Origin: Phycisphaerales bacterium
GTDB lineage: Bacteria; Planctomycetota; Phycisphaerae; Phycisphaerales; UBA1924
DNA length: 64,000 nt
Direction: 5' to 3'
NCBI GenBank assembly: GCA_020845755.1
Contig: JADLFE010000009.1
Location: 62,001 to 126,000 of the forward strand
In this document: piece by piece, positions 1 to 64,000 of the stretch
Numbering within the stretch: position 1 is the stretch's first letter
Layout: each line of letters opens with the position of its first letter
Program-made: the position numbers and the translations under genes
Notes under the pieces: model-generated
Database searches by the model: none
The model's input: the letters and a program-made list of their open reading frames with translations, nothing else
Told to the model about the DNA's origin: nothing

Positions 1-323
1 ATCTCGGCTGGACGCCGCAGCGATTGGTCGTGCCCGCGGCGCTCACATGGCTTCGCCCCCAGGGACGCATCATCACCCTCATCAAGCCGCATTATGAGTT
101 AAAGGAACAGGGACGGGAACTCCCACGCGGGGGCGTGCTCGCGTCGGAACTGGCCGAATCCGTCCTTGCTCGCGTCATCGAGAAGATGCCGTCACTGAGC
201 GCCGAAGTGCTGGGAGTCGTTGAGTCGCCGATCCTCGGCGGCAAGGCGGGCAAGACGTCGGCCGGCACGGGTAATCGCGAATGGCTGACACTGCTCAAGA
301 AGGCCTCTGGCACCGGGCGATAG
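1..323 (+). CDS. C-terminal part of a TlyA/FtsJ-like SAM-dependent methyltransferase (5' truncated by window edge)
   Basis: The open frame already runs at the window edge (from base 3) and ends with TAG at 321-323, so the start lies upstream. The visible ~106 residues match the end of the FtsJ/TlyA methyltransferase fold: GWTPQR, then PAALTWL and the strand IITLIKPHYE, which is the conserved catalytic-lysine (K) region, and finally a SPI.GGKAG...GNREWL tail typical of TlyA-like proteins. Members methylate rRNA 2'-hydroxyls using SAM in the cytoplasm. The N-terminal S4 domain of true TlyA, if present, would be outside the window, so the exact subfamily is open. Confidence 0.6.
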   Translation, partial: LGWTPQRLVVPAALTWLRPQGRIITLIKPHYELKEQGRELPRGGVLASELAESVLARVIEKMPSLSAEVLGVVESPILGGKAGKTSAGTGNREWLTLLKKASGTGR

Positions 324-495
324 GCTCTGTGTGGACCCGAGACAGCGAGACAGGCGGATTTGTACGCTCGCACAGGCGGATCGAACCGCGCCGGCGTGGG
401 ATCACGCTTGAACATTTCGCACGGCCTTTGATCGACTTTGAGCCTGTCGATGCAGCGCAACGCGCTACCTATTGGCCTTCTCCGATGCCTGATTC

Positions 496-1272
496 CTATT
501 TCTCAAGCAACCACCAGCGACGGTGGAACGGGCGTTTGAGCGTCTCGGGATAGTTCGCCTCCACGCCGCGTTTGATGTGCTCCATCGCTTCATCGGGCGA
601 GTCGGTGAGGATCAGAAGATCGAGATCTCCGTGCCCGATCGTGCCCATCGCGAGCATCTTGTCGCGGATGAAATCGATCATCGGCGTCCAGAACGACACG
701 CCCATCAGGATGATGGGGAAGTTGCGAATCTTCTGCGTCTGCACCAGCGTGACTGTCTCGAAGACTTCATCGAGCGTGCCGAATCCCCCCGGTAAAACAA
801 CAAAGGCGTACGAGTACTTGACGAGCATCACTTTCCGAACGAAAAAATAGCGGAATTCGATCCATTTATCCAAATATGGATTCGGTTGCTGCTCCTTTGG
901 AAGAGTAATGTTGCAACCAAGCGACCGCCCTCCATATTCGCGGGCACCGCGGTTGGCGGCCTCCATGATGCCCGGGCCTCCGCCTGTCATCACCGTCAGA
1001 TCCAGTTCCGCCACCTTCCGCCCGACGTCACGCGCCAGCGCGTAGTAGGGATGATTCTCGGGGAATCGCGCGGAGCCGAAGACCGTCACGCAAGGTCCTG
1101 CAAAGTGCAGGGCGCGAAAGCCCTTGATGAACTCGGCGAAGATGCGGCACGCACGCAGAAACTCCTCGCCACGCGTGAGCGGACCGGACAGAAAACTGTG
1201 CTCGTCCGGGTGAGAAGGCTTGATCCAGACCTTCGTTCCATTCGGGATTGTTGGAGTACTGTCCTGAGCCAT
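496..1272 (-). CDS. LOG-family protein (putative nucleotide 5'-monophosphate phosphoribohydrolase)
   Basis: The protein has 258 residues. The two LOG-family signatures are clear: GGGPGIMEA at residues 97-105 and PGGFGTLDE at 161-169. Family members have a Rossmann fold and hydrolyse the N-glycosidic bond of nucleoside 5'-monophosphates; plant-associated versions release active cytokinin. An N-terminal extension of ~50 residues precedes the Rossmann core, as in the larger LOG subgroup. The crcB gene lies 50 bp upstream on the same strand, so the two may be cotranscribed, but no functional link is known to me. The substrate cannot be read from the sequence. Confidence 0.9.
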   Translation of the reverse strand: MAQDSTPTIPNGTKVWIKPSHPDEHSFLSGPLTRGEEFLRACRIFAEFIKGFRALHFAGPCVTVFGSARFPENHPYYALARDVGRKVAELDLTVMTGGGPGIMEAANRGAREYGGRSLGCNITLPKEQQPNPYLDKWIEFRYFFVRKVMLVKYSYAFVVLPGGFGTLDEVFETVTLVQTQKIRNFPIILMGVSFWTPMIDFIRDKMLAMGTIGHGDLDLLILTDSPDEAMEHIKRGVEANYPETLKRPFHRRWWLLEK

Positions 1273-1322
1273 GAGTCAAGAATCGATTCATCAAGAGTGA
1301 GCAGTCTTCTATCATTGCAGAA

Positions 1323-1703
1323 TTAAACGGCGACGCGCGCCAGGAAGAAGCCCATCGTGACCGCGATGAGACCGAGGATCAGGTTCGCGAACAGAAACAC
1401 CGCCGCCATCACGGGCCGCTGGTCGCGCATGAGTTGAAAAATCTCACACCCAAACGCGGAAAACGTCGTCAGCCCGCCCAGGAAGCCGACCATCAGCGCA
1501 AGCCGCAGCGATTCGTTCAGAGGGCGATACGAATCAAGCACGGCGAGAATCACGCCGCCGAGCAGGCACCCGATGACATTGACCGCGAGTGTCCCGACAC
1601 CCATATGGGTGGGGAATCGAGCATTCAGCCATGTGGAGATCGTGAATCGAACGATCGCTCCGATCCCGCCAAAGGTCCCGACGATGAAGCACTCCCGCCA
1701 CAT
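1323..1703 (-). CDS. crcB: CrcB/Fluc-type fluoride channel
   Basis: The 126-residue protein has four predicted membrane helices, the usual size for this family. The N-terminal GGIGAIVRF motif and the central GFLGGLTTFSAF motif are hallmark CrcB/Fluc sequences; the latter carries the conserved Thr/Phe residues lining the fluoride path. These channels are inner-membrane dual-topology dimers that export fluoride passively. Some bacteria need two crcB genes for a heterodimer; only one is seen here. I looked upstream for the crcB-type fluoride riboswitch core on the minus strand and did not find it. The LOG-family gene follows 50 bp downstream. Confidence 0.93.
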   Translation of the reverse strand: MWRECFIVGTFGGIGAIVRFTISTWLNARFPTHMGVGTLAVNVIGCLLGGVILAVLDSYRPLNESLRLALMVGFLGGLTTFSAFGCEIFQLMRDQRPVMAAVFLFANLILGLIAVTMGFFLARVAV

Positions 1704-2079
1704 ATTTTGGAATTATAGGTGAGATCGGTTCTGCCCTGGTAATCCTCAGGGAAAACTCTGGTTTCGATGCGAATGTGCATCCGGAACGCCGGGCGGGCGA
1801 TAATTTCAGACAAGTTCGGATTCTTGCTCACCGAAACTTCGTGTCTTAGCGCTTCTAAGTCTGGACGTGTGTTCCAAAGCACATGCTCGATCGAAATCAG
1901 GATTGTTTGAGGAGGAATCACACGGAGCGGGCGGCCGGGACGTTGGTTGGCCTGCTGGAGCCTTCGGTGCGGGGTCGCACGTGCGACCTCATGGGAGCCC
2001 GATCGCCTGCGTCAAGAACGGACTCGCGTCGGGATGTGCGTATCCACCACCCCAGCGAGAGCATGAGTGGGGATGATTC
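1704..2079. other. Intergenic region between crcB and the PAS-LuxR gene; nothing recognised
   Basis: This is a divergent 376-bp gap that must hold promoters for crcB (minus) and the PAS-LuxR gene (plus). Short open frames at 1867-2098 have unconvincing composition and no recognisable motif. I see no riboswitch, tRNA or clear palindrome. Confidence 0.5.
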
Positions 2080-2781
2080 ATGGCTGACGAACTGGTGATC
2101 TGTGACGCTTGGAGCCCGGAGCAAAGCCCGACGAGCGATCCGTCGGTGCTCTGGCAATTGCTGTTTTATACGACGAAAAGTCCGGTCTCGATTATCGATA
2201 TCAATGGACGGTTTCTGGCCGCCAACGACCTCATGGAATTGGCCTTTGGCGTCGCTCCGGGAACCCTCGTGGGAAGAAGCGCGTCAGAGTTCATGGCGCC
2301 GGAGTTCTTCCAGGAGCGGCTTGATGCCATCCGCCGCGTGGCCGTGACCGGACGTCCAGAAAACGTCACCGGCGCGACCATGGGAATGACCTCCCAGTGC
2401 GCGTTGCGTCCCTTGCCGACCCCTCCGGGCGGCGTGCCGCGCGTGCTTCATGTGCTGGGACTCGCAGGTCGGGACCCTCGCGGAATTCCCCTCACCCGCT
2501 TCAAACACGAGGACTTCGGACAACTCAGCACCCTCACCGAGCGTGAGCGAGAGGTGCTCTCCCTCATCGGGGAGGGCCTCTCCACCGCCGAGATCGCCGA
2601 GCGACTGCACCGCAGCGTGAAGACGATCGAATGGCACCGGGCAGCGTTGGGAACCAAACTCAATGTCTCGAATCGCGTCGAACTTGCGCAGATCGCGATG
2701 CGGCTTGGGTTAGTCCGAGATCAACAAGTGGCGCAGGTTCATACCACGACATCAGAGCCGGTGCAGCAGAATACTCCTTGA
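2080..2781 (+). CDS. PAS domain / LuxR-type HTH transcriptional regulator
   Basis: The protein has 233 residues. Residues ~25-130 look like a PAS fold (SIIDINGRFLAAN near the start, then a conserved GRSASEFMAP stretch). Residues ~150-211 form a LuxR/GerE helix-turn-helix with LTEREREVL, GLSTAEIAERL and SVKTIEWHR. There is no receiver domain with a phosphorylatable aspartate, so activity is probably controlled by a ligand or signal at the PAS domain rather than by a kinase. It sits directly upstream (60 bp) of the 2842 gene and its palindrome, on the same strand, which makes regulation of that locus possible but unproven. The target and signal are unknown. Confidence 0.8.
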   Translation: MADELVICDAWSPEQSPTSDPSVLWQLLFYTTKSPVSIIDINGRFLAANDLMELAFGVAPGTLVGRSASEFMAPEFFQERLDAIRRVAVTGRPENVTGATMGMTSQCALRPLPTPPGGVPRVLHVLGLAGRDPRGIPLTRFKHEDFGQLSTLTEREREVLSLIGEGLSTAEIAERLHRSVKTIEWHRAALGTKLNVSNRVELAQIAMRLGLVRDQQVAQVHTTTSEPVQQNTP

Positions 2782-2811
2782 CCAACCCACCGTCGCGCAG
2801 TATTCTCTTCT

Positions 2812-2831
2812 CGTGAGAATCGATTCTCACG
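2812..2831. promoter_or_regulatory. Perfect 20-bp palindrome, candidate Fur-family (Zur-like) operator
   Basis: The sequence reads identically on both strands around a GAGAATCGATTCTC core, flanked by CGT and ACG. It ends 10 bp before the ATG of the 2842 gene and starts 30 bp after the PAS-LuxR stop. TGAGAAT-CG-ATTCTCA resembles the TGA.AAT/ATT.TCA half-sites bound by Fur-family metalloregulators, though with a two-base rather than one-base centre. A third ATTCTC half-site lies at 2801-2806, so two overlapping operators are possible. The regulator assignment is inference. Confidence 0.6.
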
Positions 2832-2841
2832 GACGAACGCC

Positions 2842-3249
2842 ATGCGAGGACGGAGGTTGAATTCAGGTTCGGCGAGCCTCGCACGCACGGCGTGGTGGCG
2901 CTGGCTGTGCGTTGCGCTGGTTGCGACCCTCTCCCTCGGTCCGGGCGGCCTCGAACGAGTTCACATCGGTGCGACCCACGATCACCTCGAACCCGCCTCG
3001 CGTGGGCGAGGAACGGTCGCCGGCCCCGCCGTTCAATCGTCCCATGGAACGGACACGGAGGTCTCGGCCCCGTGCGATACCTGCCGCGAACTTGAATGGG
3101 CCCGACTGAACCAGACGGGCACGTGCCCTGCGGTTCTGTGTTACGCCCCCACTGGCGATGTCGTTGATCGGTTCATTCCGATCAACGAGCAAGTGCGAGC
3201 GGTTGAGTCCGCGGCCCACATCCGCTCGCGGGCGCCGCCCACCACCTGA
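2842..3249 (+). CDS. Small secreted or membrane-anchored protein with His residues and a CDTC motif (unknown function)
   Basis: The protein has 135 residues. A basic N-terminus is followed by a hydrophobic stretch (WLCVALVATLSL, residues ~20-35) that could be a signal peptide or anchor. After it come scattered histidines (THDHLE, SSHG), then a CDTC motif at residues 78-81 and a further Cys pair near 95-100. The layout recalls small DUF2946-type exported proteins that accompany metal-transport genes, but I cannot place it in a family with confidence. It is the first gene after the 2812-2831 palindrome and probably heads the operon running to 9041. Confidence 0.55.
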   Translation: MRGRRLNSGSASLARTAWWRWLCVALVATLSLGPGGLERVHIGATHDHLEPASRGRGTVAGPAVQSSHGTDTEVSAPCDTCRELEWARLNQTGTCPAVLCYAPTGDVVDRFIPINEQVRAVESAAHIRSRAPPTT

Positions 3250-3371
3250 TCCACAGGTCACGTTCCATCTGATGAACGAGGCGACGGGCGCGCTCAGACC
3301 CGTTGCGGCGTGGATTGTCCCAGCATACCGGCCGACGCGATGAACTCGCGCTCGGCGATGGATCCCATCCC

Positions 3372-4223
3372 ATGACACTGATCCGCGGATTCGCCCCGGG
3401 CGGGCGATCGCGAGAGCGATCGGCGTTTACGCTGATCGAGCTCCTGGTCGTCATCGCCATCATCGCGATTCTGATCGCGATCTTGCTGCCCGCGCTCTCC
3501 TCGGCGCGACGGTCGGCGCGCACCACCAAGTGCCTCAGCCAAGTGCGTCAACTCGAGGTCGCCCACGAGTTCTACATGGACGCGAACAAAGAGGCGTTCG
3601 TTGACGCCGCCCTCTCGCACGGCGGGAGCGCGACGTTGAGCGAGGTCAAGCGAGCGTGGCCGTTCGCGCTCGCGGAGTACGCGGGAGGATCGCTGATCCT
3701 GCGTTCTCCCGGCGATGATTCTCCGAGGTGGGCGGTCACCCAGGGAGGACAGGATTCGGGCATAACGCTGGACGATCTGATGGGCGCGGTTCGAGACGGA
3801 TTGTCGCCCGACACACGGAAACTGGCGCGGTGGACCAGTTACGGACTGAACAACTGGCTCACGCGCAGCGTGAACCCGGGGTTCGATCCGAAGAAAGAGC
3901 CCTATGACCGACGCACGAAGATCCCATTCCCAGAGTCCACCGTTCACTTTGTCCAGATGAACGAGGGGCACACGGGGAGTGACTACGCGAAGTCGGACCA
4001 TATCCACGCCGAGGGATGGAGCGACGGCGGCGACGAGAACGCGCCGAGCGTGGCGAGTTCCGAGTTGGAACTCAACGCGCACGGTGGACCCGGGAAGTCG
4101 TTCGCGAGCATCGCAAACTACGGGTTCCTGGACGGGCACGCCAAGACCCTGAAGTTCGGCGATGTGTACACGGATTTCGATCACAACAAGTTCAACCCCG
4201 GCGCGACGCCGTACGCCAAGTAG
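3372..4223 (+). CDS. Type II secretion/type IV pilin-like pseudopilin with prepilin N-terminal methylation motif
   Basis: With the start at 3372 the protein has 283 residues; an upstream in-frame start (3303) would give an implausibly long leader. The prepilin signature [16 protein letters not shown] begins at residue 19, with Glu at mature position +5, followed by the single helix and the [14 protein letters not shown] region typical of planctomycete prepilin-like proteins. The C-terminal part holds the [14 protein letters not shown] segment found in the large planctomycete H-x-G/DUF1559-like group. Such proteins are processed by prepilin peptidase and displayed at the cell surface or periplasm; individual functions are mostly unknown. 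It sits second in the presumed metal-related operon. Confidence 0.85.
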
Positions 4224-4272
4224 CAGGCGCGACGGGGAGCACAGTCATGTCCCACCGGGACTGGAGATCAGA

Positions 4273-5055
4273 ATGAAAGCACTGCACACCTGCATGATCG
4301 CCGCGTCGACGCTGGCCACCTGCGCCGGCGGCGCGATGGCCCAACTCCACGCCGGAGACATCCTGCTGTACGTCCAGCACAACAGGATCGTGACCGGCCA
4401 GGTGAATGTCTCAACAGGCCTGCCCGAGCCGGGCGTCCGGGCCTTCCAGGCGGACTTCGGCGAGTCAGCCAACTTCACCAACGACCCGGGAATGGATTCC
4501 GAGGACGCTGTATTCCCGGGCGGGAGCGGGGTGGGGTTCACCATCCGAAAGGCGCTCCGCAAGTGGGATGGAGTCGACTTTGATCTGGTCCCCGACGAGC
4601 GGATTCAGATCAAACTCGGAAGCCTCGGTCCCATTGTCACGCCGTTGACGGACACGAATGTCATCGGATTCTCCTTGGCGGCCAACTCATTCGGCAAGTT
4701 CCATCATCACTGGGGGTACACGCTCCTCTCCCCGTCGGGCACAGGCATCTACCTGCTCGAATTGGAGTTGTGGAGCACCGCGGGCATCCAGGCCAGCGAG
4801 CCATACTGGTTGGTGTTCAACCAGAACGACTCGCAGGAAGATCAGGACGCGGCCTTCGCGTGGGTGGAGGACCACCTCATCGGAGGTGGGTGTCCGGCCG
4901 ACTTCAACCACGACGGGTTTGTCAACGCCCTTGACTACGACGCCTTCGCCAGCGCCTTCGAACTCGCGGACCTCGCGGGGGACTTCAACCACGACGGGTT
5001 TGTCAACGCCCTTGACTACGACGAGTTTGCCGAGCATTTCGAAGCGGGGTGCTGA
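4273..5055 (+). CDS. Secreted protein with HHHW motif and C-terminal two-repeat GC-ending dockerin
   Basis: The start at 4273 has GGAG seven bases upstream, giving 260 residues. Residues 1-23 are a signal peptide ending AMA/Q. The body carries GFTIRKALRKWDG, then FHHHWGY at 143-149 and GTGIYLLELEL. The pattern of histidines before Trp-Gly-aromatic and then G-YLLELE is reminiscent of choice-of-anchor surface proteins linked to metal ABC transporters. The C-terminus has two Ca-binding dockerin repeats, DFNHDGFVNALDYD at 210 and 237, and ends Gly-Cys. The repeats share a perfect 43-bp DNA repeat. It is paralogous to the next gene, which has a different anchor. Function in metal capture is inference. 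Confidence 0.8.
   Translation: MKALHTCMIAASTLATCAGGAMAQLHAGDILLYVQHNRIVTGQVNVSTGLPEPGVRAFQADFGESANFTNDPGMDSEDAVFPGGSGVGFTIRKALRKWDGVDFDLVPDERIQIKLGSLGPIVTPLTDTNVIGFSLAANSFGKFHHHWGYTLLSPSGTGIYLLELELWSTAGIQASEPYWLVFNQNDSQEDQDAAFAWVEDHLIGGGCPADFNHDGFVNALDYDAFASAFELADLAGDFNHDGFVNALDYDEFAEHFEAGC
4900..5023 (+). repeat. Perfect 43-bp direct repeat encoding the two dockerin motifs
   Basis: Bases 4900-4942 and 4981-5023 are identical, with an 81-bp (27-codon) period. Each copy encodes the Ca-binding loop DFNHDGFVNALDYD. Identity at all third positions points to a recent duplication or gene conversion inside the coding sequence. Confidence 0.95.
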
Positions 5056-5173
5056 GCGGCGGCGAGCGGAAACAGGAGACCGCGGGCGATTCCGGCGTCG
5101 TGTGTTTCGACGCGAATCGGCGGCATGAAAGTCACGAAGATGCTCGCGCGCGGCGCGGGCAGGAGAGAGTCAT

Positions 5174-5863
5174 ATGAACAAGACAAGTACGAATACGCTG
5201 GTGGTGGTCGCGGCGGCATCGATGACCGGGGCTGCCCTGGCGCACGGCGGCGACATCGGTTTCACGATCGTCGGAGGATCGCTCAAGACCGGTGACGTGC
5301 TCGACAACGGCTCGGGCGAGTTTGTGCTCCCCGGACAGCGTGTCTTCGGCGGTGAGATGCTGATCTCCGACGGCGTGTCGGACGAGCCGGGCTTCTACGC
5401 CCAGGCCGGCGCCCTTGATGCCGGAGAACTCATCGGCTTCAACGTCCGCAAGGCGCTGCGCGTGTGGAACGGCACGGATTTCAGCGCCATTGCGAACGAA
5501 ACGATGCGAATCGAGAATCCCGCGGGCACGGCGTTTGTCGACACACCGCTGACTGATCCCTCGTCGCCCATCGCCGCCGGCTGGGGATTTACGTTCCCCG
5601 CATCGGGCGATCTCGACGATCACCCGATCTACTACGTCAACGGGCGCACCGGCCCGGGCATCTACCTCCTCGAACTCGAACTCACCACGACGCAGGGGGG
5701 GATCATCAACTCGCCGAGTTTCTGGATCGTCTTCAACGACGGAGGTGACGAGATTCAACACGACGCCGCGATCGACTGGACGGAGGAGAACCTCGTTCCC
5801 ACGCCCGGCACGGCGTGTCTGCTCGGGATTGGCGGGATGACCATCCTGCGCCGCCGGCGCTGA
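5174..5863 (+). CDS. Secreted PEP-CTERM-like paralogue of the preceding dockerin protein
   Basis: The protein has 229 residues with a signal peptide to ALA/HGGD. Shared landmarks with the 4273 protein are GFNVRKALRVWNG, GPGIYLLELEL, the aromatic-W-(I/L)VFN block and DAAIDWTEENL, so the two are clear paralogues. It keeps GWGFTF but lacks the triple histidine of its neighbour. The C-terminus is PTPGTACLLGIGGMTILRRRR, a PEP-CTERM-like sorting signal (short proline motif, hydrophobic helix, arginine cluster), so this copy is probably handled by an exosortase-type system rather than by cohesin. An RBS-like GGAGAG lies at 5161-5166, ~7 bases upstream. It lies in the same operon. Confidence 0.8.
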   Translation: MNKTSTNTLVVVAAASMTGAALAHGGDIGFTIVGGSLKTGDVLDNGSGEFVLPGQRVFGGEMLISDGVSDEPGFYAQAGALDAGELIGFNVRKALRVWNGTDFSAIANETMRIENPAGTAFVDTPLTDPSSPIAAGWGFTFPASGDLDDHPIYYVNGRTGPGIYLLELELTTTQGGIINSPSFWIVFNDGGDEIQHDAAIDWTEENLVPTPGTACLLGIGGMTILRRRR

Positions 5864-6015
5864 TTCAGTCATCGGGAGAGTGAGAGCACCCGGCGCGACG
5901 CGAGAGCGCCACGCCGGGATTGGAGACATCCGGCGGACCCGGTCATCCCGGTTCCGCGTACGCTACGCGACAGGCCAGGACTCGCGACCACGCCGGCAGC
6001 GATGACAGGAGCACG

Positions 6016-6783
6016 ATGAGCAGCACATTCAAACACCACGGCGACACGGGAACACCGCGTCCGGCGCTCTCGATCCGAGGGCTGCGTTTCCGCTATGACG
6101 GCGCGGTCGACACGCCCGCCGACGCATGGACCATCGATCTCCCATCGCTCGATGTAGCCACAGGTGAGCAGGTCCTCCTCACCGGCGGTTCAGGGACCGG
6201 CAAGAGCACGCTCCTGCATCTCATCGCGGGCCTGGTCGATCCCGCCGAGGGCACGGTGCTGGTCGACGGCACGAACATCCACACGCTGGCCGGCGCGCCG
6301 CGCGATCGCTTCCGAGGCACAGCAATCGGCATGATCTTCCAGACCTTCAACCTCCTCGCGGGATTTTCCGCGCTCGAAAACGTGCTGGCTGCACTGATGT
6401 TTTCGAGCGTGCCGCCGGGCAGGCACATGGAACTGGCGGATGCCGCGCTTTCGCGCCTCGGAATCACCAGAATCCACGCGACGCCCGAGGAGCTTTCGGT
6501 GGGTCAGCAGCAGCGCGTGGCGGTAGCGCGGGCGGTCGTGTGCCGCCCCGTGCTGGTGCTGGCGGACGAGCCCACGGCCAGCCTTGATCCCGAGAACGCC
6601 GAGCACGCGATGGACCTGGTGCAATCGGTTTGCCGCGAACTCGGCGCGGCGCTGGTATGCGTCAGCCACGACCCGGCGATGGCGGCGCGATTCGAGCGAC
6701 GCGAGAAACTGGGCTCGCTGATTCGCGCGGCGATTCCTTCACCAGGCGCCGGAGCAGCAACGACGATGGGAGGCTCGCGATGA
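6016..6783 (+). CDS. ABC transporter ATP-binding protein, LolD/MacB-like
   Basis: The start at 6016 is supported by AGGAG just upstream; longer in-frame starts exist. The 255-residue protein has Walker A GGSGTGKST at 57-65, the signature LSVGQQQR at ~160 and Walker B VLVLADEPTASLD at ~180-192, with a QTFNLL Q-loop. The signature has Val in place of the usual first Gly (LSGGQ). The stop codon overlaps the start of the permease gene by ATGA, so the two are translationally coupled and form one transporter. Its nearest class is the LolD/MacB group, which powers periplasm-facing mechanotransmission rather than classic import. The substrate is unknown; neighbours suggest metal handling. Confidence 0.92.
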   Translation: MSSTFKHHGDTGTPRPALSIRGLRFRYDGAVDTPADAWTIDLPSLDVATGEQVLLTGGSGTGKSTLLHLIAGLVDPAEGTVLVDGTNIHTLAGAPRDRFRGTAIGMIFQTFNLLAGFSALENVLAALMFSSVPPGRHMELADAALSRLGITRIHATPEELSVGQQQRVAVARAVVCRPVLVLADEPTASLDPENAEHAMDLVQSVCRELGAALVCVSHDPAMAARFERREKLGSLIRAAIPSPGAGAATTMGGSR

Positions 6784-8063
6784 ATGACTGGACGATCATC
6801 CTGCGAAGCCTGCGGGCGAGGCTCTTCTCCACCGTCACCACGGCGGCGCTGGTCGCGATCGCCGTCGCGCTCATGCTCGTGCTCCTCATGATGCGCGACG
6901 CCGCCCAGCAGGCGTTCCGCCGCGGCGGAGGCGACATGCACCTCCTGATCTCCAACGACCAATCCTCGATGGTGTCGTTCCTGAACGGCATTTTGTACGC
7001 CAACCCGCCGCGTGCGCCGATCCCCTGGGCTCGCTACCAGCAACTCCGCCAATCACTCCCGCTGGGCGACAACGGGTACGCGATCCCCACGCAGATTGGC
7101 GACAGTTTCCGCGGGCAGCCCGTCATGGCGACCGACGCGGAGTTCTTCAGCAGGCTCATGCCCAATCCCGGCGAGCCGTGGGTCTTCGCGCAGGGAAGAG
7201 CGTTCGACGCCGATTTCCAGGTTGTGCTTGGCGCCCAGGCGGCCCACGCCACGGGCGTGAAGATCGGACAGCAGATCGCTCTCTCGCACGGCACGGGCGA
7301 CGCGGCCGAGCATGACCACGACCACGACGAGTTCAAGTACGAGGTCGTGGGGATTCTCGCGCCCACCGGCGGGCCGCACGATCGCGCCCTCTTCACAACG
7401 GTGCAGAGCACGTGGATCATCCACGCCCACGAACGGCGCGAGCGGGAGGCGGATGGCAAGCACATCGAGACGACCGCGGCCGACCTGACCGACGCCGATC
7501 GGAAGATCACGGGCGTGTATGTGCGGCTGGCGACGCGCAGCAATTCGGACGTGCCCGCGAACCTGCCGCAGGTGTTCGATTTGCTCCGCAAGGACTCGTC
7601 GATCGTGGTCGCGTCCCCGTCGGACGAAGCGAGGAAACTCCTCGTGATCGTCGGGAACATCGACATCGTCTTCCGCGCCATGGCGGGGGTGGTTCTGGTT
7701 TCCAGCGCGATCTCGATCATGATCGCGCTCTACAACTCGATGGAGCAGCGTCGGCGACAGATCGCTGTGCTGCGCGTGCTGGGCTGCAGCCGCCCGCGGA
7801 TCTTTGGACTGGTGCTGACCGAATCGGCGGTGCTGGGCGTGATGGGGGCCGTGGCGGGGCTGGTGATCAGCCTCATGGGCGTCCAGGCCGTGGTGCTGCT
7901 GATGAAGTCCAAGTTCGGGCTGGTGGTTCATCCGACGCTGACGCCGGACGTCGCGATCGTCGTCGCGGGGGCGGCGGTGGCGCTGGCGGCGTTGGCGGGA
8001 TTGGTGCCGGCGGTGATAGCCTACGGCACGCCGGTCGCGAAGAATCTCAAGCCGCTCGCGTAG
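6780..8063 (+). CDS. ABC transporter permease, FtsX/MacB type, with a His-Asp-rich periplasmic loop
   Basis: The ATG at 6780 overlaps the ATPase stop, giving 427 residues. One membrane helix lies at ~16-40, a large periplasmic domain follows, and three helices sit at ~295-318, ~345-375 and ~395-418: the FtsX/MacB layout. The periplasmic domain contains EHDHDHDE at about 177-184, a good candidate metal-binding loop. The cytoplasmic coupling segment NSMEQRRRQIAVLRVLG is typical of the family. With the preceding ATPase and the DUF3299-like protein next door, the arrangement resembles the Vibrio zinc-regulated Zrg-type gene set as I remember it. Metal involvement is inference. Confidence 0.9.
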   Translation: MNDWTIILRSLRARLFSTVTTAALVAIAVALMLVLLMMRDAAQQAFRRGGGDMHLLISNDQSSMVSFLNGILYANPPRAPIPWARYQQLRQSLPLGDNGYAIPTQIGDSFRGQPVMATDAEFFSRLMPNPGEPWVFAQGRAFDADFQVVLGAQAAHATGVKIGQQIALSHGTGDAAEHDHDHDEFKYEVVGILAPTGGPHDRALFTTVQSTWIIHAHERREREADGKHIETTAADLTDADRKITGVYVRLATRSNSDVPANLPQVFDLLRKDSSIVVASPSDEARKLLVIVGNIDIVFRAMAGVVLVSSAISIMIALYNSMEQRRRQIAVLRVLGCSRPRIFGLVLTESAVLGVMGAVAGLVISLMGVQAVVLLMKSKFGLVVHPTLTPDVAIVVAGAAVALAALAGLVPAVIAYGTPVAKNLKPLA

Positions 8064-8096
8064 GTGGTTGGTCTGGCATTGGCGAGGAGTTGAGCC

Positions 8097-9041
8097 ATGA
8101 AGGTGTTCTGGGCGATCATCGGTCTGCTCCTGATCGGCGCGGTGGCGACACTCCTCTTGACCGATCGCGGGTTGTCGTCGCCCAAGGCGATGCCCATCGC
8201 CGGGCCCGCAGCGACAACGCCAAGTCCCAACGAGCCTCTCCCCGAGCCCGGGCTGAAGAACCCCGCCAAGGACACGCGCGTTGCGGTGAAGCCAGAGCCC
8301 GCCGCGAACTCCAAGACTGAGGAAACGCCTGAAGCCAAGCCCGAGAATTCGCCTGAAATCAAACCTGAAGCAAGGCCGGCGATCGCGCCCGAAGCGAAGC
8401 CGGAGGTGACAGTCAAGGCGTCCCCCACTCCGCCGCCGGTTGAAGCGAAACCTGAGTCCAAGCCCGCGGAAACAAACGTGCTGGAGAACAAGCCGGCGGA
8501 CCCCGCCGTCGAGAAGCCGGGCGACGCACTCGCCGCGCCCGCCGCAGCGCCGCTCCCCGAGGTGAAGATCGAGAAGAAGGACGACGGCTCAATGCTGATC
8601 GACGGGCGATTTACCGTGAAGGGCGCGGGTACATCCGAAGACCCGTATGTCGTTCCGTGGGACCTGTTCACGTCGGTCGAGGAAGTCTACAAGCCGCAGC
8701 AGGGCAAGAAGGATCTCCCCGGTCGCGTCGTGATGTTCGACGGGAAGTTCGTGCGAATCGCGGGCTATGTCGCGTATCCGATGTTCGTCGATCAGCCGCG
8801 CGAGTTGCTCTCGATGCTGAACCAGTGGGACGGTTGCTGCATCGGCATCCCACCCACACCCTACGACGCGATCGAGGTGAAACTCGCCAAGGTCGTGACA
8901 CCCAAGGAGCGTCTGGCGACCTACGGCACGGTCGAGGGCAAGTTCGGCGTGAAGCCGTACCTCGCGGGCGACTGGCTCGTCGGGCTCTACTTGATGGAAG
9001 ACGCGAAACTGAGCGTCAAGGAATACAACGTCGGGAGTTGA
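8097..9041 (+). CDS. Membrane-anchored DUF3299-like protein with a KPE-rich linker
   Basis: The protein has 314 residues. It has an N-terminal membrane anchor (residues ~3-22), then ~130 residues rich in Lys-Pro-Glu repeats (PEAKPE, IKPEARP), which would form an extended spacer across the periplasm. A globular C-terminal half follows: VPWDLFTSVEEVY, FVRIAGYVAYPMF, WDGCCIGIPPTPYDAIEV. The G-Y-V...C-C-I-G-I-P-P-P pattern matches the DUF3299 family, small periplasmic proteins often next to MacB-like ABC genes. It starts 33 bp after the permease and is probably the last gene of the locus. The two adjacent cysteines could bind a ligand or metal; this is not known. Confidence 0.75.
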   Translation: MKVFWAIIGLLLIGAVATLLLTDRGLSSPKAMPIAGPAATTPSPNEPLPEPGLKNPAKDTRVAVKPEPAANSKTEETPEAKPENSPEIKPEARPAIAPEAKPEVTVKASPTPPPVEAKPESKPAETNVLENKPADPAVEKPGDALAAPAAAPLPEVKIEKKDDGSMLIDGRFTVKGAGTSEDPYVVPWDLFTSVEEVYKPQQGKKDLPGRVVMFDGKFVRIAGYVAYPMFVDQPRELLSMLNQWDGCCIGIPPTPYDAIEVKLAKVVTPKERLATYGTVEGKFGVKPYLAGDWLVGLYLMEDAKLSVKEYNVGS

Positions 9042-9131
9042 GCGGCGCGAAGGACCGGTAGGCGTGCGCGCGGCGCGGTTCGCGGACCATCCGGCCTCGC
9101 ACCCGCGCGCGAATCCGGCTACGCTCTCCCC

Positions 9132-10379
9132 GTGGCCAAGGCCCCTTCCAACAAATCCACCGTGCCCAAATCCGGCGCACCATCCGGCGCCAAACCCGGC
9201 GGCTCAGCGGGCAAAGGCGCGTCGCGCGCCAGGGGCGTTGGGCTGATCGAGGATTCGCCAACGAAGAAGCGTGCGGAACTCCCGCCGGTCGTCGTCGGTG
9301 CGATGCGCGACATCGTGGGCCAGGATCGCGCGATCGACGTGCTCCAGAAGTCGCTCGCCAGCGGGCGCATGCACCACGCGTGGATCTTCCATGGCCCGGC
9401 GGGGGTAGGAAAGTTCACGGCCGCCGTCACGTTCGCCGCCACGCTGCTCGATCCAACCAGCCGCGCGGGCATCGACGGCTTTATCGAGCCCGACGCCAAG
9501 AGCCACGTCTCGAGACTCCTCAAGAGCGGGACGCACCCGGACCTGCACGTGATCGTGAAGGAACTGGCGCGCTTCCATGAAGAGGCCAAGGTGCGGAGCG
9601 CCAAGTTGCTGACGATCCCGACAAAGGTGATCGAGCAACACCTGATCGCGCCATCGACGAAAGCCGCCATGATCCAGCCGGGCGGCCTGGCATCCAAGGT
9701 GTTTATCATCGACGAGGCAGAACTGCTCGATCGCTCACCGAGCAATGCGCCCGCCCAGAATTCGATCCTCAAGACGCTCGAGGAGCCGCCGCCGGGCACC
9801 GTCATCATCCTGGTGACGTCGAATGAGGATCGGCTTCTCCCCACGATCCGCAGCCGATCGCAGCGTGTGGCCTTTCACTCGCTCGACGATGATGCGATGA
9901 AGAAGTGGATGCGGGCGCGGGGCGTCGAGTTGCCGCGCGACCATGGCACATGGCTGCTCTCCCATGCCGCCGGCTCGCCCGGCGCGCTGCTGGAGGCGAT
10001 GCGCGACAACCTCTCTCTGTGGCACACGGAACTCGATCTGAAGTTGACCGCGCTCGAGCGAGGCGGGGCGGCGCCCGACCTTGGCCCGGTCATGACCAGA
10101 CTCGTCGACGACTGGGCCGTGGCGTTCGTGAAACGTGACGCCAACGCGAGCAAGGAAGCCGCCAATCACGGGGCGATGGACGTGCTCTTCCGCATGCTCG
10201 CCGATCGCTGCCGCGCCGGCCTGCGTGAGGGCGGCCCGCGCGTGTCGTCGTGGCTCACGGCGCTCGATCACATACGGAGCGCGGAGCGACAAGCGGGATC
10301 AAACGTGAGCGCGGGGCTGCTCCTGGGCAACCTCGCGGCCCAGTGGGGCGCGGCGTTCGAGCCCGCCGCACGGGAATAA
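9132..10379 (+). CDS. holB: DNA polymerase III delta' subunit (clamp-loader AAA+ protein)
   Basis: The gene starts with GTG at 9132 and encodes 415 residues. The ~55-residue N-terminal tail is Ala/Pro/Lys-rich and probably disordered. IVGQDRAIDVL is followed by Walker A GPAGVGKFT at 88-96, the Walker B-like IIDEAELL, and the SRSQ sensor segment before VAFHSLDDD. This is the delta'/DnaX AAA+ fold that helps load the beta clamp at replication forks. The four-cysteine zinc module common in DnaX/delta' is absent; instead there is a long insert (residues ~105-180) between Walker A and Walker B. It follows the presumed metal operon but is functionally unrelated. Confidence 0.88.
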   Translation: MAKAPSNKSTVPKSGAPSGAKPGGSAGKGASRARGVGLIEDSPTKKRAELPPVVVGAMRDIVGQDRAIDVLQKSLASGRMHHAWIFHGPAGVGKFTAAVTFAATLLDPTSRAGIDGFIEPDAKSHVSRLLKSGTHPDLHVIVKELARFHEEAKVRSAKLLTIPTKVIEQHLIAPSTKAAMIQPGGLASKVFIIDEAELLDRSPSNAPAQNSILKTLEEPPPGTVIILVTSNEDRLLPTIRSRSQRVAFHSLDDDAMKKWMRARGVELPRDHGTWLLSHAAGSPGALLEAMRDNLSLWHTELDLKLTALERGGAAPDLGPVMTRLVDDWAVAFVKRDANASKEAANHGAMDVLFRMLADRCRAGLREGGPRVSSWLTALDHIRSAERQAGSNVSAGLLLGNLAAQWGAAFEPAARE

Positions 10380-10516
10380 TTCGCCCGAACAACTCACGTG
10401 TGCGTCATGAATACAGCAGAATTGCGCCATCACGAGCGTCGGGCGCGAACTCGCCATCGATTGCTCGGTATTCTGTAGCGAGCGCTGCTCGGGACGGCCG
10501 GGCCGAGCGCCGCACG

Positions 10517-10526
10517 CCCCCCCCCC
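10517..10526. repeat. Ten-base poly-C tract upstream of the thioredoxin-like gene
   Basis: A run of about ten cytosines lies in the leader, 25 bp before the preferred ATG at 10552. Tracts of this kind can slip in replication. No other homopolymer this long caught my eye in the window. Confidence 0.8.
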
Positions 10527-10551
10527 GCACGCCGTCATGGAGCCCATGCGT

Positions 10552-11232
10552 ATGAAACGTGTTGTCGTCGCGTCGATTCTTTCGCTCGCCTTCCCCGTCG
10601 CCGCCCTGGCACAGAACGCCACCAAACCCGCGGAGCCATCCAAGCCCAAGCAGGTCCAGCCGGCGGGCAAGCCCGACACCAAACAGAAGGAAGCGGAGAA
10701 ACCGGCCGTCACGCTGAAGGTTGGCGATAAAGCACCCGAACTCAAGATTGACGCGTGGGTGAAGGGCGAGCAGATCACCGGCTTTGAGAAGGGCAAGGTC
10801 TACGTCGTCGAGTTCTGGGCGACCTGGTGCGGCCCGTGCATCAAAAACATCCCGCACCTCACGGAACTGCAGAAGGAATACAAGGACGTCGCGTTCATCG
10901 GCGTGGCCGCGTCCGAGCGTGGTGATGACGCCAAGGCCAAGCAGGACAAGGTCGAGAAGTTCGTGAAGGAGAAGGGCGACGAGATGGGATACCGGGTGGC
11001 ATTCGATAGCGATCGCGAGATGTCCAAGGATTGGATGCAGGCCGCCGGACAGGGCGGGATCCCCTGCGCCTTCATCGTTGACGGAGAAGGCAAGGTCGCG
11101 TTCATCGGTCATCCGGCGAAGGACGAATTCGCCGCCAAGATCGCGGAACTCGCCGGCGGAGACACCAAGAAGGACAAGCCGCACACCGAGAAGCCAGCTG
11201 GCACGAAGCCCGAGAAACCCAGCAAGAAGTAA
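10552..11232 (+). CDS. Secreted TlpA/thioredoxin-like protein
   Basis: I choose the ATG at 10552 because GGAG lies nine bases upstream; in-frame ATGs at 10537 and 10546 are alternatives. The 226-residue protein has a signal peptide (ending ALA/Q), a Lys/Pro-rich spacer, then a thioredoxin fold with WATWCGPC (W92-C96) and the cis-Pro region GGIPCAF. Members of this family reduce or isomerise periplasmic disulfides, or support cytochrome c maturation. The C-terminal ~25 residues are again Lys/Pro/Glu-rich. It ends at a convergent boundary with fliS marked by a strong hairpin. Confidence 0.9.
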   Translation: MKRVVVASILSLAFPVAALAQNATKPAEPSKPKQVQPAGKPDTKQKEAEKPAVTLKVGDKAPELKIDAWVKGEQITGFEKGKVYVVEFWATWCGPCIKNIPHLTELQKEYKDVAFIGVAASERGDDAKAKQDKVEKFVKEKGDEMGYRVAFDSDREMSKDWMQAAGQGGIPCAFIVDGEGKVAFIGHPAKDEFAAKIAELAGGDTKKDKPHTEKPAGTKPEKPSKK

Positions 11233-11264
11233 CTCGACTCGACCACTCGAACGTCTCAAATATG

Positions 11265-11293
11265 CGGGCCGCTCGGAAGATCCGGGCGGCCCG
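11265..11293. terminator. Strong GC hairpin between convergent thioredoxin-like gene and fliS
   Basis: A 13-bp stem (11265-11277 with 11281-11293, one G-T pair) closes a three-base AGA loop. The downstream T content is weak on the plus strand (TGTTCATTCT) and modest on the minus strand. It probably acts as a bidirectional terminator or barrier between the converging genes. Confidence 0.6.
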
Positions 11294-11332
11294 TGTTCAT
11301 TCTGGATTGTTGAGGGGGCGGTGTGAAACCGA

Positions 11333-11821
11333 TTACGCGCTGAGGCTCACCGACACCCGCGCCGGATTCTGGGTCGAACTGCTCGGCGAGGAAACGGGCG
11401 TGGCGTTCGCCGGCGCGATCGCGCCGGCAGTTCCCGCGCGCTCCTGCGCCAGTTTCTGCATCGCCAGCACCCAGGTTTCGCGTTCGTACTTCAGGATATC
11501 GATGACCTTGTCGAGACGGGCCGCGTTCTTTTCCAGGCTGGCCTCGGTCAACTCGGTGAAGAGGAACGAGAACACGCCTCGGACCTTTGCGGCCAGTTCC
11601 GCGTCCACGGTGGGCGCGATGGTGGTCATGAGTTCGACCACGATGTCGCGGCACTGGGAGATGCCGTTGAAACTCAACTCGTAGTTCTTCGTGGCCAGGC
11701 CCTCGCGTCCCTGGGTCGCGAACTTGATCGCGCCGTCGAGGAGCATCAGGCGCAGTTCCTCCGGCGGAGCGGTCAGCACCTTGGTGCGGAGATACGCGTT
11801 GACGTTGGCGTTCTGGCTCAT
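11333..11821 (-). CDS. fliS: Flagellar export chaperone FliS
   Basis: The 162-residue protein matches FliS: an N-terminal YLRTKVLTAPPEELRLMLLDGAIKF segment, the four-helix bundle, and the INSQ-like NGISQCRDIVVEL stretch. FliS binds the disordered C-terminus of flagellin in the cytoplasm and delivers it to the type III export gate. The C-terminal ~30 residues (Ala/Pro/Ser-rich) extend beyond the typical ~125-135-residue protein. It lies 61 bp downstream of fliD on the same strand, the common fliD-fliS order, so both are probably in one transcript. Confidence 0.92.
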   Translation of the reverse strand: MSQNANVNAYLRTKVLTAPPEELRLMLLDGAIKFATQGREGLATKNYELSFNGISQCRDIVVELMTTIAPTVDAELAAKVRGVFSFLFTELTEASLEKNAARLDKVIDILKYERETWVLAMQKLAQERAGTAGAIAPANATPVSSPSSSTQNPARVSVSLSA

Positions 11822-11882
11822 CGATGAGGTCTATCGGAACTCAGAAAGGGCGACTTTACCGGGCGTACGCGGAAGGCGTGCT

Positions 11883-14741
11883 TTACCCCAGGGAGCCCAG
11901 AGCCTGCTGCTGCGTCTGCATCTGCCCGATCGCCTTTTCCATCGCGATGAACTGGGCCTCGAGGATCGCCCGCCGATCGTCCAGGCGGCTTGTGAAGTCG
12001 TCGATGCGTTTGTTCTGGGCGGTGATCTGGTTGTCCATCGCCTTTTTGCGGAGCGTGAGAATACCCGAAGAACTGTCGACGTAGCGCGTCGCGAATTCCT
12101 CGAAGGCGCTGGCGACGCCGAGTTTGGAGAACTCCTTGCCGTAGTTCGGGTTGCGGGCCTTGGCCCCGCCTCCCAGGTCGATGTACTCGTCGCTGTCGAC
12201 CTCGCGAGCGGTGAAGAGGGCCTCGACGGCGTCGGGGTCGTCTTGCAGGGCCGCGCGGAACTTGTCGGAGTCGAGCGAGAGGGTGCCTCCATCACCGACT
12301 TTCACGCCGACATCGGCCAGTCGTAAGTACTTTCCGGTGAGCCCCTTGCCGGGAGTCTGGATGAGACGGAAGAGCGAGGAGCGCATCTCCAGGGCGGTGG
12401 AATCGCCGAGCAGCGCGCCCTTTTGCTGCGTCGTCTCGTCGTAGCGCATGTTCTGATCGATGCGTTTGAGCGCGGTATTGAACGAGTCGATGAAGACCTT
12501 GACCTGGTCCTCGATCGCCTGCGTGTCGCGCGAGATCGTGAGCGTCTCGGGATCCGGGCTGGTGCCCTTGAGATCGATCTTGACGTTCGAGATCACGCCG
12601 TCCAGCGTGTTGGTCGAACTGGTCAGCAGCACCGCCTTGGCCGGATCGGTCGAGCCGAAGAACACCTTGGCGTCCTGGCCCTTGTCGATCGTCGACAGCC
12701 CGAGGTTGAACGAGCCGGTATCGATCAGGACACGCCCGTTCGACCCCGTGGACTTCGAAGTGAGGCTCAGGCGATACGGCGCCACCGACGAGCCGTCGTT
12801 GATGATCGTCGCCGACACGCCGACGCCCGCGGCGTTGATCTTGTCCATCACCTTCTGGAGCGTGTCGGAGGTGTCGAACGTGACGGTCTTTTCCAGCGAG
12901 CCGTCGAGTTTGTTGCTCGCGTCGACTCCCGCCGCCGTGCCCGAGATGCCGAGGAGTTTGGCGACGCTTCCGGTCTGGTCCTCAACGCTGATCTTCACCG
13001 TGCCGCCCGACGTGCGTTCCTTGATGATCACGCCGTCGCCGTTGGTGTTGATCGAGGCGACGAGGTTGAGCGTTCCGCCGCTGGCGGAGTTGATCTCGTC
13101 GATGATGTCGCCGAGCGTCTTGGCGTCGCCGCCGATATCGATCGTCGCGGTTCCGCCCGAGGAATCTGTGAATTTGATCTTGCCCGTGCCGAGCCCCTTG
13201 CCCGCGTTGAGGTCCGCCAGGCGGGTCGAGCGTGCCATGTACTGGTGCTGCAGGTTCGAGCCCGTCACGCTCGACGACGACACGCCCAGCGCGCCCGTCG
13301 AGATGCCTAGCGACTGGGCCGTGTCGGCCAGCGGCGAGCCGGTGACGTAGAGATTGCTCGTACCGCCGGTATTGTCCGTGACCTGCAGTCCCGTACCCTT
13401 GTCGGCGACCGCGAGCGTGAGGCGGGCTTTGCCGTTGGAGCCCGTGCCCGAGGCGGTCTCGATCTGGCGCATGATCTCGTCGAGCGATGCGTCGGAGGTC
13501 AGGTTGACACTGAACGAATAGCCGTCGCGCGTGGTGAAATTGACCTGCCCGTCGCCGCCGATGCCCTGCCCGCCGTTGAGCGTGCTGGCCAGCGTGCTGT
13601 TGATTCCCGCCAGGACTCGCTTGCCCGTGAGGACGCCGCTCACGTCTGAATTCCCGAGAATTCCCAGGTCTTTCGCCGTGCTGCTGTTGTTCTCGGTGAC
13701 CGTGACGACGCTCGACGCGGTGCCCGTCAGTTTGAACTTCCCGGTTTCATCGATCGACGCGACGACCTCGGAGTGCCCGCCGGCCGTAAGCGCGTCGTTG
13801 ATGCGTTTGACCACGCCGCCCATGGTCGTGACGGCGCTGTCGGTCTTCTTGTTGTCGGAGTCGTAGACGTCGCCCACGTTGATCTTGATGACGTTACCGT
13901 CGACGTTGATCGAGAAGTTGTACGCGGCGTTACCCACCGTGCTCTTGATCGCAACGCCGTTGCCGTCGTTGAGTGTCGAGAGCAGCGTGTCCGAATGGGC
14001 ACGATAGACCGTGGAGCCCGTCGATGTCGCGCCGGCGGAAAGCGCCGTCGCCGCGATGCCCAGGCTCGTCGCCGCCGTCGAGCCCGTCGCGTCGCTGATC
14101 GACCACGTGCTGGTGCCGCCGGCTGTGTCCTTGATCACGAACTTCCCGTCGCGCACCGACGCCGTCACCTTCGCCACGCCGTTTCCGTTGATCGCCTCCA
14201 GCACGTCGTTGACAGTGGCGGCCTTGGAGAGATCGACCGTCGCGGCGTTTCCCTTGGAATCCGTGATGACGATCTTGCCCCGCTCGACACCCTTGCCATC
14301 GTTCAAGTCCGACAGAGCCATGTCGCGGTCGAGCCTCGCCTTGCCTGATTCGAAGCTGAAGGATGTCGCGCCAAGGCCCGTGGTCGTCTTGTCCGCAAAG
14401 CCCTTCGACAGGCGCTGCTGCGTGCTGACCAGCCGGTCAACGATGAACGTGTACGAGCCCACAGCCGCGTCGGCGCTCGCGGTCGCGGTCAGGACCTTGT
14501 CGTCGGAGCTGGTCGCGGCGGCGCTCCCGAAGACGTTCTTGGTGCGGATCGTATTCGCCGCCGTCTTGAGCGCCTGCATGCGCGAACTCAGATCCAGATA
14601 GGCCGCGTTGATCGCCTGGAACTGAACGAGCCGCGCCTGCGCCTGCGTGCGCGGCTGAGCCTCGATCTGCAAAAGTTGGCTGATGATCTGGTTGCGATCG
14701 ATGCCGCTGAACAATCCGACGCCGGAGGTCACACCGCTCAT
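11883..14741 (-). CDS. fliD: Flagellar hook-associated protein 2 (filament cap) FliD, enlarged
   Basis: Start chosen at 14741 because GGGAGGAG lies six bases upstream; a start at 14765 is possible. The 952-residue product is about twice the usual FliD length. The N-terminus (GLFSGIDRNQIISQLLQIEAQP) and C-terminus (FEEFATRYVD, LRKKAMDNQI, QFIAMEKAIGQMQ) are canonical. The centre holds four tandem units beginning L-x-x-LN-(D/G/A)G-x-G at residues ~143, 254, 384 and 507, each resembling flagellin hook IN modules. FliD forms the pentameric cap that guides flagellin folding at the filament tip. The extra units should enlarge the exposed outer domains. Confidence 0.93.
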   Translation of the reverse strand: MSGVTSGVGLFSGIDRNQIISQLLQIEAQPRTQAQARLVQFQAINAAYLDLSSRMQALKTAANTIRTKNVFGSAAATSSDDKVLTATASADAAVGSYTFIVDRLVSTQQRLSKGFADKTTTGLGATSFSFESGKARLDRDMALSDLNDGKGVERGKIVITDSKGNAATVDLSKAATVNDVLEAINGNGVAKVTASVRDGKFVIKDTAGGTSTWSISDATGSTAATSLGIAATALSAGATSTGSTVYRAHSDTLLSTLNDGNGVAIKSTVGNAAYNFSINVDGNVIKINVGDVYDSDNKKTDSAVTTMGGVVKRINDALTAGGHSEVVASIDETGKFKLTGTASSVVTVTENNSSTAKDLGILGNSDVSGVLTGKRVLAGINSTLASTLNGGQGIGGDGQVNFTTRDGYSFSVNLTSDASLDEIMRQIETASGTGSNGKARLTLAVADKGTGLQVTDNTGGTSNLYVTGSPLADTAQSLGISTGALGVSSSSVTGSNLQHQYMARSTRLADLNAGKGLGTGKIKFTDSSGGTATIDIGGDAKTLGDIIDEINSASGGTLNLVASINTNGDGVIIKERTSGGTVKISVEDQTGSVAKLLGISGTAAGVDASNKLDGSLEKTVTFDTSDTLQKVMDKINAAGVGVSATIINDGSSVAPYRLSLTSKSTGSNGRVLIDTGSFNLGLSTIDKGQDAKVFFGSTDPAKAVLLTSSTNTLDGVISNVKIDLKGTSPDPETLTISRDTQAIEDQVKVFIDSFNTALKRIDQNMRYDETTQQKGALLGDSTALEMRSSLFRLIQTPGKGLTGKYLRLADVGVKVGDGGTLSLDSDKFRAALQDDPDAVEALFTAREVDSDEYIDLGGGAKARNPNYGKEFSKLGVASAFEEFATRYVDSSSGILTLRKKAMDNQITAQNKRIDDFTSRLDDRRAILEAQFIAMEKAIGQMQTQQQALGSLG

Positions 14742-14789
14742 CGCATCTCCTCCCGCCCGCGCCAAGGCCGCGGGCTCACCGATCCGATC

Positions 14790-15047
14790 TCACGCCGCCC
14801 GGCGGACCTGCCGCCATTGGGGAAAGGCTTCTTGAAACCACTCGCAAGCCCGCCCGTGCCCGATCACACCCAGCGACGCGGCACGCTCGGCACGGCGTCC
14901 GCTCGGTCGATCAAGCCCCGACACCCGAAGCGTCAAGAGGTCCACCGCCCAGGCCGAAAGCACCCGTCCATACATCGTCCGAACGCTCGCGAGAGCTTGA
15001 CACTCACCACAGCGGGTCGCATCGGGGCTCATCCGTCTGAAACTCAT
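14790..15047 (-). CDS. Possible small protein upstream of fliD (hypothetical)
   Basis: An 85-residue open frame (ATG at 15047) ends 48 bp before the fliD start on the same strand. It has a C-x-x-C pair near the N-terminus (RCGEC), a hydrophobic VLSAWAVDLLTL stretch and an aromatic C-terminus (WFQEAFPQW). Third-position GC is only moderate and there is no clear ribosome-binding site. I do not recognise a family. It may be a lineage-specific flagellar-operon gene or a chance frame. Confidence 0.28.
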   Translation of the reverse strand: MSFRRMSPDATRCGECQALASVRTMYGRVLSAWAVDLLTLRVSGLDRPSGRRAERAASLGVIGHGRACEWFQEAFPQWRQVRRAA

Positions 15048-15451
15048 GGAAACTCCACGATTACGCCAACAAGATCGGGCCGCACGCACCTCTGGCTGGA
15101 GCGGTGGCGCTGCCGACCAACCAATTGACTCCGCGAACGACGGGCCAATCCGCCCAAAGTCTCTCGCGTATCAGGCTGGTTCCGAGAACATCGGTTGGCC
15201 GGCCTCGTTGGTTCAGACCAGCCGCCAGAGTCCAGCCCACACGCTCTTGAATTCAGCCCTGTCACGCGCAACCTCCGCGCCTGCAAAGTCGCGATCCGTT
15301 AGGATCATGCTTCAGACACAGCGAGAACCTGATCCCGCTGGCCGATGTATCACACTCGCGGGTCTGTTCGCGCTCGCCAGGCCGCGTGATTCACGTGTGG
15401 TTCTCGTGTAGCCTGCACCTGCTCGCATCTGCCGTCGATCGGGAGTCTTGC
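15048..15451. other. Gene-free stretch upstream of the 15452 membrane protein
   Basis: About 400 bp in which I see no convincing gene, RNA or repeat. It must hold the promoter of the fliD transcript (minus) and of the 15452 gene (plus). Confidence 0.5.
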
Positions 15452-16111
15452 ATGTCCGACGCGTCCGTCCAAGTCACCAGCCCCACGCCGCTCGTTCGCC
15501 CAACACCAGGGCTTATCCGAGGGCTGACGGGGCCGCTCAGCGTCCTCACCATGCTGACGGCCATTGCCGGCGTGTACTGGGGGCTCGCCGGCCTTTGGCC
15601 CCGTATCGCCTGGCCGCTCGTCGCGTTTGAGATTGTCACCATCGTCGGATGCGTCTTTGGCTTGCTCGTCGCCCGCGGGAAGTTCGCCGATGGCCCCGGA
15701 CTCACTCTCCTGTGCGTCGCGGGCCTGATCATGACGTGCGGAGTGCTCGCCTGGCTCGGCGCCAACAAGGTCCACGCGGGTGTCAACCTCAAGCCGTTCA
15801 TGCTCTCGCGTCTGGGCGTCGCGGGGATCCTGTACGCGCTGGCGGCGATCAGCGAGGTCTGGCACTCCCCCGCCGCCGCCAAGACACTTACCAAGGCGAT
15901 CGCGTACGCCATCGTGTTCGTGGCGATCGCGGGCGCGTTTGCTTCCTTCAGGAACGCGCCGATCATGGACAAGATGCAGGGCTGGCGCGAAGCCGCACGC
16001 CTCGTCGGGCTGGCGATTGCCGCGATCCTCGCCGTGATCGGCGCCTGCGGCGGGGTCCACCTGTCAATCCGCGCCTTCACCATCGCGCGCGAGCCCGAAT
16101 CCGCCGCGTGA
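15452..16111 (+). CDS. Multi-pass membrane protein of unknown function
   Basis: The ATG at 15452 follows GGGAG at six bases' spacing. The 219-residue protein has about six hydrophobic helices (from GPLSVLTMLTAIAGVYWGLAGL to LVGLAIAAILAVIGACGGVHL) with short loops and no recognisable catalytic or transport motif. I do not recognise the family. It stands alone between the flagellar genes and mutL, 91 bp before the latter. Confidence 0.7.
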   Translation: MSDASVQVTSPTPLVRPTPGLIRGLTGPLSVLTMLTAIAGVYWGLAGLWPRIAWPLVAFEIVTIVGCVFGLLVARGKFADGPGLTLLCVAGLIMTCGVLAWLGANKVHAGVNLKPFMLSRLGVAGILYALAAISEVWHSPAAAKTLTKAIAYAIVFVAIAGAFASFRNAPIMDKMQGWREAARLVGLAIAAILAVIGACGGVHLSIRAFTIAREPESAA

Positions 16112-16202
16112 ATCGCCCGTTTGTCATCAGGACGTCCGGTTCACAAGTGTCCCGCTCGCGCCGGTAGCGCCCCGGGTACCATCTGACCGGAGGAACCGTC
16201 GC

Positions 16203-18251
16203 GTGGGCGAATCGCCGAGCAATCCGGTCCGAATTGATGCCGTACCGGCACGCCGCCCCATCCGCGCGCTCCCCGAACTGCTCGTCAACCAGATCGCCGC
16301 CGGCGAGGTCGTCGAGCGCCCGGCCAGCGTCGTAAAGGAACTCGTCGAGAACTCCATCGATGCCGGCGCGACGCGCGTCACCATCGAGATCGAACAGGGC
16401 GGCATCGAACTCATACGGATCACCGACGACGGCACGGGCATCCCGCCCAACGAACTCGCGCTCGCGCTGGCCCCTCACGCCACCAGCAAGATAGCGGCAG
16501 CCTCCGACCTCGACCGCATCGCCACGATGGGCTTCCGCGGCGAGGCACTCGCCTCCATCGCCAGCGTCTCGCGCCTGTCCATACGTTCGCGTACGCGCGA
16601 TCACTCGGGCGCGACCGAGATCGAGAGCGAGGGAGGTCGGATCGTCGGCCCGCGCCCCGCCGCCGGACCGATCGGAACCTGCGTCACGGTGCGCACGCTC
16701 TTCTTCAACACCCCCGCTCGCCGCAAGTTTCTCAAGACCGTCGCGACCGAGCAGGCACGCTGCGCCGACACCGCCAAGGACCTGGCGCTCGGGAATCCCG
16801 CGCTGGGTGTGACGCTGAAATGCGATGGGCGCGTCGTCCTGGACCTCCCGCCGGGCGGCGGGCCGCGCGATCGCGCCCTCGATATCCTCGGACGCGAACT
16901 CGAGGCCGAGTTGCTCGAAGTCCACGCCGATCAATTCGACGACGCGCGCGGGCTGGCGCTCTGGGGGCTCGTAGGGCGACCGTCGCTGGCGCGTGCCACG
17001 AACAAGTCACAGTATGTCTTTGTGAACGGCCGCCCCATCCGCGACCGCATGATCCAGCACGCCATCGCCGAATCATTCCGCGGCCTGATCGAGCCCTCGC
17101 GCTACCCCACCGCGTTCCTCATGCTCGATATGAGCCCCGAGGGAGTCGATGTGAACGTCCACCCCGCGAAGGCCGAGGTGCGCTTCCGCGACGGCTCGAT
17201 GGTCCACGGCACGATCCTCGGCTCGATCAAGCGCTCGCTGCGAGCCGCGGATCTGACGCCCAGCATCCTGCCGCGCGTCGAACCTGCGACCCCAGCGTGG
17301 GGCGGGCGCGCGGTGCTCCCCGGCTCTCCCGCCCTCTCGCCCCAGACGCCGCCCAATGCGGCGCAACGCTTCGCCGATTACCTCAAGCAACTCGGCGCCG
17401 TGGCACGCGGCACGCCCGGCGTGGGCGAACTCCGCGAGGCGAGGGAGCATGCCGCGTCGATCACGAGCGCGTTCGGCCAGCCGGCTCAGGGCCAAACCGG
17501 GATCGACGACACGGCGCCCATCGGGGCACAGGCCGGCGTGTTCGGCGCAACCACACCCGAAGGCGGGACGTTCGATCCGCCCGGCCCGGGCCAGTGGAAC
17601 TCCACGACGGAATCCGCGTCATCTAGCGGCATCGCTCCCACCGAAGACCCGATGCTGCTTGCCCCGCCGCGCCCGGCGACGCGCGTGCTGCAGGTCCACA
17701 AGAGTTACCTCGTCTCGCAGGACGAGCAGGGCATGCTCATTGTCGATCAGCACGCACTCCACGAACGCGTGATGTTCGAGCATCTGCTGTCGCGCGTCGG
17801 CGCGGGCTCGCTGGAAAGTCAGCATCTGCTCGTGCCCGCGATCGTCCCCGCGACACAGGCCCAGATCGCTCGCCTTGACGAACTCAAGCCGCTCCTGGAT
17901 CGCATCGGCGTCGACGCCTCTCCGATCGGCCCGACCGACATCGGCGTGCACGCCTTCCCGACGTTCCTCTTCGACCGCGGCGTGGAGCCGATCGAATTCC
18001 TCCGCGACCTCTTCGAGCGTGCCGAATCCCAGGCCTTCATGCCCGGCTCCGAGCAGGCGCTCCGCGACGTGCTCGACATGATGGCGTGCAAGGCCGCCGT
18101 GAAAGCCGGCGATCAACTCGCCGACACGCACCTGCAGGCGCTCATGGAACTCCGCGAGGATGTCGAGCGATCCAGCAACTGCCCGCACGGGCGCCCCACG
18201 AGCATCCGCCTGACGATCAAGGAACTCGAGAAACTCTTCGGGCGAACCTGA
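16203..18251 (+). CDS. mutL: DNA mismatch repair protein MutL (endonuclease-proficient type)
   Basis: GTG start at 16203; 682 residues. The N-terminal GHKL ATPase is canonical: NQIAAGEVVERPASVVKELVEN, DDGTGI, and the TSKI/GFRGEAL blocks. The C-terminal domain carries the metal-binding endonuclease motif DQHALHERVMFE near residue 515, plus ACKAAVKAGD and CPHGRPT near 654-666. So this MutL can nick DNA itself, as expected in bacteria lacking MutH. It couples mismatch recognition by MutS to strand excision. A Pro/Gly-rich linker (~380-480) joins the halves. No mutS is in the window. Confidence 0.96.
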   Translation: MGESPSNPVRIDAVPARRPIRALPELLVNQIAAGEVVERPASVVKELVENSIDAGATRVTIEIEQGGIELIRITDDGTGIPPNELALALAPHATSKIAAASDLDRIATMGFRGEALASIASVSRLSIRSRTRDHSGATEIESEGGRIVGPRPAAGPIGTCVTVRTLFFNTPARRKFLKTVATEQARCADTAKDLALGNPALGVTLKCDGRVVLDLPPGGGPRDRALDILGRELEAELLEVHADQFDDARGLALWGLVGRPSLARATNKSQYVFVNGRPIRDRMIQHAIAESFRGLIEPSRYPTAFLMLDMSPEGVDVNVHPAKAEVRFRDGSMVHGTILGSIKRSLRAADLTPSILPRVEPATPAWGGRAVLPGSPALSPQTPPNAAQRFADYLKQLGAVARGTPGVGELREAREHAASITSAFGQPAQGQTGIDDTAPIGAQAGVFGATTPEGGTFDPPGPGQWNSTTESASSSGIAPTEDPMLLAPPRPATRVLQVHKSYLVSQDEQGMLIVDQHALHERVMFEHLLSRVGAGSLESQHLLVPAIVPATQAQIARLDELKPLLDRIGVDASPIGPTDIGVHAFPTFLFDRGVEPIEFLRDLFERAESQAFMPGSEQALRDVLDMMACKAAVKAGDQLADTHLQALMELREDVERSSNCPHGRPTSIRLTIKELEKLFGRT

Positions 18252-18298
18252 ACATCAGACGAGCAACACACACACGAGGTAGACTCTTGGTCTCTTCA

Positions 18299-20143
18299 CT
18301 ACTTCGCCGCCGCCGACACCCGCACCACATCCACCGGCGTCCGCCCGTTATCGATCGTAAACTCGGAGTTCAGCCCGATCGGCTCGATCTCAAACCCCAG
18401 CGCCCGCAACCGCTCAACCGCTCGCGCCGGGTCCATCGTCGGCGGCTGCATCCGCCGCACCAGCATCGTCACGCGTCGCGATGGGTCACGCTGCAAGTCC
18501 GCCTTCAAATCCGCGATCGTGCGCGGGCCCACGAACCGAATCCCAGGCCGCTCAACCACATCGAGGAGCGACTCGATATCCCGCTCCGCGTAGTAGTCGA
18601 TCGCGGGCGTTGAAAACTCGAACGTCACCAGATCGCTCGCGGAGGTGCCGCGAGTCAGGATCTCGCTCACCATCGCGCGCGGCGAGCGATCATGCTCCTG
18701 CGCCTCCAGCCCGAACGCGTACCACCACCCCTGCGACAAACCCAGCACCACCACGCCCAGCGTCCAACCGATCCGCATCGGCACTGGGTTCCTGAAATCG
18801 CGGATCGCCGCGCTCACCCACGCGCCGCCCATGATCGCGATTCCCGGCCAGACCGGCGTGAGATAGCGCGGCACGCCCTTGCCCAGGAGCGAAAACGCGA
18901 CGAGGCCAAGGCCGGCCCACGCGAAGACCACCGACATCCCCAGGGGGAAACGCGGTCGATCCTTGATGATCCAGACGATCGCGATGATCGCCGCCGCAGA
19001 GCCCATCGCCACGCCATACGCCGCGGCGCCGAGATTGATCAGCGGCGAATCCGGGACCAGCAGCCGCAAGTTGTCCTCGATCTCTTCCGCGACCGACGAG
19101 GCAAGACCCGAGTCGCCGATGTGCTTGGCGACCACGTGCGACCACCACCAGAGCACACCCAGCCCCGCGCCGATCACACCGACCGGGTGCGTGCGCGAAC
19201 ACAGCACGAAAAACTGCTTGAACGCCGCCCATCGCACCAGGGGCACGAGCGCCCACGCCGTCCACGCCGCCATCGCGCTCATCATCACCACGCCGATCCA
19301 GTCCGCACGCTCGTCCACCTGGCTCGCGCTGATCCACGCCACGAGCCCCGCCGCGGCGAAACACACGATCCATGCCCACGCCGCTGGCGTTGGTCGTTCG
19401 CCTCGCGATCGATGCGCGACCAGCAGCGCCATGCCACCGTACGCCGCCAATCCGAGCGTGAGCACACCCGGCGGTCCTTTGGTCATCGCCGCGCCGACCG
19501 CGCACAGCGCCGCGCCCGCAACCGCCGGAATGTGCGTCCGCTTCCGCTCGATCGCGTACTTCCATGCGATCGCCAGCAGCGCCACCGCCGCGGAAGTAAA
19601 CGGCACGAGAAGCACGTCCAGTTCACCGAACCGGCTCGAGCGCACGTACAGCGTGCCGGTGCCCAGCATCGCCGCGCCCCAGAACGCCGCCCGCCGCGCC
19701 CATCGCTCCGCGTCCGGTTGCGGGTGCTCACCATCATGCAGCGACAGCACGCGCCGCCCCGCCCAGTACGTCGCCAGAACACCGAGCCACCCCGCGATCG
19801 CCACGGTGAGGCGCAGATCGCGTTCGCTCGGACGCTGGCCGCACACCTTCGCCAGCGCGACCTGGCACCAGTAGATCAGCGGCGGCTTGGCGAGATAGGG
19901 CTTGCCGCCGTCCGTCGGCACCAGCCACGCGCCCGAATCCGTCTTCAGTCGGTCGTACATCTCTCGCGCCACCAGCGCCCGCTTGGCTTCCTGCCAGTTG
20001 GTGAGACCGAAAGACGCCGGCGCGACGAAATACACGATCGCCGAGAGCAGCGTGAGGATCAGGATGTCGCGGAGCGTGCCTCGCGTCATCGGGTTGGTCC
20101 GAGGCCGTCGATCAGGTACGGGCTTGCCATGCCACTCTGTCAC
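18299..20143 (-). CDS. GT39/ArnT-like integral membrane glycosyltransferase
   Basis: The frame gives 614 residues from a GTG at 20143; an ATG at 20089 is an equally good start and would place the first membrane helix nearer the N-terminus. About a dozen hydrophobic helices follow an acidic first loop (TNWQEAKRALVAREM) and YLAKPPLIYW, the motif pattern of ArnT/PMT-type enzymes that use polyprenyl-phosphate sugars. A soluble C-terminal domain follows helix 12. Such enzymes glycosylate lipids or proteins on the periplasmic face. Donor and acceptor cannot be told. It follows the aminotransferase gene by 24 bp. Confidence 0.82.
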   Translation of the reverse strand: MTEWHGKPVPDRRPRTNPMTRGTLRDILILTLLSAIVYFVAPASFGLTNWQEAKRALVAREMYDRLKTDSGAWLVPTDGGKPYLAKPPLIYWCQVALAKVCGQRPSERDLRLTVAIAGWLGVLATYWAGRRVLSLHDGEHPQPDAERWARRAAFWGAAMLGTGTLYVRSSRFGELDVLLVPFTSAAVALLAIAWKYAIERKRTHIPAVAGAALCAVGAAMTKGPPGVLTLGLAAYGGMALLVAHRSRGERPTPAAWAWIVCFAAAGLVAWISASQVDERADWIGVVMMSAMAAWTAWALVPLVRWAAFKQFFVLCSRTHPVGVIGAGLGVLWWWSHVVAKHIGDSGLASSVAEEIEDNLRLLVPDSPLINLGAAAYGVAMGSAAAIIAIVWIIKDRPRFPLGMSVVFAWAGLGLVAFSLLGKGVPRYLTPVWPGIAIMGGAWVSAAIRDFRNPVPMRIGWTLGVVVLGLSQGWWYAFGLEAQEHDRSPRAMVSEILTRGTSASDLVTFEFSTPAIDYYAERDIESLLDVVERPGIRFVGPRTIADLKADLQRDPSRRVTMLVRRMQPPTMDPARAVERLRALGFEIEPIGLNSEFTIDNGRTPVDVVRVSAAAK

Positions 20144-20167
20144 GACTCACGATTCACGACTCACCGA

Positions 20168-21415
20168 TTACGACAGCGTTCCTTCCATCAGCCCCGCCAG
20201 CACGTCCAGCCCGCGTGACAGTTTCTCCATCGGCGTCGCGTAACTGAGCCGGAAGTGTGTGTCCCGCGTCGAAAACGTCTTGCTCGGCACGATCAGAACG
20301 TTGTGACGCACGGCCGCCTGGAAGAACTTCTCGCCGCGCTCGTTCTCGTTTCCGAATCGCTCCGGCACCGCGGGGAACGCGTAGAAAGCGCCGCCGGGAG
20401 TGGGCACGCTCGTGTGCGCCGAGAGTGTCCGCACCACCACGTCGCGCCGGCGCTGATACTCCGCCACGTGCCCCGACATGTCGACCTCGAAGGCCTTCAT
20501 CACGCCCCACTGCAATGGGTGCGGCGAACTGACATACACGTATTGCTGGAGTTTGGTCATCTCCTCGATCAGCCAGCGCGGCCCGACCGCGTAACCAAGA
20601 CGCCAGCCCGTCACGCCGTACGTCTTGCCATAGCCACGCACCACGAGGACGTGCTCCTGCGCGCCCGGCAAGCGGGCCGGGCTCGGGCACATGAGTTTCT
20701 TGGGATTGCTCGCCATCGGCTGCGTGCGGAACTCGTCGTAGGTGAACTCGTCGTAGATTTCGTCCGAGAGCAGCAGGAGATTCCGCTTCTTGCAGAGGTC
20801 GAGCAGGTCCGCGCACTCACGCTCGCTCGCCACCACGCCGCCCGGATTGCCCGGCGAGTTCAGCAGCACCATCTTCGTCCGAGGCGTGATGAGCTTCTCG
20901 ACGCGCTCGGCCGTCATGCGGAAGTCCGGATACACCGGGCACTTCACGGCCACGCCGTTCGACAGCGTCGCCAAGTACGGATACAGCACAAACCACGGAT
21001 CGGGGATGATGATCTCGTCGCCCGCGTTCAGGAGCGCCATGCATGACAGCAAGAGCGCGCCCGACGTACCAGACGTGACCAGCACGCCAGGGTCGCTCGG
21101 AGATGGATTCAGTGGCAGGCCGCCGATGGACCATCCCAGGTCGCGCCTGATGTGCTCCGCGATCACTTCGCGCAGTTCGATGATGCCGCGCGTCAGCGGA
21201 TAGCCGTTCCGATCTTCCTGGATCGCGCGGATCGCCGCGTCCTTGATCGTCTGCGGCACGGGAAAGTCCGGCTGCCCGATCGAGAGGTCGATCTTCTGCG
21301 CCGCCGGGATCGTTGCCCCGATCTCAAAGACCCGGCGGATACCCGACCCGTTGATCGACTGTGAACGCGACGAGAGAAGGTTCGGACCGATCACGCGCGC
21401 CTCCAATGCCATCAC
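20168..21415 (-). CDS. PLP-dependent aminotransferase, class I/II (AspC-like)
   Basis: The protein has 415 residues. The fold-type I signatures are clear: DLSIGQPDFPVP near residue 43, TSGTSGALLL, NSPGNPGG near 186-193, SDEIYDEF near 217, and GYGKTYGVTGWRLGY with the Schiff-base lysine at K264. A C-terminal FRLSYATP holds the substrate-carboxylate arginine. The family covers aspartate, aromatic and alanine aminotransferases; the donor and acceptor cannot be settled by eye. It lies between the small basic protein gene and the GT39-like gene on the same strand. Confidence 0.9.
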   Translation of the reverse strand: MMALEARVIGPNLLSSRSQSINGSGIRRVFEIGATIPAAQKIDLSIGQPDFPVPQTIKDAAIRAIQEDRNGYPLTRGIIELREVIAEHIRRDLGWSIGGLPLNPSPSDPGVLVTSGTSGALLLSCMALLNAGDEIIIPDPWFVLYPYLATLSNGVAVKCPVYPDFRMTAERVEKLITPRTKMVLLNSPGNPGGVVASERECADLLDLCKKRNLLLLSDEIYDEFTYDEFRTQPMASNPKKLMCPSPARLPGAQEHVLVVRGYGKTYGVTGWRLGYAVGPRWLIEEMTKLQQYVYVSSPHPLQWGVMKAFEVDMSGHVAEYQRRRDVVVRTLSAHTSVPTPGGAFYAFPAVPERFGNENERGEKFFQAAVRHNVLIVPSKTFSTRDTHFRLSYATPMEKLSRGLDVLAGLMEGTLS

Positions 21416-21511
21416 GCCCGGCGCACTCCATGCTGCGCGGGCGATTCAAGCGACGACGCCCGGCACCAAGGGCCCATAGCGGGCCCGACCGGGGCGACCA
21501 CGCAAGCCATG

Positions 21512-21673
21512 TTAGGCCTTGGGAACCAGCGTCTTGGGAATCCCCAGCACGCTCTGCTTCGAAGGGTCGAGTTTCTTGTCGGCCACCATCTTGGAAATCC
21601 GCTCGGCCCGCGTCATCACGCTCCGCTTGCCGCCCGTCTTCTTCGACACCTTCAGCGAACGATCGATGCTCAT
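21512..21673 (-). CDS. Small basic protein of the PVC group (TIGR04137-like)
   Basis: The internal ATG at 21673 gives a 53-residue protein starting MSIDRSLKV; upstream CTGGAG supports it. The pattern MSIDRSLK, VMTRAERI, LGIPKT is the signature of the small basic protein family described for Chlamydiae, Verrucomicrobia and Planctomycetes (named rRNA-associated in some resources). It is rich in Lys/Arg. It probably binds ribosomal RNA or ribosomes, though direct evidence is thin. An annotation using the longest frame (start 21727) would add 18 spurious residues. It is a useful lineage marker for this window. Confidence 0.88.
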   Translation of the reverse strand: MSIDRSLKVSKKTGGKRSVMTRAERISKMVADKKLDPSKQSVLGIPKTLVPKA

Positions 21674-21746
21674 CGCGCAAACTCCAGTCAATTCGGCACG
21701 CGATCGCGCACCGTCGTGCTCTTTCATCCAGACCCAACCTCAAACC

Positions 21747-22652
21747 CTAGTTGCCCTGCAGAAGTTCCCAGTAGGTCTTCGCAAAGCTCCAGCGGCTCTT
21801 GGTGTCCCGCAGCCAACGCTCGTTGAGCGACGCCGCGGCCTGCTCAAGATTCGTCCTCGCCGGGTCCTTCTCGCGGAATTGCTGCCGCGAGATACCCCCA
21901 ACGCAAACCACTTTGAACAGGGGTTGATTGTTGACCACATGCCCCGTTCGATCAACCACGTTCATCGGCACCCCAACGGCTTCCAGACCGTTGGCCGACA
22001 GATACGCGATCATCGTCCTCGCCTCATCCCGCGGCAGGCCCCCCACCAGCACCATGTAGTTCATCCCCGGCTGGCGCGGGTCCGCATCAACCGCGCCCTT
22101 CGAGACCAGCACCGGCTTGGACGGATCGTCCACCGGCAGCGTGATCAACAGGCCTTCCTCGGCCTTCTTGCCAGCCTCCGGTTTGGTTTCCGGCTTGGTT
22201 TCCGATTTCGGCTGAGGCTTGATCTCGGGCTTCGCCTCCGACTTGGGCTCGTTCTTGGGAGGCGGGGCTCCGATCGGCTTGGCGCCGTCCTTGGGCGCGT
22301 TCGGCGACGTTCCTGTGGGCTTTTCGAGAGGCTTGGTCAGGTTGTCGGGCTCCTGGATCTTTGGCTGGTCCGTCCGCGCCCCGCCCACCAGCGATCCTGC
22401 CAGTTCCATTTCCGCAGCCGCATGCCCGCTGCGATACGCGATCACCCACGCACCGGCCATCAGGCCCAGTACGATCGCCACGCCGAAATACACCCATGTC
22501 CACGGCACGGTTACATACGCCGAGCGGGCCCGCCCGGTCTCGCCCGGCTTCAGTTCGCTGAACGTCGCGCTGGCGCGACGCCCGAACATGCCGGCGCCCG
22601 TGTCTTCCCGGAGAAGCTCAAACAGCGGCTTGTTGGATCGCCCGGAGGCCAT
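21747..22652 (-). CDS. Membrane-anchored protein with KPE-rich linker and SPOR-like C-terminus
   Basis: The protein has 301 residues. A cytoplasmic N-terminus of ~50 residues (FELLREDTGAGMFGRRA) leads to one membrane helix (VYFGVAIVLGLMAGAWVIAY). A linker of Lys/Pro/Glu repeats follows (~105-150), then a domain with YMVLVGGLPRDEARTMIAYL and a later VVCVGG strand that looks like a divergent SPOR fold, the type that binds denuded peptidoglycan at division sites. The linker would span the periplasm. SPOR assignment is by shape, not by a firm motif. It is divergent from nuoI across 77 bp. Confidence 0.65.
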   Translation of the reverse strand: MASGRSNKPLFELLREDTGAGMFGRRASATFSELKPGETGRARSAYVTVPWTWVYFGVAIVLGLMAGAWVIAYRSGHAAAEMELAGSLVGGARTDQPKIQEPDNLTKPLEKPTGTSPNAPKDGAKPIGAPPPKNEPKSEAKPEIKPQPKSETKPETKPEAGKKAEEGLLITLPVDDPSKPVLVSKGAVDADPRQPGMNYMVLVGGLPRDEARTMIAYLSANGLEAVGVPMNVVDRTGHVVNNQPLFKVVCVGGISRQQFREKDPARTNLEQAAASLNERWLRDTKSRWSFAKTYWELLQGN

Positions 22653-22729
22653 ACCGGTATGGTAGCAGATGCCGGTCTCCCATTCAGAACCCGGAAAACC
22701 GCCCTCCGCGAGCGGTATACTCTCCGCGC

Positions 22730-23275
22730 ATGGCCATCCGCGATCAGGACATCGTCACCATCAAAGTGCCACCCATGACCCGCGCCGAGGCGGTCTATCT
22801 CCCCGAGATCGTCAAGGGGTTCGGCATCACGATGCGCCACTTCTTCACCAGTTTCGGCCAGGGCAGGACCAGCCGCGCCCTGCAATACCCTGAGGAGCGC
22901 CGCGAGCACTTCTCGCCCGAGCAGGCCGGCTTTGAGCCTAAGAACTTCCGCGGCGTGCACCGCCTCAACCGCGACGAGAACGGACGCATCAAGTGCGTCG
23001 CCTGCATGATGTGCCCGACTATCTGCCCGGCACGCTGCATCCACATCGAGGCCGCCGAATCCCCCTGGAACGACCGCGAGAAGTACCCCAAGAAATTCGA
23101 GATCGACGAGCTCCGCTGCATCTACTGCGGCATGTGCGAAGAGGCCTGCCCCGTCGACGCCATCGAACTCACCACCGAATACGACATCGTCGGCCTGTCA
23201 CGCCAGGAGATGGTCTTCGACAAGGAAAAACTCCTGCACATGTACGACGTCACCATCGAGAAGAAGCCGATGTGA
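22730..23275 (+). CDS. nuoI: NADH-quinone oxidoreductase subunit I (two 4Fe-4S ferredoxin-like)
   Basis: The protein has 181 residues, normal for NuoI. Two complete 4Fe-4S motifs are present: C89-C92-C95-C99 (CVACMMCPTICP) and C130-C133-C136-C140 (CIYCGMCEEACP). The amphipathic N-terminus (GFGITMRHFF) and GVHRLNRDENGR segment match complex I subunit I, which carries clusters N6a/N6b in the peripheral arm. No other nuo gene lies in the window, so the gene is detached from the usual operon. A rho-independent terminator follows at 23332. Confidence 0.92.
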   Translation: MAIRDQDIVTIKVPPMTRAEAVYLPEIVKGFGITMRHFFTSFGQGRTSRALQYPEERREHFSPEQAGFEPKNFRGVHRLNRDENGRIKCVACMMCPTICPARCIHIEAAESPWNDREKYPKKFEIDELRCIYCGMCEEACPVDAIELTTEYDIVGLSRQEMVFDKEKLLHMYDVTIEKKPM

Positions 23276-23331
23276 CCCGGCCAACCGAAGGCTCGCGTGC
23301 GAGCCATCGCGCCCTTCGACGCAGCAGCAAA

Positions 23332-23356
23332 GGGCCCGCAATCCGCGGGCCTTTTT
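23332..23356 (+). terminator. Rho-independent terminator after nuoI
   Basis: GGCCCGC and GCGGGCC form a stem around an AATCC loop, followed by TTTTT at 23352-23356. It lies 57 bp after the nuoI stop and 53 bp before the sulfatase start. Confidence 0.9.
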
Positions 23357-23408
23357 CATGCGCCACGCTCTCCCCCGTCACGTCGCGACATCGTGGTATC
23401 TTCTCTTG

Positions 23409-24836
23409 ATGCGATTCCTCGCTCCGATCCTCGCGCTGGTCCTGCTCGCCCTTCCGGGCTGCGCATCCCCGCCCGCCAAGCCCAACATCCTCATCCTGCT
23501 CGTCGACGACCTCGGCTGGCGCGATCTGGGGCCCTACGCCCAGGATCTCGCCGAAACACCCAACATCGACGCATTCGCAAGGCAAAGCGTTCGATTTACC
23601 GCCGCGTATTCCGCCGGGCCGGTCTGCTCACCAACTCGCGCCTCGATCATCACGGGCAAGTACCCCGCCCGTGTCAACATCAACGACTGGATCCCCGGCA
23701 CGGACTTCCCTCATGCCAGGACGCTTCCACCTCCCGACCTCGATCAACTCCCGCTCGAGCACGTCACACTCGCCGAATCGCTCCGGAGCGTCGGATACAC
23801 CACTTTCCACGTCGGCAAGTGGCACCTCGGCGGCCGTGGCTTCCTTCCTCAGGATCAGGGCTTCGACGTCAACATCATGGGGAGCCACATAGGCCACCCC
23901 GCCTCGCACTTCTTCCCGTACGGGAATTCTCTCAACGATAAGCCCTCGGCCTCGCACGCCGTGCCCCTCCCAACCCTGGAACTCCGCGATGCTGAGTTCC
24001 TCGCCCACCGACAGGCCGATGAAGCGATCACGCTGCTTCGCGACGCCGCGACCAAGCCCAACCCGTTCTTCATGCACCTGTCGTTCTACGCGATCCATGC
24101 GCCATGGCAAGCGCCCGCGGCGCTGATCGAGAAATACGAATCGCTCGCCTCGCAACGCCCCGGCGGCACGAACATCCCGCGCGCTCAGATCGTCACCGCC
24201 GCCATGATCGAAGCGACGGATCAAGCCATCGGGCTCGTCCTCGATGAACTGCGCGCCTCGGGCTTGGACAAGAGCACCATCGTCTTTCTCACGAGCGACA
24301 ACGGCGGGCTCGGGCCTGCTTCCGACAATCGCCCGCTGCGGGGGCAGAAGCGCTCGCTGTGGGAAGGGGGCATCCGCGTTCCCCTCATGGTCCGCTGGCC
24401 CACCATCGCGACGCCCGGCGCGATCATCTCGGAGCCCGTCATCTCGCAGGACCTGTTCGCGACAGCCTGCGACGCCGCGGGAGTTCCGATGGGCACCGAC
24501 GTCAGAGAAGACGCACGCTCGCTCATGCCCCTGCTGCGCGGGCAGGGCGTCAGCCTCGGTCGCGATGCACTCTACTGGCACTTCCCCCACAATGAAACCG
24601 ACGCAGTCGGCCCGCGCGGCGCTGTCCGGCGCGGCCAGTGGAAACTCATCGAGGACTACGAGTCCGGCACGCTGCTCCTGTTTGATCTCGACGCCGACCC
24701 CGGCGAGTCCACCAACGTTGCGCCCCAATTCCCCGACACAGCGTCGCATCTTGCCCATCTTCTCCACACCTGGCGCGATCGCGTCGGCGCGAAGATGCCA
24801 TCGCCCAATCCACAGGTGGATCCGAACATCAAGTGA
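23409..24836 (+). CDS. Lipoprotein sulfatase (formylglycine-dependent, arylsulfatase-like)
   Basis: I choose the ATG at 23409 because it gives a lipoprotein signal peptide with lipobox LPGC (C18); an upstream frame start at 23358 would bury it and overlap the terminator region. The 475-residue protein has metal ligands DD at 33-34, the sulfatase signature CSPTR at 73-77 whose Cys becomes formylglycine, GKWHLGG and the C-terminal TSDNGG. Substrates are probably sulfated polysaccharides or steroids outside the cytoplasm. Sulfatases are abundant in planctomycetes. The modifying enzyme is not in the window. Confidence 0.93.
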   Translation: MRFLAPILALVLLALPGCASPPAKPNILILLVDDLGWRDLGPYAQDLAETPNIDAFARQSVRFTAAYSAGPVCSPTRASIITGKYPARVNINDWIPGTDFPHARTLPPPDLDQLPLEHVTLAESLRSVGYTTFHVGKWHLGGRGFLPQDQGFDVNIMGSHIGHPASHFFPYGNSLNDKPSASHAVPLPTLELRDAEFLAHRQADEAITLLRDAATKPNPFFMHLSFYAIHAPWQAPAALIEKYESLASQRPGGTNIPRAQIVTAAMIEATDQAIGLVLDELRASGLDKSTIVFLTSDNGGLGPASDNRPLRGQKRSLWEGGIRVPLMVRWPTIATPGAIISEPVISQDLFATACDAAGVPMGTDVREDARSLMPLLRGQGVSLGRDALYWHFPHNETDAVGPRGAVRRGQWKLIEDYESGTLLLFDLDADPGESTNVAPQFPDTASHLAHLLHTWRDRVGAKMPSPNPQVDPNIK

Positions 24837-25137
24837 CGGTTCCAAGCCCCCCGCCCTGATCGACTGTCCCGCCGATGCGTTTCCGGCGGCGCCGTCCGCG
24901 ATGATCCGGCCACGATTCTGCATCGATGACCTAACGTCATCCTATCGATCCTTCCGGTTTTCACAGACGCAGCCGCTCAAGATGAACAATCTCATCCGTC
25001 TGTAACGATTTTTCCGACTTTTCTGGCATGCCCTAAAACCTGAGGCACCTTCCGACTGGAGCGCGAGGACCGCGCCCTGGGTTGCGCTCATGGAGCGCGC
25101 CGGGGTTGTGTGGCGCCTCGCGGAGGAAGGAGCGACT
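24837..25137. other. Intergenic region between sulfatase and PEP-CTERM protein; nothing recognised
   Basis: A 301-bp gap, locally more AT-rich around 24930-25030, that probably holds the promoter of the 25138 gene. No hairpin with a T-run, RNA gene or repeat was found. Confidence 0.5.
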
Positions 25138-25869
25138 GTGAAGTACACCCTTGTTGCCGTGGCGGGGACCGCCCTGCTTGCTGGAACCGCCCACGCGGCG
25201 TTCTTCAGTTTTGCATCCGATACCGCCGACCATCACTGGACGTTCTTCGGCGGGCAAACACCGACTCATTTCCGCGACGGCATCCTTCCCGGTGGGGCGC
25301 TCGATCTGCAGGTTGACGACAACAACGGCCCGCTTCCCACCCTCGGCTTCTCCACGCGCCTCCAGGCACAGTTCGATCTTGCGTACGCCGGGAGCATCCC
25401 GCTGGGCAACGGCGACTTCTCACACTCCTACTCCATCTCTGGCCAGTTCACCTTCCTTGATCTCGCCACGCTCCAGCCGCTACTGGTCACCACATTCTCA
25501 GGTGGCCTCTTCACAGCGCGCGGTGGACAAAGTTCGTGGTACAGCACGGCAGGGTTCGGTGCTGACAACTTCGGCGGCGCCACCATCAACATGTCCTGGC
25601 ACGGTCCAAACCTCCCCGGGTATGGCCTGATCCCGGGTTCCTTTGTCGATCCCCAGGGCTTCCAGTACAGCCTCTCGGCGATCAACACCAGCGGCCTCAT
25701 CCCCTATGACATGAGCAGCCAGGGCGTCGCCCTCGACTCAAAGATGTATCCCGCTCAGCAGTGGTACGCAGAAGGCTCCTACTCAGCCTCCAGCAACGTG
25801 CCCTCACCCGGTGCGCTCGTCCTCGGCGGCTTGGGAATCGTTTCGGTCGCTCGCCGTCGCCGCGCCTGA
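25138..25869 (+). CDS. Secreted PEP-CTERM-like protein of unknown function
   Basis: The start is a GTG at 25138 with GGAAGGAG upstream; a longer frame from 25090 lacks such a site. The 243-residue protein has a signal peptide ending AHA/A, a beta-rich body (many Gly, Ser, Phe, Tyr) with no family I recognise, and the C-terminal sorting signal VPSPGALVLGGLGIVSVARRRRA: proline motif, hydrophobic helix, arginine cluster. It should be exported and processed or anchored by an exosortase-like system. A good terminator follows. Confidence 0.8.
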   Translation: MKYTLVAVAGTALLAGTAHAAFFSFASDTADHHWTFFGGQTPTHFRDGILPGGALDLQVDDNNGPLPTLGFSTRLQAQFDLAYAGSIPLGNGDFSHSYSISGQFTFLDLATLQPLLVTTFSGGLFTARGGQSSWYSTAGFGADNFGGATINMSWHGPNLPGYGLIPGSFVDPQGFQYSLSAINTSGLIPYDMSSQGVALDSKMYPAQQWYAEGSYSASSNVPSPGALVLGGLGIVSVARRRRA

Positions 25870-25897
25870 TCTGAACAATGCTGACGCAGCTCTCGCG

Positions 25898-25928
25898 GCC
25901 CGGGGTCGAAAGGCTCCGGGCTTTTTTT
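25898..25928 (+). terminator. Rho-independent terminator after the PEP-CTERM gene
   Basis: GCCCGG pairs with CCGGGC across a 12-base loop and is followed by seven T at 25922-25928. Confidence 0.88.
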
Positions 25929-26013
25929 CTGGAACAATCGTGACGCTGCGTTTGGTCACTGTTCCACGACTCACGAGTTCGTCGCTTGGTGACTTCGTGA
26001 CTCCGCGTCTTTC

Positions 26014-26886
26014 TCACCCGACCTCTCTCAACTCTTCCGCCAACTTCTTCGCCGCAGCACCCACCCGCTCGTGCCACGCCCCGCCGCCTTCCGCGAAGAT
26101 CACCGAGCGGCTCGCGTTCACCAGCACTCCCCCGCCGTCGCGCGTGCGCAGGCGCGCCACGTCCGCCGCCGTCCCGCCCTGTGCGCCGTACCCCGGCACG
26201 AGAAAGAACTGGCGTGGCATCCGCGCCCGAAGAGACTCGCCCTCCGACGCCTTGGTCGCCCCAACGACCGCGCCGACGTCGCTCATCCCGCCTGTGCCCA
26301 CCCACGCAGCGCCCAGCGCCGCGACATGATCCGCCATCATCTCCGCCACACTCCGTCCATCCGCGAGTTTCGGGGATTGCACCACATCCCCGCCCGGGTT
26401 GCTCGTGCGCACCAGCACGAACACGCCGAGCCCCGCCTTCAGATACGGCTCAATCGTCTCCGGCCCGAGGTATCCGTTCAGCGTGATCGCGTCCGCCGAC
26501 GCGTGCGCCGCCGATGCCGCGTAATGCTCCGCCGTCACGCCGATATCGCCACGCTTCGCATCAAGAATCACGAGATACCCGAGCGACCGCGCCAGTCGGC
26601 ACGCCTTCTCCAGCGTCGCCACCCCCGCCGCCCCGAACCGCTCAAAGCACGCCGCCTGCGGTTTCACAACACCGACATGCGGTCTGCATACCTCCAGCAC
26701 CACACGGCAAAACTCCGAAAACGCCTCCGCCGGCTGGTGAAACCGCGCCCGCAACTCCTCCGGCAACTTCTCCAGAACCGGATCAAGCCCCACGCACGCC
26801 GGCGAACCCGACACGCGGATTGCATCCACCAGCCGATCCGAAAACCGCTTCGAACCGACCACCGACGCCGTCCCTGTGCTGCTCAT
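26014..26886 (-). CDS. pyrF: Orotidine 5'-phosphate decarboxylase (type 2)
   Basis: The protein has 290 residues, typical of the longer type 2 PyrF. CVGLDPVLEKLP at 31-42 and the catalytic DAKRGDIG at 109-116 (Asp-Lys-Asp network) identify it, with VKPQAACFERFG before and LVRTSNPGG after, where phosphate is bound. It converts OMP to UMP, the last step of pyrimidine synthesis, in the cytoplasm. It is divergent from the DUF971 gene with only 17 bp between the two start codons. No other pyr gene is in the window. Confidence 0.95.
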   Translation of the reverse strand: MSSTGTASVVGSKRFSDRLVDAIRVSGSPACVGLDPVLEKLPEELRARFHQPAEAFSEFCRVVLEVCRPHVGVVKPQAACFERFGAAGVATLEKACRLARSLGYLVILDAKRGDIGVTAEHYAASAAHASADAITLNGYLGPETIEPYLKAGLGVFVLVRTSNPGGDVVQSPKLADGRSVAEMMADHVAALGAAWVGTGGMSDVGAVVGATKASEGESLRARMPRQFFLVPGYGAQGGTAADVARLRTRDGGGVLVNASRSVIFAEGGGAWHERVGAAAKKLAEELREVG

Positions 26887-26903
26887 GCTCCAACAATACG
26901 GGC

Positions 26904-27251
26904 GTGAGCACCCCCACGAAACTCGACCTCAAGAAAGACCGCGGCCTCTCCATCGAATGGGACGACGGCACAACGTCGTATTACTCCATCGCCTACCTGC
27001 GCAAGATGTCCCCTTCCGCTGATATGAAGCACCTTCGCGAGGAAATCGCCAAAAACCCGCTGACCGTGCTCCCCGCCTCCGCCGTCTCCCGCTCTGGCCC
27101 GCTCGTCGCGCTCGACGCCGAACTCGTCGGTAATTACGCCATCAAGATCCGCTTCAGCGATGGGCACGACACGGGTCTCTATTCCTGGCAGTACCTCCGC
27201 GAGATCGACCCCACCCACTCGCCATCAAATAAGCCCGCGCCGCCTCAGTAG
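26904..27251 (+). CDS. DUF971 (GBBH-like N-terminal) domain protein
   Basis: The GTG at 26904 gives 115 residues; the open frame extends further upstream but only through sequence antisense to pyrF. The motifs L-x-I-x-W-DDG, YSIAYLR and the later RFSDGHDTGLYSWQYLREI define the DUF971 domain, the same fold as the N-terminal zinc-binding domain of gamma-butyrobetaine hydroxylase. Free-standing bacterial copies often sit by Fe-S or ATPase (Mrp) genes; none is here. The role is unknown. Confidence 0.85.
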   Translation: MSTPTKLDLKKDRGLSIEWDDGTTSYYSIAYLRKMSPSADMKHLREEIAKNPLTVLPASAVSRSGPLVALDAELVGNYAIKIRFSDGHDTGLYSWQYLREIDPTHSPSNKPAPPQ

Positions 27252-27333
27252 TCAGCGACGCGGCAGGCAGGTCTTCGTCACTACTCAGCCATTGCCCATT
27301 CCCCATTGCCTTTGCAACTCGTCCGTTCCCTCC

Positions 27334-29466
27334 ATGCCCGACGCCGCCTCCATCACCCTCACCTCGACCCTGGCCTCGATCAAGGGAATCGGCCAGCGCA
27401 CCGCCGACCACCTCGCGTCCCTCGGCCTCACCAACGTCGGCAAACTCATCGCGCACATCCCGCTCCGACACGAACGACACGAAGCCGAGGCCAACGTCCG
27501 CGAGTTGCTCCCCGGCCAGATCGTCAGCACCCGCGGCGAGATCGTCGCCACCCGCCCCGTCGGGGCCGGCAAACGCTCCCGCTTCGAGGCCGTCCTCATG
27601 GACGCGACCGGCCGCCTCGACCTCGTCTGGTTCAACGCCCCCTACATGCGCGACAAGGTCATCCCCGGTATGCGCGTTCGCGTCCAGGGCAAGGCCAAGT
27701 CCTTTGGCTACGGCCTGCAACTCACCAATCCCAAACTCGAACCTCTTCGCCCCGAGCACGCCGAGCCCGACCGCAAAGAAGCCCGCATCCGCGCCGTCTA
27801 CCCCGCCAGCGAAGACATCGACAGCACGCGCATCGAACGCGCCATCGACGCCGTCCTGAGCGACGCGATCCTGCAACTCGAAGACCACCTCCCCGAGAGT
27901 TTCCGGGCCGCACGCGACCTGCCCGAACTTCGTGACGCCTACCGCATGCTCCATCATCCGGAGAGCATGGAAGAAGCGGCCCGCGCCGTTCGCCGCCTCG
28001 CCTACGACGAACTCCTCATGCTCCAGATTTCCGTCGCGCTCAAGCGTGCCGAACTGCGGACGCGCCTGCGTGCACCCGCCCTGCCCTGGAGCGAAAAACT
28101 CGACGCCCACATCCGCGCTCGCTTCCCCTTCACGCTCACCGACGCACAGAACGAGGTCATCAAGGAGATCACCGCCGATCTCACCTCGCCCGTGCCCTCC
28201 AACCGCCTCATCCAGGGCGATGTCGGCTCGGGCAAAACCGTCGTCGCGCTCTACGCCATGCTCCTCGCCGTCGCCGATGGCCATCAGGCCGCTCTCATGG
28301 CCCCCACCGAACTCCTCGCCGAGCAGCACTTCGCATCGATCTCGCGCATGCTGAGCGGCTCGCGCGTCCGCGTCGCGCTCCTCACCGCCAGCATCACCGG
28401 CGAAGCCCGCGATGAACTCCTCATCTCGCTCAGCCAGGGGCGCATCGATCTCCTCATCGGCACCCACGCCCTCATCACCGATCAGGTCGAATTCAAGTCG
28501 CTCGCCGTCGCCGTCATCGATGAGCAGCACCGCTTCGGCGTCCACCAGCGCGCCGCGCTGCGCTCCAAGGGAGCCACGGCCAACGCTGACCCCGCCGGCG
28601 TCGCCGGCATTACGCCCCACGTCCTCGTGATGACAGCCACGCCCATCCCGCGCACGCTTGCCATCACCATCTTCGGCGATCTCGACGTCTCTACCATCCG
28701 CGCCCTGCCCGCCGGGCGAAAGCCCATCCGCACCCGCGTTGTCCAATCTCCCCAGCGCGACGAGGTCTACGCCTTCGTCGACAAACGCCTGGAGAAGGGC
28801 CAGCAGGCCTACGTCGTTGTCCCCGCCATCGACGCGAGCGAAGACGCCTTCGGCTCCGACATCCGCGGCGTCACCGACGTGCTTGAACAACTGACCAAGG
28901 GCCCGCTCAAGTCGCGCCGCGTCGAGGCAGTCCACGGCCGGCTCTCCCAGCGCGAGCGCGAACGCATCATGCAGTCTTTCCGCGACGCCAGGATCGATGT
29001 CCTCGTCGCCACCACCGTCATCGAGGTCGGCGTCGATGTCCCCAACGCCGCCGTCATGGTCATCGAGCAGGCCGATCGCTTCGGGCTGTCGCAGCTCCAC
29101 CAGCTCCGCGGGCGCGTCGGCCGCGGCGCCCACGAATCCGTCTGCATCCTCATCGCCGATCCCACCACCGAAGAGGCCCGCTCGCGCCTCGCCGCCATCG
29201 CCGCCACCAGCGACGGCTTCGCCCTGGCCGAAAAAGACTTCGAACTCCGCGGCATGGGCGAACTCTTCGGCTCGCGCCAGTCCGGCGCGCCGGCCTTTCG
29301 CGTCGTCGACCTTGTCCGAGACCGCGACCTGCTCGCCATGGCCCGCCGCGACGCGATCGACTGGGTCGCCCGCTCCCCCACCCTCGATCGCCCCGAGGAA
29401 TCACTCCTGAAACGCCGGGTCCTCAAGGCCCACGGCCGGGGCCTCGCCCTCGGCGACGTCGGCTGA
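27334..29466 (+). CDS. recG: ATP-dependent DNA helicase RecG
   Basis: The ATG at 27334 gives 710 residues; an earlier in-frame start overlaps the upstream gene and adds non-conserved sequence. The N-terminal wedge domain (IKGIGQRTADHLASLGL, IPLRHERHE) is followed by Walker A GDVGSGKTVVA near residue 295, the DEQH box DEQHRFG near 395, TATPIPRTL, and the C-terminal HQLRGRVGRG. RecG regresses stalled replication forks and processes recombination branches in the cytoplasm. It follows the DUF971 gene by 82 bp. Confidence 0.96.
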   Translation: MPDAASITLTSTLASIKGIGQRTADHLASLGLTNVGKLIAHIPLRHERHEAEANVRELLPGQIVSTRGEIVATRPVGAGKRSRFEAVLMDATGRLDLVWFNAPYMRDKVIPGMRVRVQGKAKSFGYGLQLTNPKLEPLRPEHAEPDRKEARIRAVYPASEDIDSTRIERAIDAVLSDAILQLEDHLPESFRAARDLPELRDAYRMLHHPESMEEAARAVRRLAYDELLMLQISVALKRAELRTRLRAPALPWSEKLDAHIRARFPFTLTDAQNEVIKEITADLTSPVPSNRLIQGDVGSGKTVVALYAMLLAVADGHQAALMAPTELLAEQHFASISRMLSGSRVRVALLTASITGEARDELLISLSQGRIDLLIGTHALITDQVEFKSLAVAVIDEQHRFGVHQRAALRSKGATANADPAGVAGITPHVLVMTATPIPRTLAITIFGDLDVSTIRALPAGRKPIRTRVVQSPQRDEVYAFVDKRLEKGQQAYVVVPAIDASEDAFGSDIRGVTDVLEQLTKGPLKSRRVEAVHGRLSQRERERIMQSFRDARIDVLVATTVIEVGVDVPNAAVMVIEQADRFGLSQLHQLRGRVGRGAHESVCILIADPTTEEARSRLAAIAATSDGFALAEKDFELRGMGELFGSRQSGAPAFRVVDLVRDRDLLAMARRDAIDWVARSPTLDRPEESLLKRRVLKAHGRGLALGDVG

Positions 29467-29635
29467 TCTCGCACAACACCCGCGCGTGCCATCGACGCGT
29501 CCTGCCTGCCTGTACTCATTCGTGGGACGGAGTGTCTTCAGGTCCGTGCGATTGACGTGCGCGTGCCAACGACTTGTCCTCGAAATCGGTGTTTCGGAGT
29601 GTCCCGCGCGGTTGTCTTTGCCAACGCTCGACCGA

Positions 29636-31384
29636 TCAGCGTTGCCCGCTCAAACGCCCGAACAGCGACAGCCGCTGCACGCGCTCGATCGTCACCTGCA
29701 CGATCCGCCCCACCAGTTCGTCCGTGCTGGCGCCGCTCGGCACGTCAAAGAACACGATCTGATCGCCGTCCGTCCGCCCCGAGAACTGCGTCGTCTCGCC
29801 GGACGCAGTGCCGCTCGGCGTTTCAATCGCCGCCGTCGAGCAGCCGCAATCATCGTCATCACCGCTCGCTTCGCCGGCGTGCGAGTGGATCACGTTCCCG
29901 CCGATCGTAAGCGACACGCCCCCGCCGCAGTTCTTCGCCGGGCGCTCCCGCTTCTTCTCTTCCATCCGCGACAGACCCTCGACGAAAACGTCGAACGTCT
30001 GGCCGATCGCTTCGCGCGAAAGTTCATCGGAAATCCGGCTCTGCACATCGAGCGCCGTGTTGTTGCGCGTGCGCTTCACCGCGTCGGGCACGTCATCCTC
30101 ATACTTGTCATACGCCGTCGTCCCGGGGCGCGCCGAGTACTTGAAGATGAAGCAATTCTTGTACCGCGCCCGCTCCACCAGCGCGATCGTCGCGGCAAAG
30201 TCCTCGTCGGTCTCTGTCGGAAAGCCGACGATGATGTCGCCCGACAGCGACAGCGTTCGCCCCTTCTCCGGCTCGTGCAGAAACGCCCGGGCGCGATCGA
30301 TGAACTCCAGATACTCCGACACCGTGTACCCGCGGTTCATCAGCGTCAGGATCCGGTCGCTCCCCGACTGCGCCGGCACGTGCAGATAGCGGCAGATCCG
30401 CGGGTGATCGCGGATCACCTCCAGCACGTCGTCGCCAAAGTCGCGCGGATAGCTCGTCACGAAGCGCAACCGCTCGATCGACGGCACCTCCTCGTGGATG
30501 CGCGACAGCAGGTCCGCGAACGTCGTCACGTTCGAACCCGCGAACGGATCGCGCCGGTGCCCGCCCGCGTACGAGCGGCCCTTCTGCGGCTGGATCACGC
30601 CGCCGATCGTCACCGCCGCGCCATGCTCGAACCGATAGTGGTTCACCGTCTGTCCGAGCAGCGTGATCTCGATCACGCCCGCGTCCGCCAGTTTCTTGCA
30701 CTCGTCGATGATGTGCTCGGGCGGCCTGTGCACCTCCGCGCCGCGTGTGAACGGCACCACGCAGTAGGTGCAGAACTTGTTGCACCCGCGCGTGATCCGC
30801 ACATACGCCGATCGCTTCCGCACCGCCCCCGCCGTCGGATGATCGTCGTCGATCGTGTCCAGGGGCGAGGTCGCCCGCGAAAGGTCGAGCATCTCCAAGG
30901 AGTCCTGCGCCGCCGCCAGCGTGGCGCTGCGCCGCGAACTGCTCCCCTGCAGCGCGATCTGGCCGGCGCTCCGCCGGTCGGCGTCCGTCGCCGTGACGCG
31001 ATCAGAGAGCAGCGACTGCCGCGTGCGATACGCGTTGTCGAGCAGCGACGGGAGTTTGTCCAGTTCGCCCGGGCCGCACAGCACGTCAACAACCGGCATG
31101 CGCTTCACCAGCGCCACGCCGTCGCGCTCCGCAAGGCACCCGAGCACGCCCACGACCAGCGCTGGATCGTCCTGCTTTCGGATCGCCAGTTCGCCCAGGC
31201 GGCTCCACACCTTCTGCTCGGCGTGCTCGCGCACCGAGCACGTGTTGTACAGGATGACCTGCGCGCCATCGGGCTCATCGACAAAGCGATAGCCCAGCGC
31301 ATGGAGCTGCCCGGCGACAAGCTCCGAATCGAGCTCGTTCATCTGGCAGCCGAACGTTTCGAGATAAACACGCGGACGCGACAT
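29636..31384 (-). CDS. miaB: tRNA-2-methylthio-N6-dimethylallyladenosine synthase MiaB, with unusual insertions
   Basis: The protein has 582 residues against the usual ~440-480. The N-terminal cluster domain has VYLETFGCQMNE, NTCSVREHAEQ and GVLGCLAER; the radical-SAM motif CNKFCTYC has cysteines at 201, 205 and 208; a TRAM-like segment is near the C-terminus. It adds the 2-methylthio group to i6A37 of tRNA. Extra length comes from a segment before the radical-SAM motif (SLEMLDLSRATSPLDTIDDD) and a Cys/His/Asp-rich insert inside the TRAM region (NCGGG, HSH, DDDDCGC). A dense run of long open frames on the opposite strand is a GC-bias shadow. Confidence 0.93.
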   Translation of the reverse strand: MSRPRVYLETFGCQMNELDSELVAGQLHALGYRFVDEPDGAQVILYNTCSVREHAEQKVWSRLGELAIRKQDDPALVVGVLGCLAERDGVALVKRMPVVDVLCGPGELDKLPSLLDNAYRTRQSLLSDRVTATDADRRSAGQIALQGSSSRRSATLAAAQDSLEMLDLSRATSPLDTIDDDHPTAGAVRKRSAYVRITRGCNKFCTYCVVPFTRGAEVHRPPEHIIDECKKLADAGVIEITLLGQTVNHYRFEHGAAVTIGGVIQPQKGRSYAGGHRRDPFAGSNVTTFADLLSRIHEEVPSIERLRFVTSYPRDFGDDVLEVIRDHPRICRYLHVPAQSGSDRILTLMNRGYTVSEYLEFIDRARAFLHEPEKGRTLSLSGDIIVGFPTETDEDFAATIALVERARYKNCFIFKYSARPGTTAYDKYEDDVPDAVKRTRNNTALDVQSRISDELSREAIGQTFDVFVEGLSRMEEKKRERPAKNCGGGVSLTIGGNVIHSHAGEASGDDDDCGCSTAAIETPSGTASGETTQFSGRTDGDQIVFFDVPSGASTDELVGRIVQVTIERVQRLSLFGRLSGQR

Positions 31385-31409
31385 GCGGCGAATCGTAGGG
31401 CTCGCGGGA

Positions 31410-33461
31410 TCAGCCGCCGCCGGAGCCGCCCTGCTGCAACTGCTGCATGATCGGGCCGAGTTTCTGCATCAGCGCGACGCCAACGGCCTGGATCGTCTGC
31501 AATTTGTCGGCCTTCACGTCATTGGCGACCTCGTTGATGGCGGCCGAAAGCGGATCGGCGATCTTCACGATCGCGTCCAGCGATCCGGCGGGGAGTTTGT
31601 CGAGCCCGAGTTCCAACTTCCAGTCGTTGTCGACGAGTTTCCAGGTCATCGGCTGGGGCACGCCGGGCACCGACACCAACGCGGTGTCATCGCCCTGCAT
31701 CGTGAACGTCGTATTGGCCAGATCGAGTTCGCCATTCACGCTCAGAGCGCCAGCGCCCATGCCGGCGCCCATGCCACCCAGCGCGTCGGCCAGACCCTTC
31801 TGGAACTTGCGACGGCAGGCGCGCTCGAGATTGCCCTGGGCTTCCTGGATCTTCAGGATCTGGGCGATCTGCTCGGCCTGTTCGGCGGGGATCAGCAGCA
31901 CGTCGCGCAGTTCGCCGACGTCGCCGTTGCGAGCCGCGCTCGAGAACTTCTCCAGATTCTGTTGGAGAACGTCGGGCGCCTCGCTGATGGGGCGGCCCGG
32001 CGCGCCGGTGTTCGTTGTCTCGATCGGCGCCGGCGTTTCCGCGGGCTTTTCGGCGGGCTCAGCCTGGGCAGTGGCGGCCTCCTCGGCGGGCTTCTCACCG
32101 GCCGCGAGAACTTCGAGAACGTCCAGTTTGTCGTCGCCCGCGGCGGTGGCGAACGCCTCCAACCGCTTGATCACCAGGTCGAGTTGTTCTTTCACCTGGC
32201 CCTTGGCGCCGCTGGCTCGATACGCCGACACCGCGCCCTCGTACGCGCCCTTGGCCGATTCCAGCGCCGCCTTCTTGGTCTCCAATGCCGCCTTGGCATC
32301 GTCGGCGTATGCCGATTTCCTAGCCAACTCCGGCGTCACATTGGCGATGCGATCCATCAGGAGCGCGAACTTCTGCTCGCTCTTGGCGCGGTTCCAGTGG
32401 AGGTCGCCCAGCGCCTGCTGCGCGGCGCCCAATGCCAGTTTCGACCCGCCTCCCTTGTCATCCGTCGCCTTCTTGGCCGTTCCCGCCGCGGTCGAATACG
32501 CCTTGGACGACGCTGCATAGGCGGCGTCCACCGGGCCCGAACGGTGGGCCTTGAAATCCTGCACGGCCTTATCGAGATCTTGCGCGATCTGATCGGCCTG
32601 GGCTCGTGCCGCCTGGCCCTCGCTCGTCGCCTGGGCCTTGCGATCCTGGAGGCGTTTCTTCGCCTCTTGCAGGCCCTTGATCTGATTGGCGGTGCGCTCG
32701 ACGCCCTGGGCCGCCTCCGCCGATTCAGGCGACATCACGTCCGCCTCGGCCAAGTACCGGGCCGCCTGGATGTGGGCCTCGTCGCTCGTGCGTTTGAACG
32801 TCGCGGCCTGAGCGATCAGCGGCTCGGCCTGAACAGCGCTGAGCGACTGCGCCTGCTCGCGGAGTTTGGCGTACTCGCCCTCAGCGGCGGCGCCCTGGGC
32901 GTTGGCGGCGTCGGCCTTGCTCTTCAGCGACGCGATCTTGTCATCCAACTCCTTCTTCCGGGAGCCGTAGTCCGACGCTTCCTTCTGCTTCCCCGCGATC
33001 GACGCGTCGAGATCCGCGATCGCCGTGGCGGGATCGAAACTCTCGATCGATGCGGCCAGGCTCGACTGGCTCGCCCACTCGCCCAGCAGCCCGCGGATCC
33101 GCGCTTCCTTGATCAACCCGTCTCGTTCGACGCCCACAAGTTCCGCCTTCGCCGCGGTCGCCTGTCCGAGTTGGGTCTGGGCCAACGCGGTCATGGTGGC
33201 GGCCATCTGCGTCGGCGATGCGTCCTGCACTCCGGCCAGCGTCGCGGCAATCTCCTGACGCTTCTTGGCCTCGATCGCCGGATCGCCCGGGCCCGAGCCG
33301 CCGGACACCGAGTTGATCTGTCGCGAGGATTGAACCAGAGCCTTCTCGGCTGGCGATCGGTCATCACACCCGCCCAGGGCCAAGCCCGCGAGCATCGCGA
33401 TCACCAGCGCGGTCGTGGAGCGGTGGGTACGGACGGCATTGAGCAGTTCGGGGCACGTCAT
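31410..33461 (-). CDS. Large Ala/Gln-rich coiled-coil lipoprotein, unknown function
   Basis: I take the ATG at 33461, which puts a lipoprotein signal (LAGLALGGC) near residue ~28; the frame continues upstream to 33578 without support. The 683-residue product is dominated by Ala/Lys/Glu/Gln-rich segments predicted to be long coiled coils, followed by a Pro/Ala/Glu linker (AEKPAETPAP) and a C-terminal globular part (PMTWKLVDNDWKLEL, ANTTFTMQGDDTALV) and a Gly/Gln tail. I do not recognise a family. It probably sits on a membrane leaflet facing the periplasm. It is downstream of the cytochrome-like gene on the same strand. Confidence 0.7.
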   Translation of the reverse strand: MTCPELLNAVRTHRSTTALVIAMLAGLALGGCDDRSPAEKALVQSSRQINSVSGGSGPGDPAIEAKKRQEIAATLAGVQDASPTQMAATMTALAQTQLGQATAAKAELVGVERDGLIKEARIRGLLGEWASQSSLAASIESFDPATAIADLDASIAGKQKEASDYGSRKKELDDKIASLKSKADAANAQGAAAEGEYAKLREQAQSLSAVQAEPLIAQAATFKRTSDEAHIQAARYLAEADVMSPESAEAAQGVERTANQIKGLQEAKKRLQDRKAQATSEGQAARAQADQIAQDLDKAVQDFKAHRSGPVDAAYAASSKAYSTAAGTAKKATDDKGGGSKLALGAAQQALGDLHWNRAKSEQKFALLMDRIANVTPELARKSAYADDAKAALETKKAALESAKGAYEGAVSAYRASGAKGQVKEQLDLVIKRLEAFATAAGDDKLDVLEVLAAGEKPAEEAATAQAEPAEKPAETPAPIETTNTGAPGRPISEAPDVLQQNLEKFSSAARNGDVGELRDVLLIPAEQAEQIAQILKIQEAQGNLERACRRKFQKGLADALGGMGAGMGAGALSVNGELDLANTTFTMQGDDTALVSVPGVPQPMTWKLVDNDWKLELGLDKLPAGSLDAIVKIADPLSAAINEVANDVKADKLQTIQAVGVALMQKLGPIMQQLQQGGSGGG

Positions 33462-33596
33462 GTCGGCATCATCCTCGGTCGGAATCGAGCGCCGGGCGCT
33501 CGCGGAACTTCGGTCGGGCGGGCGACGCACTTGACATCCCGCCGGGGTCGCACACTGTAGCAAACGCGCATCGAACACGCCCCGCCACGGCGGCGG

Positions 33597-35066
33597 CTAG
33601 CGCGGCCCGGAGGGCAGCCCCGACGCCGCCGGGGTCGCGGGGGATGGCGGACTGTATTCGATCGGGTATTCGGTTCGCGGCTTGTACATGGACTTGATCC
33701 ACTCTACCGCCGCCAGAAAGCGTCGATCGTCCTTGCCGCGGAACACCGGCGGGATGGTGCGGCCCTTACCCGGCCCCGCGATGGTCGGGTGCGGGTAGGT
33801 GCTGTCCCCCGCGGGCAAGCCGAGTTGAAGGAGCGGCGAGCGGGCCGGGTCGTCGTAGTCGATCAAGGGAATCAGGCGAGTTTCGGTTGGCTGGGCCGCC
33901 GCTGCCTCGGCGTTGGCGTCGGGGTTGGCGTCGGGGCCTTTGGCCTCGCGGATCTTGTAGCGATCGAGGATCAGGAAGTTGGTGTAAACGGTGGCGTCGG
34001 AATTCGGGCGTCGATTGTTGAGCATCAGGCGTCCCGCCTCGTTCCCGCCGTGGCAATTGGACGTAGCGCACGAATTGACAATCCAGGTGCGATGGACGTT
34101 ATCCCGGAAGCGGCGCATGGCCGTCGGATCTTCGATCACCTGGACCTTCGGATAGAACTCGCGGGCACGCAGGCGGAACATCAGTTCAAGGATCTGCTCG
34201 GGGCGTTTGTGGTGCAGTTGGTCTTCCGCCTCCCGCGTCTTGGGAAGGAGTTCGTGCCCCGCGTACTTCTGGTAGAGTTGATGGATTGTCTCGTAGTCAA
34301 TCACCATCCTCGGCGGATCGGCCAGGTCGATCTCGTACACACGCATCAGGTTGACCTGCTCGGGAGAGAGGATCGGGAACGACGGGCGTTTGGTGGTATC
34401 GGCACCACCGACCTTCCCTTCATCGCGGGCCCGCCTGCCGGAGACGGCATCGAGTTTGATTTGTTCGAGGATGAGCGTGCGGAGTTCATTTGCCTGGGGG
34501 TGCGAGGGGTTGCGGGCCAGCACGCCCTCGACCTCACGGAGGGCCAGCGTGAGTTGCCCTCGTTCGCGCAGCCAGTCCGCGAGATTGGCGCGCCGATCGA
34601 CGTCACCGTCGTCGATGGTCTCACGCATCTGGCGGTAGCGTTCGCGGGTGGTCGGCTGGGGCTCGACCGACGCGATATCGTCGGCCGCGAAGTACGTGTC
34701 AATGCCGCCGATGGCGATGGTGATGCCCTTGGCGGTGCGCTCGCTCAGAACGCCGGACATCCGACGCCCGTCGGTCAGGACGACAAGCGTCTCGCGGACC
34801 TCGTCGTCCGGGCCAAGATCGGCGTCTAATGGGCCATCGGGGAGGAGTGGCTTCTCGGCCGATGGGGTCGGGGGTGGATCCACCGGGGGCTGGGGCTTGC
34901 TGTCGGGGTTGGATTGTGGTTGCTCGGGCGGCAGGGGCGCGGATTGGCCTGGGGGCTGATCAGGAGGCTGGACGGGCGGGGGACTGGGCTGGTTCTGGGC
35001 GCGCACCGCCACGACGGCACACAACAGGCCACCAAGGGCCCCCACCCTGCGCACTCCCAACCGCAT
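33597..35066 (-). CDS. Secreted cytochrome-like protein with a CX4CH motif
   Basis: A start at 35066 (or 35072) puts a signal peptide (LGGLLCAVVAVRAQ) at the N-terminus; the frame itself reaches 35141. A Pro/Gln/Ser-rich spacer precedes a small beta domain (VVLTDGRRMSGVL), a helical middle part, and a C-terminal domain with SCATSNCHGG (C333, C338-H339) and later WIKSMYKPR. The residues around it (NCHGG, RLMLNN, LLQLGLP) resemble planctomycete c-type cytochromes, but the spacing is CX4CH rather than CXXCH, so haem attachment is uncertain. Its role may be extracytoplasmic redox or structural. Confidence 0.68.
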   Translation of the reverse strand: MRLGVRRVGALGGLLCAVVAVRAQNQPSPPPVQPPDQPPGQSAPLPPEQPQSNPDSKPQPPVDPPPTPSAEKPLLPDGPLDADLGPDDEVRETLVVLTDGRRMSGVLSERTAKGITIAIGGIDTYFAADDIASVEPQPTTRERYRQMRETIDDGDVDRRANLADWLRERGQLTLALREVEGVLARNPSHPQANELRTLILEQIKLDAVSGRRARDEGKVGGADTTKRPSFPILSPEQVNLMRVYEIDLADPPRMVIDYETIHQLYQKYAGHELLPKTREAEDQLHHKRPEQILELMFRLRAREFYPKVQVIEDPTAMRRFRDNVHRTWIVNSCATSNCHGGNEAGRLMLNNRRPNSDATVYTNFLILDRYKIREAKGPDANPDANAEAAAAQPTETRLIPLIDYDDPARSPLLQLGLPAGDSTYPHPTIAGPGKGRTIPPVFRGKDDRRFLAAVEWIKSMYKPRTEYPIEYSPPSPATPAASGLPSGPR

Positions 35067-35200
35067 CGGCATCAGCGGATTCTCCGCGACGGGGCGGCCC
35101 TTGTCCACCCCCACCCTCAAAGAGGCGCCCGGTGTCACCACCGGGCACTCTCCATACGGGTGAGACGCGATAGCGATGCCACAAGGTCCGAACGGCGCGC

Positions 35201-35226
35201 AAAAAAGCCGGGGTTGTTGCCCCGGC
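35201..35226 (-). terminator. Rho-independent terminator of the chemotaxis operon
   Basis: Read on the minus strand, GCCGGGG and CCCCGGC form a 7-bp stem with a six-base loop followed by six T (A-run at 35201-35206). It lies 28 bp after the cheY stop. Confidence 0.92.
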
Positions 35227-35254
35227 GAAGGGAAATGTGGGGTGTTGTCCGGGT

Positions 35255-35635
35255 TCAGGTGGCGCCGGCAGCGGCCCGCTTGGCCAGCGTCTCGGAGATG
35301 CGCTGGCTCAACAGGTCAGGCGTGAAGGGCTTGACGACGTAGTTGTTCACACCGGCCTTGATCGCCTCAATGACGCGGCCCTTCTCGGCCTCGGTCGTCA
35401 CCATGATGATGGGAGTCGCCTTGTTGGTCTGGCGGAACGCCTTCACGAACGACAGGCCGTCCATGTTGGGCATGTTCCAGTCGACCAGCAGGAGGTCGGG
35501 CTTGGCGGCCTGGACTTTCGACAGGGCGTCCTGGCCATCGCAGGCCTCGACGATGTCGTTATGACCGAGTTGCGCCAACACCGCCTTCTGGATGTTCCGC
35601 ATCGTCTTCGAGTCGTCCACAAGCATGATCTTCAT
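35255..35635 (-). CDS. cheY: Chemotaxis response regulator CheY
   Basis: A single 126-residue receiver domain. The acidic pocket is D7/D8, the phosphoacceptor D52 (VDWNMPNMDG), the switch Thr 80/81 and Lys 102 (KPF). Phosphorylated CheY leaves CheA and binds the flagellar switch to change rotation. It is the last gene of the minus-strand che operon, 58 bp after cheX. Confidence 0.95.
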   Translation of the reverse strand: MKIMLVDDSKTMRNIQKAVLAQLGHNDIVEACDGQDALSKVQAAKPDLLLVDWNMPNMDGLSFVKAFRQTNKATPIIMVTTEAEKGRVIEAIKAGVNNYVVKPFTPDLLSQRISETLAKRAAAGAT

Positions 35636-35693
35636 GACAGCTCCTCAGTCTCTATCTATCGGCTCGGAAGCCGGTCAGGAATCGGTGTTGGGT

Positions 35694-36206
35694 TTAGGCC
35701 TTGGCGGACGCGACGCTGCCGGCGGAGGTGGGGTCTGTGGCGGGCTTGGACTTGATGGCGATCTCGATCACGAACTCGCCGCAGTCCGTGCCGCAGGGGA
35801 CCTGGATGCACGGGACGTCGGACTGGCGTGCAACGCTGTGCTTCGCGCCGACGACAACGCTCGGGCAGGAGATGCTGACTTTGCGTCCGGCGGGGAAGAG
35901 TGCCTTGGCGTTTCCGGAGACCATGTTGACGAGTTCGCCGATGGCGTCGTTGAAGTCGGAGGTCTCGAAGGCAACCTGCTGCCCGCAGAAGAGGGCGACG
36001 ATACGTTCGGCGCAGTCACGCGGGAAACTCAGGACGACCGATCCGACGACATCTCCCGACATGCCGATGATGCCCGAAACATCGAAGGGCTGCTGTCCGG
36101 TCTTGATGGTGGGTTCCCCGATCGAAACCGGGAGTTGGAGCATCGTCGAGAAGACGTTCTGGATGCTCGTGATGAACGGCTTGATGTAATTGGGATCCAT
36201 GATCAC
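35694..36206 (-). CDS. cheX: CheX-family CheY-P phosphatase
   Basis: The protein has 170 residues. The CheC/CheX motif E91-L-V-N94 followed by GNAK is present once, in DAIGELVNMVSGNAK, and the SGDVVGSVVLSFP strand matches CheX. One E-x-x-N site per subunit fits CheX, which works as a dimer to dephosphorylate CheY-P in organisms without CheZ. The C-terminal tail contains several cysteines (CIQVPCGTDC) of unknown meaning. A slightly shorter start (36200) is possible. It lies between cheA and cheY. Confidence 0.88.
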   Translation of the reverse strand: MIMDPNYIKPFITSIQNVFSTMLQLPVSIGEPTIKTGQQPFDVSGIIGMSGDVVGSVVLSFPRDCAERIVALFCGQQVAFETSDFNDAIGELVNMVSGNAKALFPAGRKVSISCPSVVVGAKHSVARQSDVPCIQVPCGTDCGEFVIEIAIKSKPATDPTSAGSVASAKA

Positions 36207-36241
36207 TCCAGTTCGCCGGGTCTCGGCTCTTCCTGCGTCCC

Positions 36242-38578
36242 TTATGCGTTGGTACGTCCCTGGGCCATACGGATGAGTTCCGCGACATCGATGATGAGGC
36301 TGACGCCGCCGTCATCTCGGACGGTCGCGCCGCCCGCCGCTCCGCCGCGGGTCCCGACGCCGTCAAGGGGTTTGATGACGATTTCCTGCTGTCCGATCAG
36401 TCGCGTGACGAGCAGGCCCACGCGCGAGTTGTTCATGCTGAGCACGACGGCGAATGGGGTCTGCACGCCCTCGGCGGGGAGTTCGAACAACTCGGCCGCG
36501 CTGATGAGCGGGAGCACCGAGTCGCGCAGTCGCATCACGCTCCGCCCGCCGATCGAGGAGAGCGACGCCGGGTCGGGCTTGACGATCTCGAGGATGTTGT
36601 TGAGCGGGACGGCGTAGACCTCTTCGCCCACGCCGACCATCATCGCGGGAAGGATCGCGACCGTCAAAGGGATCGTGATCGCGACCGTCGTGCCCTTGCC
36701 CTGCTGGCTCGAGAGCGAGATGAGGCCCTTGAGTTTCTCGATATTTGTGCGGACCACGTCCATCCCCACGCCCCGCCCCGAGAGATCGCTGACGCTGTCG
36801 GCGGTCGAGAATCCCGGGAGGAAGATGAAGTGGAAGACCTCATCGTCGGGGAGGTTCGCCAGGTCCTCGGCGCGGACGAGCCCGCGCTCGACGGCCTTGG
36901 CGCCGATCTTGTCGCGGTTCAGCCCGCGACCGTCGTCGATGATCAGCAGTTGAACGTGGCTCCCCTCGTGGCTGGCGCGGAGCGTGATCGTTCCGGTCTC
37001 GCTCTTGCCGGCGGCGACGCGATCGGCGGGGAGTTCGAGCCCGTGGTCCGCGGCGTTGCGGAGCAGGTGGACGAGCGGATCGCCCAGTTCCTCGATGACG
37101 GACTTGTCAACCTCGGTCTCGCCGCCCTCGATGATCAGTTCGATCTTCTTGCCGGTCTTGCCGCACAGGTCACGGATCAGACGCGGGTACTTGCTGAACA
37201 GTTTCTCCAGGGGCTGCATGCGCGTGCGCATGACGGCGACCTGGATGTCGGCGGTGACGCGGTCAAGCCCCGACGCGGCCAGGAGCATCTGCTCGCGCGA
37301 GTCCTGCGTGGCGCCGTCAACGGCGCCGAGTTGGCGGGTGATCGCGGCGATTCGATTCTTCTGGAGCACCAGTTCGCCGACGAGGTTCATGAGGGCCTCG
37401 AGGCGGTTCACCTCGACACGGATCGTGTGATCGCCGCCGGGCGTCGCGGTACGCTTGGAAGGCTCCTTCTCGGCGCGGGCGTCGCCCGCGGCAGGCGCTG
37501 CGCTCGGGAACGACGACATCGGAGCGGACGCGGTCACGCTGCTCCCGACGTCGGCGGGCTCGGGGACCACGATCGGCGCGGGAAGATCACGCGTCGCGGG
37601 GTCGGGCTCGTCGGTCAAGGCGGCGCCGCCAGCGCCGTGCCCAACATCGAGCGCCAACGCATCGTCGGCGGTCGCACCGGCGGCGAGCAGCGCCTCGGGG
37701 AGTTCGCCCGAGATGAGCAGTTCGACGCGATCGACAAGTTGACCGAATGACCTGCCACAGATCACGCTCTTGCGGAGCGCGTCGGTCTTGGACGCCAGCA
37801 TGGCGATGATGGCGCCGATGCGCGGTGCGAGCTGAGCGCGCACCTCGGCGCTGGCCTCGCCGAACGCCTGGGAAGCGTTGCGCAGGCAGACGCACAGACG
37901 CGTCATGGGCGCGACTTCGAAGAAATCGACCGAGCGAGAGATCGCGTCGGCCAGGTCGAACAACTGCGAGGCGGCGTCACGGAAGGCGGCGGCGTCGAAG
38001 AGACGTGCGGCCTGCTCGCGTGCCTTGGAGAGCGATTCATCCAGGTCGCCGATCAGGAACTCGAGCAGGTCCTTTTTTCCCTCGCCCAAGACCAGCGGCT
38101 TGTCACCGTCCGCGAGCGCCGGGCCGGAGGGCGTGGCGGCGGGCGTCGAGGCTGTGCCGGGCTCGGTCGCGGATGATGCGGAGCGCTTCTGCTTGCCCTC
38201 TCCGAGCGCGGTGAGCACGGCGACGAGGCCATCGTCTGGATCGGAGAGGTGCGCGTCCTGCGCGAGTTGGCCCATCTGCTCCTTGATGAGATCGACGGCC
38301 TTGAGGAGCGCGTCCATCGCGTCGCGGTCGATCACCACCACCCGGTTGCGAGCGGCGTTGAGGGCGCTCTCGGCGGCGTGGGCGATCTTGACGAGGTTGG
38401 AGAGGCTCAGGAACGACGCGCTCCCCTTGATGGTGTGGAGCGCGCGGAAGACCTGGTTGAGCATCTCCGGATCGCAGGGGTCCTGCTCGAGCGTCACCAG
38501 ATCAGACTCGAGTTGCGACAGCAACTCGCCCGACTCGGTGAGGAAGTCCTGCACGATCTGTGGATCGAACGAAGACAC
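36242..38578 (-). CDS. cheA: Chemotaxis histidine kinase CheA
   Basis: GTG start at 38578 with GGGAG at seven bases' spacing; 778 residues. The Hpt domain has the phosphorylation site H48 (LHTIKGSAS). A ~120-residue helical segment (LEFLIGDLDESLSKAREQ) follows where a CheY/CheB-binding P2 domain would be, then a Pro/Ala linker, dimerisation P3 (VEVNRLEALMNLVGELV), the HATPase with N box HLLRNAADHG and G1 DDGRGL, and a CheW-like P5. It autophosphorylates and passes phosphate to CheY and CheB. The segment after Hpt lacks a histidine site, so it is not a second Hpt. Confidence 0.95.
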   Translation of the reverse strand: MSSFDPQIVQDFLTESGELLSQLESDLVTLEQDPCDPEMLNQVFRALHTIKGSASFLSLSNLVKIAHAAESALNAARNRVVVIDRDAMDALLKAVDLIKEQMGQLAQDAHLSDPDDGLVAVLTALGEGKQKRSASSATEPGTASTPAATPSGPALADGDKPLVLGEGKKDLLEFLIGDLDESLSKAREQAARLFDAAAFRDAASQLFDLADAISRSVDFFEVAPMTRLCVCLRNASQAFGEASAEVRAQLAPRIGAIIAMLASKTDALRKSVICGRSFGQLVDRVELLISGELPEALLAAGATADDALALDVGHGAGGAALTDEPDPATRDLPAPIVVPEPADVGSSVTASAPMSSFPSAAPAAGDARAEKEPSKRTATPGGDHTIRVEVNRLEALMNLVGELVLQKNRIAAITRQLGAVDGATQDSREQMLLAASGLDRVTADIQVAVMRTRMQPLEKLFSKYPRLIRDLCGKTGKKIELIIEGGETEVDKSVIEELGDPLVHLLRNAADHGLELPADRVAAGKSETGTITLRASHEGSHVQLLIIDDGRGLNRDKIGAKAVERGLVRAEDLANLPDDEVFHFIFLPGFSTADSVSDLSGRGVGMDVVRTNIEKLKGLISLSSQQGKGTTVAITIPLTVAILPAMMVGVGEEVYAVPLNNILEIVKPDPASLSSIGGRSVMRLRDSVLPLISAAELFELPAEGVQTPFAVVLSMNNSRVGLLVTRLIGQQEIVIKPLDGVGTRGGAAGGATVRDDGGVSLIIDVAELIRMAQGRTNA

Positions 38579-38623
38579 GCGATGCTCCCGGCCGGCTCGG
38601 CCAGCGTTCGGTCACCTGGAAAG

Positions 38624-39487
38624 TTAGAGACCCTTGCTCGACAACTTGCGGTAGCAGAACGCCTGCGGCACGGGGAGCGCCTGGAAGGGCGCTTCGCCCG
38701 AGCGGATCGTCTCCGAGTGCCCGATGAACAGGTACCCGTCGTCCGCCAGTTGATCGGCGAACATGTTGAGCACCTGCTTCTTCATGGGGTCGTCGAAGTA
38801 GATCATGACGTTGCGGCAGAAGATGACGTCCCAAATGCCGTGTCGCTTGGCGCCGAGACGGTCGCGGAGGTTGTGCTTCTCGAAGTTGACCATGGAGCGG
38901 GTGGTGTCGTTGAGGATCGAGTAGGGCCCTTCGGTCTTAAAGAATCGCTGGCGGATGATGGCGGGGGTCGATCGCATCGCGTATTCGGTGTACTTGGCCG
39001 ACTCGGCGACTTCGAGGGCTTTCTCGCTGATGTCGGTGCCGAGGATCTCGATGCGCCAGTCGTTGACGCGGATGCCCAGGGAGCGCTGGATCATGATGGC
39101 GAGGGTGTAGGGCTCCTCGCCGGTCGAGCAGGCCGCGGACCACACGCGGAGGCGCTTGGTGGACTGGCGTGCTTCCAGGATCTCGGGGAGGACGGTCTTT
39201 TCGAAGACGTCCAGTTGGGGTTCGTTGCGGAAGAAACTGGTCTCGTTGATGGTGATCCGGTTGAACATCTCCTGGAACTCGTCGGCCATGTAGGGCCCCA
39301 TGGAGAGGAACTGGATGTACTGGGTGAAGTTGTCCATCTCGAGTTCGGCGAGGCGATGCCCCAGGCGCGATTCGAGCACATACTTCTTGCCGTCGGGGAA
39401 ATGGATGCCCGAGCGGTCGTAGATGATCTTCCGCAGGTCGTTGAACTCGCGGTCGGTGATGCTGATCTTCGAAGCGGCGGTCGACAT
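38624..39487 (-). CDS. cheR: Chemotaxis protein methyltransferase CheR
   Basis: The protein has 287 residues, with an N-terminal CheR helical domain (LRKIIYDRSGIHFPDGKKYVLESRL) and a C-terminal SAM-binding domain (VWSAACSTGEEPYTLAI, DVIFCRNVMIYF). It methylates glutamates of chemoreceptors; CheB reverses this. It follows cheW by 47 bp and precedes cheA by 45 bp. Confidence 0.95.
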   Translation of the reverse strand: MSTAASKISITDREFNDLRKIIYDRSGIHFPDGKKYVLESRLGHRLAELEMDNFTQYIQFLSMGPYMADEFQEMFNRITINETSFFRNEPQLDVFEKTVLPEILEARQSTKRLRVWSAACSTGEEPYTLAIMIQRSLGIRVNDWRIEILGTDISEKALEVAESAKYTEYAMRSTPAIIRQRFFKTEGPYSILNDTTRSMVNFEKHNLRDRLGAKRHGIWDVIFCRNVMIYFDDPMKKQVLNMFADQLADDGYLFIGHSETIRSGEAPFQALPVPQAFCYRKLSSKGL

Positions 39488-39534
39488 GGACTTCTCCGGA
39501 ATCTGGGCCGTGGTTGATCTGGAAGAAACGGGCG

Positions 39535-40029
39535 TCAGGCCGCGGTGGCGACAGCGGCGCCGAGCGCGGCCGAGCCGAACAACTTCTGAAGATCGAGCAG
39601 GATCAGGAGGCGGTCGTTGAGTTTGCCCACGCCGGCGATAAAGTCGGCGTTGATCGAGCAGACCATGGCGGGCGCTGGCTCGACGATCTCGCTGGAGATG
39701 CGCAGCACTTCGTGGACCTTGTCGACGAGGAATCCGAGCACGCGGCCCTGCACCTCGACCACGACGATCCGGGTGTCCTCGCCGCGTTCGGCCGTCGGGA
39801 AGCCGAATCGCTTGCGCAGATCGAGCACAGGGATGATCTTGCCGCGGAGGTTGATGACTCCCTCGACCTCCGGCGGGCTCTGGGGCACGCGGGTGAGGTC
39901 CATCATTCGGTTGATTTCCTGCACGGCGAGGATGTCAACGGCGAACTCTTCGCCCGCAACCTCGAAGGTGACGAGTTGGAGTTGAGTGGGACCGGACGAC
40001 GCCTGGTGCTGGCTGATCTGGTGCGACAT
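39535..40029 (-). CDS. cheW: Chemotaxis adaptor CheW
   Basis: ATG at 40029 with GAGGAA seven bases upstream, giving 164 residues; a longer frame upstream to 40299 runs into cheB and is not needed. The CheW fold is clear: LVTFEVAGEEFAVDILAVQEI, VINLRGKIIPVLDLRKRFG, VLGFLVDKVHEVLRI. It couples receptors to CheA. It is placed 143 bp after cheB, the widest gap in the operon. Confidence 0.94.
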   Translation of the reverse strand: MSHQISQHQASSGPTQLQLVTFEVAGEEFAVDILAVQEINRMMDLTRVPQSPPEVEGVINLRGKIIPVLDLRKRFGFPTAERGEDTRIVVVEVQGRVLGFLVDKVHEVLRISSEIVEPAPAMVCSINADFIAGVGKLNDRLLILLDLQKLFGSAALGAAVATAA

Positions 40030-40172
40030 GGCAATTCCTCTGGCGCCCAAACACGAAGGGGCGCGTCTGTCGTATCGACGGGGGCTTGACGCGACTTCAG
40101 CGGACTTGGCGGTGTTTGGGATGGGTTGACCACACCACGGGCCCCCGCCAACAAAACCGGGTGAAACCCGGC

Positions 40173-41207
40173 CTACGCGACCTTGGCGACGGCCTTGCCC
40201 CCGACCGACGCGACCAAGGCGCCGAGGATGGAATCGGGTGAGCCGGGCGTGGCAATGCCTGCCTCGACGACAGCCTTGGGCATGCCGTAGACCACGCACG
40301 TGGAGCCTTCCTGGGCGAGGATCACGCCGCGCGAGGCGTGAAGCTCGCGACCTCCGATAAGTCCGTCGTCGCCCATCCCGGTGAGCACGACGCCGATGGT
40401 CGCTTCGCCGACGGCCTGGGCCGCGGAAGCAAAGAGTTCGTTCACGCAGGGCTTGTAGAGCGCGCTCTTGGGTTCGTCGGAGATTTCGAGGCGCAAGCGA
40501 CCGGCGGCGCTGCCGCGGACGCGTCCGTGCTTGCCGCCCTGGATGATGTAGACGTGCCCGCGTTCGAGCGGCATTTCCTGATCGGCATGGTGGACGGGCA
40601 CGGCGCTGATCTGTCCGAGTCGTTCGGAGAGGCCCTTGGTGAACATGGCGGGCATGTGCTGGGCGAGGACGAGCGGCGTGGTGAGGGTGCGGGGCAGGCC
40701 GCTGATGAGACGCTCGACGACGGGGGGACCGCCCGTGCTGGAGCCGACGACGACGAGTTGATACTCACGCTTGGGGAGGTTGGCGGGCGAACTAGGCCGC
40801 GGCGGGAACTTCTGCTTGCGGGCCTCGCCGATGGCGCGGAGTTTGGAGACGACCTCTCGGCGCAGCGTTTCCTCGTCGGAAACGTCCTTGGCGATGACGT
40901 CAGCGGCGCCGAGGCGAAGGGCCTCCAGCGCGTGCGTGCTCCCGGCGGCGGTTAGCGTTGAGCACATGAGCACGGCGGGGCGCAGTTCGGGGCGCAGGGT
41001 GCGCAGGCGTGCCAGCACGCCCAGCCCGTCCATCACGGGCATCTCGACGTCGAGCGTGATGATGTCGGGCGCGAGGGACTGGATCTTCTCGAGTGCCTGC
41101 TGCCCGTCGCGTGCACTGTCAACCACCTTCATGGCGGCGTCGGACTCGATGAACTTGGTCAGCATGCGACGGATCACAACCGAATCATCAACGACGAGTA
41201 CTCGCAC
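40173..41207 (-). CDS. cheB: Chemotaxis response regulator and protein-glutamate methylesterase CheB
   Basis: I choose the GTG at 41207, which follows GGGAG at seven bases and opens directly with VRVLVVDDS; the frame reaches 41240. The 344-residue protein has a receiver domain (D53 in LDVEMPVMDG) and a methylesterase domain with catalytic Ser in GSSTGG (~156), His in AQHMP (H184) and Asp in GMGDDG. Phosphorylation by CheA activates removal of receptor methyl groups. It is the first gene of the operon. Confidence 0.95.
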   Translation of the reverse strand: MRVLVVDDSVVIRRMLTKFIESDAAMKVVDSARDGQQALEKIQSLAPDIITLDVEMPVMDGLGVLARLRTLRPELRPAVLMCSTLTAAGSTHALEALRLGAADVIAKDVSDEETLRREVVSKLRAIGEARKQKFPPRPSSPANLPKREYQLVVVGSSTGGPPVVERLISGLPRTLTTPLVLAQHMPAMFTKGLSERLGQISAVPVHHADQEMPLERGHVYIIQGGKHGRVRGSAAGRLRLEISDEPKSALYKPCVNELFASAAQAVGEATIGVVLTGMGDDGLIGGRELHASRGVILAQEGSTCVVYGMPKAVVEAGIATPGSPDSILGALVASVGGKAVAKVA

Positions 41208-41295
41208 GGGCAACTCCCTGTGGCACACATGCAGCGCCACGGGTCTTCATCGAACGGACGCACGAGTGGCTTGAGGACCTGCCCGGAAAGTCCGA

Positions 41296-41324
41296 GAAAA
41301 GAAAGGGCCCGGGATCGCCGGGCC
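41296..41324 (-). terminator. Terminator hairpin after the S9 peptidase gene
   Basis: On the minus strand GGCCCGG and CCGGGCC pair around a five-base loop, followed by a T-rich CTTTCTTTTC tract. It is 42 bp beyond the peptidase stop and also separates it from cheB. Confidence 0.72.
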
Positions 41325-41365
41325 TCGTCGGAGAATGGTTCTGGTGTCTGCTCGCGGACGGGACG

Positions 41366-43477
41366 CTACTTGTTCGTGCTCCCCAGACCCGGCACGTGCT
41401 CGGCGCCGATCTTCACCTGGGCCGACGACTTGGACATCGTGTCCCCCACCGGCTCGAATCGTCCACCCAGGTGCTGCGAGAGGAACGCCTCGGTGACGGC
41501 GTTGAACGCCGCGTTGTTCTCAGGGCGGGCAAAGCCGTGCCCTTCATCCGGGAAAAGAACGTACGTCACGGGGATGCCGGCCTTCTTCATGGCGGTGACG
41601 ATCTGGTCGGCCTCGACCTGTTTGACGCGCGGGTCGTTGGCGCCCTGCCCGATCAGGAGCGGCCTCTTGATGCGATCGACGAAATTGAGGGGCGAGCGGT
41701 CGGCGAGCAGTTTGCGACCAGCCTCCGTCGACGGATCGCCGACGCGCTGCGCCAGCACCGGGAAGAACGGGTACCAGTACTCGGGGATGTTCTGCATGAG
41801 CGTCTGCAAACTCGAGGGCCCGACGATGTCGACGCCGCAGGCAAAGAAGTCGGGCGTGAAGGTCAGACCGACGAGCGTGGAATACCCGCCGTAACTTCCG
41901 CCCATGATGGCGACCTTGCCCTTGTCGGCGATCTTCTGATCGACGGCCCAGTTGACGGCGTCGAGCAGGTCGTCGTGCATCTTGCCGGCCCACTGGCCGT
42001 TGGCCGCGTTGACGAAGTTCTTGCCGAATCCCGTTGAGCCGCGGAAGTTGACAGAGAGAACGGCGTAGCCGCGGTTGGAGAGCCACTGGTGGTACGGGTC
42101 GTAGCCCCAATCGTCGCGGGCCCACGGGCCGCCGTGGACCATCAGGACCATGGGGAGGGGCTTGTCGGGGCGTGCGTTGGTGTCGGCGTCGGCCCATTTG
42201 GGGAGGGTCAGATAGGAAACGAGGTCCAGGCCGTCGCGGCTCTTGAGCACCATCGCGTGCATGGGCGACAGGGGCAGGCCCTCCAGGGCCTTGCGATTGC
42301 TGAAGAGGAATGTTGCCTTGCCGGCCTTGCCCGCGTCGGCGCGGTCGTAGCGGTAGTAACGCACCGGGCCGTCGTCGTCGGTGTAGGCGACAATCCAGCG
42401 TTTGTCATCCATGGAGCGGCTGACCACGCCCAAGTCGCCGTCGCACACGCTCGCGAGGTAATCAAGGTCGGGCTTGACGGCCGGATCAAGGACCTTCCAG
42501 TGCTGGCGGTCGTAGTCGAACGCGACGGCCTGCACGGTCTTCTCGGTGGGATGCACGAGGGCCTCACCCACGTCGGCCTTGGGATCCTCGGCGAGAATCT
42601 CCTCCTTGCCGGTCTTGAGATCGATCGCCTTGAGGGCCGCGGTATTTCGTCCGCGGCTGTCGGTCATGTAGAGCACGTCCTGGGTCTTGTTGAAGCCGGC
42701 GGGGGCGGTGGTCATCGAGTCCTCGGGCCCGATGGTCGCGAAGGGCTCGGTGGCATCGCCCTTGACGCGCACGATTTCCATCTCGGCCTTGGGGGTGAAT
42801 CGCATGGCGAAGCGAACGTTGAAATCGTCGTCGCAGATGTGGGCGAGCATGCCCTCGTTCTTGCGTACGAGTTTCATCTCGCCGGTCTTGATATTGACGC
42901 GGTAGATGTCGTGAAGGCGCGGGTCGCGGTTGTTGAGGCCGATGAGCAGTTCATTGGGGGCCTTTTCGCTGACGCCCTGGATCTGGGCCGTGGGACGCAG
43001 TGCCCGCCCGGTGGGGCCGACGAGCGGCTTGCCGTCGGGCCCGGGGATGGAGTCAAAGGGGGTAAGGTCGATCTGCTTGCCGCTGGAAAGGTCGACTGAA
43101 TAGAGGCGCCAGTCCTCGTCGCCGCCGGAGTCCTGAAGGTAGAGGATGTGGTTGTTGGTGAAGGCCCAGAAGTACTGGCGGATGCCGCGTTTGGTGTCGC
43201 TGGTGATGGGCGTGGCCATGTCGGGCTGCTCGACGGGGGCGACCCAGATGTTGAGCACGCCGTTGACTGGCGAGAGGAAGGCGATCTGCTTGCCGTCGGG
43301 GCTGAGGCGTGCCTGGGCGCGATCGGGGTTTCCGAAGAGGACGTCGCGCGAGATGAGGGCGGTCGGAGCGGAATCCTTGTTGCCGACGGGATTGGTGAGC
43401 GGCGCGTTGCTCTGAGCCCATGCCGCGGACGTGACAACCAGCGACGCCAGCAGGAAGGCGGGGGTACGACGGATCAT
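41366..43477 (-). CDS. Secreted S9-family serine peptidase (prolyl oligopeptidase/acylaminoacyl-peptidase type)
   Basis: The protein has 703 residues with a signal peptide ending AWA/Q. The N-terminal ~400 residues form a beta-propeller (repeated short strands with ALKAIDLKTG-type turns), and the C-terminal alpha/beta-hydrolase has the nucleophile S528 in GGSYGG, an Asp in GQGANDPRV and a His in DEGHGF. It should cleave oligopeptides outside the cytoplasm. It stands upstream of the che operon on the same strand but is separated by a hairpin, so is probably independent. Confidence 0.93.
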   Translation of the reverse strand: MIRRTPAFLLASLVVTSAAWAQSNAPLTNPVGNKDSAPTALISRDVLFGNPDRAQARLSPDGKQIAFLSPVNGVLNIWVAPVEQPDMATPITSDTKRGIRQYFWAFTNNHILYLQDSGGDEDWRLYSVDLSSGKQIDLTPFDSIPGPDGKPLVGPTGRALRPTAQIQGVSEKAPNELLIGLNNRDPRLHDIYRVNIKTGEMKLVRKNEGMLAHICDDDFNVRFAMRFTPKAEMEIVRVKGDATEPFATIGPEDSMTTAPAGFNKTQDVLYMTDSRGRNTAALKAIDLKTGKEEILAEDPKADVGEALVHPTEKTVQAVAFDYDRQHWKVLDPAVKPDLDYLASVCDGDLGVVSRSMDDKRWIVAYTDDDGPVRYYRYDRADAGKAGKATFLFSNRKALEGLPLSPMHAMVLKSRDGLDLVSYLTLPKWADADTNARPDKPLPMVLMVHGGPWARDDWGYDPYHQWLSNRGYAVLSVNFRGSTGFGKNFVNAANGQWAGKMHDDLLDAVNWAVDQKIADKGKVAIMGGSYGGYSTLVGLTFTPDFFACGVDIVGPSSLQTLMQNIPEYWYPFFPVLAQRVGDPSTEAGRKLLADRSPLNFVDRIKRPLLIGQGANDPRVKQVEADQIVTAMKKAGIPVTYVLFPDEGHGFARPENNAAFNAVTEAFLSQHLGGRFEPVGDTMSKSSAQVKIGAEHVPGLGSTNK

Positions 43478-43640
43478 GGATTCTCCTTCGATTGATCACC
43501 CGTCGCGGCGCGTGGCGCGCGGGCATCGGCGAGTTGTACCGCGTCAGGCCCGTGAGGATTCACACAATCGCGGGCGTGGCATGGTGTCTTGGGAACAGAG
43601 GCCGCCGGAACTCCTCGCGGAAGTCGGCGGCAAGAGAAAG

Positions 43641-43724
43641 TGCCCAGGAGAGGATTTGAACCTCCATGCCCTTGCGGGCGCTACCACCTCAAGGTAGTGC
43701 GTCTGCCAATTTCGCCACCTGGGC
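43641..43724 (-). tRNA. tRNA-Leu (anticodon GAG)
   Basis: The 84-base cloverleaf has a 7-bp acceptor stem (GCCCAGG/CCTGGGC) and discriminator A. The CTACC anticodon stem holds a TTGAGGT loop, anticodon GAG. A long variable arm (CGCCCGCAAGGGCA) and the GGTTCAAATCC T arm mark it as a class II tRNA-Leu. The 3' CCA is not encoded: the bases following A are CTTTC. It decodes CUC/CUU. Confidence 0.95.
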
Positions 43725-43962
43725 AGATGGCCCGGCCAAGGCGTTCGCCGGGGTGGAGAGGATAGGCACCGAGAAGGGCGGGAGGCCAGTGGAAGGACGC
43801 GGGCGTGAAGCGGGCGAGAGGCGAACGCTTGGGCAACATGCAGATAGGCGTGAATCGAGCCCTTGGCCTGATGATCGCCTAATGTTGGGAGTCGGAGGGA
43901 GGGCGTGACCAGCGGGTCGCGCCGGGAGTATCCCCGACGCCGTGCATCTCGAAAGGCCGAAC

Positions 43963-44421
43963 ATGACCCAAGCACCGACCCAGGTGCAGACGCTCTTGGA
44001 CCTGATCGCGCGCGAGGCCCGCCAGTCGGGCGTGTTCGGCGAAGTGGTCGTATCCCCTACCCGGGTGGAGTGCGCCGCCAAGGACGCCGCGGAACCGGCG
44101 TTCTACCGCGTGGACATCAGCGGGAGTGACGCGGTCGTGTCGCTGGTTACCGCCAATCGTTGGCTGAGCGAATCGATCGAGTCGGATCTCCTGCACAACG
44201 GCGATTCGATGGAGGACCTGGTCGAGGAGGAATTGGACGAACTTGGGATCAGCGGCGTGACGCCGACCATCCAGCACTTTCGCTCGGACGACAAACTGTT
44301 CACGTTCAAGTCGGGCGTGCCGGGCGGCGTGAATGCGGGCGGGAAGACGATCACGACGTGGCTCTTGGCGTACGAGGCGGCGTTCCGCAACCTCGGCGAC
44401 ATGTCGGGCGGGGACGAGTAA
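43963..44421 (+). CDS. Conserved-looking hypothetical protein
   Basis: ATG at 43963 (an in-frame GTG at 43942 is an alternative). The 152-residue product is acidic and soluble, with no signal peptide or membrane helix; it contains an alpha/beta-like pattern (FGEVVVSPTRVECAAKD, FYRVDIS, TITTWLLAYEAAFRNL) and an Asp/Glu-rich helix (MEDLVEEELDELG). I do not recognise it. It lies between the tRNA-Leu gene and the GT4 glycosyltransferase. Confidence 0.65.
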   Translation: MTQAPTQVQTLLDLIAREARQSGVFGEVVVSPTRVECAAKDAAEPAFYRVDISGSDAVVSLVTANRWLSESIESDLLHNGDSMEDLVEEELDELGISGVTPTIQHFRSDDKLFTFKSGVPGGVNAGGKTITTWLLAYEAAFRNLGDMSGGDE

Positions 44422-44607
44422 GCCGATCGATGTCGGGCATCGTCGGTTGAACACACCATGCGTCAATCGGCAACGAAATAAACGGAATACGAGCGCGGGG
44501 TGTGCGGCGCGTGTGAACAATGGCGGGCCTGTGCGAGGGATGGAACCGTCGCGCGGCATGATGATGAGAAATGCGGGCCGCGAAGGCGCGACGCTGAGGA
44601 CGGTGTC

Positions 44608-46044
44608 ATGCGGGTTTTGATGCTTGGCTGGGAGTTTCCGCCGTTCATCGCCGGGGGACTAGGCGTGGCGTGCCACGGCTTGACCAAGGCGATGGACAAA
44701 CTCGGGCACGAGGTGGTCTTCATTCTGCCCAAGCCCGTGAGGAGCACCGAGAACGCGCCCGCCAAACTGCTCAGCCCCGAAACGCTGATGGACAAACTCG
44801 CCCGAATCCACGGCACATCGCCGGGCGATCGCGGCACACCCGAGAACCCCGAGATCCTCGGCAGCGGATTCCCTTCGATCCACATCCCGGGCTTTGAGCA
44901 CACCGTCTTCCGCGGCGTTCCCGCGGCGTTTTCCAGCCCGTACCCGGGCGGCGCGCCGGCGGGATGGTTCGGCCTCACCGGCAGCGCGCCGGTCGAGCCC
45001 TGGGCCATGGGGAGCGGCGCGAGCGCCGGCTCAGCGAAGTTGTACGAGGACCTCGGCCTGACCACGGCCGCCGCAAAGACGTTGGCGCAACCGGCGAGTT
45101 CGCCCGCGGGGATCGGATATGGCACTGACCTGATCGGGGACGCGGAGCGTTACGCACGGTTGTGCGTGGCCCTGGCGCGGAGCGAGCAGTTCGACGTGAT
45201 CCACGCGCACGACTGGCTGACGTATCCGGCGGGCCTGGCGCTGTCGCAGGTGACGGGCAAGCCGCTGGTTGTGCATGTTCACTCGACGGAGTTTGATCGG
45301 TCGGGCACGAACGTGAACCAACGGATCTATGACATCGAGCGGGGCGGGATGCTCGGGGCGGCGCGTGTGATCGCGGTGAGCCAACTCACGCGCTCGATCT
45401 GCGTGCGCAAGTACGGGGTGGACCCCGCGCGGGTGAACGTGGTCTATAACGGGCTCGACCGCGAGGCGTATCAGCCCGCGGCGGACACGGCGATCGAGGA
45501 GGGCGACAAGATCGTGCTCTTCCTCGGGCGTCTGACGATGCAGAAGGGACCGGAGTATTTCATCGCGGCGGCCAAGCGCGTGCTGGACGTCATGCCCGAG
45601 GTGAAGTTCGTAGTGGCGGGCTCGGGAGACATGACGCTGCGGATGATCGAACTGGCGGCGAGCGTCGGCATCGGGCACAAGGTGCTCTTCACAGGCTTCC
45701 TGCGCGGGGGCGACGTCGACCGCGTGTTCAGCATGGCCGACTGCTATGTCATGCCCAGCGTGAGCGAGCCCTTCGGCATCGCGGCTCTCGAGGCGATCCA
45801 CCACCAGGTGCCGGTGATCGTGTCGAAGACCAGCGGCGTTGCCGAGGTGCTGTCGCACGTGCTGAAGGTTGACTTCTGGGACATCGACGAGATGGCCAAC
45901 AAGATCGTCGCGGTGCTCAAGCATCCGCCGCTCTCGCAGACGCTCCGCCAACACGGGCGGCTCGAGTTGCACCGACTGACGTGGGAGGGTGCCGCGGAGC
46001 GCTGCCTGCAGACCTACGAGGACGCGCTGGCCGCCCGGACGTAG
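44608..46044 (+). CDS. GT4-family glycosyltransferase (glycogen-synthase-like)
   Basis: ATG at 44608 with GAGGA upstream; 478 residues. The N-terminus MLGWEFPPFIAGGLGVACHGL resembles glycogen/starch synthase substrate loops, followed by IHAHDWLTYPAGL and the C-terminal GT4 signature SEPFGIAALEAIHH plus FLGRLTMQKGPEYF. It transfers sugar from a nucleotide-sugar donor with retention of configuration; donor and acceptor are unknown. An insert of ~100 residues (60-160, Pro/Gly-rich) between N-terminal strands is longer than usual. It converges on the 653-residue gene. Confidence 0.88.
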   Translation: MRVLMLGWEFPPFIAGGLGVACHGLTKAMDKLGHEVVFILPKPVRSTENAPAKLLSPETLMDKLARIHGTSPGDRGTPENPEILGSGFPSIHIPGFEHTVFRGVPAAFSSPYPGGAPAGWFGLTGSAPVEPWAMGSGASAGSAKLYEDLGLTTAAAKTLAQPASSPAGIGYGTDLIGDAERYARLCVALARSEQFDVIHAHDWLTYPAGLALSQVTGKPLVVHVHSTEFDRSGTNVNQRIYDIERGGMLGAARVIAVSQLTRSICVRKYGVDPARVNVVYNGLDREAYQPAADTAIEEGDKIVLFLGRLTMQKGPEYFIAAAKRVLDVMPEVKFVVAGSGDMTLRMIELAASVGIGHKVLFTGFLRGGDVDRVFSMADCYVMPSVSEPFGIAALEAIHHQVPVIVSKTSGVAEVLSHVLKVDFWDIDEMANKIVAVLKHPPLSQTLRQHGRLELHRLTWEGAAERCLQTYEDALAART

Positions 46045-46118
46045 ACCGCCAGACAGGTGGAGAAGGGTCGCCGGCGTGATGGCGCCGGTCGCGTTGAGGC
46101 GGCGAACACCCCCACCGG

Positions 46119-48080
46119 CTACCTCTGTTGCTGCTGCATCTTTTCCTGGATCGCGCGCATCTGGGCGGCCTGCTGTTCCATTTTGGCGCGGTGCTCGGCC
46201 ATGAGCGCTGGCTCGGGGTAGATGACATCGAACGGCTTGCCGCCCTTGGCGACCTCTGCGTCGATCTCCTTTTTGTAGCGTTCGACGAGGAGATCGAAGG
46301 CATAGACGCGGAGGTCCTCGGGGGCGCGGGCGTAGAGCGCCTCGGCCTCTTCTCGCGGGACGATCGAGCAGAGTTGGGCGAACACGATGCCGGCCACGAC
46401 GCCGAAGTCCTTGTCCATCATCTCCATGCGTGATGTGCCGATGTCGAGCGGGTTGTCCTTGGCCTGGGCCTCCATGTAGAAGCGGTGGAACTGCTTGGCG
46501 TACTCGATCTGGGCGCGGAATTCTTCCATGTTGCCCGCGAGCAGGCCGCTGGTGTAGGCGCCCAGGAGCGCGCCGGTGGTCTCGCTGACGGCGACCTGCG
46601 GGATCTTCTCCTGGTCGGCGATCTCGCGGTCGACGAATTCATTGAGGGGGCGGCTCATGATGAAGGGGCGTTCGGGGTCGTTCATGTTCTGGTGCGGGTA
46701 GTTGCGAAGATCGGAGTAGAGTTTCTCTGCGATGTCCTTCTGCCCGCGCCGGAAGTAGTATCGGATCTGGTCTTTCAGGAAGTTCTCGTAGCCCGCGGAG
46801 TAGAAGCTGTACGCGCGTTTGTCGGTGTCGGCCCAACTGCGTTCGACGAGTGATTCGAGGATCCCGCCGTAGGTGCGCACGAAGTGGACGTTGGGCATGG
46901 CCATGTAGAACTGATCGTTTCCGGCGAGGAAGTCAAGGACGTTGAAGTAGATCTCGCCCGAGCGGGCGAGTTCCTGGATCGCCTGGATGGTGATGCGGTC
47001 GGTGTTGATGAAGTCGAAGTTCTTGCGGTTGTCCTCGTTGAAGCGTGGGAGGGAGAGTTCGACGCCGCGTGCGGCCCAGTAGATGGCGTGGGACGCGGGA
47101 TGGCGCCAGTCCATCGGGCCGTAGAACTCCATGTCACGGAGCATGCGGTCCGGCTCCATGTGGTACTGATCGATGAGGACGCGCTTGCGGACGTGGGCGA
47201 GCAGGGCGGGCCATGCGTCGGCAAAGCGTGGGTCCTTGAGGAGGTCCATCATGGCGGCGGTCTTGGGACCGGAGCGCTCCTCGAACTTGTAGCGGAGGGA
47301 GGACAGCGAGAGTTCGCGGGCGAACTCAGAACGCCTGAGCAGTTCGAAATCGGGTGTTGTGCCGACGCGATCGCGGAGTTCGCGCACCAGTTCTCCGGCC
47401 TGTGGCATGGCTTTCACGAGATCGTCGAGTTTGTCGGGCGCGAATGTGATGGGGCGGAACCAGTCGGAATATCGCTGCACCGCGACCTTGCGGTCCTTCA
47501 TCTCGGCGGTGAGCGGGGGCGGCGGCCCCAGCACCCATGTCCACTCTTCGGCGAGGCGGCGTTTGTAGTAGCCGTTGGCGTCGTCGGTGTATCCCTGGAT
47601 CTTGTGAGCGAAGATCCAGGCGAGTTCCTTGTGGAGAAGCATGTCGTTGGGGTTGGCGGGGATCCCCTCGTCGCGGAGGAGTTGGATCCCCTGGTTGACC
47701 CAGTTCCAGCGCTCCTCGCGCGTCTGAGTCGTCACCGAGATGTTGTAGGCCATATTCCATGCATGGAAGACCCACACACGCGGGAAGCGGGGCTGGAGTT
47801 TGGTGATCGCGCTGGCCAGGTCGCGTGCCTCGTAGTACTTCCCCGCTTCCTTCAGGTTGTTGGCGCGGATCCACAGGACGTTGACAAACAGCCCGCGAAA
47901 GGCGCCCATGGCGATGCCCAGCGCCACCTGGGGCGGGTCGTTTTCGGCGGCAGAATCGGTCCACACCAGTTTGCCGCGCGAGGCCGAGGCATTCACCGCG
48001 ATCGAGGTCGCGCCGGCCAGCGCGAAGAAGATCAGCGCGAGCAGTCCGGCGACCAATCTGGTTCGGGTCGTTGAGGTCAT
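46119..48080 (-). CDS. Membrane-anchored protein of unknown function, last gene of the SPFH/ABC-2 operon
   Basis: The ATG at 48080 starts 4 bp after the permease stop, so the genes are coupled; the open frame extends upstream inside the permease gene without support. The 653-residue protein has one N-terminal membrane helix (LVAGLLALIFFALAGATSIAV) and then a mostly helical soluble part (LKEAGKYYEARDLASAITKLQPRFPRVW looks like a TPR-type helical pair), ending in a Gln/Met-rich helix. It probably lies in the periplasm. No family is recognised; conservation of operon context would be its best clue. Confidence 0.72.
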   Translation of the reverse strand: MTSTTRTRLVAGLLALIFFALAGATSIAVNASASRGKLVWTDSAAENDPPQVALGIAMGAFRGLFVNVLWIRANNLKEAGKYYEARDLASAITKLQPRFPRVWVFHAWNMAYNISVTTQTREERWNWVNQGIQLLRDEGIPANPNDMLLHKELAWIFAHKIQGYTDDANGYYKRRLAEEWTWVLGPPPPLTAEMKDRKVAVQRYSDWFRPITFAPDKLDDLVKAMPQAGELVRELRDRVGTTPDFELLRRSEFARELSLSSLRYKFEERSGPKTAAMMDLLKDPRFADAWPALLAHVRKRVLIDQYHMEPDRMLRDMEFYGPMDWRHPASHAIYWAARGVELSLPRFNEDNRKNFDFINTDRITIQAIQELARSGEIYFNVLDFLAGNDQFYMAMPNVHFVRTYGGILESLVERSWADTDKRAYSFYSAGYENFLKDQIRYYFRRGQKDIAEKLYSDLRNYPHQNMNDPERPFIMSRPLNEFVDREIADQEKIPQVAVSETTGALLGAYTSGLLAGNMEEFRAQIEYAKQFHRFYMEAQAKDNPLDIGTSRMEMMDKDFGVVAGIVFAQLCSIVPREEAEALYARAPEDLRVYAFDLLVERYKKEIDAEVAKGGKPFDVIYPEPALMAEHRAKMEQQAAQMRAIQEKMQQQQR

Positions 48081-48084
48081 AACG

Positions 48085-49953
48085 TCACGCGTGCCCCGAG
48101 TAGATGGCCAGTTCGCGGCGACGCAGGACGGCGACCGCCGAGACGAACAACACGCCGGAGACCGCCGCGAGATAGGCAACGCCTCGTGCGACGGTGTCCC
48201 AGGAGAGGCGGCGTCCATCGACGAGGCTGGTGATCGGGTCCAGATCCCCGTAGAGCTTGAAGAATCCGGCGATGGCGACCGCGACGGCGCGGATCACAAC
48301 AGCGACCGGCAGGACCTTGCCTTTCTCGTCGGTGGAGTTGTAGTAGTCGAGGGCGTTCCAGAGGTAGGGCGTGAGTTCGGCGGCGACCAGCGCCCCCACC
48401 GCGACAACGCACGCGACCGGGAATGAAAGGAAGGTGGAGGCGAAGATCGCGATGATGGAGATGAAGGCGAGTTTGACCCAGAGCACGACCATGACGCGGA
48501 AGAAGTTGGCGCGGTAGGTGCCATCGGAGTAGGAGAGTTCCAGACCGTCGGGCGGGAACGAGATGGTCATGGGGTTGGCGATGCCGCGGGCGGCGTCACC
48601 GTTGACGATCTCGATCGTGACGCGTCCCTGGTCGTCGATGGCGCCCGGGGAGATGTCGACGGTCTGGGAATTGCCAAGTCCGACCTCGCGGATAAAGGGC
48701 TCGCTCCCGGAGATCATCATGGTGAGCCGGTAGAGTTCGTCGGGTGCGTTCGCGCCGGCATTGATGCGGTAACGGAAGGTCAGCGGGCGCGGGGAACTCT
48801 TGGCACCGGCGAGCCCGTCGAAGACATAGACCTCGCTCTTGGCCGGCTCGACCGAGCGGTACGCATCGCCGAATGCCTTGATGAGATCGGCGCGGATCTT
48901 GGCTCGCTTTTCCGGGGTGTCCTGGTAGTTTGAATTGGCGCGTTTTTCAGCGTCGACTTTCGCCTGGGTGGTCTGGTCCAGCGCCTCGGGGATGATGTCG
49001 GGCGGGGAGGCGAAGACCGCGATCCGAGCGGCCAGGACCTGCGTCTCGAGCACGGCCCGGTCCTCGCTGGGCGCTCCGGACGCGGTGACAAAGGCCTCCC
49101 GCTCGCCCTGGGCGGGCTGCTGGCGGAGGTACTCGGTGAACAGGAAGACCGCCGAGCCGCAGACCAGCAGAAGCACGAGGTTGATCCCGATCACGCCCAG
49201 CCACTTGCCGAAGATGTACTGCCACGCCGAGACGGGCTTGGTGATGGTCTGCCAAATGATCTTGTCGCGCTGGTCAAAGGAGACGGTTGCCGCGGAGAAG
49301 ACAGCGCAGAGGAGCCCGATGATCCAGAACGAGCCGCCCGTGGAATACTGGAGAAACGCCTGCACGCGATAGCGGAGCGGCGTCTGGTCCGAGAGGAGCA
49401 TGGGGATGGCGGCCAGGGCGAACACGAGCACGACCATGAGGACTAGCGAGACGCGCTGACGCGAGGCCTCGGCGACGGCGGTCTTGGCGATGGAGAGGAC
49501 AGGACCGGCGCCGGCGAGCGCGAGGCGGAGCAGTTGCATGAGGGCGGTGAAGGCGAAGGTGAGCGCGAGCACGCCTGTGAGCAGTTGGGCCATGCCGCGG
49601 GTCGGCTCGAACATCGCGAGAGGGAGGATGATGGCCGCGCCGAGAATGGCCAAGCCAAGGTACGTGAGGGAGAGGCCAAGCCAGACGACACCGACGCCCA
49701 GAAGCGTGACCAGCGCGATACCGACCCCAAGGAGCGTGGGATCCGAGCGCCCGCTGAGCATGTCTTCGAGGACGCGGGCTGCCTGCTGATCGGGGATGGA
49801 GGAGAGATCCAGCCCGCTTCCTTGCGCGCGGGTGAGCAGGTAGGCGCCCAGGCCGACGATGCCGGCCAGCGCGATCACACAGGTCGCGATGACCTTGAAT
49901 GTTCGACCCTGCTGCAAACGGTCGAAAGCGCGGAGGCGTTCCAACAACGTCAC
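48085..49953 (-). CDS. ABC-2 type transporter permease with a large extracytoplasmic domain
   Basis: The protein has 622 residues. It has about four to five helices in the N-terminal part, the ABC-2 coupling segment ATVSFDQRDKIIWQTITKPVSAWQY before IFGKWLGVIGINLVLLL, a ~230-residue extracytoplasmic domain, and further helices at the C-terminus. The coupling segment matches that of the divergent permease at 56396 (SREIENKTVLTVVSKP), so the two are related. Start overlaps the ATPase stop by ATGA. With the ATPase it forms an export-type pump of unknown substrate. Confidence 0.85.
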   Translation of the reverse strand: MTLLERLRAFDRLQQGRTFKVIATCVIALAGIVGLGAYLLTRAQGSGLDLSSIPDQQAARVLEDMLSGRSDPTLLGVGIALVTLLGVGVVWLGLSLTYLGLAILGAAIILPLAMFEPTRGMAQLLTGVLALTFAFTALMQLLRLALAGAGPVLSIAKTAVAEASRQRVSLVLMVVLVFALAAIPMLLSDQTPLRYRVQAFLQYSTGGSFWIIGLLCAVFSAATVSFDQRDKIIWQTITKPVSAWQYIFGKWLGVIGINLVLLLVCGSAVFLFTEYLRQQPAQGEREAFVTASGAPSEDRAVLETQVLAARIAVFASPPDIIPEALDQTTQAKVDAEKRANSNYQDTPEKRAKIRADLIKAFGDAYRSVEPAKSEVYVFDGLAGAKSSPRPLTFRYRINAGANAPDELYRLTMMISGSEPFIREVGLGNSQTVDISPGAIDDQGRVTIEIVNGDAARGIANPMTISFPPDGLELSYSDGTYRANFFRVMVVLWVKLAFISIIAIFASTFLSFPVACVVAVGALVAAELTPYLWNALDYYNSTDEKGKVLPVAVVIRAVAVAIAGFFKLYGDLDPITSLVDGRRLSWDTVARGVAYLAAVSGVLFVSAVAVLRRRELAIYSGHA

Positions 49954-51248
49954 GGCTTGGGCTCCGGGGCCTTGGGATCAGACGGCTTGTCGCCGCCCGA
50001 CAAGAGCGAATCGATCAGCGATCGATCGACATTCGACGGCGGGGTCGGTGCGCTGGGACGCGGAGACGTGGGCCTCGCGGGATGCGCGGGCTCGGTCGAC
50101 GCCGCGGCCGGCGCGTTGGAACTGTTGGCGGAGGGCATCGGGGCGCTGCTCGCGCTCCCGGAAACGAGCGAGCCGATGAGCGACTCATCGGGGCCGACGG
50201 GCGATACCGAGGGCTTGGAATCGAGGGGGATGGCGGCGTCGGACGCGCTGACGAGTTTGTCGATGAGCGCATCGCCTGTTTCGTGGGCGCGGAGGAACGC
50301 GGCTGTCTGACCACCGGAGGTCGCGCCGGAGGTGGAGACCTGCTCGCTCCTGGCGCGCTCGACGATGTCGAGGAAGAGTTCTTCGAGTTTCTGGCGTGGG
50401 CGCGACACGCGGAGCACGGACTTGTGACCGCCCGAGCGGGCTCGGATCACGCGGTCGATCTCGGCGAGCGTGGCGTCGTCGAGCGTATCGGCCTCGATCG
50501 AGGTCTTGCTCTGGCTCTCGAGCAACTCCTCGCAGGTTCCCTCGGCCCGGACGCGCCCGCCGTAGAGGATCACCATGCGATCAACGCAATCCTCCACGTC
50601 CGAGAGGAGGTGGCTGGAGAGCAGGATGGTCTTGCCGCGCCGGCCCAGTTCGATGATGAGGTCCTTGACCTGCTTGGTGCCGATGGGATCTAGTCCGGTG
50701 GTGGGCTCGTCGAGGATGAGGAAGTCGGGGTCGTTGATGAGCGCCTGGGCGATGCCGATGCGGCGTTGCATTCCCTTGGAGTACTCGCGGACGGGACGGA
50801 ACTGCGCGCCGGTGAGCCCGACCATGTCGAGGAGTTCATCGATGCGGCGCGACCGGGTCTTGACGTCGAGGTTGAAGAGTTTGGCGTAGTAGTCGAGCGT
50901 TTCGCGCGCGTTGAGGAAGGGGTAGAGGTACGACTCCTCGGGGAGGTAGCCGATCCGCTTTTTGATGTCGACCTCGTGCGGGGGCTTGCCGAAGACCGCG
51001 AGGCGACCGCGCGAGGGGCGGAGAAGCCCCAGGATCATCTTGATGGTGGTGCTCTTGCCCGAGCCGTTGGGGCCAAGGAGTCCAAAGACCTCGCGCGGGC
51101 GGATGTCGAACGAGAGATCGTCGACGGCCCGAACGCGATCTCGCATCCAGAAGTCCTTGAAGACCTTGGTGAGTTTCTGGCATGCGACAACGGGCGTCGC
51201 CGTCGCGCCCGAGGTGTTCCATGCTGTGGCGGACGCGGTCACCATCAC
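49950..51248 (-). CDS. ABC-2 transporter ATPase with a disordered tail carrying repeated short motifs
   Basis: 432 residues. Walker A GPNGSGKST at 59-67, signature YSKGMQRRI at ~156-164, Walker B DFLILDEP at ~175-182, then the domain ends near residue 310. The last ~110 residues are Ser/Pro/Ala-rich with three copies of a short motif, LIDKLVSA, LIGSLVSG and LIDSLLSG, near 328, 357 and 411. The tail is not usual for this family and may dock partner proteins. It lies between the HflK-like gene (51 bp upstream) and its permease. Confidence 0.9.
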   Translation of the reverse strand: MMVTASATAWNTSGATATPVVACQKLTKVFKDFWMRDRVRAVDDLSFDIRPREVFGLLGPNGSGKSTTIKMILGLLRPSRGRLAVFGKPPHEVDIKKRIGYLPEESYLYPFLNARETLDYYAKLFNLDVKTRSRRIDELLDMVGLTGAQFRPVREYSKGMQRRIGIAQALINDPDFLILDEPTTGLDPIGTKQVKDLIIELGRRGKTILLSSHLLSDVEDCVDRMVILYGGRVRAEGTCEELLESQSKTSIEADTLDDATLAEIDRVIRARSGGHKSVLRVSRPRQKLEELFLDIVERARSEQVSTSGATSGGQTAAFLRAHETGDALIDKLVSASDAAIPLDSKPSVSPVGPDESLIGSLVSGSASSAPMPSANSSNAPAAASTEPAHPARPTSPRPSAPTPPSNVDRSLIDSLLSGGDKPSDPKAPEPKP

Positions 51249-51299
51249 ACATTCACTCCGTGCCGGGCGATCGAGCCCGGCCTGTTAGTGCAGGCCGGT

Positions 51300-52721
51300 T
51301 CACTGCGGCTTCATCTTCAGGCTGCGGTCCACGTCGCGCTGCGATTCCTGCTGCTTGCGTTCGCGTTCGGCGGCGGACATCTCGGATTCCTTGCGTTTCC
51401 TCAGGATGTCGAGTTCCCGCAGGATATCGGGGTCGGCGTTGAGCAGGAGTTCGAGCGTGCGCGTGCCGGGGGGCGACGCCATGAGTTGCACGTTCTCGCG
51501 TGCGTACATCGCGGTGATCGCCTCCTGCCACTCGCGGTTCACCATCGCCAGGGGGTTGGACTTGAACTGTTCGAGTTTGGCCTGATAACTGATGAGTTGG
51601 CTCTGGCGCTGGTTGACGACCTCGCTGCGATAGAGGCGTGCCTGCCCGAGGATGGACGCGACCTCGCCAGACGCCGCGCCCGATGAGAGCGTCGTCCCGT
51701 CGACCTCGACCGCTTCGCCGTCGAGGAGTTTGTAGATGGTCGCCAGGATTTTCTCGGCCGCGGGCTGGTCGTTCTTTTCTGTCTGCAGTTCGTACTGGCG
51801 GATGAGCGTGAGGAGCGCGGGGGCGGCGGCGCCGGCGACCTTGTTGAGTTTCTGCTCGCGCTCCGAGCGTGCCTTGTCCTGCTCGGTGCCGGAGTTGGAG
51901 GCGGCCGTCTGAACCTTGGCGAAACTATCGCGGACATAGAGCGGGGGCATCTTGTCCTTGAGGATGAGTTGCTCGATGACGATGCCGCTCTTGGCTCGAT
52001 CGAGGATGCCCTGGGCGACATCGCGGGCGGTAGCCGCCACGGACGCGCGTTCACTGGCGGATTGCTTGAGGAGGTCCTCGATGCCGGTCTGTGAGACGGC
52101 CTGGACCACGCCGCGCTGCACCGCGGCACGAACGATGGCGGCTTCATCGCTGGGCATGATGCTCTTGGCGAACTCGCCCGGCTTGACGCGTCGATAGGAC
52201 GCTTTCCACTGGGTGTGGGCGACGTTCCCGTCGCCGGTCAGGACCGCGCCCTCCTGCTCGGGGTTGAGTTTGGGGAGTTTGGGGAGCGAATCGATGGGCT
52301 TTTCCTTGTCGCCCGGCGAGATGCGGATCCAGAACTCGGTGTCGAGGTCGACACTCTCGGCGCCGGTGCTGACCTTGACCATTTCGCCCAGCGGCGCGGG
52401 GAGGCTGAACTGGAAGCCGGGCTCCAAGCCGTCGGCATCGATCTTGCCGAAGAGGAGTCTGATGCCTTGCTCGTTCTGCTTGACGGATTGGAAGCCGCTG
52501 AGGACGTAAAGACCGGCCAGCACGACCATGCCGATCTGCACAAGACCGAACGTGATGCGGAGAGCGTCGGCAAGCGACTTGTGCGCCGCGTCCATGAGAG
52601 CGCCGGGTGATTCCATCTCGGAACCCTGGCGGAGCGTGATGGACTTGGCGCGGCGTGTCAGCCTTGGCGAAGCCTGCGACTCGCCGGGGCCCTGCGAAGG
52701 TTGTTGACCCTGGTCGCTCAC
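51300..52721 (-). CDS. HflK-like SPFH (band 7/prohibitin) membrane protein
   Basis: The protein has 473 residues with a cytoplasmic N-tail, one membrane helix (~56-76), then an SPFH domain beginning VKQNEQGIRLLFGK, with IMPSDEAAIVRAAVQRGV and a coiled-coil segment (SGTEQDKARSEREQKLN). Compared with HflK of E. coli it has a longer C-terminal helical tail ending in Arg/Gln-rich residues. SPFH proteins form large ring-like membrane cages. The ATG overlaps the stop of the HflC-like gene by ATGA. Which of the three SPFH proteins pair together is unknown. Confidence 0.85.
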   Translation of the reverse strand: MSDQGQQPSQGPGESQASPRLTRRAKSITLRQGSEMESPGALMDAAHKSLADALRITFGLVQIGMVVLAGLYVLSGFQSVKQNEQGIRLLFGKIDADGLEPGFQFSLPAPLGEMVKVSTGAESVDLDTEFWIRISPGDKEKPIDSLPKLPKLNPEQEGAVLTGDGNVAHTQWKASYRRVKPGEFAKSIMPSDEAAIVRAAVQRGVVQAVSQTGIEDLLKQSASERASVAATARDVAQGILDRAKSGIVIEQLILKDKMPPLYVRDSFAKVQTAASNSGTEQDKARSEREQKLNKVAGAAAPALLTLIRQYELQTEKNDQPAAEKILATIYKLLDGEAVEVDGTTLSSGAASGEVASILGQARLYRSEVVNQRQSQLISYQAKLEQFKSNPLAMVNREWQEAITAMYARENVQLMASPPGTRTLELLLNADPDILRELDILRKRKESEMSAAERERKQQESQRDVDRSLKMKPQ

Positions 52722-53740
52722 TTGCCGCCCTCCAACTTCTTTTCGGGCTGCTGCGACAGAGCGCGGTCGAGTTCGGGCATGGCGGGGATCTGACCCTTCT
52801 TCAGGCCGTTGAGCGAATCAGGCTTCACGAGGTCAAAGCCGGGCATGCTGGTGGGGAAGACGAAGGTCATACGCTTGGCGGTGGCGTCGCGCAGGAACTC
52901 CATGCGGCGCAGGAACACCGCCAGTTCGGGGTTGCTGTTCATCTGGCCCAGGTAGGTCGCGGCCTCGCGATCGCCCTGCTTCCTGATCTCCTGCGCCCGG
53001 CTGTCGGCGAACGCCCGGATCATCCTGGCTTCGTTCTCCGCGGTATCGCGGATCGCCTGGGCCACGGCCTGGCCCTTGGCCTCGATCTCCGCCGCAAGAC
53101 GATCGCGGCTGGCACCCATGCGCTCGAAGACCGCTTTGGTCGTTTCCTCGGGGAGCATGACGCGGGTGACGCCGACGTCGACGGCCTCGATGCCGTAGTC
53201 GGCCAGAGACACGGACTTCTCGCCGCCGGCGGTCGTTTCGCGGATCACGAGCCCGGACAGGATGGCCTTTTCGAGATCGGGGAGTTTGGTGGTGCCCGCG
53301 GCGTTGAAGAGGTCGGACATGGCGAACTTGCTGGTGGCCCCGATAGCGGAGCGCAGGTTGGACTCGATGATCTCCTGGGCCTTGCGGAAGTGGTCGGCGG
53401 AGCGATCGCCGGCGACGCTGAAACGCTCGAAGAAGCGGAGCGGGTCCTTGACGCGCCAGAAGCACGCGGCCTCGACGATGATCTGGCGGTTGTCGCTGGT
53501 CTGCTGGGTCTGGGCGCGGGTCTGCACGACGCGCAGGCGCGTGTCGTACTTGGTGACCGACTGGATGGGGCTGGGCCACTTGAACTTCAGGCCCGGGTCG
53601 AGTTTGAGCGAGTCCTCGCTGGCCTTGCCGAACGTGGTCAGCACGGCCGCCTCGGTAAAGCGCACCTGATAGGTCATGCTGAACGCCAGCAGCACGACCA
53701 GAAGCACGCCCGCCAGCACGATGATCACCAACCTCTTCAC
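52718..53740 (-). CDS. HflC-like SPFH membrane protein
   Basis: GTG start at 53740; 340 residues. One membrane helix at 3-23 is followed by the SPFH domain (VRFTEAAVLTTFGKAS, DPGLKFKWPSPIQSV, RQIIVEAACFWRVKDP) and the coiled-coil segment ASRDRLAAEIEAKGQAVAQAIRD, close to HflC. In proteobacteria HflC with HflK encloses the FtsH protease; no ftsH is in this window. It follows the TM-SPFH gene by 78 bp and overlaps the HflK-like gene. Confidence 0.88.
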   Translation of the reverse strand: MKRLVIIVLAGVLLVVLLAFSMTYQVRFTEAAVLTTFGKASEDSLKLDPGLKFKWPSPIQSVTKYDTRLRVVQTRAQTQQTSDNRQIIVEAACFWRVKDPLRFFERFSVAGDRSADHFRKAQEIIESNLRSAIGATSKFAMSDLFNAAGTTKLPDLEKAILSGLVIRETTAGGEKSVSLADYGIEAVDVGVTRVMLPEETTKAVFERMGASRDRLAAEIEAKGQAVAQAIRDTAENEARMIRAFADSRAQEIRKQGDREAATYLGQMNSNPELAVFLRRMEFLRDATAKRMTFVFPTSMPGFDLVKPDSLNGLKKGQIPAMPELDRALSQQPEKKLEGGK

Positions 53741-53818
53741 GCCGTCGCTCCTGCTCGGGGCTCATGCCCCGTGAATACTCGGAATCGAACCATCGCCCGC
53801 CGCCGAACCCGGATGGGG

Positions 53819-55930
53819 CTATTCGTTGCCCATCGCCTTGCGTCGCTCGGGGTCGAACGTCGCAGCCCCGTTGTCCACGTCCTTGATGTCCCAGATCAGG
53901 CGCAGATCGGGGACGCTGTCGTCGGTGACATACACACGCGCGTCCTTGATCGCGGTCTGCAGAGAATCAAGGTACTGCGAGACCTGGAAGAGGACCGGGT
54001 TTGCCTGGAACGCCGCGATCTGGCCCTGGTAGCGGGCCGCCCGCCCGCGCTCGCTCATGTGCGTGGCCCAGCGGTCAGCGCGGGCCTTCTGCACGAGCGA
54101 CGCCGCGGCGCCGCCCGCTGTTTCCAGGAGTGTTTGAACCTTGAACTGCTGCTCCTTGAGCGCATTCTGATCGGCGCCGGAGTCCGAGAGCGCGGCCAGA
54201 CCCTTGAGTTCGACGACGATCTTGTCGGCTAGTTCGACGCTCCCGACCACCTCGGTCAGTTTCTGGATACGGTCCTTGCGGGCGTCTTCCAGGCGCGCCT
54301 CTCGCTTCTGCTCGGCTTGAACCACGAACTCGAACTTGTCGGCCGATTCACGCGGGGGGTGCACGCCGTTGACCCCAACGAAGACCGCGCGAACACCTGT
54401 GCCCTTGGCATTCCCGTTGGGGATGTCGTTCAGTGCGGTGTTTACAAGGTCCTGCAACTGGCGAGCGAGGAGTTCGGGGTTGCCGCCCAGGACCTCGTCG
54501 ACGCTGCGCCCCGAGAAGAACTGCACGATCTGGCGGCGGGCTACGGCGCCGATGATGGCATCGCGCGTCTGCTGATCGCCCAGGCGGTCGTAGAGTTCGA
54601 CGTTCTCGATGACATAGTGGAGCGGGATCTCGGCCGAGATGAGGGCCACGTCGCGTCCCGCGGCGCCGGACTCGCTTGCGTTGGCATCGGTCGAACCGGG
54701 CTGGACGATCTGGTAGACCTCTTCCTGGGCGTGCTCGTTGGTCCAGAGGATCGCCTTCTTGGCGTCGACGGGCGGGAGCGAGCCCAGTTGCATCACTCGC
54801 ACGCCGGTGGTGGTCTCGGCGACGGCGGAGCGATGACCCTCGCGGTCGACTTCCTCGTAGACGGGAACTTCGACGCGCTCGATGGGCCAGGGGAGTTTCC
54901 AGTGCCAGCCAGGGCCGACCTCGCGCTCGAACGCGCCGAAGCGGAGGACGATGCCGCGCTGGTGCGGCTCGATGATCTCGACCGCGGACATGGCCCAGAG
55001 CAGGACGGCGGCCATGGCCAGCAGTGCGCCGAGCGATTTCGAGATCAGGTTGTAGAACCAACTCGATGAAACGTCGAAGCCGAGTTGGTAGTTGATGGCG
55101 TCACTGATGGAGGCGGCGATGCGATCGGGCGCGGCAACGAAGCCCAGCACACGCGAGTCAAACGCGGGCGCGGGCATGATGCCGGCCTTGCGCGGGCGGT
55201 AGAAGTTGAGAAGGAAGTTGGCGAAGACCTCGACGCCCAGAACCATCATGGCGATGGGGACAATGAGGGGCAACGTCCTTCGGACCGCGTCGCTTCCCGC
55301 AAGATCAGCGAATGAACCAATGGCGATGCCCAGACCCATGAGCGCGGTGCCGACAATGGCGGCAGCGCCGGCGCGGAGGTTGGACCAGATGGCCTGCTTG
55401 GCCATGCCCGAGATGAAACGGGCGAAAATGAATCCCACGACGCCGGTGAGGAGCCCGATCGCCAGTCCCCAGCCGAGGGTGACGTGGGCGTCCGTCGGAT
55501 TGACCGGGGCATCGTTGGTCGCCAGGAACCGACGCGCCGAAGAGAGGCGCCAGTAGCCCATGCCGAGGTACGCCAGCCCCATCGCAACGCTGACGATGGG
55601 GAGAAAGATGCGGTGCATCGCCGCGAGTCGTTTGGCGGCCGGGTGAAATTCGCCGGCGGCGGTGTCGAAGACGGAGGTGGACCCGCCCTGCTGGGCGAGG
55701 GCCTCGGCCTCGAGTGCCTCGACGCGCTCGCGTCGGTGCTGGTCAAAGACGATCGCGAGCGCCAGCCAGATCGGCACGCCCAGGATCGTGTAGCCGGAGG
55801 CGGTCACCGCGGCGTGGTCCTTGGTGATGATGCCATAGACCACCAGGATCGCGGCCAGCGCGCCCTGCAGCACCATCCCGAGAATACAACGCCCGGTGGC
55901 GATGCGATAACTGAGGTAGTCAGCCTTCAT
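53819..55930 (-). CDS. Seven-TM/SPFH fusion protein (HflK-like C-terminus), first gene of the operon
   Basis: 703 residues. Six hydrophobic helices (~14-34, 46-63, 107-125, 152-171, 186-206, 220-242) precede a seventh (298-317) that leads into an SPFH domain starting near 318 (IIEPHQRGIVLRFGAFEREVGPG). The C-terminal part includes the EQKREARLEDARKDRIQKL coiled coil and a region that recalls HflK. A polytopic N-terminus is unusual for an HflK-type protein, which normally has one membrane helix. It is the promoter-proximal gene of a six-gene unit and may anchor or seed the assembly. Confidence 0.82.
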   Translation of the reverse strand: MKADYLSYRIATGRCILGMVLQGALAAILVVYGIITKDHAAVTASGYTILGVPIWLALAIVFDQHRRERVEALEAEALAQQGGSTSVFDTAAGEFHPAAKRLAAMHRIFLPIVSVAMGLAYLGMGYWRLSSARRFLATNDAPVNPTDAHVTLGWGLAIGLLTGVVGFIFARFISGMAKQAIWSNLRAGAAAIVGTALMGLGIAIGSFADLAGSDAVRRTLPLIVPIAMMVLGVEVFANFLLNFYRPRKAGIMPAPAFDSRVLGFVAAPDRIAASISDAINYQLGFDVSSSWFYNLISKSLGALLAMAAVLLWAMSAVEIIEPHQRGIVLRFGAFEREVGPGWHWKLPWPIERVEVPVYEEVDREGHRSAVAETTTGVRVMQLGSLPPVDAKKAILWTNEHAQEEVYQIVQPGSTDANASESGAAGRDVALISAEIPLHYVIENVELYDRLGDQQTRDAIIGAVARRQIVQFFSGRSVDEVLGGNPELLARQLQDLVNTALNDIPNGNAKGTGVRAVFVGVNGVHPPRESADKFEFVVQAEQKREARLEDARKDRIQKLTEVVGSVELADKIVVELKGLAALSDSGADQNALKEQQFKVQTLLETAGGAAASLVQKARADRWATHMSERGRAARYQGQIAAFQANPVLFQVSQYLDSLQTAIKDARVYVTDDSVPDLRLIWDIKDVDNGAATFDPERRKAMGNE

Positions 55931-56395
55931 CCGGATCCCCGGTCAAACCCGAACCATCCCGCCGCGCGCACGAACGCCGCTCGGCCCCGGGGCGCCGACG
56001 ATGGCGCAGCCCGGGCTCCAGGGGGTGGTATTCTGCCAGCCGCGTCGCGCCGTGTCCACTAGGACGGAACACCGACCTCAGCGCCGGACAAAGACCAACC
56101 CCCACCACGACCAACCAGACCAACGCCCGACCAGCCTCGCGAGGGCGGATCGGATCTGACCCCGGCGGTCTTGGCGCGCCCCGCGGCCGGCGGACGTGAC
56201 AACGCGCCAAGGATGCGCACGAACGCCGACAAGGACGGCAGAACGCCGCCCTTGACCGCGGAGAATCCGCGGAATCGACGCGTTGATGTACGCCGGGCGC
56301 GAACCTATGTTCGTCCCGGTCGGAACAATCATGGGGTTTTCTTTCCCCGATCCGTGACGCCCGATCGCACCTGCATGTAGACTCTCGACCCACAG
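55931..56395. other. Divergent intergenic region between the SPFH/ABC-2 operon and the second ABC-2 permease
   Basis: A 465-bp GC-rich gap (not gene-bearing by codon evidence) that must contain two promoters. I see only weak -10-like sequences (GAATAC on the minus side near 56032; TAGACT before the plus start). No palindrome or RNA was recognised. Confidence 0.5.
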
Positions 56396-57754
56396 ATGCC
56401 AGCGCAACTGATCGCCATCGCTCGCAACGCCTTCGTGGAAGGGATCCGCCAGCCGGTCTTCCTGCTGGTCGTTCTCCTTGCCGGGCTCCTCCAGTTCTTC
56501 ACGACGTGGAACACCGGCTTTTCCATGGGATACGAGGAGACGGGCGAGGTTTCCGGCGACAACAAACTCCTGCTCGATGTCGGTATGGCGTCCATCTTCT
56601 TGTGCGGCATGATCTTGGCGGCGTTCGTGGCCACCAGCGTGATCAGCCGCGAGATCGAGAACAAGACGGTGCTGACCGTGGTGAGCAAGCCCGTGGCACG
56701 CACGGTGCTCATCATCGGGAAGTACCTGGGCATCGCGGGAGCGATCGTGCTGGCGATGATCCCCATGATCGCATTCCTGATGTTCGCGCTGCGCCACGGC
56801 GTCATGAGCACCGCGTCCGACGAACTGGACATGCCCGCGATCGCCTTTTCCGGCGGCGCTGTGATCCTGGCGCTTGGGGCGGCGGCGTGGTGCAACTACT
56901 TCTACGGCTGGAGTTTCCCGCAGGTCGCGGTGGTGCTGCTGGCGCCCCTGTCGGTGATCGCCTACCTGATCGTGCTGCTCGTATCCAAAAAGTGGACGTG
57001 GCAGATGCCCGGCCCCGATTTCAAGCCGCAGGTCTTGATCGCCTGCGCATCGCTCACGATGGCGGTACTCGTAATGACTGCGGTGGCGACGGCGGTCTCG
57101 ACGCGTCTGTCGCAGGTCATGACCATCGTGGTCTGTTTCGGGATCTTCGTCGGATCGTTGCTCTCCAACTACTTCTTCGGGCGTCATGCCTTCCAGAACA
57201 CGCCGGTCGCCACGATCGCGCTGGTCGAACGCGTCGGCATGTCCACTGAGACCTTTGACAAGCCGGGGGACACGCTCAAGATCACGTTCCAACTCCCGCC
57301 CAAGGTCGCGCTCAAGCCCGGCGATTCGTTTTATTTCGGCCCATCGCCCAACGGGGCGGCCATGTATGTCTCGGAGTTTGAGCCGTTCAAGGGCGACCTC
57401 TCCAAGAGCGAATCGTTGCTGAGCGGTTCGGCCCCGCCGGGAATTTTCATCACGGAACTTGCGGGCGATCGGGTTGTGACGGTGCGAAACCTCGGCGGGC
57501 GCGCCCAGCCTGTGATCAAGCCGCCGGAGCCCGGCGATTACGCGTTCCGCGAGCCGACGAAGATCGGTCCCATCGCTCTGACGCTCTGGGCCGCCAACCC
57601 GAATATGCAGTGTTTCTGGCTGCTGGACGCGGTAACGCAGAACACGCGGGTTCCGACGCCGCATCTGGGATTGATCGCGATCTACGGCGTGCTGGAGATC
57701 GGGGCGTTCCTTGCCCTGGGCGTGGTGTTGTTCCAGGGTCGGGATGTGGGGTAA
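56396..57754 (+). CDS. ABC-2 family permease with a C-terminal extracytoplasmic domain
   Basis: The protein has 452 residues. About six membrane helices with the coupling segment ISREIENKTVLTVVSKPVARTVLIIGKYLG mark the ABC-2 type. A soluble insertion (~280-410, DTLKITFQLPPKVALKPGD) separates the last helix. It is divergent from the SPFH/ABC-2 operon and related to the 48085 permease, so it may share the ATPase encoded at 49950. An ATG exactly at 56396 is preceded by no strong RBS. Confidence 0.82.
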   Translation: MPAQLIAIARNAFVEGIRQPVFLLVVLLAGLLQFFTTWNTGFSMGYEETGEVSGDNKLLLDVGMASIFLCGMILAAFVATSVISREIENKTVLTVVSKPVARTVLIIGKYLGIAGAIVLAMIPMIAFLMFALRHGVMSTASDELDMPAIAFSGGAVILALGAAAWCNYFYGWSFPQVAVVLLAPLSVIAYLIVLLVSKKWTWQMPGPDFKPQVLIACASLTMAVLVMTAVATAVSTRLSQVMTIVVCFGIFVGSLLSNYFFGRHAFQNTPVATIALVERVGMSTETFDKPGDTLKITFQLPPKVALKPGDSFYFGPSPNGAAMYVSEFEPFKGDLSKSESLLSGSAPPGIFITELAGDRVVTVRNLGGRAQPVIKPPEPGDYAFREPTKIGPIALTLWAANPNMQCFWLLDAVTQNTRVPTPHLGLIAIYGVLEIGAFLALGVVLFQGRDVG

Positions 57755-57852
57755 GGACCGGGTCAGGGTTTCCGCCGGAATCCGCGATGCCTCTTGCCGT
57801 ATAATAGGTAAGCCGCCCGTTTCTGGGTCCGGCGCACCTGTGGAGAATGAAC

Positions 57853-58083
57853 ATGGCCGAAGAAGTTGACAAGGGCAAAATGATCAAGATCGCGGTGGCG
57901 GCGGTGTGCCTGCTGGTGGGTGGCTACCTGATCGCGGCCAACCAGGGCTGGGTCCCGGCGCTGTGGGGCAATGACCAGCCCAAGGCGACGCCGATCAAGA
58001 TGACGGAGCAGCAGAAGAAGGATTTCGAAGCAGAGAAGAAGAAAATCGAAGAGGCCCCGCCCGAGGAAGTTCCAGGCGCCTGA
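57853..58083 (+). CDS. Small single-pass membrane protein
   Basis: The ATG at 57853 follows GGAG at seven bases; an ATG at 57847 is too close. The 76-residue protein has a hydrophobic helix (KIAVAAVCLLVGGYLIAANQGW, ~residues 10-31) and a charged Lys/Glu-rich C-tail ending in PPEEVPGA. It begins 98 bp after the permease gene. No family is recognised; a small subunit of the transporter is possible. A good terminator follows. Confidence 0.72.
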   Translation: MAEEVDKGKMIKIAVAAVCLLVGGYLIAANQGWVPALWGNDQPKATPIKMTEQQKKDFEAEKKKIEEAPPEEVPGA

Positions 58084-58123
58084 GGCCTGCGTTCGGACCG
58101 TTTTTCTCCTGAGCAGTTTCAAG

Positions 58124-58151
58124 GCCCGGCGATGTCCTCGTCGGGCTTTTT
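58124..58151 (+). terminator. Rho-independent terminator after the small membrane protein gene
   Basis: A 9-bp stem (GCCCGGCGA with TCGTCGGGC, one G-T pair) around a five-base loop, followed by TTTTT at 58147-58151. It lies between this gene and the convergent mfd. Confidence 0.9.
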
Positions 58152-58195
58152 CGTGCGCGTGACGCACATCAACGCCACATCCGAAATAGCGGGCG

Positions 58196-61100
58196 TCATT
58201 GGAGAGCGACGGGCATCACAAGCCGCCGGCGCAGGATGGCAAGCAGCGTGTCGGGGCTCTCCATCACGCGATCGCCCGGGCGAAAATACACCTCGGAGAG
58301 CGTCTCGCCGGCCTTGGGCGGGAGGGCCACGACGCTCTCCGCCGGCTTCGTTGGCGCACCTGGTCTGGGCCACGTCGACTTGGCTGACGCGGGCTTGTCT
58401 TCCTTGGGCACGGCCTTCAATCGCTCGGCGATCTGGCTCGGCTCGGGTGTGCGGAAGATGACGTCCTTGTCGCGGATCGTCGCTGTTTTCACGCGGAGGC
58501 CCGCCAGCGCGATGCGCAGTTGCGCCAGTTCGATCAGTTTTTTCACAGGCACGGGCGGCTCGCCATAGGCCTCCTTCAGATCGACCTCGACCTGCGCGAG
58601 TTCCTGCGCATTGGCCGCGATCGACAAACGCCTATAGGCCTCGAGGCGGCGCTGGTCGGACGGGATGTAGGGCTTGGGGATGACGCCCGACACACCGATT
58701 TCCACGCTCGTCTTGCTGGGCGGATCGGGACGCTTCTCGTGCTTGAGTTCGTGGACGGCGTCCTCGAGCAATCGGCAGTACATCTCATAGCCGACCAGCG
58801 CGATATGCCCCGACTGCTCCGCGCCCAGGATGTTGCCCGCGCCGCGGATCTCCAGGTCGCGCATCGCGATCTTGAACCCCGCCCCCAGCATCGAATACTG
58901 CTCGATCGCCTTCAGCCGCTTCTGGGCTACTTCCGGCACCGGGCGATCTGGTGGCAGGAGCAGGTAGCAGTACGCGCGGTGCTTCGACCTTCCCACTCGC
59001 CCGCGGAGTTGGTGCAGGTCAGCCAGCCCGAAGCGATCGGCGTTGTTCACGATCATCGTGTTAGCGCTGGGAATGTCGATACCCGACTCGATGATCGTGG
59101 TCGAAACGAGGATATCCGCCTGGCGCCGCGTGAACTTCAGCATCACGCCTTCGAGTTCATCCGGCGACATCTGCCCGTGGCCCACCACGATCCGCGCGCC
59201 GGGCGCCATCTTCTGCACGTCGTCGGCCACGCTCTTGATATCGCTCACTCGGTTGTGAACGAAGTACACCTGCCCTTCGCGCGAGAGTTCGCGCGCGATT
59301 GCCTGCGTCAGGCGTCGCTCGTTGTAGGGGATCACCTCCGTCACGATCGCGCGCCGGTCGAGCGGCGGCGTGGCGAGGCTTGAGATGTCCCTGATCCCCA
59401 GCATTGCCATGTGGAGCGTGCGCGGGATCGGCGTCGCGGAGAGTGTCAGCACGTCGACCGTCATGCGCAGGCGCAGCAGGCGTTCCTTGTGCTCCACGCC
59501 GAATCGCTGCTCTTCGTCGATGATGACCACGCCCAGATCGCCGAAGCGGACATCGGCCGAGAGCAGGCGGTGCGTGCCGATGATCACATCGACCTGGCCC
59601 TTGCGGACCATGGCGAGGATCTCGTTGGCTTCCTTGTTGCTCTTGAATCGCGACAGGCTCTCGATACGGAACGGATACCCGGCGAACCGCGACTTGAACG
59701 TTCGCTCGTGCTGCTCGGCGAGCACGGTCGTCGGCACCAGCACCGCGACCTGCTTGCCGAACTCGCAGGCCTTGAACGCCGCGCGGATCGCGAGTTCGGT
59801 CTTCCCGAAGCCCACGTCGCCGCAGAGCAGGCGGTCCATCGGGCGGTTGGCCTGCATGTCGCGCTTGATCTCCGCCAGGGCCGCGATCTGATCGGGCGTC
59901 TCGTCGTAGGGAAACTCGGCCTCGAACTCCGTCTGCCACGGCGTGTCGGCGGGGAACCGAATCCCCGGCATGTGCTCGCGGGCCGCTCGCACGCGCATCA
60001 ATTCCGCCGCCAGGTCGCGGACGCTCTCGCCCGCGCGCTCTTTCTGGCTCTTCCATTTCTGCCCGCCCAGCGTCGAGAGCGGCGGCTTGCCGCTGAACCC
60101 GCCGATGTACTTCTGCACCTGGTCGATCTTGCTCACGGGAACGTGCAGCTTCGATCGCCCCGCGAACTCCAGCGTCAGATACTCCTCGGCGTCGCCGGCG
60201 CGCTCGCTCCGCTCGTGCCCGGGGAGGTCGCGCGGCTTGAGCAGTTGCAGCCCCACGAAGCGCGCGATGCCGTGCTCCTGATGCACGACGTAGTCACCGG
60301 CCTGCAGATCGAGGAACGTGTCCATCGCGCGACCGGCCCGCATCCGCCCCGCACGCCTCCGCATCGTGAAGCGGTTGAGCAGTTCGTGATACGGCACGAC
60401 CGCGAGCGTCTCCCGCCCCTCCCACACAAAGCCGCGATGGATGTACGCGTCGATCACGTCCGGCTTTGCTTCCGGCGCGTGCTGCACCAGCAATTCGCCC
60501 AGGCGCTGACGTTCGCCCTCGTTCTGGCACGACACGATCACGCGCCGCGACGACGACAACACCGCCAGTTCCCCCACCGCCGCCTTGGTGTCCTGGTCGA
60601 ACGCCTGCAACGCCGAAACGGGGAGCGACAACCGCTCATCGGCCTCGGCGGCGCCGGAGGAGAACTGGTTGATCTCCGCGACCGCGCCGGCACTTGCTTG
60701 CAATTGCTTCAGCACCGCGGGAGGGCCCAGAATCCCGCGAGGATCGGTGACGCGCTCGTAGTATCCGCGCGCCTGCTCGACGATCTCCATCGTCTCGGCG
60801 AGGATCACGATCGTGCCGCGCGGGAGCAGCGTTGCCAGCCCGACCGTCTTGTCGTCGCTCTGGAACTTGCCTGGCTCCACGCAGACGAGTTGCACGCTCT
60901 GCACCGCACGGTCCGAGCCCATCGTGTCGAGATCGATCTCGGTGATGCGATCGACCTGATCGCCGAAGAAATCCAGGCGCGTGGGCGCGCCACCGGGAGA
61001 AAACACGTCGACGATCCCGCCGCGGATGGCATACTCGCCCTGGTCCTCGATCGCGTCGCGCCGGCGATATCCCGCGCCCTCCAGCCACGCCGCCAGTTCG

Positions 61101-61549
61101 GTGAGTTTCACCGTCTGCCCGCTCGTGATGGTCCGCGCCAGCGCGTCGAGGCCCGACGGCGCCGGCACGGTCTGCATCAGCGCCTGGATCGGGGCGGCCA
61201 GCACCCGCGGCGTGCCCGGCGCCGTGATCAACTCGCGCACGATCGCCAGACGCTCCGCGAACAGTTCCGCATTGGCCCCGCCGTCGCCCGTGGCGGCCTC
61301 GAGCGCGGGGAACCTCGACACCGCGCGTCCCAACGATTCGAGTTCATCGCGCGCCTCGTCCGCGTCGTCGATGTGCGCGACGACCAGCACGACCGGCGTG
61401 CGGGCCAGCGCCGAGACCGCCGATGCCAGAAACGCCGTCGACGAGCCCGATGAACCGGCGGCGACCACACGCTTCCCGCCGGCGAGCGCGGCGGCGAGGT
61501 GCGTCGTGTACGGATCTGCCTGCAGGAGTTGGACTGGATCGACGGGCAC
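58196..61549 (-). CDS. mfd: Transcription-repair coupling factor Mfd
   Basis: I take the GTG at 61549 (with GGAG five to six bases upstream) because longer frames would overlap the divergent mlaE-like gene. The 1117-residue protein has the N-terminal UvrB-like domain, the RNA-polymerase-interacting domain (GDYVVHQEHGIARFVGL), and the helicase with GDVGFGKTELA Walker A, DEEQRFGVEHKERL and HQLRGRVGRSKHRAYCYLL. Mfd displaces stalled RNA polymerase and recruits UvrA for repair. Both helicase lobes are complete. Confidence 0.96.
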   Translation of the reverse strand: MPVDPVQLLQADPYTTHLAAALAGGKRVVAAGSSGSSTAFLASAVSALARTPVVLVVAHIDDADEARDELESLGRAVSRFPALEAATGDGGANAELFAERLAIVRELITAPGTPRVLAAPIQALMQTVPAPSGLDALARTITSGQTVKLTELAAWLEGAGYRRRDAIEDQGEYAIRGGIVDVFSPGGAPTRLDFFGDQVDRITEIDLDTMGSDRAVQSVQLVCVEPGKFQSDDKTVGLATLLPRGTIVILAETMEIVEQARGYYERVTDPRGILGPPAVLKQLQASAGAVAEINQFSSGAAEADERLSLPVSALQAFDQDTKAAVGELAVLSSSRRVIVSCQNEGERQRLGELLVQHAPEAKPDVIDAYIHRGFVWEGRETLAVVPYHELLNRFTMRRRAGRMRAGRAMDTFLDLQAGDYVVHQEHGIARFVGLQLLKPRDLPGHERSERAGDAEEYLTLEFAGRSKLHVPVSKIDQVQKYIGGFSGKPPLSTLGGQKWKSQKERAGESVRDLAAELMRVRAAREHMPGIRFPADTPWQTEFEAEFPYDETPDQIAALAEIKRDMQANRPMDRLLCGDVGFGKTELAIRAAFKACEFGKQVAVLVPTTVLAEQHERTFKSRFAGYPFRIESLSRFKSNKEANEILAMVRKGQVDVIIGTHRLLSADVRFGDLGVVIIDEEQRFGVEHKERLLRLRMTVDVLTLSATPIPRTLHMAMLGIRDISSLATPPLDRRAIVTEVIPYNERRLTQAIARELSREGQVYFVHNRVSDIKSVADDVQKMAPGARIVVGHGQMSPDELEGVMLKFTRRQADILVSTTIIESGIDIPSANTMIVNNADRFGLADLHQLRGRVGRSKHRAYCYLLLPPDRPVPEVAQKRLKAIEQYSMLGAGFKIAMRDLEIRGAGNILGAEQSGHIALVGYEMYCRLLEDAVHELKHEKRPDPPSKTSVEIGVSGVIPKPYIPSDQRRLEAYRRLSIAANAQELAQVEVDLKEAYGEPPVPVKKLIELAQLRIALAGLRVKTATIRDKDVIFRTPEPSQIAERLKAVPKEDKPASAKSTWPRPGAPTKPAESVVALPPKAGETLSEVYFRPGDRVMESPDTLLAILRRRLVMPVALQ

Positions 61550-61695
61550 AATCGCTCCGCGCAAACGTCGGCACGCCACGCACCGCTGCGAGGCGTCGCC
61601 GGGGACTCGGTTGGGCAATGCTAGAAGGGCCGCGAGAGGGCGTGGTGGGCTCCCGCGACAAACCGCCGAGTCTTGGGTACGCTTTCGCCTGCCGC

Positions 61696-62571
61696 ATGGG
61701 AGAGTCGTACACACAGGCCCCGCCGGTTCTGCGCCCCGTCGCGTTGCTGGGGGCGTGGCTGTTTGACGTGGCGATTTCGGCGGCGCGGGCGTTGTCGTGG
61801 TTGGGGCGGTTCACGCGGTTTTCTGGCGCGTTTGTGCTCGGGCTGCGTGCGATGCGCACGTGGAACCGGCGCGATCGCCTGTGGGCGCAGGTGTTCTTCG
61901 TGGGGGCCGCGTCGGTGCCGGTGCTGGCGCTGACGGGCGCGTTCATCGGCATGATCCTGGCGATCGAGGGCTACCTGCAGTTCGCATCGATCGGGCAGGA
62001 GGGGCGGCTGGGCGGCGTAATCAACGTGTCGCTCGTGAAGCAGATCGGCCCGGTGCTGGCGGCGGTGATGCTGGCGGGACGCGTCGGCTGTGCGCTGACG
62101 GCCGAACTTGGCTCGATGCGTGTGACGGAGCAATTGGACGCGATGCGTGCGATGGCGGCGGACCCGATCCGTGTGCTGGTCGTGCCGCGGGTTTTGGCCT
62201 GCATCCTGATGATCCCGCCCTTGACGCTGATCTCGAATGTGTGCGGCATCGGGGGCGGGTGGTACATCACGACGCGGTTTTACACGGCCGACCCGACGCA
62301 GTATTGGCACTACACCGAGATGTTCGTGGGGTGGTTCGACATCGTGAACGGTCTGGTGAAGGCGATCTTCTTCGGCGGGGCGATCGGGCTGATCGCGTGC
62401 TTCAAGGGGTTCAACTGTCGCCCGGGCGCGGAGGGCGTGGGTCGGGCGACAACCGAGTCTTTTGTGACGAGTTTCCTGGCGATCATCATGATCAACCTGG
62501 TGCTCGCAAAGGTCTTGAACGACGTCAAGATCACGATCCAGGGCGGGCAGATCGACTCGGTGTTCCGCTGA
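61696..62571 (+). CDS. MlaE-type ABC permease (phospholipid/organic-solvent transport family)
   Basis: ATG at 61696 gives 291 residues; earlier in-frame ATGs (for example 61618) would start inside the divergent region. The permease signatures GAFIGMILAIEGYLQFA, LVKQIGPVLAAVMLAGRVGCALTAELGSM and EQLDAMRAMAADP belong to MlaE/YrbE. In the Mla system this subunit works with the MlaF ATPase and an MlaD MCE protein in lipid trafficking between membranes; none of these partners is in the window. It is divergent from mfd. Confidence 0.92.
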   Translation: MGESYTQAPPVLRPVALLGAWLFDVAISAARALSWLGRFTRFSGAFVLGLRAMRTWNRRDRLWAQVFFVGAASVPVLALTGAFIGMILAIEGYLQFASIGQEGRLGGVINVSLVKQIGPVLAAVMLAGRVGCALTAELGSMRVTEQLDAMRAMAADPIRVLVVPRVLACILMIPPLTLISNVCGIGGGWYITTRFYTADPTQYWHYTEMFVGWFDIVNGLVKAIFFGGAIGLIACFKGFNCRPGAEGVGRATTESFVTSFLAIIMINLVLAKVLNDVKITIQGGQIDSVFR

Positions 62572-62656
62572 GCGGGCGTGGCAAGAGTTGAACTCGATGG
62601 GCTCGAAGAGCAGGCAGCTGACATTCGCCTGAGGAAAGCCGGGAGACACGCCCGCT
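62571..62656. repeat. 10-bp inverted repeat with a 66-base spacer in a convergent intergenic region
   Basis: AGCGGGCGTG at 62571-62580 and its exact complement CACGCCCGCT at 62647-62656 flank the gap between the mlaE-like stop and the 62668 gene. It may form the base of a larger folded RNA or serve as a shared transcription end. Confidence 0.6.
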
Positions 62657-62667
62657 TCACGTTCTGG

Positions 62668-63450
62668 CTACCGATCGGCCATGGGCATGGGCGGCTTGCG
62701 CGAGGCGGCAACGACCAGCATCACGATCATGCCGATGGTGGCAAAGCCTGAGGCGGGGAGCGTCCAGCCCATGGCGGCCAGGCCGTCGTTGCGGAACTCC
62801 GGGCTCGGCCCGTCCGTCTTGGGCGTGATCGTCAGCGCGGCCTCGAATTCCCAGGTCTTCTCGCGTAATTGAGGCACGGCGAGTTCTCGCCCCTCGCGCT
62901 CCGCCTTTTCGCGCGCCCGCTTGTTGGGGAACGCCATCTTCTGGTGGGCGAACCCGCCCTCGGGGAGGAACTCGTAGAAGTCGAAGGTCCAACGGTGCTT
63001 GTTGATCTCGCCCCAGGTCGATGGATCGGTGCCGGGTTCGGGCGTGCGCGTGACGATCACGAGACGATCTCGCACCTCACCCGCATTCATGCGGGCCTGA
63101 AGTTCGGGAAGGTCCATGTTGGTGGCGGACGCGAAACGCAGCACGCCCATCCAGTCGTCGTGGGGTGCCAGGCCGGGGAGACGCGGATCGAGGGGGATGA
63201 CGACGGGGAGCGCGAGTTTCTCATCGCCATAGGTCACGACGAGAAGATTGCCCGAGGGGGATTGCTCATCACGCAGGGAAACGGGTCGGCCTGCGTAGAT
63301 GAAATCACGGACGCCGACGCGCTTGAACGCGAACTGCTCGCGTGGGTTGTCACGGTGGTATGAACTGACGCGTTTGGCGGCGGAGATGCCGGAGCCGATG
63401 GCCGCGGCGGCGAGGAGGCCGGCGAGGATGATGGCCGTGGCGCGAGTCAT
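62668..63450 (-). CDS. Two-TM protein of unknown function
   Basis: ATG at 63450 gives 260 residues (frame open to 63489). An N-terminal hydrophobic helix (TAIILAGLLAAAAIGSGI) and a C-terminal one (GFATIGMIVMLVVAAS) bracket an ~200-residue domain with VRDFIYAGRPVSL, DRLVIVTRTPEPG and KHRWTFDFYEFLPEGG. The orientation puts the domain outside the cytoplasm. No family recognised. It follows the truncated gene at the window end on the same strand and may form a pair with it. Confidence 0.68.
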   Translation of the reverse strand: MTRATAIILAGLLAAAAIGSGISAAKRVSSYHRDNPREQFAFKRVGVRDFIYAGRPVSLRDEQSPSGNLLVVTYGDEKLALPVVIPLDPRLPGLAPHDDWMGVLRFASATNMDLPELQARMNAGEVRDRLVIVTRTPEPGTDPSTWGEINKHRWTFDFYEFLPEGGFAHQKMAFPNKRAREKAEREGRELAVPQLREKTWEFEAALTITPKTDGPSPEFRNDGLAAMGWTLPASGFATIGMIVMLVVAASRKPPMPMADR

Positions 63451-63668
63451 GCGAGCATGGTAGCGCCGCACCGAAAACGCGAATCGCAAACGGGGGCGGA
63501 TTCACACGGCATGGCAAGATGGGGCAGCGGAACGACGCGGGGAGTGAACGGAATCCGCGTTGTACGTACGCCGGACCGACGCGCATGGCCCGCGCGCAAT
63601 GAACCCGCGCCATCACTCATGACTTGCACAGGAACGCGATCGGACGACCGGGAACGTGCGACGACGGA

Positions 63669-64000
63669 TCAGTGGGCGGACTTGGCCGGTTCGGCGGGCG
63701 CCGATCCGCTGTGGGAGGTGGAGCCGAGCGCGTCGGCGGGAGCGGCTGCGTCGAAGAGGCCGGGGGTGGTGCCGGTGCGCGGGCGACTCAGGTTGGCCAT
63801 GTCTTTCCAGGGCGATGTCGCGTCTGGCTTCCCGTGCGGGCCGCCGTGCAAATGCGCCTCATGCTCGAGTTCGTTGAACTTTTCGGCGCCGACCTTTTCG
63901 AGGAGTCGGTTGCGGGCGTGGAGGTAGAGCGGCTGGCTGGGCGCGACTCGCTCTTCCGTGCCGTCGTCCTTCTTTTCGTAGCGGTTGATGTACGAGCCGC
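63669..64000 (-). CDS. C-terminal part of a hypothetical protein (5' end beyond window)
   Basis: The frame is open from the window end to TGA at 63669-63671. About 109 residues are visible: a helical segment (INRYEKKDDGTEERV, HARNRLLEKVGAEKFNELEHEAH) followed by a His/Gly and Pro/Ala/Ser-rich tail (HLHGGPHGKPD, SAPAEPAKSAH). Codon usage fits the neighbours. I cannot identify it; the N-terminal part would be needed. Confidence 0.5.
   Translation of the reverse strand, partial: GSYINRYEKKDDGTEERVAPSQPLYLHARNRLLEKVGAEKFNELEHEAHLHGGPHGKPDATSPWKDMANLSRPRTGTTPGLFDAAAPADALGSTSHSGSAPAEPAKSAH

Follow-up and report, generated by a model that had tools for sequence, protein, structure and literature searches.

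The locus analyzed here raises the question of what is served by two neighboring secreted proteins that have one body in common and end in different C-terminal tails. In the window (the whole stretch of DNA that was analyzed, 64,000 nucleotides), the segment 2812-9041 most likely corresponds to a zinc-acquisition operon, predicted to be under Zur control, in which these bodies would act as extracellular zinc-capture proteins. Shortage of zinc probably turns the operon on, and the ligand of the bodies is probably zinc. Such a reading is based on a palindromic box that also precedes the only znuA gene of the genome, on a gene set like that of the zrg system, and on the presence of body genes beside zepA and Fur-family genes. 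The elements follow the order box, DUF2946-like gene, pilin-like gene, body 1, body 2, ABC ATPase, permease and DUF3299 gene, with the following features:

2812..2831, no strand assigned: perfect 20-bp palindrome CGTGAGAATCGATTCTCACG, predicted Zur-type operator (0-mismatch match to TGAGAATNNATTCTCA)
2842..3249, + strand: first gene of the predicted operon, encoding a small DUF2946-like His/Cys (CxxC) protein, either secreted or anchored in the membrane
3372..4223, + strand: type IV pilin-like protein with N-terminal methylation motif (TIGR02532, PF07963); the called ORF starts at TTG 3303
4273..5055, + strand: body protein 1, with signal peptide, predicted Ig-like beta-sandwich body and C-terminal dockerin
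4702..4710, + strand: codons of H144-H145-H146 (conserved H-x-H: H144 and H146)
4891..5052, + strand: GC-type dockerin with two DxNxDG repeats (NF041540, residues 207-260; PF00404)
5174..5863, + strand: body protein 2, paralogous to the first and ending in a PEP-CTERM-like tail; the H-x-H site reads D-D-H
5795..5860, + strand: PEP-CTERM-like sorting tail, hydrophobic stretch plus RRRR, no PEP tripeptide
6016..6783, + strand: ABC ATPase of LolD/MacB type, ZrgC-like (profile matches)
6780..8063, + strand: ABC permease of MacB/LolC/FtsX type, ZrgB-like, overlapping the ATPase stop by 4 bp
8097..9041, + strand: DUF3299 protein, ZrgE-like (PF11736, 19.5 vs. cut-off 22)

The secreted proteins encoded at 4273-5055 and 5174-5863 were indeed paralogous, as an earlier note on this DNA had claimed: both open reading frames were present, and BLASTP gave 33% identity over 210 residues (E 2e-29). 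The common body comprised approximately 185 residues, and the true start of the first protein was the ATG at 4273, inside a longer ORF (4162-5055). These were the only two copies of the body in the 4.2-Mb genome, and both genes were under purifying selection, with dN/dS values of 0.15 (first) and 0.14 (second) versus their orthologues in the closest relative (L127). AlphaFold2 models of the mature proteins were confident (mean pLDDT of 93.3 and 90.4, respectively), and the strands, as well as the helix after the body, came in identical order in both. Based on this order of secondary-structure elements, the models support the notion of a single fold, predicted to be an Ig-like beta-sandwich, with different C-termini.

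The body was found in 23 of the 392 genomes of the phylum sample, 21 of them in Phycisphaerales. Many members of this order and a small number of other planctomycetes had it, mostly as two genes in tandem, and its named relatives were nearly all MAGs from Phycisphaerales or planctomycetes. No NCBIfam or Pfam model covered the body, its profile matched none of the PDB sequences, and no significant structural neighbor was found, with nothing at an E value of 0.001 or better in Foldseek (best E 3e-3 with a TM of 0.34). The best VIA-align score (Z 7.5), to pilus lectins of the FimH/FmlH type, was at noise level, as values of Z < 8 are common for models with no clear match, and a fold-based identification of the body was therefore dropped. 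That weak resemblance to lectin domains is what would speak for bodies with an adhesin or matrix role, binding glycans instead of metal; set against the structural searches just mentioned, the histidines among the best conserved residues and the zinc-linked setting, this explanation appears very improbable.

With respect to these histidines, an HHHW motif had been described as exclusive to the first protein. This is true locally, but the feature conserved across relatives was H-x-H (H144/H146). Among the aligned bodies, H-x-H was found in every dockerin-type sequence, second copies carried either D-x-H or H-x-H at the site (D-D-H in this case), and the last histidine of the site was kept in every complete body sequence. 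Moreover, H26, near the mature N-terminus, was invariant in the first-copy alignment (A5). The body proteins are probable zinc binders outside the inner membrane, using H-x-H or D-x-H plus the N-terminal histidine.

The C-terminal modules had been interpreted as a GC-terminated dockerin on the first protein and a sorting signal on the second. The former was recovered, as a GC-type dockerin, above curated cut-offs (NF041540, dockerin_GC, 29.6 bits vs. 29; PF00404, 26.2 vs. 22.9). Its two repeats (window about 4901-4942 and 4982-5023) have approximately 42 identical bases in common, suggesting a recent internal duplication or conversion. The second protein terminates in VPTPGTACLLGIGGMTILRRRR, a PEP-CTERM-like tail with no PEP tripeptide; the tail alone scored under the cut-off (PF07589, 12.0 vs. 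20.7), and 10/24 members of the aligned family matched TIGR02595. In approximately 21 genomes the body genes were in tandem, one with a dockerin and the other with a PEP-CTERM-like tail, and in a FastTree tree of 66 bodies the dockerin copies mostly formed one group, with the PEP copies mostly outside it. Among relatives, tails were interchangeable, absent, or both on one protein: two dockerin copies each were present in L137 and L144, another C-terminal domain was found on bodies in L033, L034, L140 and L148, and L032 had a PEP tail within the dockerin group of the tree. Dockerin repeats and a PEP-CTERM tail occurred together on single proteins in L049 (10064-11257), L180 (6355-7386) and L181 (7792-8883), so these modules are not mutually exclusive anchors.

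The earlier note had further proposed one ligand-binding fold at two surface sites, reached through dockerin-cohesin docking and an exosortase, respectively, with the ABC permease as a possible receiver. This interpretation held in part. The single fold with two C-termini was supported, as was the link to the permease (see below), and an exosortase was encoded once in the genome (PF09721, 131 bits). The dockerin-cohesin anchor was not supported: despite approximately 92 GC-type dockerins in the genome (G000), no cohesin match was found in it (assembly 94% complete), and cohesin docking in this genome was rejected accordingly. Only 10/151 genomes of the order had a cohesin match. The paralogues with two tail types, the exosortase and the two parts of the tree that the tails largely follow all agree with the two-site model, but the scarcity of cohesins and the swapping, loss or combination of tails in relatives make it unlikely as a whole. 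Separate surface locations for the two bodies are considered hypothetical, since an exosortase but no detectable cohesin was encoded, and since the tails vary as described.

Regarding the other genes of the cluster, the protein encoded at 2842..3249 had itself no Pfam match; its relative in L036 was above the PF11162 (DUF2946) cut-off (27.5 vs. 23.7), and those in L117 and L048 were just under it. The pilin-like protein contained conserved histidine motifs (DHxH..W, NAHGG and FLDGHA), and it is possibly a metal-binding pilin. Its gene accompanied the body in nearly every locus examined, outside the class as well, the exception being L035, in whose genome the bodies lie apart. PF11736 was matched by 10/10 members of the DUF3299 set, with that of L131 above the cut-off and the window copy under it. 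The full gene order was retained in L127, L128, L132 and L133 (L115, also within the full-order set, is apparently the same cluster again), and in L117 with the two tail types reversed, while a single body gene was located directly before the ATPase gene in L129, L131 and L134. This conserved order, along with the shared Fur-family box, supports the proposed link of the bodies to the ABC permease. Further upstream (window 496-2781), a LOG-family gene, a CrcB-like gene and a PAS-LuxR-type regulator gene were retained upstream of the cluster in L127, L128, L131 and L133.

The permease contained an HDHDHDE loop and matched the structures of LolF, LolC and MacB. In addition, the ABC-DUF3299 module was located elsewhere in many other genomes, and some members of the ABC module family were found in genomes where no body pair was detected. 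Both the structural matches and this separability are consistent with a MacB/LolCDE-type machine for export or mechanotransmission, which would move a metallophore or help to release the body and pilin proteins; the bodies would then capture zinc outside the cell, with zinc entering by ZnuABC. For the Zur-regulated PA4063-PA4066 cluster of P. aeruginosa, PA4064-PA4065 were modelled as MacB and argued to export pyochelin-cobalt, the ABC part being regarded as a MacB-type exporter and not as a zinc importer (PMC11481552). On the other hand, deletion of zrgA in Vibrio impairs growth at low zinc, ZrgABC being a putative importer (PMC9817125), and one body gene lies immediately 5' of the ATPase gene in the three loci mentioned above. 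We consider an export function of the module possible, without favoring it.

The box upstream of the first gene was a perfect palindrome (TGAGAATCGATTCTCA), with 12 bp between its 16-bp core and the ATG at 2842. By chance, 0.01 matches with up to 2 mismatches would be expected in the window. Three such sites were detected in the whole genome, the perfect one being that of this cluster, and the reversed-pattern control gave zero sites in the same search. The only 1-mismatch copy (C60:20449) was located approximately 105 bp upstream of where the only PF01297 (ZnuA-family) gene appears to start; this gene encodes a ZnuA/AztC-like protein with a His-rich loop and is followed by an ABC ATPase gene. 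The 2-mismatch site (C45:82371) had no evident zinc gene and was treated as a chance match. In nine further genomes (L127-L134 and L143) the box likewise preceded this cluster, with 14/14 matches in L127, L128 and L131, 13/14 in L130, L132, L133, L134 and L143, and 11/14 in L129, and it was placed 9-12 bp before the ATG of the small gene in the six loci with a measurable start (the window and five relatives). Most of the distant relatives had no match to the box. In G337 (= L143), a related palindrome (TGGGAATCCATTCCCA) was found before a zinc-type znuA too. A conserved Fur-family palindrome at the promoter is hence common to the cluster and znuA, as would be expected of members of a Zur regulon. 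When palindromes before znuA and before the cluster were compared across relatives, GC-rich palindromes dominated. The strongest SBP genes of many relatives had other palindromes, as did the strong ZnuA-family genes in L060, L062, L059, L065, L066 and L071 (e.g. TTTAGGTGTACCTAAA, TTTTGATTAGTCAAAA, TGTAGCCGAGGCTACA upstream), and we take these to be similar to manganese-regulator sites.

Two Fur-family genes were found in the genome (C39:10102 and C52:119739), neither of them beside the operon. One of their products scored highest with ferric regulators, far under any cut-off, and the half-sites of the box (TGAGAAT/ATTCTCA) resemble Fur boxes. Both observations could indicate an operator for Fur (iron) or for the Fur family in general, and a system handling iron, copper or another metal. 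This seems rather improbable given that the second site precedes the only znuA, that relatives pair body genes with zepA, and that the gene set is that of the zinc-regulated zrg system. Specifically, a body gene was immediately followed by zepA (NF040463, 273 bits) in both G356 and G446, and in G356 a Fur-family gene and a DUF2946-like gene came next. A Fur-family gene was also present in the G242 cluster, and an ORF of the G185 cluster reads as Fur-family by its sequence alone. Speaking against zinc acquisition, DUF2946 is also known to adjoin metal efflux genes (PMC4176598).

In the zinc-acquisition mechanism that we propose, Zur would leave the palindrome at 2812-2831 when zinc is short, and the operon would be derepressed. 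The products then made would be the DUF2946-like His/Cys protein, the histidine-containing pilin-like protein, both bodies, and the MacB/LolC-type ABC module with the DUF3299 protein. The bodies would be exported by Sec, would use H-x-H or D-x-H and the N-terminal histidine to bind zinc, and would be held in the envelope or matrix by their dockerin or PEP-CTERM tails. In this way they would occupy the place of ZrgA in zrgABCDE, delivering zinc towards the cell, and entry to the cytoplasm could take place either via the Zrg-like ABC module or via ZnuABC, in which case the Zrg-like module would have another task. A bolder version, offered as speculation and unlikely in its entirety, is that the bodies form a new extracellular zinc-binding family working with a zinc-binding pilin-like protein; surface filaments and the two sisters, each with its own anchor, would capture zinc, which would then be passed inward to the Zrg-type ABC module.

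To our knowledge, extracellular zinc-uptake proteins are known from one experimentally studied family, ZepA. The pair seems to represent a mode of zinc capture at the cell surface that has not been described before, since a predicted zinc-shortage operon encodes, together with an ABC transporter, two secreted sisters that have a conserved histidine site and differ in their tails. If this is true, they would represent a second extracellular zinc family, unrelated to ZepA and with a conserved site, in bacteria hardly studied for zinc uptake. The bodies would also be a possible substrate-binding component for the Zrg-type ABC module where ZrgA is absent, which bears on the debate over the cargo of this module, and the tandem pair would allow the roles of dockerin and PEP-CTERM tails to be compared on one body.

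With regard to known zinc systems, the zrgABCDE cluster of Vibrio is Zur-repressed and encodes a DUF2796 protein, a permease, an ATPase, a DUF2607 protein and a DUF3299 protein (PMC9817125). Like this cluster and PA4063-PA4066, the locus analyzed here has a Zur-type operator (in this case predicted) and encodes, besides an ABC ATPase, a MacB-like permease and a DUF3299 protein, one small protein and a secreted product that is a candidate for metal binding; its ATPase-permease-DUF3299 gene set equals zrgC-zrgB-zrgE. Unlike zrgABCDE, it has the body pair in place of ZrgA (DUF2796), which is absent, and the pilin-like and DUF2946-like genes are added. Membership of the bodies in ZrgA/DUF2796 was rejected, as no Pfam match to such a family was obtained.

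In Anabaena, zinc supply is mediated by ZepA, a PEP-CTERM exoprotein under Zur repression (PMC10957091). The bodies are similar to ZepA and the all3515 family (NF040463) in being secreted with a Sec signal, often with a PEP-CTERM tail, and in their predicted beta-rich fold, histidine cluster and Zur link, yet the position and spacing of the histidines differ: the ZepA motif H-X2-9-H-F/Y-H was absent from the bodies, which have H-x-H or D-x-H in their second half instead. Neither dockerin tails nor pairing have been described for ZepA. Membership of the bodies in this family was also rejected (no NF040463 match at E up to 1; hhalign probability of 0.5%). Finally, the "choice-of-anchor" families of NCBIfam bear interchangeable C-terminal anchors. 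The bodies are like them in joining one body to alternative C-terminal sorting modules, and unlike them in that the alternatives are found here within one tandem pair of a single operon, largely following old branches of the tree.
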